Origin: Parietichytrium sp. I65-24A
Taxonomy: Eukaryota > Sar > Bigyra > Thraustochytrida > Thraustochytriidae
Direction of reading: 5' to 3'
Assembly: GCA_012862575.1 (NCBI GenBank)
Contig: BLSF01000005.1
Coordinates: 806,001-870,000, forward strand
Length of the DNA: 64,000 nucleotides
Shown here one piece after another: positions 1 through 64,000 of the stretch; position 1 is the first letter of the stretch, and each line of letters begins with the position of its first letter. Both the position numbers and the translations under genes were made by a program. The notes under the pieces were generated by a model. The model did not search any database. It was not told the origin of the DNA and saw nothing but the letters and a program-made list of their open reading frames with translations.

Positions 1-1109
1 GCAGTCGCTAGCAAAGTGCGGGGTGAAAGTCTCGATGCGGCTCCATGCCCGGGAGCTTGTCTGAGAATGTCTTGGACATTTTGCCGGAGCTCGGCGATCC
101 CTTCTGCTGTAAGATGCCCGACCCTTCCCAAGGAGAAGCGCTTGGTTAAGTATGTCTGCAAGAGTTCGGGACCGTGCGCTCGTTTCTTGGCTGTGGGAAC
201 CTTGTTAACCCCTAAGGAGAACTCTGGGTTCGGGATGGCCACCTTAAGACGCGGCTGTCCGTAGCAAAGCTCTTGGGCTTGCTTTTCACTGACATGGCCC
301 TCAAGTAGCGCAAAGCTCGCAAGCCGGCCTCCAAATCCCACTCCAACAGAGTTCTTCACTGCATGGTCGTCCACTGCAGGGTATGCAAGCTGCTGGTCAA
401 GCTCTTTCCTGGAGTCTAGGAAAACACAAAGTGCGGGGCTCGCGAGGTACGGGAACGAGTGCGAGATCAAGAGGTGTTTCCACTCTCTGTATCGAAATCG
501 TAGGATGCACTTTACTTGGTGCCATGTCTTGGACCCAGCCGGCTTGCTGCGAACAGTGAGTTCAAAGTTGGATGCCTCACTTGTATCCTCTGTGGTAGGA
601 TTCAAGTCCTGTAAAAACGCCTCTGTGCCATCTCCGTTTTTTGTCAAAAAGCTGTACAAAACTCTGGTATGACCTTTCATCGGGCCCCTGGGGGGTTCTA
701 GAAAGGCAAGGCCAGTGAACGTGTAGCCTCTCAAAAGACCCAGCTGAAGAGGAGGGATCGACACGGCATCTTGTAGCTGGAAGCCAAATTCTATGTACGC
801 GTCCGGAAATATATAGGTTAATTCTCCACACGAAAACTGAGATCGGGAAGAGTCCGCGACGAACACCCCCAAGCAGTCCAACAAGACGCATCTCAGGGAA
901 GCGTTATCCGTGACCCTGAGCCAGTCCAATAGTTGCTTGAGGCCTTCCGTGGACGCCACACATGTTTGAAGTCTATTTTCGAGACGCTTCAAGAAACCGC
1001 GCAATGAGCTCCGGTTATCTCGTGGTTGATTCTCCACGATTGAGGCCCACTCTGCTTTGAGTTGCTTTATCGTAGTGGCGAGCACACGATTGCCTTCGTC
1101 CTTCTCCAT
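1..1109 (-). CDS. BEACH-family protein, N-terminal part with ConA-like domain (partial)
   Basis: An uninterrupted minus-strand frame runs from an ATG at 1109 to the window edge, about 369 codons, so only the 5' part of the gene is present. The first 90 residues are helical. Around residues 195-290 the pattern 'KTWHQVKCILRF', 'HLLISHSFPYLASPALCVFL', 'VGFGGRLASFALLEG' and 'ISEKQ'-like text ending in 'YGQP' resembles the concanavalin-A-like domain that precedes the BEACH module in neurobeachin/LYST proteins, which act in vesicle trafficking. The BEACH and WD40 parts would lie outside the window. A TATATA at 1160-1165 sits about 50 bases upstream of the ATG. The reading frame is seen directly; the family is inferred from the ConA-like pattern only. 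It could be another large scaffold with a LamG/ConA fold. Confidence 0.6.
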   Translation of the reverse strand, partial: MEKDEGNRVLATTIKQLKAEWASIVENQPRDNRSSLRGFLKRLENRLQTCVASTEGLKQLLDWLRVTDNASLRCVLLDCLGVFVADSSRSQFSCGELTYIFPDAYIEFGFQLQDAVSIPPLQLGLLRGYTFTGLAFLEPPRGPMKGHTRVLYSFLTKNGDGTEAFLQDLNPTTEDTSEASNFELTVRSKPAGSKTWHQVKCILRFRYREWKHLLISHSFPYLASPALCVFLDSRKELDQQLAYPAVDDHAVKNSVGVGFGGRLASFALLEGHVSEKQAQELCYGQPRLKVAIPNPEFSLGVNKVPTAKKRAHGPELLQTYLTKRFSLGRVGHLTAEGIAELRQNVQDILRQAPGHGAASRLSPRTLLAT

Positions 1110-1538
1110 TACGGCTACTCGTGGTTGTTTTCTTTCTCGCGAACGCGCGCGCAAGTGTGTATATAACCAAAATCGGTCACACGAGCTATCAAAACACGAA
1201 TTCGCCAACTTGAGCGTCAACGTTGGGCCCTCCCCTTGCTCGCTCCCTTTGACGTATTCTCTCGCGTCTCTCGCGCTCTTGGAGGCTTGCGAGCGCCGCG
1301 TCTGTTAGCTATTCGCTCTTCGTGGGAGTTGGTTGGGGATCGTTCGATTCGTGCGAGGCGAGATGGCCGGCACTGAGAGCAGCGAGTATCTGCGAGCCCT
1401 GAGAGTACTCTCAGTCTTAGGTTACAACATGTTACAACAGTGGAATCTGCCCAATCTGTCTGTTCTGTCTGTTCCGTCCTGGTTTCGGCAGTCTACTCAG
1501 TCTCCTCTCATTCGTCTCTCCATCTCATTTCATCCTCA
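1110..1538. other. Intergenic, leader/promoter region of the BEACH-like gene
   Basis: No gene is seen. Apart from the TATATA element the stretch is pyrimidine-rich on the plus strand (repeated CTCGCTC, CTCTCGCG). Short reading frames occur in several phases but none has a coding look. Confidence 0.5.
1158..1168 (-). promoter_or_regulatory. Possible TATA box of the BEACH-like gene
   Basis: TATATA at 1160-1165 (read as GGTTATATACACAC on the minus strand) lies about 50 bases before the ATG at 1109. The position suits a short leader. No other evidence for a start site is visible. Confidence 0.3.
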
Positions 1539-2413
1539 GTTTTTTTCTCTTGCCCGGCCGCCGCATTGCAAAACTTTTCGCAAAGTCACGTTCATGTTCA
1601 TGTTCATCTTCGTATTCATGTTTGCGAACTGACATTGCATTGCCTGCCTGTCACAGTGATCGAAAGATCTAACTCTATCTATTTTAGGGCTCAGAGTAGC
1701 TGAGGGAATAGCTGAGAACTTGCAGAACGAAGTCAACATGGGACCGGTACTACTGGTACTGGTACCGGAACAACCGGTACATACCGGTACCCGGTTCTAG
1801 CACCAGAGTGAGCGGTACGTTTCACTGTAAATTTATTTGGTAGCATACCCTACCGTGTTCTGCTTAGTTACTGGTCCATACGATCTACTAACGCTCTATT
1901 CGATCCGCTTCCTATCGGAGGTTCCACCTATTTCCACCTGACCGGAACTTGAAGGTGGGATCCTGGTTCCAAAAGTAGAGGAACTGCGTTTACCGTACCC
2001 ATCACAATTTGAAACGCTCCCGGAGTAGATGGAGAAACAGAAGCGTGGAGTCGGAGAGCGTGTGTCTTCCGACCACGCTGAGAAATGCGGAGTCAGAGGA
2101 CTCGATCAACTGGAAAATAACGCAATTCACGACCGAGATTTGAAATTTACAGTGTTAAATAGTATTGTAAAAACTTTCTACATGTTTGTACCCCGGTACC
2201 GGTACTGGGTGAGTACCCGGTACTGACTGTGAGCGGCGGCTTATGGCGGCTTCTTCAGTCTTGACGGTCGAGCTCCCCAACCACCCACCTTCCGATAGAA
2301 TTTGTTTACGCTGCACTTCGTGGCTTCAAGTTCACTGGGTCTGGTTTCCTGAATTCTGGATTCATTCACATCGGTGTTCGTGTTGTCCAATTTCAGTTCA
2401 AAACAACCGTTAA
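1539..2413. repeat. Copy A of a ~0.9-kb near-identical direct duplication
   Basis: The segment from 'GTTTTTTTCTCTTGCCCGGC' at 1539 to 'AAAACAACCGTTAA' near 2413 recurs at 2449-3377. The copies are nearly identical over most of their length but differ by indels, mainly in the GGTACC-type simple repeat and in the number of TTCATG units. A single N (2447) separates the copies, so this may be two overlapping contig ends or two haplotypes placed in tandem rather than a real duplication. No coding gene is recognised in it. Confidence 0.85.
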
Positions 2414-2446
2414 TTTAAAGAGGGGGATACCTTATCCCGCGCAAAA

Positions 2447-2447
2447 N
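2447..2447. other. Undetermined base (N) joining two copies of the same segment
   Basis: One N lies exactly between copy A and copy B of the 0.9-kb duplication. A scaffolding join of contigs whose ends overlap would give this picture. Confidence 0.9.
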
Positions 2448-2448
2448 T

Positions 2449-3377
2449 GTTTTTTTCTCTTGCCCGGCCGCCGCATTGCAAAACTTTTCGCAAAGTCACG
2501 TTCATGTTCATGTTCATGTTCATCTTCGTATTCATGTTTGCGAACTGACATTGCATTGCCTGCCTGTCACAGTGATCGAAAGATCTAACTCTATCTATTT
2601 TAGGGCTCAGAGTAGCTGAGGGAATAGCTGAGAACTTGCAGAACGAAGTCAACGTAACATGGGACCGGTACTACTGGTACATACCGGTACTACCGGTTCT
2701 AGAGTACATGTACTATCCAGAATAGCACCAGTGCTACCAGTTCCACCATGATCACTTGCGGAGAGTAGGAGTAAGAGTTAATGATCAGGTACCAGAGTGA
2801 GCGGTACGTTTCACTGTAAGTTTATTTGGTAGCATACCCTACCGTGTTCTGCTTAGTTACTGGTCCATACGATCTACTAACGCTCTATTCGATCCGCTTC
2901 CTATCGGAGGTTCCACCTATTTCCACCTGACTGGAACTTGAAGGTGGGATCCTGGTTCCAAAAGTAGAGGAACTGCGTTTACCGTACCCATCTTCCGGAG
3001 TAGATGGAGAAACAGAAGCGTGGAGTCGGAGAGCGTGTGTCTTCCGACCACGCTGAGAAATGCGGAGTCAGAGGACTCGATCAACTGGAAAATAACGCAA
3101 TTCACGACCGAGATTTGAAATTTACAGTGTTAAATAGTGTTGTAAAAACTTTCTACATGTTTGTACCCCGGTACCGGTACTGGGTGAGTACCGGTACTGA
3201 CTGTGAGCGGCAGCTTCTTCAGTCTTGACGGCCGAGCTCCCCAACCACCCACCTTCCGATAGAATTTGTTTACGCTGCACTTCGTGGCTTCAAGTTCACT
3301 GGGTCTGGTTTCCTGAATTCTGGATTCATTCACATCGGTGTTCGTGTTGTCCAATTTCAGTTCAAAACAACCGTTAA
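2449..3377. repeat. Copy B of the ~0.9-kb duplication
   Basis: It matches 1539-2413. Copy B carries an insertion of about 80 bases near 2702-2790 beginning 'AGTACATGTACTATCC', which copy A lacks, and one more TTCATG unit. Copy A has a few extra GGTACC-type units. These are differences expected between alleles or diverged duplicates. Confidence 0.85.
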
Positions 3378-6300
3378 GTTATCTTCACATTGGTGTGTGT
3401 TGTCCAGTTTCACTTCAAGGATTGTAATTTTATGGATCACAAGCCAAAGTGCGCCCGTCTTCGATGGTCTTTTTCGTGCTCGAGAGTTGCGCCTCCTTAC
3501 TTGGTGCAAAGACTCTTGAGTACTGAGTACGCTTGCCGAATGGCCGAACGGGAGGGTCGTACCTTACGGCAGCTCTATTCCTCTCCGAAAATTGCGACGT
3601 GCAAGGCAGTGGAATTGGACATGCCATTCCGCTTGTTGTCTGTAAGAAGTGAAAATAATCCAATTCTCCACAGAAATGGACAGCTTGGAACACCGACGCT
3701 GGACATTGGGAGCTAGGAAGAGTCGCAGAGAATGAGGATTCACGGCGCCGGAACTGGGGAGGCCACGAGCCCACATCAGTGGAAACCAGCGCAAAGATAG
3801 GAATCTTAGGGGAGCTGAGCTGGCTTGCTTCTCTCTGGTCCGAAAGCTGCACGATGGGGCACGATATTCATTGATTCCCTGGAGAGCCCTATCGTTTCGT
3901 CTTGGAGGCACTAATAGTACTCCTGCACGATATTGCTTCCTTTTACTGATTCCTTGTAAAGCTATTTTGAGCAAGAAATTCACCGGATGTTGCCAAGGAA
4001 GCTCAGCTGAAGAAAGAATCCATAGGACCTCTCGGTACCCGCCAAAAAAACCACCGTGCATATCAGACTCAGTACCGGTACTCGGCTTGCAAGAAGAAGC
4101 AAGACTGCAGCCACGGCATGCCATGGCACTTCTACTATGTACACTAACTAGGTCCTTCAATGTGTAGAGGAATATTCTCCGATGAGGAAGTTCCGACTTC
4201 AAAGACAACCGATTGGCAGGTTGGATGATGCTCCTGTAGAAGTGGTCTCCGCAAAACACTGCCAACCACGCTTGGAGATGTAATCATCGTCAGATCTTAA
4301 GAGCGCTACGTACCTCCTGCCTCACTTGTGCACAGTGATACGCTATCTCATAGTAGGGAGTACTATGTACGAGTCCCTGTGCTGAACCGTAGCCGAACTA
4401 GCCGAAGCCAACAACCGCATTTTCTCGATGCGATGGTGATGCAAAACAGGGGTACCCGATTGGTACCCGTATTAAGCATGGTCACATAGCTTTGTTTAGT
4501 CCATATCTAGCTAGTCTCTATAGCTGCTAGAATAAGAATTTTGCGGCTTGAAAAGAAGTTTGCAGGGGTTGCACAAATTTGAGAGGCAGGTAACGCTCGT
4601 AGGAGTTCTCATATCCTGAATAAGGGGTCGAAGGGAGAAGAGAGTTACTTACAAGTGCTGTGCTGTATTGACGAAGAGAGCGAGTTGGTTTGCAAGAATC
4701 AGTCGTCATCAATTAATTTCTCACATCCTCTCAGGCAGCTCCTGGACATAAGCTTCAAGCACGCACAAGTAAATTTACAGTCGATCTTCAGGCGGACTAG
4801 GCGGACGGTAGAGCACCAGCTCAACTTTGAGAGGCAGCGTTTTTCGAAGTGAAAAGAACACTCACGCACTCTCATCATTGGGAGTGCTTGAGGGGCGGAG
4901 AATCAGTTGTGTCGCGACTCGCATTCCTCGGCTTAGTTCAGCACTACTTCTTTATAACCTTATAATGCAATCGGCTGTGTGGAGGACTACGAGGAGTCCG
5001 AGTGACACTATGGTTAACATTGTGTTACGTTCCGTTTGACTTGGACAACAGTCGCACACTTGCTCGCGTTTCATTTCTTTTACTTTTATACCCCCTAACT
5101 GGTCGCTAACGTTCTAACTGCTTGAGTCTGGGTTCTACCTTCCCGTGTGTGAGAGAGGAAAGTGTCCCAGTACAACATAGTACTAGTACAACCTCCTGTT
5201 CTCAAGTAGTGCAAGGATGAGGTCGTTGTTACTTGGGCGCGAGGACTAACACAAATAGTAAGTTCAGGATACATTTTCCGCCTTTGACAAAATTGAACAA
5301 AATCGACATCGGGTGGATTTGTCAGAGCTACATCACTGAGCATCTCAAGCTGTTCCGCTCCTGAGTACGAATACTGCATCTTCTTTTACTGTTCTAACTT
5401 CAACTGTCGTTAATCAAGGAGTTCATACGCGCAAATTCACAAAAAGAAGTATAGCCTCGACTGCCTCGACATTGGTGGAAGAGAAACAAATGACTAGGGC
5501 AACGAAATGAAAAGACTCAACACATTCAATTCACAATATAGCCTAGGTGCTCATTACATCTCACTCACTGAAAGGACACGTGCACAACTGCATATCTCAC
5601 CGTGCACACCTCTGCTTCTAGTAAATTTTCAAACCCACTCATACTCACAGGTCATAGTCGTCGCTATGCACGCTCGTTACACCCATACGCTTTTGTGCGG
5701 GAAAGTTAACGCATGTGTCTAGAACATTCACTTTTTCGTGAATCAAGATACTATCAGTTCAGGACGGTATTGCGAAGGAAGATTGACAAAAAGTTGTTGT
5801 GAGAGTTATGAGGACACTTTCGCGACTCTTGAGCCCTTTTTTAGTTTGAAAGCCTCCTGGGGTTAGGGGTACACTAAACGAGAGGGTAAAAGCCACAGCC
5901 AATGGGATGGCAAGTAGGGTCAATCCTCTTAAAACGGATTGCAGATCCAAATTTGGGTCCACTCTTCTTCAGACGATCAGCCTTGGCTCACAGAGGAGAG
6001 CGCGTTTTCAACTTGTGAAACACCACCAAAACCGTGTAATTCTTTCCGTTCTCTCTCCACACATGTTTACAATTTTTCTTTTTCTCTCCTATAGAGCCCG
6101 GCTTGGTTACTGGGCACCGAGAAGCTCACGGGCTGCATGCCTTGCATGCCATTCATTCTCAGACTCGGGCATGTATGGACAACCGTAAACAACGAGAATA
6201 GAAGTGATGGAGGACCCCATGTCACGCTTTGAGAATTGCAAAAATCGAGGGCTCTGACAGCTGTGTCATGCTCTGTCTGCATTTTGCTCAAGAGATCAAG

Positions 6301-8000
6301 AGAGCTCTGACTTTCACTTTCTCTCTCTCTCTCTCTCCGCCATCTCTGCAATTGTGGATGTGGCCACATGTGGCCACTGTGGGTTGTAGAGAAACTCCTG
6401 AAGATATGTAACAAACCTTCGTTTAGACTAATTAGACTTGGTTTGTTCGAGCCCTAGATTCGTCGTTTACGGTCTGAGTTAGGGACTCCGCTTCATTTCT
6501 CACCAACGCTATCACTATTGTACGGTACTGGGTAACGTATGGGTACCAGTACTACTAGTGCCACGACTTTTGTCTATCACAACCTCATGTTTCAGATGCG
6601 GAGCGATGAGTAATGAACAGTTGGTTGAATCGATACGGTACTCTGTTAGTGCATATTGTATTTTGCCCCTCTGTGGATGGAGCAACAACCTTATCATAAG
6701 CGCCAGTAAGCAGAAAGAAAGGGGCGCAGGAGAGGAGAGAGTGTTTCTGAACTCCTCCTCACAACACCCCTTCCTTTCCCTGGCTCCCTAATTTAGTAAA
6801 GCACCATACTTGAACCTGCGGCCGCCTCCACGAGTAGGTGAAAAGCTAATGCAGCATGCGAACCGGAACTTCCAGGTTCCACCGCCCGTGAGAGGGAATC
6901 TTTGATTTTGCTTCTCCTCCAGCGATGTTGTGAGTGTTGGCGACCCTCACGGAAAATTAAAAATATTGCAAGCAGCACGAAATTTTCCCTCGTGAATCGT
7001 CAATCGTCTGTTGAATTTGTTTTTGTTTCTGTCTTCTTGGTCGCTCTTGTTTTCTTGCTGTGTGTGTGTTTGCTGCACTTTCTGCGTTCCGGCGTCTCCA
7101 GAGTCCTCCAATTAGGCGTATCTACTAGCAAGTGCGAGCATTTCCCAGGCCTACATTGGCGCTCTCGTAAACGAACATCAACATCAGCATCAGCATCACA
7201 ACAACAGAGGAAAAGAGACGAAAAGCAAGGACCTTTGTTTGTGGATTTCTCCGTCCTCCGTGCCATCCTTGCCCCTCTGTCGCTGTACAGAGTAAAAGGA
7301 ATGGATTAAAAAAAAGTAGATTGTGTGAAGAGATGGGGCGAGGGATTCACATGTGAGCGGCGAGACATGGGCACCCACCACCACTCAGCGCGCGACTGGT
7401 TGATACTCCCGAGTCCAAGTTTGCCTGAAACCTTCCAGGCCCACCGCTAGGTCCTCCCAAATTGCCGCGCGGCAAGTTTTTCTTTTTATTCCTCTGTTCC
7501 ACTGTCCGCCCAATTCACCCATTTTCACCCGCATCCATGCACATATCGTGCGCGGAGTGCCCATGGCGAGGTGTAGAAACGGTTATCCACCTCGAAACGA
7601 ACTTGGGCGACTAACTGTAAATATATGAAGTCAGCGAAACACCCAGCAGGCAATTCGGTTCTCGTTTTCCGCCACAAGAAGGGTGGCACTCAATCAATCA
7701 AACAAACAAACAACAAACAAACAAACGAACAAACAAACAAACAAACCAGAATCCACGAGCGGCGAGGTCCACTGTCCACACCATCCCATTTCATCCGTAA
7801 TTTGGACTGTCAATTATTTCGCCTCCAACTTTTTTTCGGTGGTTTGGCAGAGCCCGAGTCGCGTACGGCCGTAACGACCGCATGCATTCTTCGTCGGTAT
7901 CTATAAGTATGTCTAAAGCGCGTAGAAACGGAAGACTCGCACCACACCAACAACACCCGGCAGCCCTTTTGCGAAGTCATCCCCTTACTACTCGCACCTC
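3378..8000. other. 4.6 kb without a recognisable gene
   Basis: Only short, mutually overlapping frames occur, including a 233-codon minus frame at 3564-4265 without a recognisable domain. Visible sequence features are GTACCGGTAC at 4072-4081, TAG/CTAG-rich text around 4480-4530, a CT run near 6318-6340, GGTACC-type text at 6520-6556, and an (AAAC)n tract at about 7699-7746. No terminal repeats or transposase-like frame is seen. Confidence 0.6.
7699..7746. repeat. (AAAC)n microsatellite
   Basis: Imperfect tandem AAAC units, with a few AAC and AACG variants, over about 48 bases. Confidence 0.9.
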
Positions 8001-9628
8001 CTCTTAGACCCAGCGTACCAGTACCAGCGCGACCACCACCCCCACCACCAGCGCAGAGCGTGCAGAGCGGAAGGCCACCACTGGGCTCGGGTGCGCCGCG
8101 CCGCGAAAGCGACGCCCATCGCCACCAGCAAAGCGGGTATCCATCCATCGCTCCATCGCTCCATCCTCGCCGGTCGACTCGCGCGCCCATCCTCGCGCAA
8201 CACGCCCACGGCCCCGCGTGTCTCGCGGCCTGTCTGCCGACAAGAGCGAGCCTCCACGCCAGGTCCGGACGCGCCGCCACGCCGCCACGCCAGCGAGAGC
8301 CGCGCATCAGCGGCCGGTCGCCAAGGCCCGTGCGATCACCGCGGCGACTGCGCATCGCGCCATCCGCCGCCTCGCACGTTGGGCCGCGCTCATCCGGATC
8401 ACTCGCGAGAGCGGACGATCTGGCCACAGCTTCCCGGCGCCGCAGAAGGCTTCCCCGCGCACTCACTCTCGCCGCCCAGCCCTCCTCGCTCCCGCTCCCG
8501 CGCGCACCCCTTACCCGCGCGCTAGCCCCCGCCTACGCGCCCCCCGCCCCCCTCTCTGGCCTCCTCCCCGCGATCCCCGTCCCGCATCCCCGCGGTGCAC
8601 ACCATCCGGGCTTCCCGGCGCGAGAGGAAGCCCGCCGGCGGCGAATCGGCGCGCGCGCAGCCGCGATCCGCTAGGGTTCCCGCTACCAGGGCGTACGCTC
8701 ACCCCGTCCCGGTCGGAGTCCCTCTCGCCACACGTGCGGGGCAGCCGCAGCCGCTGCGGGACCCACCCCATCAAGTGGCCACCCATCAGTGCGTCAGTCC
8801 ATCAGTCCGAAACTCCACGGTGTGCGAAGCCAGCCAGCCGGTCGCAACGGACAGTGGGCAGCCGACAGCGCGCGCGGGGCGGAGTGGCGGCGCCGGAGAG
8901 GAGTGAGGTCGCCTCAGTCTGGTCTCTGGTCTCTGTTGTGTGGTCTGTGGTCACAACCTGTGATCTCCGCTGGTGCTGGCTTCCCGGGACCGGTGGCATA
9001 CGCGTGGGGAATCGGGATCGCGGGCGACGGCGCTGACCTAACCGCAAGCATTGGGCCAGCGGGCCGCGGAGAGAGAGCGCGTCGCGCGGACGCCACTCCC
9101 CGAGCGCGGGGCCGGCGCTAGACTCGGCTGCGATCGATCTGCGCATCGGTGCGCCTCGCAGAAATTGCGACCCATCGTCGCATCAATCTGCGATCTGGGA
9201 TCTGCGATCTGTAATTTGGAACCGGGAGACTGGCCAGTGCCGCGAGAATCCGCGACGCTTTGGTACGGACGCGCGCGACGGAGACGGCCGTCCTGCGCGG
9301 ACACTGGGGCGTGTCCTCACAGTGCACTCACTCACAGTGCACAGTGCGGCTGTCACCCACTCGCCCCCCTCACTCGTTGGGAGCAAAGTCTTGCAGTCGC
9401 TTCGGAGGGGAAAAGCTAAGCTGCTTCCCGTGGTTAGCGGCCACTAGTTAATTTCATAACGAGCGGTTCCACTCTGCTCACTAAGACCTGCCAGAGCGGT
9501 GCAAAACTCCGATTTTGAGAAGGGGATTTGTCTAGAGAATACGTTAGAGGTATAGTAACCCGGACGGTGTGCTATAGGTTAGTATAGGAAAGAGGTGCTG
9601 GTGACGTAGAGAGCTGTTCAGAGGGACA
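8001..9628. other. GC-rich block and probable long leader/promoter of the AP2 gene
   Basis: About 8000-9330 is markedly richer in G+C and CpG than its surroundings. Open frames therefore appear by chance on both strands and in several phases at once (for example 8218-9036 plus and 7810-8466 minus); their Arg/Pro/Ala-rich translations have no domain. Simple text such as repeated TGGTCTCTGG (about 8918-8950) and GATCTG units (about 9189-9214) is present. From 9420 the composition returns to normal up to the AP2 start codon. A regulatory island or a long untranslated leader is the simplest reading. Confidence 0.5.
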
Positions 9629-11497
9629 ATGCGACGAGATTCCTTTGAAGTTGAAAGGCTTCCTGAGAGGGGATCTAAGGTTAGGGATAGCACCGCAACT
9701 ACGACCAGGACCTCTCATAGCAGAGTAGAAGAAGAAAGGCCCAGAGATGTAAACGCAGAGAGGTCTTCGCCAGATTGGAGATTAGGAAGCTCGGCAGAGT
9801 CTGCGTTCGGCACAGGTCTGGGTTTGGTCGGTGGAATAAGCCATCAACATCTCCAGCATCAACATCTCCAGCATCCTAATGTTCCCGAAACTAGCTCCGG
9901 CCATGCCGCCCTCACCGAGGCCCATCAGCGAACGCTTTTGGAAAAGCAGCTCCAACTCCAGCTGCAGCAGCAGCAAATAGGCGCTGCCATGGCCGCCTCA
10001 CACCTGCGTGCGCCACACATGCTCCCGCACTTAGCGCACCTACCGTCTAGTCCAATGAATCGTTTTTTAAATCCCCTCGCAACTCTTGAAGCGCAACAGC
10101 AGCACCACCAGCACCACCAGCAGATGCTCGCTGCAGCCGCCGCTTCTTCCGCGATCCCGTCCGCTTCCTTTCCTGGCCTCTACCATCATCAGTCGCCACA
10201 CCTGTTAAACGCCTTGACCACACAGCAAGCCTTTGCGAGCCATGCCGCGCTCCAACATCAGCAACTCTTGCAGCATCACCAGCACGCAGCAGCACTGATG
10301 CAGCAGCAGGCAATGGTACAGGCGATGCTGGGCCCTAAATTACAAGAACAGCAGCAAGCTGCTCACCTAAAGGCTATGTGCGACTACGGCGCTTTGCACT
10401 CCTTACACCCGGGTGGGGCTCTAGCGGCTCGCCCAGCTACCACAAGCTCCTCTGCTACAACATCATCTAGAGGGTCCACGCCTGTGACTGGCCAACACCT
10501 CCCCGTTACTGCATACACCCTTGCCTCGGAAAAGGCCAAAGACGACGACGTGCTCGCTGCAAGAGCGAGGTATGGCTTGGAACTCAAGCGCGGGAGAACC
10601 GAGAACAACACGCGCCTCCAAGAGCAGTACATAAACAACTTTCTGCAAACCAAGCAGTCCGCAGCCGGTTCATCCAGTGCCGATGGCGGGCGAGGCCTCG
10701 CCGGGAGAAGGGCGAGCGATCTCGACTCGCAGCACTCGTCCGTTCCACACGCATCGCCGGGGGCGGGAGAATCCTCGCAGATGAGCAAGGACCCTTCTCC
10801 GGTGCTGAATGTCTTCAACGACGGCAAAGTAGCTTTGGCGTCCAGGCGCGTGCGGCAGCGGACAGCCACGACTTCCGCGTGGGATGGCGTTGTTCGCGAA
10901 AGGCGAGAGAAGAAGCCCTGGACGGCGCGCCTGACCTACAACTCGGAGACGACCTTGATCGGTTACTACGAAACCGCGGAGGATGCTGCCAGAGCATATG
11001 ATAGGTACGTGCTGATTCTCCGCACCAAAGGCAAAGCCCTTGAAGTGCGGCTCAACTTTCCAAGACAGATTGACAAGACTATACAAATGATCCCGGACTT
11101 GACACTGCCGGAAAACCAACCAGAAACCGATGGCGCCACCGGATCCAGGGCATCCAGTCCAGCGCTTCAAGTCGAAAAGGGAGAGCTTGCACAAAAGACG
11201 AGTTCGACAGAGTCGGTTGAATCAAGCAACGACGGCGAAGGCAACCCCACCTGCAACTACCGCGGCGTGTGCTGGAACAAGTGCAATAAAGCCTGGAAAG
11301 CAAGCATCAAAATCAACGGCAAAAATACCCACATTGGCTACTACGACAACGTCCACGAAGCGGCCATTGCTTATGATATGAGGGCCTTGGAGGCAAGGGG
11401 GGAGCGGGCGATCTTGAATTTTAGGGACGGGTGCCCTCCTGAGCTCCGAAATACGGATCTCGTGCTGCCCAAGCCCCCTAGGCAGAGCTCAGGATAG
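9629..11497 (+). CDS. Transcription factor with two AP2/ERF DNA-binding domains
   Basis: This 622-aa single-exon protein starts at ATG 9629. The N-terminal 300 residues are rich in Gln and His (long QQ/HQ runs at about residues 70-240), as is common in activation domains. A first, divergent AP2 domain spans about residues 411-475 ('WTARLTYNSETTLIGYYETA', 'DAARAYDRY'). A second, canonical one spans about 541-597 ('YRGVCWNKCNKAWKASIKIN', 'HIGYYDNVHEAAIAYD', ending 'AILNF'). AP2 domains bind GCC-type or related DNA; tandem AP2 domains are typical of plant and algal regulators. Between them lies a Ser/acidic linker. The protein is expected to be nuclear. A long GC-rich region precedes it and a (CT)n tract follows the stop codon. 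Confidence 0.92.
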   Translation: MRRDSFEVERLPERGSKVRDSTATTTRTSHSRVEEERPRDVNAERSSPDWRLGSSAESAFGTGLGLVGGISHQHLQHQHLQHPNVPETSSGHAALTEAHQRTLLEKQLQLQLQQQQIGAAMAASHLRAPHMLPHLAHLPSSPMNRFLNPLATLEAQQQHHQHHQQMLAAAAASSAIPSASFPGLYHHQSPHLLNALTTQQAFASHAALQHQQLLQHHQHAAALMQQQAMVQAMLGPKLQEQQQAAHLKAMCDYGALHSLHPGGALAARPATTSSSATTSSRGSTPVTGQHLPVTAYTLASEKAKDDDVLAARARYGLELKRGRTENNTRLQEQYINNFLQTKQSAAGSSSADGGRGLAGRRASDLDSQHSSVPHASPGAGESSQMSKDPSPVLNVFNDGKVALASRRVRQRTATTSAWDGVVRERREKKPWTARLTYNSETTLIGYYETAEDAARAYDRYVLILRTKGKALEVRLNFPRQIDKTIQMIPDLTLPENQPETDGATGSRASSPALQVEKGELAQKTSSTESVESSNDGEGNPTCNYRGVCWNKCNKAWKASIKINGKNTHIGYYDNVHEAAIAYDMRALEARGERAILNFRDGCPPELRNTDLVLPKPPRQSSG

Positions 11498-11518
11498 CAG
11501 TTTGGTTGGGCTCTTCTT

Positions 11519-11564
<46 letters not shown>

Positions 11565-12222
11565 CGCCCAGATTTTTTCTGAGCTGACATCACCAGGACT
11601 TCTTCTTCTGGAGATCGTGTTAATTTTAAGTTTCATGTCTATGCTTTGACGACCTCGCCGCACACCGATACTTGTACCGACTTGTCGTGTGTTTGGCGAA
11701 GTAGAAGGTGCTTGCATCAAACGCAGGAAAGACTACGTTTTGTGTTTTCCGGGTCTGAAAGGGAGGTAATCAGATAGTGTTTGAGCACAGCATCGGTCTG
11801 GAGAATTTGAGTTGGCAGCGTGCGCTTGCTGTTGATTCAGTAAAACACAAAAAAGGCGGCATCCTATCACCAATATCTAGAGCTAGCATGATGCTTCCTT
11901 CGAAAACACGGTGCGAACTTGAAAATGTTGTAATTTCCTCATCTCTCGCAAGTCATTATTTCTTTCACTATTTTGCAAAATCACCAAGCAATATTTTTAT
12001 GATTGCATACTCATATAGAATAAGAAGTTGCGGTGTTTCTTTTCAAAAGCAAACCTCAAAGGCACATAGAGGTGAAGAAGAACAAAACTGGTACGGCCCA
12101 CCTGTCAGAACATAGCTCGAATTTGCGCGTAAAAGCTCAACGCCCAATTGGTGCCTGGATGCGATTGCTGCGCCAGAAGAACTCCTTCACGGAACACTAT
12201 TGAAACACATCGCGAGGGGAAA
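11498..12222. other. Intergenic between AP2 gene and PTH2
   Basis: It starts with a (CT)n tract (about 11520-11560), probably in the AP2 3' UTR. The rest is unremarkable sequence without a coding frame of note. Confidence 0.6.
11520..11560. repeat. (CT)n microsatellite
   Basis: About 40 bases of uninterrupted CT dinucleotides just after the AP2 stop codon. Confidence 0.95.
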
Positions 12223-12792
12223 TCATAGCAACTTGAGATGACCAGTGATGGCATCGATTGCGCTGACAGGGGCGGGGCCAATGGCGCAGACGGTCCTTGA
12301 ACCAGCCGCAATCTGCGTTCGTCCGGCGTCCGCGACCACGTAGTACGGCAGCCCTTGGCTCTTGGCCAGCTCTGCCACCTTGAGCATCTCCTCCAAATTT
12401 GGGCACTTGAGCGCCACTTTTGCTTGGCCCCGCGCCGCCCACGGCGCAATAAATTTGGCTGGAGCCCTCTTGAACGCAGCCAGGCACGCATGGCAGCATT
12501 GTGCTGCGATCTTGCCTTTGGACATGCCTAGCTCCTGATTTACCACGAGCACCATCTTGTGCTCTTCGCCGGCGAATTCCTCCTCATCCTCCTCATCGTC
12601 GTCGTCTTCGCTGCCATCATCGTCCTCGTCACCCAGCAGCTTGAACTTGTCCTCCTTGCTCTCCTTCCCAACCGCAGACGCGTGGGACGCGTGCCACCCC
12701 ACCAGTGCGCCGCTAACAAAAGACGTCGCCAGAAGAGCGACCAGTCCCACAGGAGTGTCGCGCAGTGCTGCGAGCACTTCTGTCACATCCAT
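12223..12792 (-). CDS. PTRH2: Peptidyl-tRNA hydrolase 2 (PTRH2/Bit1 type)
   Basis: A 189-aa protein from ATG 12792. PTH2 enzymes release the peptide from peptidyl-tRNA that has dropped off the ribosome. The C-terminal 115 residues match the family closely: '[20 protein letters not shown]' followed by C-C-H-A, then '[17 protein letters not shown]' and '[20 protein letters not shown]'; the family's conserved Lys, Asp and Thr are present. An N-terminal hydrophobic segment at about residues 13-34 and an acidic linker ([18 protein letters not shown], about 56-75) mirror the membrane-anchored mitochondrial form known in animals and fungi. The gene is a single exon. A TATA-like run lies 40-54 bases before the start codon. 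Confidence 0.95.
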
Positions 12793-12830
12793 CTTGACCT
12801 CTCTCAGCGCGAGTGCGAGCGTGAGTCTGC

Positions 12831-12846
12831 CCTATATATAATATAC
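12831..12846 (-). promoter_or_regulatory. TATA-like element of the PTRH2 gene
   Basis: TATATATAATATA at 12833-12845 lies about 40-54 bases upstream of the PTRH2 start codon. It is the clearest TATA-like element in this part of the window. Confidence 0.4.
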
Positions 12847-13482
12847 GCAAAGTGGGGCTTCCCTCGCTTTTCCAGCTTGGCACCCTTGCCGCGCGACTTG
12901 TAGCTTCGAAGATCTAGTCGCCCACGCTCCGTTCTGTGGCCTCTGCGCTCGTGCTCCTTGGCCTCCTTCTACTTGCTGGGAATCGCGCCACGAGTATCCA
13001 CGAGTATCCACGAGCATCCACGAGCCACAAGACCGGCAGGCACCTGTTTACCTGTGACTTTATGGATCAGATCAGCGCGACTTGTAAACTAAAAGTGTGA
13101 TACTGACCGTGAGTACAGGACTATCAAAGTGTAAGCCGTTCAGAAGGTGACACACCATGTAATACAGTGTGACCTTTGGCATTCTTTGGCACTGCGATGT
13201 GCGATGGTATTTTGATTTCGAGATCAATCAAGATGACCGCAGACTCCGGTCGAACATGCGCGAAAGGGACCTGGGAAGAGAGAAGGCTGTAGCTGCTCGT
13301 TTCTTTTCTGGCCGGGGAAGGTAAAAATGGACTCGAACAGTGTACGATTGGGTACACCAAAACTCCGTTGATGCAAAGTGGAGCCACCAAGTGCAGCGTA
13401 AACAAGAAGGTGGGGTGCCTTTAAAGGGTGGAGGCGAGAATGATATGGACGACAATGCTTGTGTATATGTTCTTTTTTTTGT
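12847..13482. other. Intergenic between PTRH2 and the C2-PH gene
   Basis: No gene is seen. A short direct repeat of CCACGAGTAT/CATC units lies at about 12990-13024. TGACCGTGAG, a one-base variant of the recurrent TGACWGTGAG motif, lies near 13104. Confidence 0.55.
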
Positions 13483-15981
13483 TTAAGGAGCAGTTTTGAA
13501 TTCCTCGAGCGGGATGTCGTGCTTTTTGATATATGACACCCATGACCGAATAAAGTCGCCCTCCTCGTCCGGGGTGTCGTTCGGGCATGCAGGCGATGAC
13601 GCGTTCCGAAGTCGAACGATGTGGCTTTCTTCTTGCACATTGAGCAAGAGTTCCTGCTGGTCTTTCACATACACAGCGCTATACACGGTATCCAGACTCA
13701 CCTTGTATGTGAGATTGTAGGTGATGCCCTTTGGAATAATTTTGTGCTTGCGATAAAACAAGGTGTCGCCTTTGAGCTCAAAGAACTTGGTTTTGAAGTT
13801 TCCTTTCCGCTTGGAGATGTGAGCCATGGCAGCGTTCGAGATTTCACCGCCCTTGATTTTCACAGCGCATCTATCGAGGTGGCCTGAGAATTCTGCTTCT
13901 TCTTGCAAAAAGTCTTCGTCGTCCGCCTCTACAGGCAGTTTAAACTGAGCCTTGTTTCGGTTGCGCTGGGTGATGTTTTGGTGCATCACAGCAAACCCGG
14001 ACTTTGCCAGAGATGCAACCTCCTTGATTTGCTTGGTACGGATTGGGGGCCGCAGGGCCTTGTCAAGCTGGCCAGTGAGCAAACTCTTAAATTTATACCC
14101 AAAGTTAAACATGCCTCCAGACATGATCTGCGCCACAGCGCTTCCGAGCTTGCCAGATTTCGCTGCGCTTGACATCAAGCCAATAAAGAAGCCAATGAAC
14201 ACGTCGTACGAAGTAATCCCTTCGTCACCATTCTTTGGGCGAAACTGCTTGCGCATCTCCAAGATTGGCAATTTGACACAGTCGGCGTTGTCCAGCTCAC
14301 CCGATCCCTTCACGAGCATTTCCGCCTCGCCCTTGTGCCCGCGGAAGAGGTCTTGCAGAAAGAAACGCGTCCCGCGAACTGTGAAGCGCCTAATGTCGTA
14401 ACAAAATGGTTCGTGATTCAGCCAGTCACGCACTCTGGCCCAGTCTCCGAAACGGAGCTGGTCCTCGTTGGACTGTTGCGTGAGCTGCTCTAGCGCAGTA
14501 TACCTTCTCGATGGCTCGTAAGGTTTCTGAAGCTTGTCCTCTGGGACATACCTCCACAGAACCTCCAGCTGGATTTGCCCGCACAGGCCCATCATCTTCC
14601 ACTTTTTGGTGGCAAGTGGAACCCAGCCTTCAAACCCGGTTGAATTCCCTGGTCCACGATTCCGTTTGGTGTAAGTCTTATACTCTTTGTTGTAGTGCCA
14701 GCAGAAGGACGGGTCAGTGGCAAGGTACTTTGTGGTCATGGCCCAGTGTCCAATCAAGCTCGCCTGGTTGCCCTCGGGTGCATCCCTGTCGTACACGGCA
14801 ACTTCAATGACCACGCTAGCATCGTCCACGTTGAAGACAAGCTCTTCGTTCCACATCGGATTCACCGTGTGATTTTGAGTGTGAGTCTTTCGCTCTTGCC
14901 TTCTGCAGCGGACAACTACGTAAGGGTCGCATGTCTTCTTCAGGCGGTGAGGCTGGAGGTGTTTTGCGCGCAGGACGCGCACCGTGAGTTCGTTTGGGAA
15001 TGGCTCGCGCTTTAGCACAGAGCTGACCTCTCCGTTCGCCAAAATTCGGGTAAACTCGTTGATGTTAAATTTGCCATCAAACATTTGAAAGTTCACCATG
15101 GGCTGGTCCACTTCGACATGGTTGAAATCAAACTTGATGTACCTCTCAAAGTCTGGGACGTTTTTGAGAGGCACCTTTTCCTTCCGAAAGGTCAGCAAGT
15201 TGCGCAGATGGCGCAGAGAAAAGCTGCCTTCAATGTCCAACCTCTTTGCGGACACAAAGTCTTCAAAAGGAAAGCCCGGGGGATTGCCGAACGCAGCATC
15301 CTGGATGAGCACCCGCACAAAAATGCTCCAGTCCTTAATCCACGGAGTGATCGACAGCGCACCCACGCGGAACGGATACCCGTTTAATGGGCCGAGGTAT
15401 CGCAGCCCGGAGGCAAACGCCCATCCCAGGAAGACTGGGAAGCTTAAATAGATGTAAATAATTGCAGGGATGAACAAGAATTGGCCAAAGTGCGCATAAG
15501 ATACTCCCGGAGCGACGTTAACCGCTATGGCCGGTAAGAGCAGGAGTCCCAGGACCACCGAGCTCATTGCCCCGCCGCCCAGTCCAGAGAGCTCAAAAAA
15601 GGAGAGTAGTCCTGAGCGTTTTTTTCGCACGAGATCGTCCACGTCATTTTCGTCGTCGAGGTCGTCCACAAGGCCTTCGCTGCTGTACCCGCCATCCAAG
15701 AGCTCGTGGTTGTCCAGGTAACTGCTATCAGAGCTGGCCTTCCGCTTGACAGACTTCTTCTTCTTGCGTTTCTTGTTCAGGCTCGCGCGCGGGATGCTAA
15801 TGCCTGCGGGAATCTCTTCCATCTCCGCCTCCATATCGTTAAGGTCATCGTCCATGCTGTCAATGTACTCCTGCATTGCCGGATTCGTCGTCTCAAAGTC
15901 AAACTCCTCCCCTGCGCCGTACATGTCCTCGTACGTCACGTCCGACCCCATCGCGTCGCCAGGATCCTTGCCCTTCCCCAT
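13483..15981 (-). CDS. Membrane-associated C2 and PH domain protein
   Basis: An 832-aa protein from the first in-frame ATG at 15981. The order is an acidic N-terminus (1-80), a Lys/Arg cluster near 70-80, a second acidic stretch near 105-120, two hydrophobic segments at about 138-163 and 165-185, then a membrane-proximal region. A C2 domain at about 331-440 starts 'LTVRVLRAKHLQP' and has 'DPYVVV' and 'NPMWNEELVFNV'. A PH-like domain lies at about 720-825, near 'KRKGNFKTKFFELKGDTLFY'. C2 domains bind lipid, often with calcium; the Asp in DPYVVV and the loop YDRDAP fit a calcium-type loop. The layout suggests an ER or organelle membrane protein contacting another membrane through C2 and PH. I do not recognise an ortholog. 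Single exon. Confidence 0.75.
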   Translation of the reverse strand: MGKGKDPGDAMGSDVTYEDMYGAGEEFDFETTNPAMQEYIDSMDDDLNDMEAEMEEIPAGISIPRASLNKKRKKKKSVKRKASSDSSYLDNHELLDGGYSSEGLVDDLDDENDVDDLVRKKRSGLLSFFELSGLGGGAMSSVVLGLLLLPAIAVNVAPGVSYAHFGQFLFIPAIIYIYLSFPVFLGWAFASGLRYLGPLNGYPFRVGALSITPWIKDWSIFVRVLIQDAAFGNPPGFPFEDFVSAKRLDIEGSFSLRHLRNLLTFRKEKVPLKNVPDFERYIKFDFNHVEVDQPMVNFQMFDGKFNINEFTRILANGEVSSVLKREPFPNELTVRVLRAKHLQPHRLKKTCDPYVVVRCRRQERKTHTQNHTVNPMWNEELVFNVDDASVVIEVAVYDRDAPEGNQASLIGHWAMTTKYLATDPSFCWHYNKEYKTYTKRNRGPGNSTGFEGWVPLATKKWKMMGLCGQIQLEVLWRYVPEDKLQKPYEPSRRYTALEQLTQQSNEDQLRFGDWARVRDWLNHEPFCYDIRRFTVRGTRFFLQDLFRGHKGEAEMLVKGSGELDNADCVKLPILEMRKQFRPKNGDEGITSYDVFIGFFIGLMSSAAKSGKLGSAVAQIMSGGMFNFGYKFKSLLTGQLDKALRPPIRTKQIKEVASLAKSGFAVMHQNITQRNRNKAQFKLPVEADDEDFLQEEAEFSGHLDRCAVKIKGGEISNAAMAHISKRKGNFKTKFFELKGDTLFYRKHKIIPKGITYNLTYKVSLDTVYSAVYVKDQQELLLNVQEESHIVRLRNASSPACPNDTPDEEGDFIRSWVSYIKKHDIPLEEFKTAP

Positions 15982-16131
15982 TCCTCTCTCGAGCCGCCCC
16001 CGAAGCTCTGCAAGCAAGCTTTTCGAAAACCACCAACTTGCCAGCGCAGAGACGCGCTGTACCGCAGCGACCAACAGAGATCGAGTCCAGTCCAACCCAG
16101 AGCAACCTCACGCTGACAATCGCCGCTCTCA

Positions 16132-16212
16132 ACACCTTTGACACGTTTGACACACGTGTTTGGCACGTTTAACACCTTTGACACGTTTAACCTTTGACAC
16201 GTTTGACACTTG
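16132..16212. repeat. TTTGACACG minisatellite
   Basis: Six to eight imperfect 9-14 base units built on CACGTTTGACACG/CACCTTTGACACG, just upstream of the C2-PH gene. Confidence 0.8.
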
Positions 16213-16344
16213 TTTTGCAACCTGTACCCAGTACCTGTGCGTCCACAAAGTGCACTGCACGTCTCTGCCAATTCAGCTCTGCTGCCACTCGGCACTCACT
16301 TACACAGTGGGCACAGTGGTCACCTCTCTCTCTCTCTCTGTGTG

Positions 16345-16512
16345 TGTTTGTTTGTTTGTTTGGTTGTTTGGTTGTTTGGTTGTCTCTGTCTCTGACTGTG
16401 TCGTGCGTGGTGTGCGATGCGAGGAGACTCTGTTTGATCACTGTCGTCGCTGTTATGTGTTGTCTGTTATGTCATCTGTTATCTGTCTATCTGTCTATCT
16501 GTCTATCTGTCT
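16345..16512. repeat. Compound (TTTG)n and (TCTA/TCTG)n microsatellites
   Basis: TGTTTGTTTG/GTTGTTTG units occupy about 16345-16384; TATCTGTC units occupy about 16478-16512, with TGTTATGT-type text between them. Confidence 0.85.
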
Positions 16513-17310
16513 CGTGCGACGAAAGTGACGAAAGGAAGAAAGAAAGGATTAGAAAGGAGGAGAAAGGTGTGTGAGATGTGGGGGAAAGGAAAATGTATTA
16601 CCTTCATTCTTCAGTTTATGACTTGGAATAGTAGTGTTCTGGTAGTTCTGGTTCATGTTTGCAATGATTGTAATGCGCACAATGCGCTGTGCTTGCAATA
16701 CTCTGGCTTTAGTTACACTAAAGTCTAATTGGCTGATTAGTTTATTGGACGTATAGAATTTAGTATAGTACGCTTAGGTAGGGTCCGTATCGGAATGACT
16801 ATATGATATCTGTACCTGAAGAGTTAGCTTTATCGGTAGCCAGTTACGTATCGAAGTTCTATTCACAAGTGTCTAGCCAGTAGCACCTACTATACATTAT
16901 CTAGCTAGTAGGTGTGGAAGAGGGAGGAGTGGTAGGACGTTGTGAGAGCGTGATTTCTCGTATACTTTGACATAATCGTTGTAGTAAGAGGCAGTTGTCT
17001 CTCACAGTCAGTCAGTCAGCAACACATGCTGGATAACAGTCGGCTACTCATCGCACTAATTCCCAGTAGGTACCCTCTCCCCTATCCAGCCTCTACTCTA
17101 CCGCGCTAGACTAGTATCCCTCACATCGCTATTTATAGCTTAAGCAAACCGCGACTAACAAAGCGGTAGAACATGGCGGTATGCGCTCCTCCGTAGAGAG
17201 GGCTTATGGGACTCCTAACGCTCTGCGGAACTATTTTTGGAGACAGTTTGGATCAAAGACTGATGCGATGTGCTGGATTGGCTTCAAGTGAAGCGCAACT
17301 CAAGGCTTTC

Positions 17311-17405
17311 CTTCTTGACTTTCTTGACTTTCTTGACTTTGCTCACTTTGCGCGACGAAAAGAGAAACGAAATAAACGAAATAAACGAAATAAACGAAAT
17401 AAACG
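17311..17405. repeat. Adjacent TTGACTTTC and AAACGAAAT tandem repeats
   Basis: About four units of TTCTTGACT are followed by about five units of AAACGAAAT. They generate spurious Phe/Leu- and Lys/Arg/Asn-rich frames. Confidence 0.85.
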
Positions 17406-17854
17406 AACAAACTATCAAACTATCAAAATGGCAAAGTTATAAAGTTGAGAGTTGTGGGACTTGGAACGTGCCTTTCGTCGAGGCCTGCGATTCTTTCGGG
17501 ACAGGTGCAAATGATCAACTCGGAATGGCTGATCTCCGAGCTTCCAAGCTCGGTCGAGGTCAACGAGTATCGCGGAAACCTGCGTAAGAACGCAAGAGCG
17601 TAAGGACGTAAGGACGTAAGAACGAGAACCTTGAGCAGGCGACGGGCCTCGATGGAACCGGATAGTATTTGCTTGTTTGATTGATTGATTATTTATTTGT
17701 CGGAGAGGCCGTCGTTCCGCCCTTCTTCGTGGCGCGAACCGCTCGTCGGAAGGGTGGCAGCCTCAATGCTCGCGGTGCCGGGATCAAACTCATGACGCTC
17801 ACGAATTTCTCGCTCTCACGCCCTTGCTCTTCGGCGTGTTGCTCCTGCAATCTT

Positions 17855-17928
17855 TCTGCATTCTGCATTCTGCATACTGCATACTGCATTCTGCATTCTG
17901 AATTCTGCATTCTGAATTCTTTCCTTCA
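17855..17928. repeat. TTCTGCA-type minisatellite
   Basis: About nine heptamers (TTCTGCA, TACTGCA, TTCTGAA) lie in tandem. Confidence 0.9.
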
Positions 17929-18784
17929 GATTAGCGAAAGAATCTCAGATTAGCGAAAGAGTCTCCTTGGCAGCGGGACAAGCTGAGCGAGCTGAGCAGG
18001 CGGAGCAGAAGAAGAAGAGTGCGCTGCAGGAGCTGCAGGCATCCGTTCAGTCGCAGTTCCGTCACGTCACGGCGTGATGATCGAGGTGTTCGTGCCATGA
18101 TAAATATCATCCATGAAGCACATTTGATTTTGGCAATGAACCCGACCTCACCTTTTTCCTTGGAGTGTTGTTGATGGTCAAAGGGTCGAAAGACTGTTTT
18201 CAAATTAATTGTTTCAATTGGAAGGATCGAAAGTCTATCAAAATCGAGAGTTTACTTTTATAAAACGAAAGCGACTCCAGATAGAAAGAAAGAAAGAAAG
18301 AAAGAGCTGTTTCGTCAGGGAGAGCCGCAGCGGCGTCGCGACATCCATGCCTAAATCACGGCATCGAAATCGTTCCGAACAAACTCGAAATTCACACCGA
18401 TACAACTTTCTTTGCGCTGAAAGAAAAAGACGGGTAACGCAGTAAGCCCACCCCTAACAACAACTACTATTTACAGTAAGAATGGGCCCCTTTCCTACTC
18501 TTCCGCGGTCGTTCCTCCTCCCTCACGCACGGGAATTCGCCGATCTGTCCGCGACCGTTACTACCTCAATCGGTAGGCATCCCTAACCTTCGAGCGAACG
18601 CCGGCGAAAAGCGGTGAAAAAGCGGAAAGCGTCTCGGTGCAGATCTCGTCGCAGGCCTCCACCTGAAGTCTGCGCACAATTGTGCACGTGCGATCACAGT
18701 GATCACACGAAATTCGCGGGGAGACACGAACGCTGCGCTTTCTTTGACCTTTCGAGTCGGGAGTTTTCTTACTGGGCAGAGCAG

Positions 18785-18794
18785 TATATATTGT
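18785..18794 (+). promoter_or_regulatory. Possible TATA box of the tail-anchored protein gene
   Basis: TATATATT at about 18785-18792 precedes the first in-frame ATG (19044) by roughly 250 bases. If used, it implies a leader of over 200 bases that is free of in-frame ATGs. Confidence 0.25.
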
Positions 18795-19043
18795 TTGTTC
18801 TCTGTTGATTGTTGAGGACGAGGTGTCTCAAAGAGACATAAAGAGACCCAAGCTTTATAGTGTTTGAGCTTGGGAGCTGGACGCCGATTCTACGGATACT
18901 GTATCATCAAACATCATCAAACATCTCTAGCTAGCAAGCCGTTTGGCTCTGTGAATCGAGGTTCGAGTTGGGGTCTTGCAGGTGCGCAGGAAGTTCCGTT
19001 CAACGTTGGCGAGGAACATCCATTATTATTGACTATTGAAGCG

Positions 19044-20087
19044 ATGGATCAGGAGTTCAACAACGTCGGGGTGTGGGGCGTGGACCCTCCTGAAGATGCC
19101 GAAGGTGCTGAGAGATCTGCTGCAATCGACCGCGAACTGCGAAGAGATCGCGTGCAACAAATGCGCTCAGAGTGTTCCATTCTTGTGCTTGGCGACGACT
19201 CCGACGCCGCAGATTTGGCACGGCGCAACCTGGCCATGTGCATGGGCCACTCCGTCGCCGGTGCACCAGTCGGCGATGGCCAGGACGACGAAGACGGGCT
19301 TGTGGTGGCGCAGCAGGAAGTCAGCTGGCGAGGCCGCATTGGGCAGAATGAGGTATCCGGCAGGTCGTTCCCATGCAGCCGACGGAACAAGGCATCCAAG
19401 GTCACCCTGGCGGCTTCCGACCCTTCTGTGGTGGTGTACGTGATCAGTCCGGACGTTGGCGGTTCGGGCTCTGATCTCTCCGCAAACTTGGCCAAGTCTC
19501 TGAAGAAGGCGCTAGCGCACATGCTGTTCGTGGGCTCCGAAGTTGGGACCTTGCAGGAGAGCGCCACCTGCTTCGTGCTCACCAACTCGCAGCAGTTTCG
19601 CTCTGCGTTAGGCTCATTGGAGGCTGACGAGGAATTCTTCAAAGAGCTTAAGAAGAACTTTTTAGGCGTGCAGAGCACCAACCCCGACGAGGTGGTGTTG
19701 AGCATCTTGGACGAGTTTGAAGCCGCAGCAAAGAGCTTTCGTGTTCCGCACATTCGCACCATGGTTTTGGATGATGCTCTACACGACGCGGACACCAACG
19801 AGTCAATGGAGAGCCTTAAGCACGTGGCTGAGCAGCTCGTCCATGTCATCGAAGATATTCAGAGGTCGCGTATTCAGCGCGTAGAGGAAGCGAGCATGGA
19901 ATGTGATGTCCTCAACACCCGACCGCGGGGGCCACAAGGTGCGAGCAAAGCTCCACAAACAGGATCTGTCGAGAAGAGCAAGCCAAGGGAGCTTGACGCT
20001 GATGAGACCTACGTAATTCTGGGAATCGGAGCCATCGGGGTGGTACTGGCTGCGGCTACGTATTTATTCCTGCACTGGTCAGCTTGA
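19044..20087 (+). CDS. Tail-anchored membrane protein of unknown function
   Basis: A 347-aa protein from the first in-frame ATG (19044, 'MDQEFNNVGVWG'). The frame is open upstream to 18864 but has no ATG there. Most of the protein is hydrophilic and predicted cytosolic. A single hydrophobic segment close to the C-terminus ('YVILGIGAIGVVLAAATYLF', about residues 322-342) ends with LHWSA, the arrangement of a tail-anchored protein. The central part has the alternating hydrophobic look of an alpha/beta domain ('VTLAASDPSVVVYVISPDV', 'ATCFVLTNSQQF'), perhaps NTPase-like, but I see no P-loop. I do not recognise the family. Confidence 0.7.
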   Translation: MDQEFNNVGVWGVDPPEDAEGAERSAAIDRELRRDRVQQMRSECSILVLGDDSDAADLARRNLAMCMGHSVAGAPVGDGQDDEDGLVVAQQEVSWRGRIGQNEVSGRSFPCSRRNKASKVTLAASDPSVVVYVISPDVGGSGSDLSANLAKSLKKALAHMLFVGSEVGTLQESATCFVLTNSQQFRSALGSLEADEEFFKELKKNFLGVQSTNPDEVVLSILDEFEAAAKSFRVPHIRTMVLDDALHDADTNESMESLKHVAEQLVHVIEDIQRSRIQRVEEASMECDVLNTRPRGPQGASKAPQTGSVEKSKPRELDADETYVILGIGAIGVVLAAATYLFLHWSA

Positions 20088-20389
20088 AGATCTTACCAGC
20101 TTCAACAGGCCCTCCTTTGTGTCGCTCGCCTCTGCAAACACATCGCGCTTCCTCTCTTGAATGATTCTCGCTGTAGTGTAAAAAATTGAATTCATTATAT
20201 TTTTAGACTCCTTTGCCCATCCTCGAAGAAGTATTCCCGTTCACAGCAGTTGCAAGTTGTTTTTGCTGACACTGCGCAGAGCAGAGCGGTTATAAATTTA
20301 CTGATTAGTCAGCAGCAAAGCACGATGCGACACTCTCCAAGATATGCCGCTTGCAGGCCAACCGCTTTTCAACTTTAGGTTCCTACTTT

Positions 20390-20611
20390 TCACAATCCCC
20401 ACATCAGCAGCGGAGTTGGCCGCGTGAGCACAAACCCGATAGCCGGCAACGCATACAGCGCGACCCAGGCCACCAGCTTGCGGGTGTATAGTTTCGAAGT
20501 CCCTTTCGCACAAAACGCCGACTTGGGCAACTTGGCCCCTAGAATCAGCATCTGCAGCATCATCACAGGCGCCAAAACCATCAGCATCGCCAAGTACGCC
20601 GAGAGTTTCAT
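20390..20611 (-). CDS. Small two-helix membrane protein (73 aa), possible
   Basis: ATG 20611 opens a 73-codon frame with a hydrophobic segment at residues 4-25 ('YLAMLMVLAPVMMLQMLILG'), a short basic loop with 'KSAFCAKGTSKLYTRK', and a second segment at 46-61 ('LVAWVALYALPAIGFVL') followed by 'TRPTPLLMWGL'. The layout (basic residues, hydrophobic helix with a Pro-Gly pair, short tail) resembles small organelle membrane subunits such as Tom7, but identity is weak and I would not name it. A longer frame on the same strand (20298-20864) overlaps in another phase and looks non-coding. Confidence 0.4.
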   Translation of the reverse strand: MKLSAYLAMLMVLAPVMMLQMLILGAKLPKSAFCAKGTSKLYTRKLVAWVALYALPAIGFVLTRPTPLLMWGL

Positions 20612-21596
20612 GGCCGAGGCCGCATACCTCGCACTGCCTAGCATGCTTCTTCGTCGTCGCTGTGGTCCTCGTGCCTGTCTTCCTTGCTCCGTTCGCAAAC
20701 TGGAGCAAGCTAGCTAGTCTAGCAGCGCGCGATCCCACAGTCTGCCAAGTGTGTCGCTCAACAGCCTTTCGAAAGTTACGCGCTTGTTTGGAATTTGCTC
20801 GCCGAGGTTTCCAATGTTCTGAATTCTGACGATCTGACACTGTTCTGACTTTGGGTAGTCGCACGATGCAAACGCTTGCACTTCAGGACCAAAGTTCAAT
20901 GAACATTGCCATCCCTACTATCCCTATCCACACAAGCAGTAGCAACCAAGTTCAGTTTGCTTTTCATCCAAAGGTAGCGTAGTCGAGCTATAAGTTTTAT
21001 AGCACATTCGACTTTTTGCGCAAACTCACAGGAAGTACTGACAGTGAGTACTCAGTACCGGTACCAGAGATGTTCAGAGTCCTAAGCTTGCGCAAAGTAC
21101 CATCGAACGAAGTAATGCGTCAGCAGGCATGAGCGACCGCGAGCGGCCATTTGACGACGTTGCGCGTACATTTCGTGTCGATGTGATACTCGCAGTATGT
21201 TGGAATTTTTACTCGCGGATTCGGAACAAATGTCCAGAGTTCACCTTATTCGGTGCGCCGCCGTGTTGAAAAGTATTGAATTTTGTTTTGATTGCAAACC
21301 AAATGTGAGTGGGACTGGCCACAGAGCTCCGCCTTCCCAGTTTTTTTTTGGCCTTTTACATTTGGTCCAGCTCGTTCATTCGGGCCACTTGTTCTCCATC
21401 CTACCTTGACCTCACCTGTGTCAAGCTCACGGTAGGTTTACGTTGTAATGGTGGTGTACAGAAAAGTTGACTTGTTCTTGTTTAACTCATGTCATTCATT
21501 CGTTTGGAACAAAGGATGGAATGAATGGAATGACATGTCAATTTATATATGGTGGCAAAGATAGGAACCCTCGAGGGGAGAGTCAGCGAGCGATAC
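20612..21596. other. Intergenic, holds a compound GTAC palindrome element
   Basis: No gene is seen. GTACTGACAGTGAGTAC (21035-21051, arms GTACT/AGTAC) is followed directly by GTACCGGTAC (21055-21064). The rest shows no coding frame. Confidence 0.55.
21035..21064. repeat. Compound palindrome element
   Basis: An inverted repeat with 5-base arms and a 7-base loop containing TGACAGTGAG stands 3 bases before the palindrome GTACCGGTAC. Related pieces occur at 2196-2233, 3171-3207, 4072-4081 and 24444-24453. Confidence 0.7.
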
Positions 21597-24131
21597 TCAC
21601 TGCACCTCAGGGGCCTCCCACACGACTTTGCCAGTGCTGATATCTTCGTAGAATAGCTTGCCCGTTTTCCGGTCAGTGTGCTCGATCCAACCTTCCGAAT
21701 AGTACCTTGAACCAGGCGGGAGGGCCTCGTCATCATCGTCCCCGGTAGCGTACTCGTCCTCACTGCCGCCGCCTTGGAATGCGCTCGTGAAGGCCTGGAG
21801 GATTTTGACCTGTTTGGCAATGTTCTCCTGGTTGGACTCATCAGCGTCAGCAACTTCGGCTGGAGGGGGTGGTGCGAGGATCGAGCCATAAGGCTTGGAC
21901 ACCTCATCGACAGAACCCTTGTATGCTGGGTCGTACTCGACAACGGCGCTTGTGCAACCCAAACCGCAAGATATTTGCACGTACCGATATCCGGCGATGG
22001 AGACTGCCAAATGAGGACGGCCAACTGAGATTAGATACCCAGAACCAAGCTGGCCGAAAGTATCTTCACCCCACATCAAGAGTTGCCCATCTTCGCAAAT
22101 TGCGCCGCAGTGGGTTCCGCTGCAAGAAATTTGCGTAACACCGTGGCCTTCCAAATCCTTCACAAGAGTCGGGTCTTCACGGGCAAGGTTGTCTGGTTGG
22201 CACAGGAGTAGACTGCTCTTTCCCATTGTGTACACAGAGGATGCGGAGACCTTTGACTCACGTTGCTTTTCCACTCCACACAAGAAGATGGCCACTCCGC
22301 CTGCAGCAGCGACCTGACTGATTGGCCGCTCGTCGAAAGAAGGTTGCTTCTCTGGAGTGGAACCTCTTGACCCTCCCGCAACCTTGCCCCACAAAAACCA
22401 AGAATCTCCGGATTTTGATACAGCAATTGAAAACTCGTTTCCAGCGGCGACTTTGGCGATGGACTGGCCACGCAGAGCGATGATTTCCTCCGGCTCGTAC
22501 AAGGTGTTCTTGTGGCCCACTCCGAGGCGTCCGTCCCTTCCCAGCCCAGTGGCGTACACGCTTCCAGATTGAGAGACGAACAGAGTGTGCTCGTTGCTGC
22601 AGCAGGCTTGGGTGATATCAGAAAGGTCGTCCACTTTGATAGGCTGTGAGACTGTGGTCCGGCCCTCGCCAAGTCCTAATTGGCCATCTTCACCTGCACC
22701 CCACGTGAACACCTCACCATCCGCGGTGACCGCAGCGGCGGTGCTAAAACCCATGCTTACAGACACCACGACTTTGTTCTGCAAAGTAGTGACCAGGAAC
22801 GGGCGGTTCGAGGTAGTCCGTGCTGTTCCGAGGCCAAGAAGTGGCCCGCTGCCCCAAGTAAAGATGTTGCCGTCGTCCGCAGTAAGAGCGGCCATGCACC
22901 CCTTTCCAGCAACAACAACGCTAGGCTCGGACTTGTTGCGAAGGGCCTGGATGTACGATGGCTCGGGGGTCATTCCAGCAGTGCTAGAACCCAATCCAAG
23001 TTGAAACTCCGAATCATTTCCCCAGGTGTACAGTCTTCGCTCGAGAATGTGCGTTTTCCCGTCACTGGAACTCTTGGCGCTTCTCCTTCCGGAGGACAGA
23101 CGACTTAGGGACTTGCGAAGGAAAGACATTCGCTTTGAAGACGCTGGTGATTGTTCGGGAGACTCCTCAACAGGTTCGCTCTCTACTAAAGCGGGGAGGC
23201 CAGGAACGTTTCCAAGGTTCTCCATTTCGCTCGGAGACATGCTCTGGAGCTCCCTGATTGCGAGCTGAAAGCGGCGATTGTCGTTCAGAGAAAAGTTGCC
23301 AATGCGAAGCACAGCCTTTAGATTTTCCTCAGACATGTTCTTGATGGAATCAAAGCTGTTGAAACCCGATTTTTGCACTACCGGAGCCACGTACTGCTGA
23401 AGCCCAATTTGCCGCATCCATGTGCCCACCCGAAGGCCAGACGAGGTCTTGATGGGGATCTTGCGCAGTACTTCGAGGTGGATCGCAGTGATCCAGGCGT
23501 CGCGCTCCTCTAGGGAATTTGCGCTCAAATGAATGGTGTAACCATCGCTCTCCACAAAGAAGGCATGCTTTTTCCCCAGTGTTGCGCTTGCGAGGGTTTC
23601 CCTAACAATAGAACTGGGCAGAATCTCGATCATGCCCTTCGGGTTGTCAGAGGAGCCATTTGGCGGGTTCTCATAGTATGTCAGACGGCCGCTCTTGAGC
23701 ACAAAAAACCTCCGTTTCCAGTTCCGACCGCTCCTTACTGCTCGTTTCACGAGCCACCCGCGATGCGAGCTCGACTGCGAAACCGGCGTCTCGGCCATCT
23801 GCAGAGCGCAGATTATAGATTTGACGGCAGTTATCCAGTCCTCCGCATCTTCCTTGGACTCCGCCTGTACGCAAAGCATCTGCGGTTTGGTGACAATCTC
23901 GAATGCGAATTTGCGCGCGATTGCAGCGGCGCGAACGACCGTGTTGGAATTAATTTCCATGATCCCCTTGGGCTTGAAACTCTTGTCATTTATCGCATTC
24001 GGCTGCTCATCGTAGTATATCATCGCCTGATGCTTCAGCACGAAGAATCGCCGCTTCCAATTGCGCCCGCTCTTCCTCGCCTTCTTAACCAGCCACCCAT
24101 CTTTCACCGTCTCGCCCGAAGTTACCACCAT
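21597..24131 (-). CDS. Scaffold with two PH domains, SAM, RCC1 propeller and WW domain
   Basis: An 844-aa protein from ATG 24131 ('MVVTSGETVKDGWLVKKARK'). An upstream in-frame ATG at 24194 only adds the translation of a short tandem repeat. Order: PH1 (about 9-110, 'GRNWKRRFFVLKHQAMIYYD'), PH2 (about 120-225, same motif), SAM (about 233-300, 'MRQIGLQQYVAPVVQKSGFN'), an RCC1-type propeller (about 365-760, repeated 'FTWGAGEDGQLGLGEGRT'-like units with conserved G-x-L-G), and a C-terminal WW domain (about 805-840, 'GWIEHTDRKTGKLFYED' and a final W-x-x-P). PH domains bind phosphoinositides, SAM self-associates, RCC1 blades can act as a GTPase exchange factor or platform, and WW binds Pro-rich peptides. 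The two PH domains are similar enough to be an internal duplication. Single exon. Likely a membrane-recruited signalling scaffold. Confidence 0.88.
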   Translation of the reverse strand: MVVTSGETVKDGWLVKKARKSGRNWKRRFFVLKHQAMIYYDEQPNAINDKSFKPKGIMEINSNTVVRAAAIARKFAFEIVTKPQMLCVQAESKEDAEDWITAVKSIICALQMAETPVSQSSSHRGWLVKRAVRSGRNWKRRFFVLKSGRLTYYENPPNGSSDNPKGMIEILPSSIVRETLASATLGKKHAFFVESDGYTIHLSANSLEERDAWITAIHLEVLRKIPIKTSSGLRVGTWMRQIGLQQYVAPVVQKSGFNSFDSIKNMSEENLKAVLRIGNFSLNDNRRFQLAIRELQSMSPSEMENLGNVPGLPALVESEPVEESPEQSPASSKRMSFLRKSLSRLSSGRRSAKSSSDGKTHILERRLYTWGNDSEFQLGLGSSTAGMTPEPSYIQALRNKSEPSVVVAGKGCMAALTADDGNIFTWGSGPLLGLGTARTTSNRPFLVTTLQNKVVVSVSMGFSTAAAVTADGEVFTWGAGEDGQLGLGEGRTTVSQPIKVDDLSDITQACCSNEHTLFVSQSGSVYATGLGRDGRLGVGHKNTLYEPEEIIALRGQSIAKVAAGNEFSIAVSKSGDSWFLWGKVAGGSRGSTPEKQPSFDERPISQVAAAGGVAIFLCGVEKQRESKVSASSVYTMGKSSLLLCQPDNLAREDPTLVKDLEGHGVTQISCSGTHCGAICEDGQLLMWGEDTFGQLGSGYLISVGRPHLAVSIAGYRYVQISCGLGCTSAVVEYDPAYKGSVDEVSKPYGSILAPPPPAEVADADESNQENIAKQVKILQAFTSAFQGGGSEDEYATGDDDDEALPPGSRYYSEGWIEHTDRKTGKLFYEDISTGKVVWEAPEVQ

Positions 24132-24260
24132 TCTCCAAATTTCCAAATCTTCAAATCTCCAAAGCTCCAGATCTTCAGATCTCCAGATTTCCAAGTCTCC
24201 AGATCTCCAAACCTCCTAATCTCCAGATCTCCAAGTCTCCAAATCTCCTGATCCCAAGTC
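24132..24260. repeat. Tandem AGATCTCCAAAT-type minisatellite
   Basis: Imperfect 8-9 base units (TCTCCAGA, TCTCCAAA, TCTTCAGA) run over about 125 bases directly upstream of the PH-SAM-RCC1-WW start codon. The repeat is open in the gene's frame, which creates a false 21-residue extension. Confidence 0.85.
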
Positions 24261-25775
24261 GCGACCGATCGATCTCCTGTACGCTTTGAAAATGCTCTTA
24301 AGATTCAAAGCTCCACGCTCTCTTCCTTCCTCATGTACGCGCCGACCGCGATCGCGACCAGCGAGGACACTCCGCGTACGTCTCGCCGCAACGCTGTACT
24401 GGTCCTGGCTACTCGATACTCTACTCACGTGTGCAAACCGTGTGTACCGGTACTCACCGTGTAGTAGAAGGGTCCTATGAAGGCGGTGCTAGGTGGTGAG
24501 GTAGGAGAGGGGTAAGGGTCGGGCGAGTTGGGCGAGCGAGGGTGGTTTGGATAGATGGACAGTTAGAGAGATGGGTAGGAAGTTTGTGGAATCGCTTTTA
24601 TGTATCGTTGTCGCTGGTTTGGTTTGGTTTTTTGAGCGCGTTTTGCATTGTTTTGTTTGAAGTGAGAGCGGGTTCTGCGCGACTCCTTTTGCGCTTGTGC
24701 TGTCGTACTCTTGGGCTCTTCAAATCGACTGTCTGTGCTGTCTGTGCTGTCTGTGATGCTTTTGCTAAATTCCAAATCCTCAACTCGACATTTTCTCAAT
24801 TCTATGATAATTGCGAGTGCTACTATGTCCTTACGCGAAAGATGTAGTGGGCGCTAATGATGGCCTCCGCGGGTGCACAAGTTGTTCAATAGTGGTTTTG
24901 GTTAGCCACAGCTATGGGGGGCCCTGGCGCGGGGGGGGTTAAGTGGGATAAGAGGGACTACGGAACAGCTAAGGAAGAAGGCTGGTGAACTAGACATAGC
25001 GAGACTGATAGCTAGCTTTAAAAGCGGGAAGAGCGGATGCGAATAACAGAAGGAACAAACCGAACAGAAAGAACAGCCTGTTTTCGTTCCGCTGCGGTAG
25101 TGTGCGGAACCCATCCCCTGAAGCGAGTAAAAGGAATGCGTAAGGTTTGGTTAACGATATCGTTAATGATATAGGATGGAATTTGTTCTACCACCGACGA
25201 GTAGACACTTTAAAATTTGAATTCCCTGTTAGGGAAAAAGTCACAAAAACGACTGGCTCTTAGTTTGGCTCCCCTTCATTTCTACCACGAACTCTAGCTA
25301 TCGCGGCTATACCTACAGAGTCCTACAGTCTGATCTACCACAAAGATATTTTGAAATTTCCAAAGCCTCATCTAAGCTTTATATAGTCTAATCTCTAACA
25401 GTGGAAGACCTCCGCCAACACCGCTTTGGCAGACAACAGCTAGGCCATTTTCTTTTCATCTTGATTGATGGATGATTTCAATTGATTACAATCAATTTGA
25501 TTGAGATTCATTGATTGATTGCATCGTTCTTGTTCAAAATGAAACTTTGAATGGAGTAGCTCAGCATGTGCAGAGACGAATACATAGAAGACAACAGCCA
25601 ACTTTGAAAGTCAAGGGTCGCGTTCGAGCTCGAGGAGAGCTTCCCTTTCCTGGAACTGGACATAAACTTCAAATCGCCAAGCTGCTCCAAGCTCTTCCTC
25701 AAACCTATGCACGAGAACGATTATTTCATTGAATAAATCACACCAACAATCAATTCCAACCATGTGATTCATTCA

Positions 25776-25860
25776 AACAAAACAAACGAACAAACAAAAC
25801 AAACAAGGTCGAGGAGACCAAACAAACAAATAAACAAAACAAACCACAAACAAACAAATC
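25776..25860. repeat. (AAAC)n microsatellite
   Basis: Two runs of AAAC/AAACG units are separated by about 20 bases. Confidence 0.9.
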
Positions 25861-26936
25861 GTTGCCACACATTGCCTCCCATTGCAGCCATTTCCGCACC
25901 CAGCAACACTACAGCACTCTACGCGCTATCGCTACTCCAGCACTACTGAGAGTACCGGTGAAGATCCATCCACTCACACTCCTCACACATCCTCACACAT
26001 CCTCACACTGCCAAGTGTTCCCCTAGCGACCACCTAAGCGCGCCACAGCAAGCTATCGTGCTGCTATATGCTGCTACAGAGAATAAGCCTACAGAGAGCT
26101 AGAGCTAGCTACCATTTATTGGAAACGTAGTCCGCAAAGTCTTTTTTAAGAGAGACACAAGAGAACAGAGAGAGAGAGTTAAAGAGAGAGAGAGAAGGAG
26201 AAGAGACACATTGCGCGAGGAGAGAACCAAAGCAGCGTCATTTACGACCACTTTGCAGGTGATTATTGGCCGCTCATCCGCTCACTCACTGCAGCGGACA
26301 ACAAGTGTAAGCTTCACTCAGAGGTTGGGGATCGATCCATCCGGGCCTGCCGGGCAATTTGTGGGAGACGCGGGGACTCCCGAAGAGAGAGAGAGACGGC
26401 TGAGCTTCCACGCCTCTGGCAGTCGAGGACGCTGTCTAAAGGCATAAACCGGCCGAAGCAGCTCTGTCTTGCCCGCTTTCAGCGCGCTCGTCATTGCCCG
26501 CGACAGTCGCACACCTTGTTTGCGCCTCGCATCTGAGGAACGCTTTTCAGGAACCAAGGTCTCATTCGGGTTCTCCAGTTCTTCACATTATAATTATCCC
26601 TGATATATCACCTCTGCTACTACAAACAGTAGTACGAATCTGAACGGAAACGCCTTGAGAAACGCGTAGTACACTCTAGCCAAAAGTGTCAACGTCGGGA
26701 GTGCCTAGTATAATCGCCTAGTGAGCCATAACCACCTCCCCGCTGCAGCGAGTGCTAACGAATAGAGTAGCTGGTCGTAGAGAAGACGTACTGAGCGAGA
26801 AAAAGGAGAAATAAATCGAGGAAAAGGAAACGGAAAAGATTCGGCAAATCATCGCAGCATCGCTAGCGAGTCCTACTCCCAGCGAGGAACTGCCGCGGAC
26901 CGTTCTCGGAACGTTCGCGTACCCGTCCGCGCCTAG

Positions 26937-26951
26937 CCGCAGGTAAGTACT
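26937..26951 (+). other. Isolated strong 5' splice-site-like sequence
   Basis: CCGCAG followed by GTAAGTACT matches the donors of confirmed introns in this window (GTAAGT). No ATG-led exon precedes it. If used, the best acceptors lie near 27808-27821, giving a leader intron of about 870 bases for the ribonuclease-kappa-like gene, far longer than the other introns here. Confidence 0.25.
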
Positions 26952-26976
26952 CTCGGCGAAACGCTCTTGCTCGCTC

Positions 26977-26983
<7 letters not shown>

Positions 26984-27008
<25 letters not shown>

Positions 27009-27031
27009 ACAGTTGAGAGAGAAAGAGAGAA

Positions 27032-27068
<37 letters not shown>

Positions 27069-27072
27069 GAGG
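26984..27072. repeat. (GA)n and (GAAA)n microsatellite
   Basis: Runs of GA, then GAAA, then GA, over about 90 bases; the translations are Arg/Glu or Ser/Leu repeats. Confidence 0.95.
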
Positions 27073-27997
27073 AATGAAGGAGTCGGCCACGGGGAAAAGT
27101 CAGTTGCGCTCCGGTTTCCCCGCGCTTGGTTAGGGTGTCTGTCTAATCTCCGCTACCGGTGAAATTAAGTGTACGCGCGTAATTTGCCGAGAGGTGAGGA
27201 TGCGCGCAGGGAGAGCTTGGGAGGAGAGTGGAATATGCGTGGCAGTTGGGTGGGAGGATGTAATGTCTCTCTTTCTTTCTTTGTCTCTCTCTTTCTCTCT
27301 CTCGTTGACACTCTGTGCTTGTGCATTTGTCTTTGTTGACGGAGGTCTTGCTGGGCTGGAAGACTGACCAATGATTGTTTGTTTTGTTTTGTTTTGATTT
27401 CATTTGTTTGCATTTGTTTGTTTTGCGTCTCGTCTTGTATATGTTTATGATCGGGCTCGATTCGATTGTTTTTGTTGGGCTGATGGTCATGGCCATAATG
27501 TCGTCGTTGAATCTTGTGTTTGGCGTATTTGCATTGGTTGCGCTGTTGCGTTTGGCCTCGCTCTGCGGTGATTTGCACCTGTTTCCTTTTCGAACCGATG
27601 TGTTGATTTGGCGTCGTGGTTGTAAACTTTTTGGCGGTATGTACAAATGCGTTTTCGGGATGCGGAATTTTCGCAGACGGTGATCCAGCTTCAAGAAAGA
27701 ATAGTCAAGTCCGTTCAGATTGGTCTGGAATAATAAGAACGAGCGTTGATTGGGAAAGGGGCGAGTATTCAAGCTTAGCACTTGCAAAAGTGCTAGGCTT
27801 GCCCAGCCGGGCAGGGCAGGAGCGAAATTTCTTCGAGCGGAAGTAGATCGGGCGGCAACCAGCCGGCCCCGGACAACTCAACAGAGATCGAGTTGAGCTC
27901 GGTCAGCACCAGTGGGGGCGACGAGAGGAGGAGACTTCTCAGCAGTGACCACAGCTTTCATCATATCGTGGTAAAAACCAAGACTCCAGCTTCCACG

Positions 27998-28420
27998 ATG
28001 AACGGGTGCATCCAGTGTGTGGTGTGCTGCACCACCAAGGGCGGGAGCCTTTGCTGCGGTATCTTTAGTTTTCTAGGCGCTGTGTTTTTGGGCATTTTGG
28101 GCGGTCTTCTGACTTGGCAGCCCGAGTATGTCCACGGCATCATGGTCACAGATGATGCTGAGGTGAACAACGAACATGCCAAGCACGCTAGAACGAACGC
28201 GCTGATCGCATGCGTTATCTACGCGGTACTTTTTGTCGTTTCGACCGTGTCATTCGAGTACCACAAGAAAGTCGAGGGCAAGTTTACTCAAACTAGACAG
28301 CGCGGAAGCAATGGCGTTGAGCGGGAATCCGTGAACGGGGCCAATGGAACTATTGCGCTGACCCCGGATGATCTGCGGGCCGATGGGCAGGCTGCGTCAT
28401 CTGCCGTCTCACTGCGCTAA
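27998..28420 (+). CDS. Ribonuclease kappa / V-ATPase f-subunit-like membrane protein
   Basis: The frame is open from 27797, but the first ATG on the leader is 27998, giving 140 aa. The core has 'CCTTKGGSLCCGIFSFLGAV' and a first membrane helix to about residue 40, then a loop 'YVHGIMVTDDAEVNNEHA', then a second helix 'ALIACVIYAVLFVVSTVSFE' and a polar tail. The Cys-rich start, helix, H-G/A-x-hydrophobic-x-x-D loop and second helix match RNASEK, a two-helix protein described as an RNase and as a stable subunit of the vacuolar proton pump. The polar tail of about 50 residues is longer than in animals. The family call rests on short, hydrophobic similarity. Confidence 0.6.
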   Translation: MNGCIQCVVCCTTKGGSLCCGIFSFLGAVFLGILGGLLTWQPEYVHGIMVTDDAEVNNEHAKHARTNALIACVIYAVLFVVSTVSFEYHKKVEGKFTQTRQRGSNGVERESVNGANGTIALTPDDLRADGQAASSAVSLR

Positions 28421-28860
28421 CTTGCACTTGCCCCCCTTGCTTGCTTGCTTGCAAGGGAGCGTGAGCTGGTATTGCCCTATTGTTTCCTTCATTCTTTCAT
28501 AACTTTCTTTCACTATTTTCTTCTTACAGGCTCACCCTCTTTTTTCCTGCACTCTTCCTTCCATTCACACGTGAAAGCACGTCCGCAAATATGTATTGAC
28601 TTGCTTCAGACTGGCGATCTACTTCACTGTTATTTTAAAAGAAAATGCAGGAGGGCCATCAAATGAATCTATCGTTCTTTTCCTTTTTTACACTAAGCAG
28701 GTCCGTCCTCGATCAATTGATTGGCTGCTTTGCTGGACTGTGAACCGCGTGAGAGAAAAGAGTTCACAACCGGTGCTGCGGGGAAACGGATTTGGGGGCT
28801 CGACTGCACCCTCCAAGTTTAACCGGAAACGCGAGAGCGCGTGAGGAGGGGGGATATCTC
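28421..28860. other. Intergenic between convergent RNASEK-like and POLD1 genes
   Basis: The 3' UTRs of two convergent genes lie here. There is a repeated TTGCTTGC near 28438-28453 and nothing else of note. Confidence 0.6.
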
Positions 28861-31800
28861 CTAAAGCTCTGCAAACGTTTCGAGTTTTTCGTGAGCTTTG
28901 GACAAATCGTGTTGCACCTTCTTGCGCATGTAAAATATGTTGCAATCGCGGTTTGTGCACAGCACCTGTGGGGACATACATATGCCGATTCATGACAAGC
29001 TCGTGAGCTACAGCCAAGCAAATTTACAAACAACATCAGAATACAAAAACTTACATCCATGTGCAAACTACTCTGACAGCGCTGGCACTCCGTCCAAAGC
29101 CGGGCGAACCGCTCCTCCAGCTCATTCGCCTCATCGAGCTTGTCCAGAAATAGCGATGACCGATTTTTCTCACAGTTGGCGCAAAGCGCTCCGGCGCTGA
29201 TCGAAGTCTTGCATCCGACGCACTGAAGCTTCTTGACCGCATAACGCGCGATACCAGAGTTGGCCGATGGCATCGCCTTGTGGATGGTCCGCGTGTGGTC
29301 GCCGTTCAATAAGGAGTCTGGGTTTGACATGATCGGCCCAAAGATGCGCAGCAATGGCTTTGAAAGCTGGTTCTTCAAGTAGTACTGGAAATCAATGGGC
29401 AAGTTATTCTCCAACACGTAAATCGGGTCTTCACTTTTCAGATACGCTGGACTGCCCTTGGCTTTCTCAATGATCACGTACGGAACGCGATCCCCTATCA
29501 CTGGTGCAGAACCAGCGTCGCGTTGCCTCATACGCTCAGCGAGCTCGACATGGGCTTGCTTGGCACTATAATCCTCAGACTTGGCACTGAGGGACTTGGA
29601 GATAATCAAAAGCGAAATGTCAATCTTGTTCTGCAGCAGAGATGCGATGGTCTCTTTGACATACGAGACAGCGCTGTCCACAGAGTGCTCGATCAAGATT
29701 TTGCGCAACACAGTTCCAATCACAGTACGGACGAGCCCGCAATTGTCACGACGGACCGTCTCGATACCTTTGCAGTCCATCTTGTCGGGTTTATCCGGCT
29801 TGCTCCAAAACATTCCAGCATACCTCTTCTTGTTCATAAGAAGGTATGGGTAGTACACCTTCTCGAATTCGAGAGCAATCGGCTGCACAAATAGCTTTTC
29901 GGTTACCTCTTTCGCAGCTTGCAGGCCAAGCTGCATTGTCTCTCCCACATCCTTGACGCCAAAATCAACCATTACGGAGTCGGTGTCGCCGTAGATGACT
30001 TTTGCATCTGCTCTGAACCCATTTTTGACGGTGTACATTTCCTCGACGGCCTCTTTAGTCTGATTGATCATCTCTCGGCCATAGGCTGTGACAGTGGCAG
30101 AGATAGCGAGACAAGGCAAGGATCCTACTGTTGCACCTGTGAATCCATAGACACTGTTGGCGGAGACCTTCAGGGCTAGCTGGCGCCCATTCATCACAGC
30201 CTTTACAAGTGGGTCCTTTGCCTCCTTCATGTCCTTCTTGGCGCGCTTCCTTGCGGCCAAAAGCTCCTCAAGAATAATCGGCAAGATCCCCTTTTTCTTC
30301 TCCCCGGTTACAAAGCTATGCCCGCTCGGAGTTCGCTTGAAATCTTTATCAGCTTCGAGTTTTTCCTCGTCTTCCTTTGCCAACAGCGTCGTGTAGCACA
30401 AGTTGTGCGCTTGCATGATCGACGGATACAGAGACGCGAAATCCAATGTTGCGATCGGTTTATCGTAGAAGCCTGTGAAGCGTTGTTAGTATCAGCAACT
30501 CTGATGTGGCATGCAGCAAGAAGCAAACCGAAAATCTGTACTCTACTCACCTTTGATTGGTTCAATGACCGTAGCTCCCTCATAGCCGACCTCGCCGTCA
30601 TCTCCTCCACCAGAGTGCTTGTAGACGGGAACGATGAGGTCATGCTCCAGTCCCTTCCGGTAAAGCATAGAGAGCACCTTAATCTGCTGGCCTCTGGAGA
30701 AGAGAAATGGAATTGGCACTCCGGTCACGCGAGCCATCTCAATGTAGTTGATCAAGACCAAGAGCTTCTCCATGAGCTGCAGGGGTAGGTAAGCATCCTT
30801 CAGACAGTACACAGCCAAGCGGTGGCGGTCCTCGTCGGTTCCGCGCTGCAGGTCCGCGATAATGGAATGGTGCACATCCTCCTTCTGCATGTTGAGAAAC
30901 TCGGCAGAGACAGCGTTGAGGGAGTACGAACTCATTTTATGGTTGCGGTACATGTACAGGATCATGTCCATCACGACGCGGCCTTCCACTTCTAGCTCCT
31001 GATTCTCACGGGTACCGTATGCGGCGGAGGAGAACGTCTTTTTCCTACTGACTGCGATCTTGTTTTTCAGTTTGCTCAGCTGCGCAAATTGGCTCCCAAT
31101 TTTCAACTGTTTCGCTCTGTCCAACAAGTACGGAAAATCCTGCCAAGCAAATTTAAAAGGGTGCATTAGTTCGAGGGACTGACTTGCCACACAAAAACAA
31201 AAAGTCCCGACTTACGAAATTCTGGATGTTGTAGCCAGTGATGATGTCCGGATCGGCGTCTCGCAAAAATTCAGACCAGCTCTTCAGAAGCTCCTCTTCG
31301 CGCTCGAAGGTAAGAACCTGCGCCCCAACAATCGGGAGGCAGGAACCCAAGGTCATCACAACCTTTGCTCGAGGCTCGCTCTCTCCCTGAACCTTGAGGT
31401 ACGATGCGATCTGGATTACCGGGTCCTTTTCGGGGTCTGGAAAGGATCCGCGACGACCCATGCACTCAATATCAAAGCTTAGAATACGCAGCGGCGCAAG
31501 CCCCGCCCACTCCTGCAAGTTGTGATCGTGCGAAATGATGCTGTCATACACCACATCGACCTCGATTTGGCATCGGGACTGGCACTCGTTTGAGGCTCGA
31601 ACCGTGTAGGTCGCCTTTGGCAGCTCGAGCCATCCCCCACCGACAATGCCGTTGTCAACCATGTATCGCAAAATAAAAGGCACATTGCTCTCGTAGGTGA
31701 GGTAGCTGCGATCGGCAAAGCGATCAAACTTGAAGCCATCTTGCAAAATTCCGCGCGCCTTCGGAACAAGGTTTGGCATCGACACGAAAACTTGAAGAAA

Positions 31801-32373
31801 CTTCTTCTTCTGATTTCCTTGGTATCCCATGATGCTTGTCTTCTGTTTGGGTGCTACGGCCATCACGAGAAACCCGTCCATGCGAACGGTCGGACGAAGT
31901 CGTTCCTCCAACGCCGATCTAAATTTTCCGCAGTCTTCGTGAGAAAAGTCCTCAGAAGGTGCTTCACAATAAAAATACGGTGCCACGCCATGCACATGCG
32001 CAAGAATACTGTTCCCCTCGCGATTCACGCCAAAGATGCGGATGACTGGAGTTTCTCCACTGCGGTTTCCCGGCATCATCTTGCCCGCCACTGGGTGCTT
32101 TGGGAGAGGCTTCCCAGAGTACATGTCCATATCGATCCACTGAATCACGAGATCCTGATCATCTGATTTCCAGCCGCCAGGAGGCAGGGCAGGTCGCTCT
32201 ACCTTGGCAACCTCGTCGAGCTCTGCTGCGAGCTCCATCATAGCCAGCTCATCGTCTGCGTTCATGCCGCCCGACTTTGCCTTCTTTGGAGCCGGCAAGG
32301 TCGATGCAGGCGACACCACGACCAAATTGCTGTGCCGATTCTCAACCGCAGTCGGCGCAGTCACACGCTTCAT
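28861..32373 (-). CDS. POLD1: DNA polymerase delta catalytic subunit
   Basis: Exons (minus): 32373-31216, 31139-30551, 30472-29055, 28965-28861; 3270 nt, 1089 aa. Introns of 76, 78 and 89 nt have GTAAGT or GTGAGT donors and AG acceptors; the second has a TACTAAC branch point. This is the leading-edge replicative B-family polymerase with 3'-5' proofreading. Exonuclease motifs: 'SFDIECMG', 'ITGYNIQNF' joined by splicing to 'DFPYL', and 'YCLKDAYLP'. Polymerase motifs: 'DFASLYPSIMQAHNLCYTTL' (A), 'KVSANSVYGFTGA' (B), 'YGDTDSVMV' (C). The C-terminus has CysA (C-x2-C...C-x2-C in 'CVGCKTS...CANCEKN') and CysB ('CQRCQSSLHMD' plus 'VLCTNRDCNIFYMRKK' across the last junction), where a 4Fe-4S cluster binds. 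All catalytic residues are present. The ATG at 32373 is the first in frame. Confidence 0.98.
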
Positions 32374-32456
32374 CGCACGTAAATCCTTGGCTACACTATG
32401 CCCCAATTCACCAATTCACCAAATCCGATTCCCCCTGCAAGCAAGCGAACTCGCAA

Positions 32457-32707
32457 TACCACAATGCCACAATGCCACAATACCACAATACCACAATACT
32501 AAACGCCAAGTCGAACGTGCCGAAAAGAGAATCTTTGAATCAAGCGCGCATGTATGCAACCCAATTCACTCACGTAGCTCTTTCGCAGTCTTTCGCAGAC
32601 GTGCTTTGGCCGATATGTATGAATGTATGAATGTATGAATGTTCGAATGTATGAATGAATGTATGAATGTATGTATGTATGGCACCCACTCACTCACTCA
32701 CTCACTC
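32457..32707. repeat. Cluster of short tandem repeats upstream of POLD1
   Basis: CCACAATG/CCACAATA units, then GAATGTAT/GTATGTAT units, then ACTC units within 250 bases of the POLD1 start codon. Confidence 0.85.
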
Positions 32708-33034
32708 CACTGCACGTGATCTTCCGCCCAACTTTCCAAGCTGCTGCCGGTGTCCGATCCGAGCACAGAAAAGCGTCCCCCACACCTGCGCAGGTGTCCT
32801 CGCGGCGAATTAGATTTGCCGTTGGGACGCGGGACGCAGGACCTATTTCGCCGACGAATGGGATTCGGGTCTGCCGCTCGTTGTTGTGCTCTGCCTTTCG
32901 AAAATGTGATACGGGAAATCTATGGGGTTCCTCGGGTTCTGTTTGTTCGTCGGGTAGTGCTAGGGTTTGCGGTGGGGGAGAGGTGTAGGGAACGGAATTT
33001 GAACGGGAGAACTTCTTGCTGTTCGTCGGTGCTT

Positions 33035-33160
33035 TTTGAATTTTGAATTTTTTTTGAATTTTTTTGAAAGATTGAAAACGAGTTGGGATTTTGAAAATTG
33101 AAAATTGAAAAATTGAGAATTGAAAATTGAAAATTGGAAATTGGAAATTGGAATGTCGAT
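33035..33160. repeat. A/T-rich GAAAATT minisatellite
   Basis: Tandem 7-8 base units of the type TTGAAAA/TTGGAAA, preceded by their near-complement (TTTTGAAT), cover about 125 bases. Confidence 0.85.
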
Positions 33161-33930
33161 GGATGGCTCTGTTGGATATTGTAAATTTGACGTTTGACAT
33201 GTTGAGCTTAAAGGCTTTTGAGAGACGGTGTGTGAGTGATGGGGCGATGGCAATGGCAATGGTGACGGAAGGTTTGTTGACTTGGAGAAAAGAAGACCTG
33301 CTCGCGAATGTGTACACGGGTATGTATTTATGCTTTGCTAGCCGCAAGCGGGCACGCGGATACCGTCTAAATCTCTGTGCGAATGCTTGAGGGCGCTCTC
33401 ATTTTCATTGTGGAAAGAAAGTCCACGCTCACTCGGTGATGTACGGCGCGATTCGTGAAGATGTCGAGCTCGGTCTCTTTGGCGGGTGTGGATAGGCTGG
33501 AATGAGAACTCAGCATAGATCGCGCAGGTTAGTTCAAATCGACATGCGAGAAGCGTGCTTTGTTTGGGCGTGAAGGCTAATGCCACAACAGCATCATGGC
33601 AGCAGAGTGCCGAAGAATCTCGGAACTCAATTATTTCTCATATTGCTTCGTCAACGCATCTGGAAGGAACATCAAAAGAAGCAACGCAAATGCGAGGCTA
33701 GAAGGGGCCTCTGCGCGAGGAGGACAGCGAATCAGGCCACGCAAAAAGTGTCTGTTCGTGACATGGGATGATCTTGAGGAATGGAACGAATCGAAAATTT
33801 AACCTTTGTTTTTTAGAGAGGATCAAAGCAACTGCGCCCCTAGCAACTGGGTTGCACATCGTTGAAACGTCAAAAGATGGCCGGTCCAAGCTTTCGACAG
33901 ACTCAAGTCAAAATTTGAAGGAGTAAGAAA

Positions 33931-34737
33931 TCATGCCTCCAAGTCTCTTGCCTTTACGCGCTGCGAGTTCAAGCGAAAGCAGCCGTACATCGTTAGTAAA
34001 ACTGCCCCAGCAAAGACCAGCGAGCTTGTGCTGCTACTTATGACTGGCTCTTGAAGCTCGGCGATGCCTATTTCCGGCTCCTCCACCCCCGGCTCCACTA
34101 CCCCATCTGGATTCACTTTCGCCGACTGAGGCTTCAGAATCGTAAAATTTTTGATGCAGCTCAAAAGTGGAAAGTTTTTCTTGAGATACGCGTTTCCCTC
34201 GGACTGGATCAGGTTTTGCTGCGGAGATCTAGGCCCGTCGCTCATCACCATGAGCTTGTCTACTTCCTCCATTCCGCTCTCGACCACGGCAAATGGTGTG
34301 AATCCCATCGAGTCCAAACGAGAGTTGTCGGCATAGTTGATAAAGAATTGAAACGTCCTCGTATTAGGGCCGCTCGTCGCAAATGAAACGTACCCGCGCT
34401 TATTCGATGCAAGCGCAGACCTCGGGTCGTCCGGGATTGGCACTTTCCACGCCGCCGAACTCTTCGGATCCGCTGGAATTCCAGCCTGCGCCACAAACCT
34501 GGGAATGACCCTGAAGAAGCAAGCATCATCGTAGAACGAAGCCTCCAACAGCTTTTTAAACTGCTCCGCACCCTTTGGCGACCATTCCGGCACGATCTTA
34601 AACTTGACAGTCCCTACGCTCGGCGGCGAAAAGTGTTCCACAACCATACTCGCATAAAACGGCTCCATATCATCGCCTCCTTCCACAGTGCACTGGGCCG
34701 CCAGCCCGCACAGTGCAAGCACTCCCAAAACCCGCAT
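33931..34737 (-). CDS. Cyclophilin-type peptidyl-prolyl isomerase, secretory pathway, membrane-anchored
   Basis: 268 aa from ATG 34737, ending with TGA. Residues 1-17 ('MRVLGVLALCGLAAQC') look like a signal peptide. A cyclophilin domain spans about 28-200: 'VKFKIVPEWSPKGAEQFKKL', 'FFRVIPRFVAQAG', 'GPNTRTFQFFINYADNSRLD' and 'FAVVESGMEEVDKL'. The catalytic Arg in FFRV is present, whereas the usual G-F-M-x-Q-G-G-D loop is altered to RFVAQAGIPAD. A C-terminal hydrophobic segment at about 238-256 ('SLVFAGAVLLTMYGCF') is followed by a basic tail. Cyclophilins speed Pro isomerisation during folding; this one would face the ER lumen, anchored by its tail. Whether the altered loop keeps activity is uncertain. 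Single exon. Confidence 0.85.
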   Translation of the reverse strand: MRVLGVLALCGLAAQCTVEGGDDMEPFYASMVVEHFSPPSVGTVKFKIVPEWSPKGAEQFKKLLEASFYDDACFFRVIPRFVAQAGIPADPKSSAAWKVPIPDDPRSALASNKRGYVSFATSGPNTRTFQFFINYADNSRLDSMGFTPFAVVESGMEEVDKLMVMSDGPRSPQQNLIQSEGNAYLKKNFPLLSCIKNFTILKPQSAKVNPDGVVEPGVEEPEIGIAELQEPVISSSTSSLVFAGAVLLTMYGCFRLNSQRVKARDLEA

Positions 34738-35321
34738 CCTGCTATCCTGCTATCCTGCTATCCTGCTATCCTGCTCCTTCCCGCACCGCTGTACCCTTCC
34801 TCCAATTATCCTCGGCAAATTTCGCTCACTCTGTCTCAACGATCGGTGAATTCGATGCCGGTATTGAGTATACGAGTCCGCGCGCTCGTTGGCAAACTGA
34901 CTTGGACGTTTCGATCAAGTTGTCAATGTCATTTGATAACTGGTAGATATGCTAAACATTAAGAGTTTTCGCACTTTCGTCGAAGGATGTGGATTTTGGA
35001 GATACGATAAGCTACATATTACATGGTGATGATCTTGGAGGATAAGATGGAGGATTGGAAATGCAATGCAATGCAATGCAATGGAGGCTGAAAGATTGGA
35101 AATGAAACAAACTCTCGTGCACCGGCACTGGAGCACTTGAGAATTGGAACCAGTGGTTTTTGCCGGTTCGATCCGATGAGCAAGATCATGCCTGTTGTGT
35201 CGATGTGGAGAGGCATGTTTTGTGTTGACAGTGAGTCGGGCGGTCTGGCTCTTGAAGACGCAGCGATTCAAATACGACTGCTTCAGGTGCATGCAAAAGC
35301 TGCCAGAAGCTGCGCTGGTGG
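34738..35321. other. Intergenic with CTGCTATC and GCAAT tandem repeats
   Basis: About four tandem units of TATCCTGC occupy 34739-34775, immediately upstream of the cyclophilin start codon, and (GCAAT)n lies at about 35060-35083. TGACAGTGAG occurs at 35226-35235. No gene is seen. Confidence 0.6.
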
Positions 35322-37160
35322 TCAAAAAGGAGGTGGCGGGTTCGCTGGTTGGAGGTAAAACTTTTTGTTTGCAATGTTGAGCTCGGAGAGCGGCTTTCCT
35401 GCCTCCGCTCCGTCCAGATACTTTCCACTCGTATCGTGGAGATCAAAGGCCTCCAAATTGGCGCACTCGTAATTGCGCCCGATTTGATTGATGAGATCTT
35501 GAAGCAAAGAATTTGAGGGCAGCTTGAAGACCTTGTCTTTTGAGTCAGTGAACTTGATCTTTACGAAAACAAAAGAACAATCTCCGCTCAACTTGGTGGA
35601 CGTTTGGGGTCCTTCTGCAGCAGACTCGACAGGAACAAATGGCAAGCGCTGCTGCGCCGATTCGTCTACTCGTGTTGGTGACGGGGTGCCGCCAAAGCGG
35701 TCGAGAAGCTCAACACTATTGAGGAGATCATAAGTCGGGAAACACCAACCGAAAGTGACTGGCCATCCTTTACATGCATCGAGCGAGGGATTGTCATCCT
35801 GAGATTTGAGAGGTTCTGATGCGGGCACGGAAGTCTTAGCCGCTTTCACCTCGCCTCCCGATGGAAGATGAACCGCAAAATGCCTCACACCCTTCACCTT
35901 AAGTAAGGATCCGACGAAGCCAGACTTTGCCCAAACCACCGCTCCTGGGCCAAATTTCTCAACGTACTTACGGAACTGGGCCTCGACCTTTTCCACAATA
36001 TTGAGCGGAGACAGACCCCTCACTAGAAGGCTTTGCTTCGCATCAATTCAGTGTACTTCACTCCCCTGAATGTATATAGGTTCCGTTAATAGGGCATCTG
36101 GTGTAGCAGAGGTGTTGTCTGCGTTCTCTTCTTGCTGCTCAAGCATCTGGTCCGCCTCTGTCTTGAACTCTATACCTGCGTCCATGAGATCCGAAAAGAG
36201 CTTTTCTTCTGCTGGTTGGCATACTTTTCTGCAAAGCTCTTCATGCATGTTGTGGCTTTTCGACTTGAGCTTGATTGCAGAATAATAGTCTTTGCTACCT
36301 AGTGAGATGGCTTCCTTTGCAAGACGCCACTCGGGCCTGGTCTCGATTTGACCAGGGTCGTCGGAATGCTCCATGTCAATCACGTTTTCCACTGCATCGC
36401 GCCCAACAAGTGCGAAAGCTAGCTCAGTGGTCGAGGTTTGCAGCTCTTTGGCCTTCAGCTCTAGCCACAACATTCCGCTGGGAACTTTCTTCTCGTTTTC
36501 TAAGAAGTCTTTCAGTAAACCCTCTCGCAACTGTGCTTCCTGCCATACCCGTTCAACGTTGCTATAAACGATGCCTTTCTGGCGCTCACGTATGAGGAGC
36601 GTGATTTGCTTTACTGAGAAACCCTTATTTTTCAGCGCTTGTTTCAGAGTGCGGTTATGGATCTTGAAGGGTGTACTAGTCACGTCAAGCGTCGCTTTGG
36701 TGAGAAGCTTCACAACGTCTTTGCCAACAGTCCGGCCATCCGTCCAGTGCGGAAACTCTCTCTTGCCTACAGATTTGGACTTGAGCTCCGAAGCAACGTC
36801 CACTTGTAGGGGCTTACAAACGAGCCCGCCATTCTCGTCTGGAGCGAAGAGCTTCGTGTGGGTTCTCAGTTCATGCATCACAAGCCCGCGCGCTCTCAAT
36901 AATTCTCCAGCCGCTGGATGCGCTGCATAGAATCTGCCAAGATTTTGTTGCCTCAGCTGTTTCTCCTGAATTTCATCGCTCGACAACCACAAATACAGCG
37001 TCCATACCGAGGCTTCCAAGCTGCCTTCTCTGGCATGCCGATATTTGGCGAGCTCGTCGACATCCATCTTCGTGGCGCTCAGCACCAACTTTGTCGTGGT
37101 CTGCGCTTTCGTGCTCTTTCGGGTTTGCTCTTGGTCAAGGTACTGACGCTGTGAAAACAT
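35322..37160 (-). CDS. CDIN1: CDIN1-like PD-(D/E)xK nuclease with ubiquitin-like tail, interrupted by an in-frame TGA
   Basis: One frame runs from ATG 37160 to the stop at 35322, 611 residues, broken only by TGA at 36048-36050. Before it: 'EEKLFSDLMDAGIEFKTEAD' and 'TPDALLTEPIYIQGSEVH'. After it: 'IDAKQSLLV' and 'VEKVEAQFRKYVEKFGPGAV', then 'GWCFPTYDLL'. Known CDIN1 (C15orf41), a nuclear partner of codanin-1, has TPD-x-x-L, then H-W-I-E-S-K, then R-F-G-P-G and a final C-F-P-T. The TGA thus sits on the conserved Trp (TGG), two residues before the catalytic acid of D-x-K. Residues after about 510 form an added region, its last 75 ('FVKIKFTDSKDKVFKLPSNS') like a ubiquitin fold. Without read-through the product ends at residue 370 and lacks the catalytic motif. 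A later start at 37067 is possible. Either a nonsense allele, a sequence error, or read-through. Confidence 0.75.
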
Positions 37161-38978
37161 GGGAAAACTGTACTATTCCCATCAACTCAAGTGAGTGAAC
37201 AGTATCGACCTTGCTCCATTATCTTCCTTTCCTTCTCAAGTTTACATGGTTAGGAAATTTCCCACTCCTGAATTATTATAAACATACAGCGACCTACCGC
37301 GCGTACTTAACGATCTGGTTGATGTATGGTAGGCAAAGTATGTTTTTGGAGGAAAGTTTGCGAGTAGGGAAGAAAATATCTTTGTGAATTCTAATGATTT
37401 TTATAGATGTTTGGGTGATGGTCCTCGAGTACTAGCGGGGTTGGGTAGCAGTCCTTGTGTTGTCAAAATTTGCGATTTAGACTTTGTCTCCCGCCGCAAT
37501 CAAAATTGACTGTGAAAGAAAGTGAGAACGTTCTGGTGGTCTGCGAAGATCTAACATCCTCGTACTCACTATCAACCAAATATTGACTGTGTGAGAGCTG
37601 GAAGCAAAGTTTTTTTTTGGTGTTGCAAAATGAAGCCAACCAACATACACTTCAATTTGACTCGGAGCTTCGTTGGGGTTTGCTTCGTTGGGGCCAGTCC
37701 CGAAAAAGAAGAACAACGAGCAGTTCGTCTCTGGAGAAGATTGAAAACCTGCAAAATGCAGGTGTTTGCTGGGTGGCGTTCTGTGGCATCAAACTGTTCT
37801 CCAGGGCATGCAAAAGTCTAGCCGAAACACGAAGTATTTATCGATATCGAGCTTTGCGGGACTGAGTTTCATCGCAAGTGATGTCATTGGCATATGCATA
37901 TGCATGGTTAAAATGCACAGCTTCAAAACATTTCTTCAAAAACCTATCAAAAGCTTCAAGCTTCTTCTTGATCAAGAAGCTGCACAACTGTGTTGCACGA
38001 TACGAAATATGCCCGCCTATCCATCCTCTACTCATCCATCCCTCCGTCCATCAAATTCCCACAGCGCTGATGGACGGCTGTTCTACTTTACATCTATAAT
38101 AGCTTACACTGTTTCCCCAGTTTCCTCTCACAGAACAAAGCCTTGCGACCGACCTGAGACTCAATCTGAACTGACATATCACTGTCAGAATGCGTCAGAA
38201 TAGAAGAAGCCTGGGCATGCCTGGGCCGTGTGTAAATTTACACAGAGAACCGCCACCGCCACCGCCACTTTTAAAAGCTTCAATGTACATAGAATGCAAT
38301 CGGTTTTACAAAATAGTTTTCAACTCACTGCAAAACGAAAGATTTATGATAACCATTGCAAACAAAGTCGATCAAAAGACTTTCCATTTACCATTCATCA
38401 ATCATCACAGTTTCAGCTTCAACTGAGATTGACTGACTGTGAATCGAGACCACAGCGATGGAAGAAAACATCAATCAACTTATAATGATTGATTAACTAT
38501 TTCATTTTCCACTCTGAGCATCTCTGAGCAATGCGATTAATGCGATGGGAAGATACAGTACTCCGAGTCCGACTCATAGTCAACGGTAATAATAACAATT
38601 AATATCTTTCATTCATTCATCAATCAATCAATCAATCAATCAATGAACATTGAGACTGACTGTGAACAAACAGTCTTCGTTTTGGCATGTGACCGAGGAC
38701 AGGTGAGGGGCAGCAAAGATACGCGTCTCGAAGGAACAGACTCGCGAATTCGTAACAATCTGCCGTTGTAAGTTGAGTTTGAGTTCACGGGGCCGGTCGA
38801 TGCGGTCGGATATGATATGATGATGATGATGAAGAAGAAGAAGACGAAGGCCAAGTTGAAGTTGAAAGTGGTGAAAGCGTGGATAGCGAGACTGGAACGA
38901 GGGAACTTACGTGTATGAGTGCGTGGGCGACCAATGGGCAGAATGGAGTGGCGATCGGCGCGCTGAGTGAACGGTAAC
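37161..38978. other. 1.8-kb divergent intergenic region
   Basis: Promoters of the CDIN1-like gene (-) and the glutamate-synthase-like gene (+) face away from each other here. It holds four TGACTGTGWRA-like copies (37508, 37586, about 38440, about 38650), (AATC)n at about 38614-38642, and (ATG)n/(AAG)n at about 38815-38850. A poly-T run lies near 37611. No gene is seen. Confidence 0.6.
38614..38642. repeat. (AATC)n microsatellite
   Basis: About seven tandem CAAT units following ATTC units. Confidence 0.9.
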
Positions 38979-40899
38979 ATGTTTAGGTCGGCAGGGGCGC
39001 GCAGCGCCGTGCTCATGGTGCGAAGGCACAACGCTTCGAGGCAGTGGGTGTGCATGCTTTCCAGCAAGTCTGATCCTGAGGCCACGAAGGATGATAAGAA
39101 CTTTTTTACGTGGGAGCGAAAGATGGGGACGCAGAGTGGAGGCTTGCCGGAGATCCTCGAACACTGGAACCGCAAGAACTTTTACATCGCAGGAGGCATC
39201 GGGACGGCGCTTGGAGCCGCCACCGTCGCATCGTGGGGACCCACGCTGGGATCTGCCGCGGTGGTAGGGTTGCTTGGCGGATACTGGGCTGTCGGATTGA
39301 ATGACATCCGCCAGACACGGCACTCCATTCGAAGCAACTTCCCTGTTCTCGGCCACATGAGGTATCTACTAGAGTCCATCAGACCAGAAATCAGGCAGTA
39401 TTTCATCGAAGGTGACGACGAGTCCAAGCCATTTAGCCGCGAGCAGAGGAGCATGGTTTACCAGCGTGCCAAGGGCATGGAAGACACCATGCCGTTCGGG
39501 ACACGCAGGGATGTGTACAAAGAGGGGTACGAATGGGTGAGCCACTCCATGTGGCCGACGGTGGTCAAGGAGGAGCACAAGAGGGTCATCATTGGTAACG
39601 CAGATTGCAAGCAAAAGTATTCCGCAAGCAGGCTCAACATCTCCGGAATGAGTTACGGAGCGCTGAGCGAGGCTGCCATCCGCGCTCTCAATACCGGGGC
39701 CAAGAAGGGAAACTTTTATCATAACACTGGCGAAGGAGGCATCAGCCGATTCCACATGGAGCCTGGTGGTGACATTGTGTGGAACATCGGTACCGGATAC
39801 TTTGGCTGCAGAGACAGCAAAACCGGCGGCTTTGACCCTGTACAATTCAAGGAGCGCGCGTCCGTCCCTCAGCTGAAAATGATTGAAATTAAGCTCTCCC
39901 AAGGAGCCAAGCCTGGTAAGTTGTCCTCTGCTCTATTTAACCTGAGCCCCCGAGCCTTGCGCATTGCACGGATGCACCTTATTGCTAACAATCCGCCTTA
40001 CTCTCGCAGCTCACGGAGGTATGCTCCCGGGAGCGAAAGTCACAGAAGCTATCGCAGAGGCGAGAGGCATCCAAGTCGGCGAAACGTGCAACTCGCCGCC
40101 AAGGCATTCGGCATTTTCCGACGCTCGAGGACTCATTAGATTTGTCGATCGCTTGCGGGAACTTTCCGATGGAAAACCTGTAGGCTTCAAGCTATGTATG
40201 GGAAGACCCCTGGAAGTTGCAGCGGTCGTTGGCGCAATGATCGAGATGGATGTGTACCCAGACTTCATTACCGTTGATGGCTCCGAAGGTGGAACTGGAG
40301 CTGCGCCTCCAGAATTCTCCAATCATGTTGGATGGCCGCTTGTAGATGCGCTAAACTTTGTGCATAATACTCTCGTTGGAGCAGGCGTCAGGGATAACGT
40401 TAAACTAATCGCCGCCGGAAAGCTTCTTTCTGGATTTTCCATGGTGCGCACTGTTGCGCTTGGTGCGGATGTTATGAATTCGGCGCGCGCCATGCTTTTT
40501 GCATTGGGTTGCATCCAGGCGCTCAAATGCAACACGAACAAATGTCCAACCGGAATCACCACGCAAGATCCTCAATTGGTAGCTGGCCTTGATGTCCCCG
40601 ACAAATCGGAGAGGGTGTGGCGCTACCAGCACAAGACACTCGAGAACTTCTTCGAAATGGTCGGCGCCATAGGCTTGGATGATCCTCGTGGGCTACGCCC
40701 GCAACATGTGATGCAGCGCTTAGCAGGTGGCACCCACTCTCAAAGCTACGCAGACATCTTTCCACCTCTTGAGACCGGCTGCCTTCTGAAGCCTGGTATC
40801 GTGAATCACCCTTCTAACGTTCAGATGATTTGGGAGCAAGGACAATTGCTCTTGAGAGGCACCCCTTTGAAGAGTATCCCATATAAGAGCGCGTTCTAA
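38979..40899 (+). CDS. FMN-binding glutamate-synthase-domain oxidoreductase (YerD type), membrane-anchored
   Basis: Exons 38979-39915 and 40010-40899; the 94-nt intron has GTAAGT, a CTAAC branch-like site and CAG. Total 608 aa. It is not a full glutamate synthase: the glutaminase domain is absent. The first 35 residues (M-F-R-S-A-G-A-R-S..., R-rich, few acids) look like an organelle targeting peptide. Two hydrophobic segments follow at about residues 70-108. Then comes the family signature 'NFPVLGHMRYLLESIRPEIR' and 'PFSREQRSMVYQRAKGMEDT'. The FMN domain has 'NISGMSYGALSEAAIRALN', 'NTGEGGISRFH' and 'DGSEGGTGAAPPEF'. The 3Fe-4S cysteines are kept as C-x5-C-x4-C in 'GCIQALKCNTNKCPTGI'. The reaction of stand-alone proteins of this group is not settled. 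The downstream gene is convergent. Confidence 0.88.
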
Positions 40900-41165
40900 C
40901 TCAGACGCTCGTGCCCTCAAGTAATAACTTATCATTTTAAAAAAAGTCAAGTCAAGGATATGGTACTCACACTGAAATCCAGCCTAGCCTTTTTCTCGAG
41001 CATCATATCGCGCAGGCTCAGACGCGGTGTGCAGACATTCATTCGTAAAGCTTTCATATTGGTTTCACAAGTCCTGTCTATTGATTCTCCTACTACTTAC
41101 CTCTCGCACCCAGCGAGTTTGAACCCATGAACGCAAGCCACTATAGCAGGATTTATCTCTGCGCA
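40900..41165. other. Intergenic, 3' side of the glutamate-synthase-like gene
   Basis: Nothing notable, apart from an A-run near 40936-40945. Confidence 0.5.
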
Positions 41166-41299
41166 CTATCGCTTGCTTCCGTGGGGACATGAACGTGGTG
41201 TTGGAGACTTGGCTCTGATTTCAGGCGGGGCAGCCTTGGTCGACTCCTCCTCCAATGCTCTCTCTTTTGAACCTCGAGATGCCCATGAATCAGAAAAAC
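41166..41299 (-). other. Possible alternative last exon of the RGG coiled-coil gene
   Basis: On the minus strand a good acceptor (TTTTGCATTTCAG) ends at 41300, followed by 134 nt open in one phase for 43 codons ('FSDSWASRGSKERALEEEST', 'PEIRAKSPTPRSCPHGSKR') to a TAG at 41166. Splicing from a weak GTGAAG donor inside the codon run W-R-E of the upstream frame would replace its last five or so residues with this tail. No strong GTAAGT donor was found, so the link is uncertain. Confidence 0.3.
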
Positions 41300-41443
41300 C
41301 TGAAATGCAAAAGAGTGAGTTTATTCTTGAGCAAAGAAAAGCTTCCCCATGATGAGAAATACAGGCTGAGACGGGGCAGTGTAGAGTGTTTTAAAAATTT
41401 AGATTAGAAAGGTAAAGTGAGTTGGGTTCTTCAACCGCAACGA

Positions 41444-43678
41444 TCAGGATTCTTCAGACTGAGCTTCACGCCACGCTCTGAAAGAAATGACATCATGGAA
41501 TTTTGCGGCAACGCCGTCACCAGTAGCATCCTCCCCTCCGACTTGGTCACGAAGCCAACCTTCAAGGCCTAAGATGATCTTGCCAGGGTCCTCAGCATTC
41601 TCGTAGGCCTCTGCTAAAACGCTCACAAACTGGCGTGTGACAAGTTGAGCGCTGATGCTGCCTTCGCCATTGGTTTTCAAGATTATTAAAAGATTGTGAT
41701 TGCAGATTTTGGTGAGCAAATCCTTTGCAGCTTGCCAGAATTGCTTGGAAGCAAACTTGCATTCCTTCAGACTACTAGCAAGCTCGGGGGAAGAGCGCGC
41801 AAATTGCCCGTGTAATTTGAGCAAGCCTTCCAAGATTGTTGCATCGTCTTCGAAAACGAAGACATCGCCCTCGCTATATTCCATGTGTTCCCGAAAAGCA
41901 TCGCGCTCTTGAGAATCTACGGAAAACAGCCAAGCGGGATCTTCATCTTCGCTCTCACCATCGTCATCGCCCTCGTTTGGCTCGGCGCCATCATTTTCCG
42001 AGTCGATTTCCTGCTCCGGATCAGGGCTTTCCAAGCCTGAAAAGGTCCCCGCCTTTTCATCCTGCTTCGCTGGCGACTGCTTCTGATTGCCCGGAGCGTC
42101 ATCCTCGTCGGCGACTACACCTTTGTGCTCTTCGAAAACTTCGTCATCGGTTTGCGCCGCGCTGATCTCTATAGGCTTTCGCTCGCGATACTGGTCCGCA
42201 AAATCTCCGGCCGGCTGACCTTGGGGGCGTGACTCGAGGTCCTGGATGACCTGAGCGCATCTCTCCAGGGACGCATTCGCATCTCGCAGCTTGTTGGTTA
42301 AATCAGCCACTTTCGCGTCTTTTGCCTTCACCTCAGCTTCTAAATTCTCTACACGAACCTTTAGATACGCTTCCTCTGCCTCTTTGACTTCAATATCGAT
42401 TGCCTTGAAACTTATATCGCGGTGCAATGATCCAATCTCGTCTTCCTTTAGGCTGAGTTCCCGCTCGGTGTCGCGCAGCTTGTCTTCCAGCTCGTGTAAC
42501 CGCTTTTCGAGCATCGCCGAAGCCTCTCCGCCGTACTTTGCGACAGATCCACCCTGCCTTCGCTTCAAGCTCTCAATCTCTGCAAGCGCATTCTTCTTTT
42601 CTCCCTCGGCTTTCTTCCATTGAAGCTGAAATTGGTCCCTTTGCTTTTCCAGGTCCCCTCGAGTTTTGGCGAAAGAACCCAGTACATTGTTAAGCATACG
42701 TACCTCTTCGTCCTTCTTGTTCGACGCGTCCATGGTCGTTTCGAGTTGAGCCTTCAGCTCTATGTTTTCTGTTTTCATAGTTTCATTGCTTTTGCGGTAC
42801 TGCAAGACTTCATCTTGAAGCGCTGTCAAAGCCGAAGACAGCGCGCTGACTTGTGACTTTGCCGCCATTTTCTCAGCCTCAGCTACTGCAAGTTTGGCTG
42901 CGTCCTCGGCGTGCCTATCTCCCCCCCTTGAGCCTGGCCGACCGCTGCCCTTATGACCCTGATGTTGATGCTGGTGCTCCCCGTGGTGATCGTGGCTGTT
43001 GCTCGGATGGCCATGGTGCCCATGACTATGATTGTACCCGTGCCCATGACCGTGACCGTGACCTTGACCATGGTGCTGCTGGGTACCACCTGAGGAATGT
43101 ACAGCCCGATCGGAGGAGTTTTGATGCTGTTGATGCTGGTTATGGCTATTGTGTGCTTGAGCGTGCTGAGAATGACTATGTGATTGCCCGTGCCCTTGCG
43201 GGTTTGAGGACGAGGAATTTGGCCGCTTGTTAGAGTTCGATCTCTTACCGTCGCCGTTCGCCCTTTGCTGTGTGGGCGGCATGGGCGGCAGCGCATTCCC
43301 GAGCGCAGAAACCCTCTCCTTGGCCTCCCTCTTCTCGCTTCTTTCCGGCTTAGCATCTTCACTAGTACCGGTCGATCGATATACATTCCCAAGAGCACTT
43401 TTAGCAAACCCGCCCTGCTGCGAAGCCTGGGCACTTTGACCTTGCTTGCCGGCAGAAGACGTCGATGAGCTACGTCGGTTCAATTTTCTCGCATCTTGCT
43501 CGGAATCCGCCCTGCCTTTCGCAGCCCGGTCATTTCCATTTGATCTGTCGCCTCTCCCGCGGCCTCTTCCACGACCTCTTCCGCGCCCGCCTGACGAAGA
43601 CCCTTGGTTCTGCTGCTGCGCATTCTGCTGCGAATTTTGCTGCTTGGGCCTGCCTCGAGGCTTCTTGTTCGCTTCCAT
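41444..43678 (-). CDS. RGG/His-rich coiled-coil protein, unknown function
   Basis: 744 aa from ATG 43678. Frames open further upstream only translate a minisatellite. The N-terminus has 'MEANKKPRGRPKQQNSQQN', a Q-rich run and an RGG-like box (about 30-42, repeated G-R), which often binds RNA. About residues 155-250 are rich in His, Ser, Asn and Gly (H-G-H-G-H-G stretches), a possible metal-binding or condensate-forming segment. A long coiled coil spans about 260-490 ('ELKAQLETTMDASNKKDEEV', 'KLRDTERELSLKEDEIGSLH'). An acidic linker follows, then a helical C-terminal domain of about 150 residues ('FASKQFWQAAKDLLTKICNH', 'AQLVTRQFVSVLAEAYENAE'). An RNA-granule or translation-related scaffold is plausible but not shown. 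An alternative last exon may lie at 41166-41299. Confidence 0.78.
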   Translation of the reverse strand: MEANKKPRGRPKQQNSQQNAQQQNQGSSSGGRGRGRGRGRGRGDRSNGNDRAAKGRADSEQDARKLNRRSSSTSSAGKQGQSAQASQQGGFAKSALGNVYRSTGTSEDAKPERSEKREAKERVSALGNALPPMPPTQQRANGDGKRSNSNKRPNSSSSNPQGHGQSHSHSQHAQAHNSHNQHQQHQNSSDRAVHSSGGTQQHHGQGHGHGHGHGYNHSHGHHGHPSNSHDHHGEHQHQHQGHKGSGRPGSRGGDRHAEDAAKLAVAEAEKMAAKSQVSALSSALTALQDEVLQYRKSNETMKTENIELKAQLETTMDASNKKDEEVRMLNNVLGSFAKTRGDLEKQRDQFQLQWKKAEGEKKNALAEIESLKRRQGGSVAKYGGEASAMLEKRLHELEDKLRDTERELSLKEDEIGSLHRDISFKAIDIEVKEAEEAYLKVRVENLEAEVKAKDAKVADLTNKLRDANASLERCAQVIQDLESRPQGQPAGDFADQYRERKPIEISAAQTDDEVFEEHKGVVADEDDAPGNQKQSPAKQDEKAGTFSGLESPDPEQEIDSENDGAEPNEGDDDGESEDEDPAWLFSVDSQERDAFREHMEYSEGDVFVFEDDATILEGLLKLHGQFARSSPELASSLKECKFASKQFWQAAKDLLTKICNHNLLIILKTNGEGSISAQLVTRQFVSVLAEAYENAEDPGKIILGLEGWLRDQVGGEDATGDGVAAKFHDVISFRAWREAQSEES

Positions 43679-43743
43679 CTTCGGATGATCAAACTCCGAG
43701 GGACAACGATCGTCCCGAGCGTGAACTCCTTTTTGGCGAACGA

Positions 43744-44060
43744 ACCAACCACCAACAGCAAAGCAATCGACGAACCCACGTGGACAAACAAGCCTGACCA
43801 AAATAACAGCGAACCAATCAACCAATCGATCCGAACCCACGTGGATGAACAAACTTGACGAAAGTGACAGCGAACCAATCAACCAATCGATCCGAACCCA
43901 CGTGGAAAAACAAACCCGACCAAATGAGCGAACCAATCAACCAATTGATCCAAACCCACGTGGATAAACAAACTTGACCAAATGAGCGAACCAATCAACC
44001 AATTGATCCAAACCCACGTGGTGTAAACAAACTTGACCAAAGTAGCAGCGAACCAATCAA
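43744..44060. repeat. 58-61-bp minisatellite carrying a G-box in each unit
   Basis: About five units upstream of the RGG coiled-coil gene share GAACCAATCAACCAAT...GATCC-AACC-CACGTGG-A-AACAAAC-TGACC. CACGTGG lies at 43777-43783, 43838-43844, 43899-43905, 43957-43963 and 44015-44021, i.e. 58-61 bases apart. Each unit also carries two or more CCAAT-type boxes. Confidence 0.9.
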
Positions 44061-45138
44061 CCAACCAATCGATCTATCAATCGATCAATTGACCACAATG
44101 AGAGATAACAAGCACGTTCCGACTCGTGCAAACTTTCAACTTCCACCGCAATGTTGCCCGTCCTTTCCTTCCTCTTCCCTCTCTCACTTTCTCACTTTCT
44201 CACTTTGTCACTCTCCTTTCCTCTCTCTCTATGTATGTATATGTACTCGACCAAATCGCCTCTCTCACTCTCTCTCTCTCTTGCGCGCGCCAACGAGCGT
44301 TCCTCAGAAGAGATATTGTGCCCCGCAAATTTGCGATCGTTCCGCTCCCTCTCTGCCCTCTCACCGCGCGTGATTCGCAAAATTCGCACCCAGGTTGAGC
44401 CCGTGCCCGTGTGCCTCGATTCCATAAGCGTGGCTACCGTTTACGCTAAGCTGCCGCCGGACGTTGGACACCTTGGATCTGAAACTTGGCGGCCTCCTCA
44501 CAACAGTGGTGGTAGGAGTTAGGTATATGGTGGTAAGGGTGGTGAGGAGAACGGAGAGCTGTTCGCAGAATGACGGATGAAAGGAGCTGAGAAATTTCTT
44601 TCCTTCGTGGGGATGCTTGGAAATTGGACTCTGGTCTGACAGTGAGTGCAAATTTTGAATGTATTTGTTGACTTTTCGATGGCATATGTTTTGAAACACT
44701 CGCTTTGTACCTCCAGCTTTCGCGAATCAGTATCGCAGTTCTTGTTGACGACATGATGACGGAGTTTAGATGAGTTCTGGTTCGGCGTTTCGAATGAATG
44801 GATCGAGATTGGATGTGCTGACGTGTTGCTTTGCTTCGAAGATGACGTCCAACATGTTGATCTCTCTTTCAGTTGAAAGCTGAAGTATCGGCCCTGGGAC
44901 CATTCATTGGCATGGAAGCCAAAAGCCTATGATTTGCTTGAGGATGTCAGAAATTTCGACGTATCAGAATTGAGAAAGAAGAACGCATGATGCTCTGAAG
45001 CAACGAAACATCTATAGGATACCAAATGAGGCGGCCCTGCTGTTCAAATGGCGAAGGACATCTCATTTTTTCATTCAAGCAAGCAATCAAAATATTGGTT
45101 AGTCTACACAGTTTGAAGGAACGTATTATTGAGCAAGG
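44061..45138. other. Intergenic between minisatellite and the CFAP20-domain gene
   Basis: Promoter side of the RGG gene and 3' side of the CFAP20-type gene. It contains CT-rich text (44190-44285) and TGACAGTGAG at 44637-44646. No gene is seen. Confidence 0.6.
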
Positions 45139-45915
45139 TCACATTGGATCGATCACGCGCAAGTGGGGCGGCAGAACATCGTCGGCGTAGTCCTCGTCTT
45201 GGAAAAACAAACGCCAGATGCGGCAGTTTGCGTAAATGCGCAGACCTGTGCAACGATTGTACTCCACACCAAAAGCCTTTTTGCAGATATCTCGAAGGTC
45301 AAGACAAATACGGTTCCAGCCGTCCGAAAGCGAAATTGGGAGCGAGCAAGAGTGACGCTTTGTTTTGACCAGACTTTGTCTATTAGAAGCCATGATGGTG
45401 TATACGTTGTTCTGAATCGTGATTCGGATATTGCAAAAAAAATATGTGTTGTCAGAGAGCAACGTCTCGCCATCCACACATCGAACGTGCACAAAAAAGC
45501 GCATAAACTTACTCGGCTGTCCGTGACAACAATCTCAAAACGTAAAAAGCGTTTTAGGTTTTTAATCTGAAACACCAGATATGGCAAGTCCATATCCTCC
45601 GGTGCGAAACCAAGGTTCGCGTGGATGCCCAACAACTCCACGACCTGAATAAAACGAAGACAGATGCGTGAGTCGACGACCTCTCGCTCAAATCCGGCTC
45701 TCTTTGCAGCTTACCTGGTCCTCCACCTCGTCGTCGATCACCACATTGACCGCCTCCTGACTCAACCCAGGCTTGAGCGCCGCCAAATCGCTCTGCGCGA
45801 GCAGAATTGGCGGGTAGTCCACCAAGTCCATCTCACCTTCCTCCGGAGGGAAAATGGTGACGACATCTACCTCGTGCGGAGCCTGGTCCACGTCGCCTTC
45901 AAATTCATCATCCAT
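45139..45915 (-). CDS. CFAP20/BUG22 (DUF667) domain protein
   Basis: Exons (minus): 45915-45715, 45644-45513, 45411-45139; 606 nt, 201 aa. The 70- and 101-nt introns have GTAAGC and GTAAGT donors and CAG acceptors, all in phase 0. The second splice joins 'FEIVVTDSR' to 'NNVYTIMASNRQSLVKT', aligning with the 'FEVQVLDDKN...FRASNYQST' region of human CFAP20. Further matches are 'YLVFQIKNLKRFLRFE', 'LPISLSDGWNRICLDL' and 'LRIYANCRIWRLFFQDEDYA'. CFAP20 is an inner-junction protein of ciliary doublets and also acts in the nucleus. The first 90 residues, acidic, differ from the standard N-terminus, so this may be a paralogue. The length is close to the usual 193 aa. The ATG at 45915 is the first in frame. 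Confidence 0.85.
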
Positions 45916-47020
45916 CTCGCTCGCTGAAGTACCCCAGGTGCACCAGCGCCGTCGCCGTCGCCGTCGCTGCTCCAAGAGCTGTTCTTTTCAATTCTGAGAA
46001 AGCGAGAGTAGAGTCTTGTTCAACTTGTGCTCTCAATGTACTTTGCTCTTGAATACCTCTAACGAAAAGGGTCGTTCTCCGAGCTTCTTATGTGGCAAGT
46101 GAGCAGGTCTCGCAAACAAGAAACAGCCTTTCTCCATTCAGACCCAGACTCGCTAATCCCGGCCTTGCATTAAAGGAGAAGACAGCGACCAAATCGTTCC
46201 AATCTCGGAGGATTTCGACTACTTTCGACACAAAGCTTCCCAGTTTCGAGGCCTCTGTAGTTCAACTCCGGTCCGACTTCAATCAATTGATTGGTTACGA
46301 TAGCCACTGCGAGCAAATTAAGAGTCCAAGTAATTAATTCCACTCCGTGCTCTCTTTCGAGCCCGCGTTGTTACGTCAACAACGCCCGCATCCTCGCACC
46401 ACAGCTCCATCTATTCTCGAGACAGTCAACATGAATGTATGGTCGAGTTCAAGTTTACCTGAATTCTGATCATGAAATTTCTGCCTGGACGAGGTCTTAC
46501 CTGATTGACTATCTAAAAGACTAGCGTAGGAAATCTAACGGTCATACACAAAGGCTGAAAAATGACAGTTGTGTACTTGTCAGTTGTCGTCTGATTGAGT
46601 TTTCTAGCCAACATGAGCCGATGAGCTTTCTGAAAGCTATGACGTTAGACTCGGAGCCTCTGTGCTGCTCATGTTGCTCATGTGCTCATTTGTTCATTTG
46701 TTCACTTGTTCATTTTACACATCTCCGTGCAGTGCCATGGTACTGAGTAGCTACTTGATTGCTGGGATCGTTGTTGACCTGCCAGCCAATGTTGTCAAAA
46801 TCAAAGCCTTACAGTTGTCAATTCCATTCGCACTGTCAAAACTCACAGTCAGTACTAGCTGGATACTTCTCCAGTCAGTACCTGGGGTGCAGTCATTGAT
46901 TCGAGGTCCACTCCGCCTGCGACTTCTTTTGCCAGAGCCCGTCAAGCGCAACAAGCTGACGATACATCGCCTTCAGCGCGAGCTGTCTCGAGATCGACGG
47001 CTGGCAAGAGCGCAGAGGCA
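45916..47020. other. 1.1-kb divergent intergenic region
   Basis: It lies between the CFAP20-type and KCTD-like genes. Just upstream of the CFAP20 ATG is a (CGTCGC)n run (45945-45968). CTCACAGTCA, the reverse of TGACTGTGAG, is at 46842-46851, about 170 bases before the BTB gene. No gene is seen. Confidence 0.6.
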
Positions 47021-47596
47021 ATGGAGCCCTCCTGCTCGGTAGTGAGGCTGAACGTGGGTGGAGTCATGTATTGCACGACGATGGGGACCCTGCGGAAGTT
47101 TCCGGGCAGTATGCTTGGGGCCATGTTTAGCGAGCGAAACCAGGGCCTCTTGCGGTGTCAAAGCGATGGGTCGTTCTTCATCGACAGAGACGGGAAACTT
47201 TTTAGATACGTGCTGAACTACCTTCGGGACGGAGATCTCGTGTTGGAAGCGGACGTGTCCACACCGCTAGCCGCACTTTTGGTGGAAGCTAATTTCTTTG
47301 CGCTCGACGGTTTAATAGATCTGGTGCAACACGCCCTGCTGCAAAGGAACAAGAGGTTTTCTTCGGTTGAGACGATCGAAGAGAAAGTTGCTCGGAGCGT
47401 GCTGGCGAGTATTCAAGGGAGCAGGAAATCGAGGACATCAAGCTTGGAGAGCGATTACACGACCGTTACAGACGATTCTTTTCTGGAGCCTGGGAACGAG
47501 CTTCTATTTCGAGACACACCAGTCACCGAAACAGAGAGTTCTCCACGAACGATTTTCTTCGATCAAGCTCTCTTCGGCAGCGAGCCAGACTTTTGA
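47021..47596 (+). CDS. KCTD-like BTB/POZ (T1) domain protein
   Basis: 191 aa from ATG 47021. Residues 7-105 form a potassium-channel-tetramerisation-type BTB domain: 'VVRLNVGGVMYCTTMGTLRK', 'GSMLGAMFS', 'GSFFIDRDGKLFRYVLNYLR' and 'LLVEANFFALDGLIDLVQ'. KCTD proteins oligomerise and often serve as substrate adaptors of cullin-3 ubiquitin ligases; there are no channel helices here. The C-terminal 85 residues are Ser/Thr/acid-rich and probably disordered. Single exon. The link to cullin-3 is known for the family, not shown here. Confidence 0.9.
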   Translation: MEPSCSVVRLNVGGVMYCTTMGTLRKFPGSMLGAMFSERNQGLLRCQSDGSFFIDRDGKLFRYVLNYLRDGDLVLEADVSTPLAALLVEANFFALDGLIDLVQHALLQRNKRFSSVETIEEKVARSVLASIQGSRKSRTSSLESDYTTVTDDSFLEPGNELLFRDTPVTETESSPRTIFFDQALFGSEPDF

Positions 47597-48927
47597 TTGA
47601 ACAGATTTTGTGAGCCGTCTCCCTCTGAACTTGGAAACTAGCCTTCGCTCACAGCTCGGCGCAGGCGGACTTGGCATTCTGCGTCTCGAAGCAACGTTCG
47701 TCTGTGGTGCTTGCCCGGCTAACCCAATGCACACATCAGAATAAGGAGGCAAACTCTTGTAAGATTTATGTCCAGAGTGAAGCTTCAGGCGCTCGGCAGC
47801 TTGTGAGTCGCGAGTCGTGATCCTGCTCTACAGGTAATCGTCGCCGAAGCTTACAACCATTCCCGTGAAGCTTTACGTTGCTTGATAACTTGACATCGGA
47901 TCAGACCGAACTTGAACGAGCTATCCAAGATATCGCAGGTCGCTTTTTACTAACCTAGTCTAGCTTTAGAGAGGATTTTGTCAGTCTTCCAAAGTTCAAG
48001 TTGGTCGACATTTGAGCCGACAAGATCGTGGCCCTGCACAATGATTCGCTGCCCAAAATCGACCACCCTTTTCGCCTTTTACTTTGACTTGTCTGTGCAA
48101 AACATAACCCTTGAGTTTCCATAACTAACCAGTACTACTAAATACAGTAAGTTACCTTTCATTTCTTCGGCTTACATAGTCTTACTCCCAAACAAAGGTG
48201 TGTACCCCTTCTTACTAATCCCTCTAGCTAGTGCCCTCTGTTGATTCTTATCTAGTATTTAGTAATGAGCTGTTAGTGAGTCTGTGTAGATGTAAGACGT
48301 CATAGAATGTCATAGCCACTCATATAATCGCAAGTCGTAAGACTGAGTCCCTGATCTACTGCTACCCAGAGTCTTAACCAGCACGGTAACTGCCTTGCGT
48401 ACCGCAAAAACTACCGCACTACTACACGATTACCTTACCCCAACAATTATTACTACACCGCACTCTAGCCTAGCTAAAGTCCTATCCTACCAGGCTCTGT
48501 AGCTAATTACTCTATTCTAGCTAGAGAGTAGATCCGTACAGTAAGGCTCATCAATAGTTCTCTAGTACAAACATGGAATGGCTTTAGTAGTGGAAAATAG
48601 GCAAATAGCATGTGCCACTAGCGCAAATAGAACATTACTACACTGGGATGACAAAATGATATGCAGTGCTATGTAGTGTTAGTCAAAGGGAGAAGTGGAG
48701 ACCAACGCGAGAAGCGAGAAACATCTAGACTAGAGTAAACAAAGCAAAGTAAACAAAGGAAACAGAAGTAAACAATGTAAACAATGTAAACAAAGCAAAG
48801 AAGAATGAATGAATGAAGAGAGAGAGAGAGATTGGAAAGACAGTGAAAGGTCGCGAGTGCACTCGCAGTAACGTAAGGAAGAAAGAAAGAAAGGACGAGA
48901 GAGAGAGAGAGAGAGAGGCAAAAGGGA
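47597..48927. other. 1.3-kb intergenic, partly CTAG-rich
   Basis: About 48180-48600 is unusually rich in CTAG and CTA/TAG text. About 48726-48800 has repeated GTAAACAA units, followed by GAATGAAT and (GA)n runs up to the next start codon. No gene is seen. Confidence 0.6.
48726..48918. repeat. GTAAACAA, GAAT and (GA)n tandem repeats
   Basis: Several GTAAACAAWG units, then GAAT units, then two (GA)n runs with GAAA between them, immediately before the Cys-rich protein's ATG. Confidence 0.85.
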
Positions 48928-49671
48928 ATGTCGAGCTTCGCGGAGACGTGCAGGATTGGTGAAGAGAACTGCCAATCATGCGACGCAGAATCAGACGCAA
49001 GTTGCCTATGTTCGCGCTCGGACTATGCATACTGGACGGTGAAAGGCTACTTTTACCTGGAGGACGCCCTCGAAGCATGTGCGTTTGACATTGTGCCGTA
49101 CATCAGCGAAGACGACCTGGAGACGAGCAAGGAGAAGGCGCAAGAGTGCTTGCAGAACGATGCGGTCATGTCCGGCTTCTCGGACTCGTGTAATGTGTGC
49201 TTTGGGGACCTGATGGACTGCTCGATTAGGCAGTGCATGAGGGCTTGTGCAAGCTTTGATAGGAATAACTGCGTTGCGTGCATCCTCACAGTGTCGTCGT
49301 GCCCAGCCACGTTCGCTGAGTGCTCCGGCTGGGTCACTGAGCCTTGCGAAGTTTGTGAAGAGGAAGTCGCGCCCATTATCTCCGGCATTTCAAATACCAT
49401 GTTTTACGCCATCGTAGCTGGAGCAGGACTGGCTCTCGTTGCGGCTGCATTCTTTCTTCTAAAGCGGGTCTGCGCTACCTCCCGAGACGAAGACCTGAAG
49501 GAGCTGACTCCAGAAGATACTGACTACCAAGTTCCAGTCGAGGTTGTGGAGGAACGCAAGCGCTCCAGTCGCTATTCAGCGGCCCTGGCCCAAATGGACT
49601 TCCGCTCTGGCTCTTTTGACCGCGGTGATAGTTTTGACATCAACGATTTTGACGAGAAGCCGGATATATGA
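48928..49671 (+). CDS. Cys-rich single-pass membrane protein, unknown function
   Basis: 247 aa from ATG 48928. Residues 8-150 contain about 20 cysteines in pairs such as 'CRIGEENCQSC', 'CLCSR', 'CNVCFGDLMDC' and 'CEVCEEE', suggesting a disulphide-bonded ectodomain. One transmembrane helix follows at about 160-179 ('MFYAIVAGAGLALVAAAFFL') and a basic stop-transfer. The 70-residue tail is acidic and Ser-rich ('YSAALAQMDFRSGSFDRGDS') and probably cytosolic. No signal peptide is seen at the N-terminus, which is odd for this layout; a first exon may be missing, or the protein may be inserted without one. No family is recognised. Confidence 0.78.
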   Translation: MSSFAETCRIGEENCQSCDAESDASCLCSRSDYAYWTVKGYFYLEDALEACAFDIVPYISEDDLETSKEKAQECLQNDAVMSGFSDSCNVCFGDLMDCSIRQCMRACASFDRNNCVACILTVSSCPATFAECSGWVTEPCEVCEEEVAPIISGISNTMFYAIVAGAGLALVAAAFFLLKRVCATSRDEDLKELTPEDTDYQVPVEVVEERKRSSRYSAALAQMDFRSGSFDRGDSFDINDFDEKPDI

Positions 49672-49947
49672 GCGCCATGCACCTCCTGTCCCCCTAATCT
49701 GTGTCTCCTGTGTACTATTGCCGGATAATTCCACAGCTGTCTGTCTCAGTGTGAACAGGATCACGTTCAAGCGACTTGAAACGCGATGCTGTGAAATCAG
49801 GAGACTGTGTGAACTAGCTTCACGTAATTGTGTTTTCTTTAATTAATTATTTAAAAAGCTTTCCTTTTGTCTGCGGCGCGCTTCTCTAATTATGTCATGC
49901 AACGAAGTCCTTTGGGGCGCTCGCAACAGGCAGGGCCATTTGTATTT

Positions 49948-50220
49948 TTACAGTCCAATGCCAATTCTATAAAGTAAGTGTCTCAACTGTGTGCCGAGGA
50001 ACCCACGTTCTGAAGGGATGGGCGGGGGCACTGGCGGAGCGACAAGTCGACGAGGCTGAGAGTATTGTCGTAAAAGAGACTCTCCGCGTTGAAGAAGGGA
50101 ATGCCTTGCCTCGCTCTGTTCAAACAGCGCAAACGCTTGAGTTCCCTTTCCTCGTGAAGATAAACTCAACAGTGCAACAAGAGCATCGATCACCCCGAGT
50201 TTCAAAAACCAATCGAACAT
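49948..50220 (-). CDS. Possible small protein (90 aa)
   Basis: ATG 50220 opens 90 codons beginning 'MFDWFLKLGVIDALVALLSL', an amphipathic or membrane helix, then a basic region and 'RRLVAPPVPPPIPSERG'. There is no repeat DNA in it and the translation looks protein-like, but no family is recognised and a plus-strand frame overlaps it. It is offered as a weak candidate, perhaps an organelle-targeted small protein. Confidence 0.25.
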   Translation of the reverse strand: MFDWFLKLGVIDALVALLSLSSRGKGTQAFALFEQSEARHSLLQRGESLLRQYSQPRRLVAPPVPPPIPSERGFLGTQLRHLLYRIGIGL

Positions 50221-50361
50221 CAGATCGACCAACAAACAACATCCAACGATCGAGCGAGCACTCACTGTTCGAGTTCAGCACATCTCTCCAAGCCAGTCCG
50301 CCAACTTGAGCTCGTACGACTCCTTGACACCTTCCTCCCGAACAAAGACACCGTACCCATG

Positions 50362-50467
50362 GAACCCATCGTCCATGTGCTCAATGTCCGTGCTTTTTCA
50401 GATACAGGATTTTACCCTTACAAAAATGGCGATCCATTGAACCCATCGTCCATGTGCTCAATGTCCG
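50362..50467. repeat. 77-base tandem duplication
   Basis: GAACCCATCGTCCATGTGCT and the following CAATGTCCG occur at 50362-50390 and again at 50439-50467. Confidence 0.85.
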
Positions 50468-50950
50468 GTCCATGGATGCATGCATGGATGGATGGATGGA
50501 TGGATGGATGGATGGGTCACATCATCGCCGATCTACAGCTGTATCGAAATCAACCTCATGTCATCCATCTCTCTACTCTATGAAATCTATGTATCCTGGC
50601 AGGTGAACAAAGTGAACAATTGTGAGCCCAAACAGATTACAGATTCTGTTTGGCAAGTTTGGCAAGATACCTTCCTGAGACTCTTGACTCTGTGAATCTC
50701 GTGTACACTCCAAATTCGCTACTCACAAAACGGACTCATCCTCTAACACTCTAACAGGCTGGTGGCGGAAAGAGAGAAGGAAGGAAGCAAGCAAGGAATT
50801 TAGGAAGAAAGGAGGAGAGACTAGAAGAGCTCAATGAATAGAGATTGACGAAAAGACAGAGAGGACACAGCGTGGAAAGCTTGCTCTTCGAAAGCTCCGC
50901 AGCAACTGCAGACGCCAAGCATCGAAAGAGCAAAAGAAGTTGTTCATTGA

Positions 50951-50991
<41 letters not shown>

Positions 50992-50995
50992 TATA

Positions 50996-51062
50996 CATGT
51001 TTCGGCAGTGACCATGATCTTCTGGGAAGGTTGGCTGGTTGTAGCCAACGCAGAGTCCAACA
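50996..51062. repeat. 67-base contig-end copy of the PH-protein gene start
   Basis: This segment, beginning ACATGTTTCGGCAGTGACC, is identical to 51111-51177, which continues into the gene. It is followed by a single N, and both copies follow a (TA)n tract. This looks like unmerged overlapping contig ends. Confidence 0.9.
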
Positions 51063-51063
51063 N
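51063..51063. other. Undetermined base (N) at an unresolved contig join
   Basis: One N stands between the 67-base copy and the (TA)n tract that leads the second copy, the same pattern as at 2447. Confidence 0.9.
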
Positions 51064-51106
<43 letters not shown>

Positions 51107-51129
51107 TAATACATGTTTCGGCAGTGACC

Positions 51130-54100
51130 ATGATCTTCTGGGAAGGTTGGCTGGTTGTAGCCAACGCAGAGTCCAACAAATGGCGAAAGAGACTGTTCAG
51201 AGTGCGAGATAACAAGCTGGAATATCTTGATGGTGGCGAAAACGCTGCGACCGGGTCGGAAGTATCGGTCGGAATCGAGTCTTTGAGAGAAGGGTCTGCG
51301 TTGGGAAATGCTTTTAACTCTGGGCTGGCATTTCTGAGCGGCAACGCTTCAAACTTAGCCACCTCCCCGCGCCAAAGATCACGACAGACGAGCTCCGCCA
51401 CAGACAACAGCTCTCCTCAGCGGCACAACCCAATCGGACGCAGCAATAGTAACAGCAGCTCAAGCAGCACCAGGGAGCTTGGAACATTGGCAGCTGAGGA
51501 TGAATACGACGCGCGACCGTCAGCTGCAGATCTTCAGCAACGCGAAGAGGACCGCAACGTTGCGAAAGAGGTTCAAGTGGCTCCCAGAGCCTGGGTGAAT
51601 CTCGAGGAAGATGTGATGGGCTTTGTGGTTCTGGGGAAGAATGATGAGCCCATTCCTGCGCTTCGCCAGATCATTTGCTCATCTTCCGCGAAGCACACTG
51701 CCATGCACCAGGGACTCACCAAATTCCTGTTCCTTGGCAAGCCGGGCCGCCCAACGTTTCGGCTTGCCTTAGAGGGCAACTCCAAGACGGACATCAAAAA
51801 ATTGCTTTTGGTGATCGAGAGGGCGGTGGCAAGAACGCAGTGCATACTGGCGGGCTGGATCAGCACACCAGGCACCATCAACTGGAATCGGCGTTATGCA
51901 CTGGTGTTTTCTAACGGCAGTTTACTCATATTCAAAGATCCTTCCCTTGATAGCCTCCGTCGTGATATGTGGATTGGGGACGAAGCTTGCTCTGTGCAGC
52001 CCCTTAAACCGGTACCCCTTGCAGAATCTCCGGAGGAGAGCGCCCTACTGGAAACGCTTTCTAAAAGCTACTCCTCGAGTAAATCTTACGTCGAGGGGAT
52101 CACGATCCGAGTTCAGCATCCGAGCATCTCCGATCGAAAGGGGTATCTCATGAGCATCGAACGACTCAACGATCAAGAGTCAAACACCGCGCACCTGAGC
52201 CGTTTTCGGGAATGGGTGCGGGTACTAGCAGCGACGAACTCGACGGTGCTGCGCCAGCAACAACAGCTACGCAGTGCGGAGGGTTACTTTTCGGCTGTTC
52301 AGACGATCTGGGATCAGCTTCGTGGTTCTGAAGATTCTCACCGAGCGCTTGTCGAGATTATTCATAACGGCCTGTTCCTACCGAGCCCGTCGCTTCGTCA
52401 ACTTTGCTACGCTGGACTCCCTCCGAGGATCCGGCCTGCAATCTGGAGCGGGATTGTTCAAAAAGCGGTTCGGTCCACCAGCGGTTTTGGCTCAAGAGCG
52501 AAACACAGTCAGTCTTCCTCCATGGCCAAGTCACCGTTTCCATCTTCCTTGCGCACCAGAGTCGGCCCGGCCACACACGAAGAGGGAAGCCAAAACTGGA
52601 TTGGGACTGCGCTCGAGTCACTTGGCTACCCTAGCCCACTCGTCCGTGTTATGGTCCAATTTTCAGCCAAGCGCCCAAATGTTGGACTTTCCGAGGAAAT
52701 GCTTTCCGCAGTCAATCTCATCCTCAAGACATTATCTGACGCAAAGGCAAAAGAGGTTGAGGCAGCCTCGATCACAGACTTGCTGTTTGGCGAAGCACTT
52801 TTGGAATACCACCTCGACAGCACTGGTGGGAAGCAGTTCTTGGACGATGTCATTGCCAAAACTACTCAGTTCCAGGTAAGCGGCTGGAATCTCGCCATTG
52901 AGTCGAAGGCACCGCCCGCGAGGGACAGGACATCACCAACGCCACCGCTTTTTGAGCCTACAACTCGATTTAGCGGGGGGCTGTCCCTGTACATTGATGC
53001 CCAACTAGTGCTTGATCTTGTAAAGCAATTATTTCCCAGCTTGAGCGACGAGCATCTGGCGTCGACTCGGATGATCGTGGCGTGCTGGATGCGTTCGCTC
53101 TTCACGAAGCGTGTTCCCTTTACAGCCTCAACGTCCAGGCGCATCTTAGACACCCTCGTCCTCCACTTGAGCGAGGACGAGCACGCCGCCCCATACAATG
53201 CTTGTGTGCGGATCTCGGTCTCTATAATCGCGGCTCACGCTGAACTGCTGTCTTCTGCTGCAACCTTCCAGGAATGGGAACACGTATTATGCCATACAAA
53301 CGACGAAAGCGCCCACGGCAAAGAATGGTCCGACATTCTTGCGGATCTTATTATTTTCAAATCCACACGAGATCGTCGTATAGCCAAGTGTTGCTCCTGG
53401 GCGGCCCTCAAAGACCGTAGGTCCGCACTTTGGAATTTGTCTGAGCTCCGAGCCCGCGAGCGCTTGGTGCTGGTAAATCAATGGCTCGCGATCATGAGGT
53501 CCCTTATTGACGTGAACGACTCCATAATTGCCTCAATGAACCGACTCAATGAGGGGGCGCTGAATCATGAGCGTCAGGCAGTAATGTCCTACGTGCTACC
53601 TGTGCACCAGGCAACAGTACGCTTGCAAAGCGCTCTCCGCGACCTTGAAGAGGTTCTGAATCTCTCCAAAAACACTCTTTTGAACATGACTTCACGATCG
53701 AGCTGCGCTCCCTCACTGAATTCAATGCTTTTGGAGGATCTCATTGACCAAGCGTCTCTCAGCTCTAGCATATCGGTTCAAATGGGCGGGCAGGTCGCAA
53801 TCAACTCTTTTCTTGTTGTCAAAGTGCTATGCAGCATAATTTCCCTGGGTTGGGAGCTCTCTTCCGCGGCCCGGAAAGCACTCTCTACTTCGGATGCCCA
53901 TGTTTTGAGAAATTTGACGCTCTATGCCCGTTGTGTCTCTCGAGTGGATCATCAAACAAGCAGGGCAGATGCCTCCATCAAAGCTCGCGACTCATTTGAA
54001 GTCCTGCCCGGCGAAAAATCTTTATCAGTTGACGACCAAAAGCCAGGAGAGTTTATGAGAGGCTCAAGCGGTAGCAATAACACCAACCCTTTGGCTCGAA

Positions 54101-54660
54101 ACGTGCCTGCCCAAAGCGGCCCAAGCGTGACGGGAGATGGCGACGCTTCCGGCCAGCCTCGCGCACTGAGCAAACCGCCCCATGCAACAAGAGGTGGAGT
54201 ATTTGGCGGCCTTTCAGCGTCATATTCTTTGTGCGGCCTAGCATCGCAGGTCAAGGCTCCTGGGGATGCGACATACCTCAAGGCGGTGCACACAGGGCAA
54301 CAAACGCACGACGAATTCTTGAAATTGCTTGGCCTCTTGATACAAAATCTGGAGGATATCTCGCAGTGTATCATCGAAACTTCGCTTGAAAAGCAGCGGC
54401 AATCTACGGAAACGTTGCAATTTGGGGGCGATCTCATCGTTGACATGTTTGCAGATGACGTTTCGCTCTTGTCAAAACTTGTGCCGTCGGTACTGAGAAC
54501 AGTCGAGAAGATTAATCAGAGTATGGCGGACCCTTTAGCCAAACAAGCTGACACTGATTCAGACAAGTCTGCTCTGTCGCCAACAGTGGAAGATCTCCTT
54601 GCGCACATTGCACTTGCTCGGAACCCATCATCGCAAGCGAATGAAGGGTCGGCAAAGTGA
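51130..54660 (+). CDS. Large PH-domain protein, possibly with a divergent TBC-type region
   Basis: 1176 aa from ATG 51130, just after the N-joined duplication. The start 'MIFWEGWLVVANAESNKWRK' with 'RLFRVRDNKLEYLD' is the first strands of a PH domain, split by a long Ser-rich insert (about 60-140) before 'LEEDVMGFVVL' and 'IKKLLLVIERAVAR'. A second PH-like domain lies at about 235-370 ('CILAGWISTPGTINWNRRYA', 'SLLIFKDP'). From about 415, 'LRQLCYAGLPPRIRPAIWSG' resembles the first motif of TBC Rab-GAP domains, but the catalytic R and Q fingers are not evident. The last 700 residues are helical. It probably acts in membrane traffic. The upstream region is not reliable in this assembly, so the true start could be earlier. 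Its 3' end is 39 bases from that of the next gene. Confidence 0.65.
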   Translation: MIFWEGWLVVANAESNKWRKRLFRVRDNKLEYLDGGENAATGSEVSVGIESLREGSALGNAFNSGLAFLSGNASNLATSPRQRSRQTSSATDNSSPQRHNPIGRSNSNSSSSSTRELGTLAAEDEYDARPSAADLQQREEDRNVAKEVQVAPRAWVNLEEDVMGFVVLGKNDEPIPALRQIICSSSAKHTAMHQGLTKFLFLGKPGRPTFRLALEGNSKTDIKKLLLVIERAVARTQCILAGWISTPGTINWNRRYALVFSNGSLLIFKDPSLDSLRRDMWIGDEACSVQPLKPVPLAESPEESALLETLSKSYSSSKSYVEGITIRVQHPSISDRKGYLMSIERLNDQESNTAHLSRFREWVRVLAATNSTVLRQQQQLRSAEGYFSAVQTIWDQLRGSEDSHRALVEIIHNGLFLPSPSLRQLCYAGLPPRIRPAIWSGIVQKAVRSTSGFGSRAKHSQSSSMAKSPFPSSLRTRVGPATHEEGSQNWIGTALESLGYPSPLVRVMVQFSAKRPNVGLSEEMLSAVNLILKTLSDAKAKEVEAASITDLLFGEALLEYHLDSTGGKQFLDDVIAKTTQFQVSGWNLAIESKAPPARDRTSPTPPLFEPTTRFSGGLSLYIDAQLVLDLVKQLFPSLSDEHLASTRMIVACWMRSLFTKRVPFTASTSRRILDTLVLHLSEDEHAAPYNACVRISVSIIAAHAELLSSAATFQEWEHVLCHTNDESAHGKEWSDILADLIIFKSTRDRRIAKCCSWAALKDRRSALWNLSELRARERLVLVNQWLAIMRSLIDVNDSIIASMNRLNEGALNHERQAVMSYVLPVHQATVRLQSALRDLEEVLNLSKNTLLNMTSRSSCAPSLNSMLLEDLIDQASLSSSISVQMGGQVAINSFLVVKVLCSIISLGWELSSAARKALSTSDAHVLRNLTLYARCVSRVDHQTSRADASIKARDSFEVLPGEKSLSVDDQKPGEFMRGSSGSNNTNPLARNVPAQSGPSVTGDGDASGQPRALSKPPHATRGGVFGGLSASYSLCGLASQVKAPGDATYLKAVHTGQQTHDEFLKLLGLLIQNLEDISQCIIETSLEKQRQSTETLQFGGDLIVDMFADDVSLLSKLVPSVLRTVEKINQSMADPLAKQADTDSDKSALSPTVEDLLAHIALARNPSSQANEGSAK

Positions 54661-54699
54661 TCAACGCCAAACGTATAGGTTGAAAGAAGAAGTATTTAT

Positions 54700-57414
54700 T
54701 CATTCTTGGTATTTCAAAATTCGAAGAGATGCTGTTGCGCTCGCGCGTCGCCTGTAAAACATAAACGAGACGTTCTTATTGTACTGCATGGAGAGCCTAC
54801 GACGCTCAGGCTTCGACAACATAGCAGGCCTCATTGACCGTTTTGAGCCACATCTTACCTCCTGTAATTTGGTCTTTGGTTGAAATGCTTTCAGCGGCCA
54901 CTCCACCACGAAGGAGGTCTGCTGCTCTACGGATTCTTCGCGGAGAAATGATTCACAATAAAGAGACTTCGTTCCCTCGAAGTCTTGGACTGGGTTGTCA
55001 AGAACCCGAAACACATCGACAACTTTCGAGGTACCTTGGGCCTGAAATATCTTGAGAAACCCACACGCACCTACCTCTTGCAACCAGCCAGGCAGGGCGT
55101 CACGGGGGAACAGAGAGCAAGACGAGCACTCTTCGTCAGCCTCTTGCTGATCTGCCACTCTTCCAACTTGCTCGTTTGAAGCTCTTGGCAATACTTTGAT
55201 AGACAGGACAGCTACATCGGCCCTCGCAACGCGAACACATTCCATTTCTACGACGGGAAATCTCTCGGAAATAGGAAACTTTTCGTTCTGCCATTCCAGC
55301 GTTGGCTCATACTCGCTGTAATCCTCATCCACAGGCTTTACAAAGTCACTGAGCTGCACGCGGACCGAAGGCTTAGATTCTGGTTCATGAGCCAGCACTT
55401 CAAGTAGCTCTGTAACTTTCGCGTTCAGCCATGGACCGCCTGGCTCTTTAAATAGATAAACAAGACATGACATGCCTACATATGCGTCCGCAAAGTCAAC
55501 CTTCTTTAACTCTTGCTCAGATTTTTCGTTTTGTGGAACAGACGGAATCTTAGAATGACACCCCAGAGCCTCCCCTTTGACTGCCAACTCGGCTCTCATG
55601 GCCCAGATTGACGAGAATCCATTCACCTGGACCAAGCACTCCGTGTCGGAGGAAACAGACATGTACACAAGTTTTTCCAACGTGCCATCTCGGCAAAGAG
55701 GGTTATACAGGCATTTCTTGTGATCAAATGCAAGCTCCTGCAAGGTGCTATTTTTTACGAGCCCTTTGATCAACTTTCGACACCCATCGAGCCCGAAACC
55801 GCAGTTTTCGAGGTCTAAACTTTCCAGCGACGTGTTGGAAGCGATAGCCGTAGCAAGCTTTGAACATGCCTCCTCTTCGATTCGCGTGTTCCCTCCGAGG
55901 TGCAACGATCGCAGAGTGCACTCGGGATGTGAGATATAAGTTCCGATAGCTTTTGCATCTTGATTGTCCATATTTGTGACACTCAAATCGAGGTGTGTCA
56001 AAGTCTTGCTTGCTGCCAAGTTGTCGAGGAGAGATTTACGACCTGAAGCGCCCAAATTACAGAATCGCAAATTGAGACTGAATAATGTGGAGTAGCGGAG
56101 ATTTTTGCCCAGCGTTGTTGCAATTTCTTCGTGCAGCGGATTGTAGCTCAAGTCGAGGGATTGCAGCACCTTATTTTTCTGAAGCATTGCTGCAAAAGCA
56201 CTGCACAGGTCTCTTTTGATCCCAGCCTCTTGTGTTTCCCCTATACGATTCCTGCAGAGCGACAATCTCTTGACGACGCAAGAATCCTTCTCAAGTGCGT
56301 CGAAGAGCACTGTCGCTGCGCTGGAATCCAGACAATTAGAGCTCAAATCCATTGTAGTGAGGATCGCAAACATGCTTTTCAGCGAGGCGCACTCCGTTAA
56401 ACCGATCCCGCAGTCTTTTAAAGTGATACTCTTTGTGATAGGGGCACATCGCAGTGTCTCTTCAATAATGTTCAGATGATTGCTATCCAGATTTACACCC
56501 GCGAGCTCCAATTCTTCGTGCCCCAAAGTCGAAAGAAATTTCCTGCTCTCTGCAACGTGGCCAAGTCTACATCGCTGAGAATAGATCCAGCAGGCCAGTC
56601 GTCGCTCGGATTCACGGAGGACCTTTTTGTGCCACCTATCCTCGAAAGAGGTCGTTGTCTCCTCGATGCGCCTCTCAGCAGCATCGATACGCGGCTGATA
56701 CAACGCCCTGTTGTTGGCCAGGTCAGAGCTCATGAGGCTCTGGTAGAAGCGCACTTCAGCGGACTGTAATAGCTTGATCATGTCTGCCTCCTCGCACTTG
56801 CCGAAATTCTCAAACACCATTGCCAACGTCGACTCGAACTGCTCTCTGCGCATAATTTCAAACTCTGCGAGCTCACTGCTGAGTCGTTTTCTCCTATCCA
56901 CAAGCTGCAAGAGCGCCTCAGTGCGACTTTGCTCAAAGTGTGCCTTCCACTCCTCCCGAACTTGCGCAGAAATTCTCTGCAGCGCCTCTTCGTTCGCAAG
57001 TTGAGAAAATCCCTCATCCCTAAGCCCAACAAAGTTGTTGGGCAGCACCTCCCGCCTGAGCACGGCCATCTCCAAAGCATGATGAATTACCTTCTGGTCG
57101 TCCTTGTACGCCAGATGCCCACGTGCGCCGAACGTCGGTCCTTTATTCCACGTGTTATTCATCTTGGCGGCAACCGCCCGCCTCTCTTCGTGATCTCGAG
57201 CCCTCTCTTTTGCGGCGACGCTCATGTAACCTTCTGCCCGGGCGCGTTTCTCCATGTCCGACTGCGTGCTACGCTTCTGGTGCCATGCTCGGGCAATGGC
57301 TTCCCGCCGCTCCACCAAGGACATGGTCTCCAAACTCGCAGTCGCACCGCCTGGCTCACACATCTCGCCCGCCTTCACATTCCCGTGCGAGGATGTCATT
57401 CCTCGCGAGTCCAT
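54700..57414 (-). CDS. Coiled-coil and leucine-rich-repeat (ribonuclease-inhibitor type) protein
   Basis: 904 aa from the first in-frame ATG at 57414. Residues 40-280 are charged and helical ('ERREAIARAWHQKRSTQSDM', 'RRKRLSSELAEFEIMRREQF'). About 310-570 hold eight or so RI-type leucine-rich repeats ('LTTMDLSSNCLDSSAATVLF', 'VLQSLDLSYNPLHEEIATTL', 'LTHLDLSVTNMDNQDAKAIG', 'LRSLHLGGNTRIEEEACSKL'). RI-type repeats bind proteins, e.g. in Ran GAP and NLR families, but no catalytic Arg of RanGAP is apparent. The C-terminal 300 residues are unfamiliar ('DAYVGMSCLVYLFKEPGGPW'). A strong donor (GAGGTAAGA at 54859) and acceptor (TTTATGTTTTACAG) frame a 107-nt stretch near the end. Splicing it would run the frame antisense into the neighbouring gene, so the unspliced end is given. 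AATAAA overlaps the stop. Confidence 0.8.
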   Translation of the reverse strand: MDSRGMTSSHGNVKAGEMCEPGGATASLETMSLVERREAIARAWHQKRSTQSDMEKRARAEGYMSVAAKERARDHEERRAVAAKMNNTWNKGPTFGARGHLAYKDDQKVIHHALEMAVLRREVLPNNFVGLRDEGFSQLANEEALQRISAQVREEWKAHFEQSRTEALLQLVDRRKRLSSELAEFEIMRREQFESTLAMVFENFGKCEEADMIKLLQSAEVRFYQSLMSSDLANNRALYQPRIDAAERRIEETTTSFEDRWHKKVLRESERRLACWIYSQRCRLGHVAESRKFLSTLGHEELELAGVNLDSNHLNIIEETLRCAPITKSITLKDCGIGLTECASLKSMFAILTTMDLSSNCLDSSAATVLFDALEKDSCVVKRLSLCRNRIGETQEAGIKRDLCSAFAAMLQKNKVLQSLDLSYNPLHEEIATTLGKNLRYSTLFSLNLRFCNLGASGRKSLLDNLAASKTLTHLDLSVTNMDNQDAKAIGTYISHPECTLRSLHLGGNTRIEEEACSKLATAIASNTSLESLDLENCGFGLDGCRKLIKGLVKNSTLQELAFDHKKCLYNPLCRDGTLEKLVYMSVSSDTECLVQVNGFSSIWAMRAELAVKGEALGCHSKIPSVPQNEKSEQELKKVDFADAYVGMSCLVYLFKEPGGPWLNAKVTELLEVLAHEPESKPSVRVQLSDFVKPVDEDYSEYEPTLEWQNEKFPISERFPVVEMECVRVARADVAVLSIKVLPRASNEQVGRVADQQEADEECSSCSLFPRDALPGWLQEVGACGFLKIFQAQGTSKVVDVFRVLDNPVQDFEGTKSLYCESFLREESVEQQTSFVVEWPLKAFQPKTKLQEVRCGSKRSMRPAMLSKPERRRLSMQYNKNVSFMFYRRRASATASLRILKYQE

Positions 57415-58301
57415 CCCATGCTCGCCGGATGCTCCGACTCCCCGCGACAATGTGTATGGCGATGTTATGAGATCGATCGATGGATGAATGAATGAATCAA
57501 TCGATCGATGGATGGATCGATGGATCGATGGATCAATGGATCAATGGATGGATGCGGGAGCTTGTTCTGTTCGCTCGGACCATGGAAAAAACAAGTCGCG
57601 AGACAGTGCTTCGCGTTTGGAGCTGCAAGTTTGGAGGATCGGGGATGACGGGTAAAGAGTTCCGTGGCTTTGCAGGTTGTTAAGATTCTCCACAAGATGC
57701 GCCTCATTCACTTGCACTTGGCGGAGCTGAGCTGAGAGACCTTCTATGAAATGGTTTATTCTCTCACGGTTGGAGCGCGTTCTGCAAAGTTGGGCAGCAA
57801 CCCATCATCAAAGGCGGTGAGAAAGGTTTTGAGGATCCCCTTACTCATGTTCTTTCCTTCCCAAAAGCAATTGTTTCTCAAAATTCGACCCGAACATCCC
57901 TGTTCCTATTTCATCTTGCGAGCTTTCAAACAACTACTTTGACTCTTTCCGAGCTCGACAACAACAACAACAACAACAACAACAACCAACTTGGACTTGC
58001 CAAAACTCGGTGAATAATAATTGCCTGCGAGATAATTGACAGTGAGTGCGAACTTCCAACTTGGCAAGTTCACGATGGCTTACCGGACACTCTTGATAGA
58101 ACATGACGAAGCTCGCGAACAACACTGCTTCCAATTGAACAAACTGCCCATGTCAATGTCAATGTGTGGACATGTCTGCTTGGGTCTGGTTGTATATGTG
58201 TGGACTCTCACGTGAACACTGGGTCTGTCGGCAAATTGAAAGATATTGAAAGTGTCCTCGCCCGCAATATTAGCCGGAGAGCTCGGACGTTGGCGAGGAA
58301 A
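57415..58301. other. Divergent intergenic between LRR and Fe-ADH-like genes
   Basis: It contains a (GATG)n/(GATC) tract (57470-57552), (CAA)n at about 57959-57985, and TGACAGTGAG at 58037-58046. The Fe-ADH-like frame is open back to an ATG at 58164. Confidence 0.6.
57470..57552. repeat. (GATG/GATC/GAAT)n tetranucleotide tract
   Basis: Imperfect ATCGATGG and GATGGATG units over about 80 bases upstream of the LRR gene. Confidence 0.85.
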
Positions 58302-59498
58302 ATGACCCGGCAAAGTTTGTTAAAGAGCGTGAACGCCGTAGCCAGTGAGCTGGGAAATATTTATAGCCAAGTACACGGAAAGATTGGTTCAAAACGCGTG
58401 TTGTTAGTCAGCTCGGAAGCCGCAAGAGAAGATGCATTCAAAGGGCCATCGGGACTCTCAGTGCCGCCTCGTAACTATGGTGCCGAAATGGCTCAGGCTG
58501 TGCTACAAATGTCAGGTTGGAACGTGAGCACGTTCACTCTTCAGCGGGCAGTAGCTCCGGGCGCCGAGCCCAAGCTGGAGTCTGTTGTGAAGGGCATCGA
58601 ACATGCCAATAGAACGGGGGCGCTCTCCGTTGTATGCGTTGGCGACTACGCCGCCATGAACGTCGGCAAAGCCATCGCCGGACTGGCGCTTGCTTCAGAC
58701 AAGTGCACCAATTTGCTCGATTCTGACTGCTTGGGAAAGGTTGTGTCGCGGAGGCAAGAACGTGAAAAGAGTGTGCGGGGCAATGGCAAATTGCCACTCG
58801 CGTGCATACCTACGCAGTTGGTCGGCGGATGTGAGACCTCTGGGGCTATCAGGTTGATGGATTGGGATAAGGAGACGAGATACTTCATTACTCAAAGTGA
58901 AAGCCACGCAAACTTCATTCCGGACGTTGTGGCATACGACGCTTCGGTGCAAGCGAAAGTGAACAAGAAGCGAGGTTCTTCGAAGGCTCAGGCACAATTC
59001 CTTTTGTCTCATTGCCTGGCTTATGTGATCGAGCTAGGTGACGTTGATGACGCCGCATTGACGATTTTGCGGGACTTGAAAGACGCCGAGGATGCGAGAA
59101 ACCATAAATCTCTAGTCAACTATTTCGAGTGCTTGTCCAGAGCCAGCAATGCGGTAGGCCGCCTAAACCTTCCTTCACAAAATATGCATCTGACCCTCGC
59201 TCAGTGCCTTTGTGACGCCCTGCCTTTGGACGTGCATCGTACATATGCTGCACTCTTGGACGGCAGCTCGAAGCTGTGGTCGTTTAAAGACACCCAGATT
59301 GTCAATGACGCTTTGGAAGCCGTAAATTTTGACAAGTCAATCCTCAATCGCTTCGAAGGTATTGCGGACCAAGGCGTTCCGATTTCAGAGAGTGAGAACC
59401 TTTCGGTTGCTGCGGAGATAGCCGCTGCTCTCACAGGCGCGGACGAGCAAGTGCTCCACGAAATTCTTTCGCTGTCATTGTCTGCCCCCTCCCCCTGA
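58302..59498 (+). CDS. Divergent iron-containing alcohol dehydrogenase-like protein
   Basis: 398 aa from ATG 58302 ('MTRQSLLKSVNAVASELGNI', possibly organelle-targeting); an earlier in-frame ATG at 58164 would add 46 residues. The fold of Fe-ADH/dehydroquinate synthase is suggested by 'ALSVVCVGDYAAMNVGKAIA', aligned with the cofactor loop G-G-G-S-x-x-D-x-A-K, then 'LACIPTQLVGGCETSGAIRL' (usual I-P-T-T-x-G-T-G-S-E), 'FIPDVVAYDASV' and 'LLSHCLAYVIE' (usual D-A-L-x-H-A-I-E). The GGGS loop reads GDYA. Of the four metal ligands (D, H, H, H) the Asp and one His are replaced (L and Q). It may be a pseudoenzyme or have changed chemistry. Single exon; convergent with the HECT gene, 197 bases apart. 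Confidence 0.65.
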   Translation: MTRQSLLKSVNAVASELGNIYSQVHGKIGSKRVLLVSSEAAREDAFKGPSGLSVPPRNYGAEMAQAVLQMSGWNVSTFTLQRAVAPGAEPKLESVVKGIEHANRTGALSVVCVGDYAAMNVGKAIAGLALASDKCTNLLDSDCLGKVVSRRQEREKSVRGNGKLPLACIPTQLVGGCETSGAIRLMDWDKETRYFITQSESHANFIPDVVAYDASVQAKVNKKRGSSKAQAQFLLSHCLAYVIELGDVDDAALTILRDLKDAEDARNHKSLVNYFECLSRASNAVGRLNLPSQNMHLTLAQCLCDALPLDVHRTYAALLDGSSKLWSFKDTQIVNDALEAVNFDKSILNRFEGIADQGVPISESENLSVAAEIAAALTGADEQVLHEILSLSLSAPSP

Positions 59499-59695
59499 AG
59501 AGCCCGAAGAGAACATCGAACGTTTTCTCGTGGCGCACGAGATTGACAACTTGAACAAATATCGTGGTGAGAAGTACATGTCGCAGATTGCTTTCTTTTG
59601 ACACCTGATCTGCGTCTGAACAAATAAATAGAGCTGAAAAAGAGAGCGCGTGTAACCGATCAAAAACTGTTTTATGTAGAAAAATCAGTGTAATT

Positions 59696-62600
59696 TCACA
59701 AGGAAAGCGCCATATTTGTGGTGGACTCTGCAGTCTGATCTGCGTCAATGACACTGCAATTTCGAATAGCAAACAGCAATCTCTCCTTCAAAATTTCCTG
59801 TGCAGATTTGTAATTTTTTTTCGCGAGTCAGCAAACACAGCCTGTCTTGATTTTCGTGGGTTGGGACAAAAGGTGACTTACCTTGGAAGAGAATGCAGGA
59901 AGATCAATCGAGAAGAAGCAGGTGTGCGCAACAGGCAGCCATTTGTCTGGATCCCCAGAGTCCTGTTATCATTTGAAAATGAGGATTCGAGTGAGTGTAA
60001 AGAGAGAGTTGCCAGCAAGCAAGAGAAGATTGAGCAAGATTTTGCGCATGCGACATTCCAGAACTTACCCGCGCCCGCAAATGCGGCCCTATGACAAATG
60101 TATTTCCTTCTTCAGCAGTACTCAGTCTTTCTCTTCCCCATACAAATCGAAGGAATTGAGTTCGATCTTCTGGGGTGAACTCGTTGGCGAGAACGTCCCA
60201 GAAATACCGAATATGAGCATCAGTGATCTTCACTCCTCCCACGTATTTGGTTCTCGAGTGTAAAAACTCAACGTCTACGTCGGCCACACCACAAACAAGA
60301 TTCTCAAGCTCCTGCCAAGTGAACATGGGGAGCAAGCGAGCCGGAACCAGAGGCGCTACGCCTCGTTTCAACGCGCTCACTTGCGACTGACACTCATTCA
60401 GCCGAAAGCTCTCCAGGAGCTGAGCATATTCAATTGCATTGTCAAAGGTAACCTTGCGCTCCTTTCCAAGAGGGCAAAGCTCAACAAGATTCGACATCTT
60501 GTTATTGGAAGCCTGTGCCTCAGAAGTGCCGACACTAACTTGTGCGCCTCCGTTTTCCCCAAGACTGTCGCCCGTCATTTCGTGCGGGGCCATCGATGCC
60601 ATCTTCGCCAAGTCCTGCATTCTTTGGTGGCTGGTAATTTGCATCGATAGGTGATGCAGCAAACACAGCGTCAGGAAATACAGAATCAAACTCCTCCAAC
60701 TTGGCTTTGCGAATGAAGGTCACTTCATGCAGCGCGACTTCGTCTATATAAACGAGGTCTTGACTGGTAAGACTATCTTTGACCAGGGTTTTCCAAACTA
60801 ATGGAGAGACATCAATAGACAAGGTGATCCCGTGCCGCATGCACGCCATTCCAATAAGATTTCCAAGGAATTCAAAAAGCCGCAAATCCACTGGCGAGGT
60901 CAGTGACGGTCGGGGAAGCAACGGCTCGCCTCTTCCTTTCGACATCAGGGGTGGGTGGAACAAGAGCGGAGGACGGCCTTCCCGCAGTTCAGAACACATT
61001 TCAGAAAATAGGTCGCGATAAAGACCACCAACATCGTGCCCGCCTTCGCCTGCAAACCTGACCTTGAAAGATCGGCTCTTTCGCCGCAGAGCGCATAAAG
61101 GAATGTTTTGAATCTGGTTGTATGTTTGCATGAAGAGGGAGTCTTCTGTCAAGCCAATGTCTGCCAATTTCCGGCTCACCGTGATAGTTGCCATGCTAGA
61201 AGATGGCGCATCGCTCCAGGCAGATTCCAACGCCTTCGTCCAAGCATCCAGCTTCGTGGAAAGAAAAATTAGCTTCTTCATTTCCGATCGGGAAAGTTGC
61301 TTCCCAATTCCTCCGGTGGAGTATTGAGGTGTCAAATTTATGAGTGGTAGTACCTCTGTTAGGCTATCGTTGACGCGCTTGAGGACAGCAAATCGGCCTT
61401 TGACAACGTCAAGGCTTTTGACTTGCTGGATCGGAGGATATCCTTCCAAGGACCGCGCGGTGATATCTCGAAATCCCAGCGAGGCTGTGTCGCGGCCAGG
61501 CTGATGCGTGGCAAAGTCGGCCAAGCTGGTCCATCCGCTCAAGTTCCACACTTCGCCAACCTTTTGAAAAAGCTCATCACGCGAGCGGATGCTGTTGCAA
61601 AGGTCTTCGTGTCTCTGCATGATTGCCTCGAAGTCCACTTCCCCCCTCCTTACCCCGTTCATGTGAGCCTGATCCTTGTCTTCGATCAGGTCATCTGTCG
61701 GAGCAGCTTCTTCTTGGAGCCGAATCGGAGGCAATTCGACCCCTGCAGCTTCGTCCACGCTGAAAATTGGTTTTAGGTTATCCAACTCCTGAAAGAATGC
61801 CTCGGAGTCCTCATAGACGGGGGCAAGTGTACGATTCTCCCACTCCCCAGTGAACTGATTTCGCTGCACATAGATGCCGTACCCGAGGGAGTCCACTAGA
61901 GGGCAGAGCAACGCACCATCCAGCGGCAACAGTGCCGAGAGAGCATCCAATTGCTCAAGGGTACAAACTCCAGTGCAGAAAATTCGGTCATACTTGTGCA
62001 ACATGCCTGGAATAGCATGCTTTGGGGGGGGCGGGTCGTCAGGATTCTTTGCATACTTCTTGTACTTCTTGCCAAAGTCTGTAACGGCCCTAGCATGGCT
62101 AAGAAGGTCCCCTGAAAACACGTTTATTGAACCCAGCGGAACGCCAAAGTCTGTCCGTAGAGTATCCGCATTGTGCAAGACGCGTTTTGCAGCCTCCGGG
62201 GAAGCAACAATGCCATGCACCGTTCCCGTGCCATATTGTCTGCACCCGGTGGTGAGCAGTGCTCCCGTAGCGAGGCTCATTCCGTGATCAGCGTCGCATG
62301 CAACGCATAAAAAGTCAGAGTCCTCCTTCACGCCAAGAATTTCGATAAGAATTCCCAAAAAGCAGGCTGACAGGACACTTGCCCCGCGCTCAGAAACGCA
62401 AGGGAGCAAATTGCTTTGCACAACTTGAATAGTCTCCTCCTCATCCTCATTGCCATCTGTTCCCTCCAGAATCACTGCACTGGAGTGATCTTTAAGGGCC
62501 GCGAACGCATTGTATGGCAGGTTCAGAAGAGCAGCCAGAGTTCGCGGCTCGGCGGGAACTTGGTCTTCGCTAATATCAGGGCTGTCGTGATTCATCCAGT

Positions 62601-64000
62601 AAAGGTCGTGGAGCATATCGAAATTAGACGGCGCAAGCTTGGAGAAGAACTCGTATCGAGGATTTTGCTCGCTTGACTCCAGCTGGGTCCGCTCGTCGCA
62701 ATAACCAGGCCCGAATGTCTCGTCTTGGAGATCGTGCCCCTTCGCCGCGTGCTGTGCGCTACAATACTCGCAAATCTCCATCTTACATGTATTGCATCTC
62801 ATGTACACCTGTGGCCTTGGAAACTCTCCCGTGAGCGGATACGTGCAGCCCACACCTTCTGCTTGTAAGCCTGCGATGCCTTCCAAAGTTGTCGTCCAGT
62901 TTGGTAGGCGCGCATCCCAATCCGGGTAGTAGGCGCTTGGCGAAAGAGCAAAACTGAGTTGCAGCATTGCCTGAGCCAGTTCCCACGCCTGATTAGTATG
63001 AACCCGTCTAGTCCAATCTGCCTTCTTTTCTTCCCACCAGAAGAAGAAAGCGCTTGGCAAGAGTGATAGCACCAGCACTTTGAGTCCGAATGCAACCTCT
63101 GCCACGGAGTCCATACCTTGATCAAGCATGTGTGCCCACATATGCCTAGAGTCTCGGTCCCACCAAATTGCTTGAACTTCACTTCGTAAACCCTCTTCTA
63201 AGCTTCGCAAGCAAAGGCGGAGCAGCTTGCCATCCTCACACGTCCGGTACGCCTCTCTAATAAAAGCACGGGGAATTGGCCTAGTCCCGGTGCTGATGCA
63301 GTCAATGACATCAGCTGTTTGACAAACCACGTCAAACCAGGTCCTCTCGGAGATACCTACCTTCCAAGCGTCAGCAAAGGGGCGCAGTGCGGAGCAAACA
63401 TCCGGTCCCCGCAGACTACACCCACATGGCAAGGTGGTGGTGCGCTCATTTTTCAAACGATGCCCGGCATGACATGTCGCTGCACAGGCACTGCAAACGG
63501 CTTGTTGCCCAGAGAGCTGGCAAGTTTCGCAATCAACCACAACCTTCGCATTGTCTCTTCTCCCATAAACCACTAAGCTGCATAAAGGAGCTTTCAGACT
63601 GTTTCGAGAAGTCTCGGCCTTGTTTACGGCATCGCAACGCTTCGAATATTCGAGCTCCTGAAGCGCCCATAGCTTGCGGCACAGCACAAGCAGCTCCAAC
63701 AAGCACACAAAGTATGGCGAAACCGATGTGAACCCAACTTCAACCACCTCATCAAACATCAGAAGTAGATCGTGGTGCAACTTGTAGAGCCCGTGTCTCA
63801 TGACTTCGTTCCATTTTGCAACTTGCGTTGTCCCATGAGGCGGTTTAAGTGAACCTGAAAATACTTTCATCTGAGCTTTCACCAGCAGAGTGATGACCTC
63901 GCAAAGTTCTGGCTTGAACGCAAGATCCTTTGATCGCAAGTATGCGATGGCAGTCTCAAAGAACCGGATACCAGCTTCTCCTCGCAGGAGAACTCGTTCT
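59696..64000 (-). CDS. UBR-box and HECT-domain E3 ubiquitin ligase (5' partial)
   Basis: Exons (minus): beyond 64000 to 60682, 60614-60069, 59962-59882, 59797-59696; introns of 67, 106 and 84 nt, all in phase 0. About 1348 residues are in view and the frame is open at the window end. A UBR-type zinc finger lies at about 63390-63531 ('CETCQLSGQQAVCSACAATC' then H-x-G-H and 'CGCSL'); UBR boxes read N-degrons. The HECT N-lobe has 'FKVRFAGEGGHDVGGLYRDL' and 'FLGNLIGMACMRHGITLSID'. The C-lobe has 'VELCPLGKERKVTFDNAIEY' and 'DRTQFLRFVWGRERL', and, on an 81-nt exon, 'LPVAHTCFFSIDLPAFSSK' with the catalytic Cys. The end is 'EILKERLLFAIRNCSVI'. UBR plus HECT recalls UBR5, but MLLE is not seen. The first intron's GTATTT donor is inferred because only its removal restores the frame. 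All catalytic parts look intact. Confidence 0.92.

What the first reader, a model, noticed from the sequence alone, without database searches (positions are those of the whole stretch)
36048..36050. In-frame TGA replaces the conserved Trp two residues before the catalytic D-x-K of a CDIN1-like nuclease
The frame is open for 370 codons before and 241 codons after this TGA with coding character on both sides. The flanks spell H-stop-I-D-A-K, where CDIN1 proteins have H-W-I-E-S-K. One G-to-A change of TGG explains it. The truncated product would lack the nuclease's D-x-K. UGA is a normal stop elsewhere in the window, so this is not a reassigned code. Options: nonsense allele, base error in the assembly, RNA editing, or regulated read-through making two products.
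Basis: partly seen in the sequence, partly recalled or inferred. Interest (0 to 1): 0.75.

Follow-up and report, generated by a model that had tools for sequence, protein, structure and literature searches.

The report
Stop codon inside a CDIN1-like gene
In an unidentified microbial eukaryote, a spare, divergent copy of a CDIN1-type nuclease gene carries one in-frame stop codon exactly where its relatives have an unchanging tryptophan next to the active site, most likely an ordinary recent gene-killing mutation or a base error rather than a new way of reading genes.

Summary
On the minus strand a 370-codon frame ends in TGA at 36050-36048 and the same frame stays open for 241 more codons. Both halves have coding character in that frame. 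Both match the TPD/CDIN1 nuclease profile (PF14811), and the match runs colinearly across the stop. In 52 relatives aligned here the TGA column is Trp 52 times.

UGA is an ordinary stop in this 42.5-Mb eukaryotic genome. It also ends this gene, and of 287 kinase and WD40 matches only 5 hold a stop, each behind an intron-like donor. The window gene is not the only CDIN1: an intact, more canonical copy lies on another contig. The window gene is a divergent extra paralogue, whose loss would be easier to tolerate.

With no other lesion in 611 codons, the stop is recent, an error, or the frame is still selected. I favour a recent nonsense allele or young pseudogene (0.5), then a base error (0.27), then recoding by read-through or editing (0.13). 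Intron and selenocysteine are unlikely. Reads, RNA and near relatives, which would decide, were not available, and the organism was not identified. Interest is low to moderate.

The parts
36048..37160 (-). Upstream frame: ATG start, 370 codons, ends in TGA; N-terminal part plus the first half of the TPD (PD-(D/E)xK-type) domain
   Evidence: PF14811 positions 13-80 at residues 296-370
36048..36050 (-). In-frame TGA at the column of the invariant Trp
   Evidence: Trp in 52 of 52 relatives at this column
36096..36104 (-). T-P-D motif (first acidic residue of the presumed active site)
   Evidence: sequence; T-P-D invariant in an alignment of 25 relatives without the window gene
36036..36047 (-). 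I-D-A-K motif directly after the stop (second acidic residue and Lys of the presumed active site)
   Evidence: column counts
35322..36047 (-). Downstream frame: 241 codons plus the distal TGA stop; second half of the TPD domain, then an extension whose last 125 residues have no Pfam match; contains no Met codon

Best explanation
This is a divergent extra copy of the CDIN1/TPD nuclease family in a small eukaryotic genome, cut by a real, recent nonsense mutation at the invariant Trp of its active-site motif. Shown: the stop, the coding character on both sides, the conserved column, and an intact canonical paralogue elsewhere in the genome. Inferred: that the codon is really in the organism's DNA, and that ribosomes stop there. 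The product would then be a 370-residue protein with no D-x-K and half of its nuclease domain, or the mRNA is removed by surveillance. Either outcome may be tolerated because the C62 gene still supplies a CDIN1. Whether the stop is fixed (young pseudogene) or one allele of a polymorphism cannot be told.
For: TGA at a column that is Trp in 52 of 52 relatives. Homology is colinear across it. Coding scores are equal on both sides. UGA is a stop here: 0 of 150 WD40 rows have any stop; 5 of 137 kinase rows do, each stop lying in or after a GTAAGT or GTACGT donor; TGA follows 12 of 32 other stop-to-stop frames of 350 or more codons. An intact canonical paralogue exists at C62:252887-253273. A DNA search with the whole gene and a protein search with its upstream half find the window gene once. 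The gene has 249 one-step routes to a stop, about 4% of substitutions, so one such hit is ordinary; absence of further lesions puts a neutral event under about 3.9% divergence at 95%, or about 1.4% if indels are counted.
Against: No reads, no second individual and no close relative were available, so the base itself is unproven. A gene with a single lesion is also what a base error or a functional stop would look like. Codon bias after the stop is undiminished, as expected for any of these.
Confidence: 0.5

Rival explanations
1. A single-base error in the assembly: the organism's gene is uninterrupted and makes an ordinary second TPD-family protein.
For: Only one lesion in 611 codons, with full coding bias on both sides. 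The assembly has isolated single N bases (2 in the window, and 1 at an rDNA end seen in two overlapping loci, in 204,633 bases looked at), so consensus calls are not perfect.
Against: No exonic stop was seen in 287 kinase and WD40 rows, so stop-making errors are not common; that sample is too small to exclude a low error rate (about 1e-5 per base, my estimate). The stretch around the codon is not a homopolymer or simple repeat.
Confidence: 0.27
2. A functional stop: low-level UGA read-through or mRNA editing yields the full nuclease, so the gene makes a short inactive product and a rarer full-length one.
For: The frame stays intact after the stop. A review reports Trp as the residue most often inserted at UGA (PMC5370586, passages seen), which would give the family residue. 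Filamentous fungi correct in-frame stops to Trp codons by A-to-I editing (PMC7306014, passages seen). The downstream half has no Met (0 of 241; P about 0.008 at the rate of other long ORFs), so it cannot be started separately at AUG.
Against: The 90 nt after the stop fold no better than 300 mononucleotide shuffles (-23.8 against mean -22.8, s.d. 3.4 kcal/mol). The UGA-A context is not one I know (recall) to favour read-through. None of the 287 kinase and WD40 rows has an exonic stop. No RNA or peptide data.
Confidence: 0.13
3. Selenocysteine: UGA is decoded by the genome's tRNA-Sec.
For: The genome has a tRNA-Sec gene with anticodon TCA (74.3 bits; ARAGORN).
Against: All 52 relatives aligned have Trp there, not Cys. 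No SECIS match in 34200-37300 even at E up to 10. That negative is weak: the same Rfam model gave no match anywhere in the genome (133 of 614 candidates scored).
Confidence: 0.02
4. A spliced intron removes the stop.
For: 131 frame-keeping GT-AG excisions are possible in principle with both ends within 400 nt of the stop; the shortest is 39 nt. The genome does have introns with GTAAGT-type donors.
Against: The first AG after the stop is 12 nt on, at the Lys codon, so every such excision removes I-D-A-K, although the profile match runs colinearly on both sides. 132 of 137 kinase rows and 150 of 150 WD40 rows have no stop inside.
Confidence: 0.04

Closest known systems
CDIN1 (C15orf41), Pfam PF14811 TPD
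   Same: T-P-D, then I-D-A-K in place of [I/V]-[E/D]-[S/A]-K, Q-x3-Y-x4-G-x-G, and a trailing Gly; a long N-terminal region before the nuclease domain
   Different: About 25% identical to this genome's own canonical copy over 122 domain positions; three extra residues after the D-x-K motif in the alignment with six longer archaeal proteins; a long C-terminal extension; interrupted by TGA at the Trp column
Archaeal TPD proteins of the phylum of L005 (a Thermoplasmata archaeon by title), two classes seen here: W-x-E-S-K (35 of 35 domains read) and W-I-D-A-K (16 of 16 read)
   Same: The window gene matches both class profiles about equally (40.2 and 39.5 bits) and shares I-D-A-K with the second class
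   Different: Not assignable to either class; mean identity 26% and 25%
Premature-stop correction by A-to-I editing in filamentous ascomycetes (PMC7306014, passages seen)
   Same: In-frame stops that interrupt an otherwise intact gene and become Trp codons in the RNA
   Different: No RNA evidence here; organism not shown to be a fungus

Membership tests
CDIN1/TPD (PF14811) family | Profile match over the family cut-off | tested here: met
   54.6 bits against cut-off 27 when the tool reads across the stop; each half alone is below cut-off, 20.8 and 18.7 bits
CDIN1/TPD (PF14811) family | T-P-D and [E/D]-x-K active-site motifs | tested here: met
   TPD at 36104-36096 and IDAK at 36047-36036, on opposite sides of the stop
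CDIN1/TPD (PF14811) family | Invariant Trp before the [E/D]-x-K motif | tested here: not met
   TGA in the window; Trp in 52 of 52 others
CDIN1/TPD (PF14811) family | Invariant Gly four residues after the Lys | tested here: inconclusive
   In the domain alignment the window has Leu there (Gly in 52 of 52 others); an alignment with a 3-residue insertion puts a Gly in register
Canonical CDIN1 orthologue | Closest family copy in its genome | tested here: not met
   C62 copy scores 139 bits and the window copy 54.6
Nuclear code with UGA = Trp | In-frame TGA at conserved Trp codons of many genes | tested here: not met
   0 of 150 WD40 rows hold a stop (150 of 828 candidates scored); 5 of 137 kinase rows do (125 of 353 candidates scored), each at an intron-like donor
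Selenoprotein | UGA plus a SECIS element | tested here: inconclusive
   tRNA-Sec present; no SECIS by Rfam near the gene, but none anywhere in the genome by that model either
PD-(D/E)xK nuclease fold | Predicted fold | not tested
   Structure prediction of the intact own paralogue was asked for five times and the machine was busy

The most novel reading that the evidence does not exclude
The TGA is a kept molecular switch: a second CDIN1-family nuclease whose active site is completed only when UGA at the invariant Trp is decoded, by read-through or RNA editing, so that translation itself sets how much active nuclease is made.
Probability: 0.08. Interest if true: 0.75.

Novelty: new member of a known kind. 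Interest (0 to 1): 0.22.

Why it matters
If it is a nonsense allele, it is one more decaying paralogue and suggests that the extra TPD-family gene is dispensable. If it proved to be a kept switch, it would be a rare case of recoding at the active-site motif of a nuclease family whose human member is mutated in an inherited anaemia, and for which the tests reported in PMC7261414 found no nuclease activity (passages seen). The by-product that may last longer is that this eukaryote holds two TPD-family genes, one canonical and one very divergent.

Tried and rejected
Reassigned code: rejected by the kinase and WD40 controls and by the gene's own distal TGA.

Intron: frame-keeping GT-AG excisions within 400 nt of the site were counted (131) and those under 200 nt listed. 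A 34-nt candidate noticed by eye breaks the frame and meets another stop; the frame-keeping 39-nt one removes the motif.

Separate downstream gene: no Met in 241 codons.

Second haplotype or repeat copy: a DNA search with the whole gene and a protein search with the upstream half found only the window copy.

Selenocysteine: see rivals. My own SECIS-like pattern scan over 33801-36047 gave no structure that convinced me.

Taxon: I guessed a thraustochytrid from the 18S end (recall only). The PUFA-synthase search, expected positive for that group (recall), gave 13 rows and none over the cut-off, so the organism is unresolved. The 18S family search failed twice and was replaced by a primer pattern, which reached only rDNA 3' ends.

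Relatives: phages none; viral contigs one weak hit over 36 residues that I did not take as a relative, and none for the window's upstream half; genome contigs one archaeal hit for the C62 protein. PDB by sequence: none for the upstream half. NCBIfam: nothing near a cut-off.

Suppressor or short-stemmed tRNA-Trp: not tested; no tRNA-Trp lay in the 21 loci and the window scanned.

Full report
Observation. The TGA is in the sequence at 36050-36048 on the minus strand. It closes an ATG-started frame of 370 codons, 37160-36048. The same frame then stays open for 241 codons up to a second TGA at 35324-35322. Pfam's TPD profile PF14811 matches the end of the first half (20.8 bits, profile 13-80) and the start of the second half (18.7 bits, profile 96-126); both are below the cut-off of 27. 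Read across the stop as one stretch the match is 54.6 bits. HMMs that I built from two classes of archaeal relatives give 40.2 and 39.5 bits for the two halves joined with X; the best of 1000 shuffles of the same letters gives 6.8 and 5.9. So the homology runs colinearly through the stop, with no frame change.

Coding character. A codon model trained on other long ORFs of this genome gives 0.151 bits per codon before and 0.154 after the stop, each the best of six frames. In a 144-kb sample (the window plus eight 10-kb stretches) there are 23 same-frame pairs of ORFs with at least 100 codons each and one stop between them. In 1 of the 23, the window pair, both halves score best in their own frame.

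The column. I aligned 51 archaeal TPD domains with this genome's own other TPD protein, 52 sequences in all, and the window gene with X at the stop. The archaeal rows are a part of what was found: 158 of 292 genomes of the phylum of L005 (a Thermoplasmata archaeon by its record title) had a match. I used the 30 best loci, L024, and 20 rows chosen by hand, 16 of them from the lower-scoring class. At the TGA column all 52 have Trp. Lys four residues on is 52 of 52; the acidic residue is E 35, D 17; the residue after it S 36, A 16; the residue before Trp varies (His in 3). Against the family, the window also lacks the invariant Gly four residues after the Lys in that alignment; an alignment with a three-residue insertion restores it. 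In a separate alignment of 25 longer rows without the window gene, T-P-D, the Trp and the Lys are invariant.

Two copies. The genome (42.5 Mb, 172 contigs) holds a second TPD gene at C62:252887-253273 with 139 bits and no stop. It reads NWIDSK and is 269 residues long. Its mean identity to the archaeal W-x-E-S-K class is 36%, that of the window gene 26%. It is the better CDIN1 candidate. The window gene is about 25% identical to it over 122 domain positions and has a C-terminal extension whose last 125 residues have no Pfam match. A DNA search with the whole gene and a protein search with its upstream half find no other copy.

Code. Kinase domains: 137 rows (125 of 353 candidates scored), of which 5, in 4 genes, contain a stop. 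I read those four loci in three frames by eye; each of the five stops lies in or after a GTAAGT or GTACGT donor where the kinase sequence breaks off. WD40 repeats, which carry a conserved Trp (recall): 150 rows (150 of 828 candidates scored), no stop. After 32 other stop-to-stop frames of at least 350 codons the stops are TGA 12, TAG 12, TAA 8 (some may be intron ends). UGA is therefore an ordinary stop.

Recoding. A tRNA-Sec gene is present. No SECIS was found near the gene, but the same Rfam model gives no match in the whole genome, so that negative says little; the stronger argument is that the column is Trp, not Cys, in the relatives aligned. The RNA after the stop is not unusually structured. 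A review reports Trp as the most frequent residue inserted at UGA (PMC5370586, passages seen), and fungi correct in-frame stops by editing (PMC7306014, passages seen); both would yield the family residue, but nothing in these data shows either. The tRNA-Trp of this genome was not seen.

Age. The gene has 249 one-step changes to a stop, about 4.1% of random substitutions (kappa 2). If the gene had drifted since the stop arose, a second lesion would be expected with 95% probability by about 3.9% divergence, or 1.4% if indels at a tenth of the substitution rate are added. The stop is therefore young, or an error, or the frame is still selected. The downstream half lacks Met (0 of 241 against 2% in the training ORFs, P about 0.008), so an independent AUG-started fragment is not possible; I draw no more from it.

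Verdict. A real interruption of a divergent extra TPD-family gene, most likely a recent nonsense mutation (0.5), otherwise a base error (0.27), with functional recoding possible but unsupported (0.13). Nothing here requires a new mechanism. What would settle it (reads, RNA and near relatives) was not held. Structure prediction for the intact paralogue could not be run. My paper searches showed no report of this gene in the titles and abstract openings listed (20 of 23, 0, 3 of 3, 3 of 3, 4 of 4 and 8 of 22 papers); they cover only the held open-access library.

Noticed in passing
G000:C62:252887-253273 (L002): An intact canonical CDIN1-like gene (269 aa, NWIDSK) in the same genome, so the species carries two TPD-family genes.
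   Followed up: yes
L024-L080 (archaeal genomes): TPD proteins of this archaeal phylum fall into two classes: one scoring 126-168 bits in the rows listed, with W-x-E-S-K in 35 of 35 domains read, and one scoring 67-82 bits, mostly in longer frames (306-450 codons in the rows listed), with W-I-D-A-K and then [NH]-[FY]-[FY]-G-A in 16 of 16 read. One genome (G279) has two copies, both of the first class.
   Followed up: partly
window 35325-36047 (-): The 241 codons after the stop contain no Met codon (P about 0.008 at the rate of other long ORFs).
   Followed up: partly
G000:C42:319030-319115 (L007): A clear tRNA-Sec gene (anticodon TCA), yet Rfam's SECIS_1 model gives no match in the genome (133 of 614 candidates scored), so its SECIS elements may differ from the model or be missed.
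   Followed up: partly
L012 (G000:C16 end): What looks like the end of a Copia-type polyprotein (my reading, no search) lies upstream of the last 200 or so bases of 18S rDNA at the contig end; insertion or assembly junction.
   Followed up: no
G000:C66:8562-22499: A single open frame of 5583 codons with four matches to one region and three to another region of the PfaA profile (presumably ketosynthase and ketoreductase, recall), like a giant modular polyketide synthase.
   Followed up: no
window 2447 and 51063: Isolated single N bases in otherwise continuous sequence, a sign of imperfect consensus calls.
   Followed up: no
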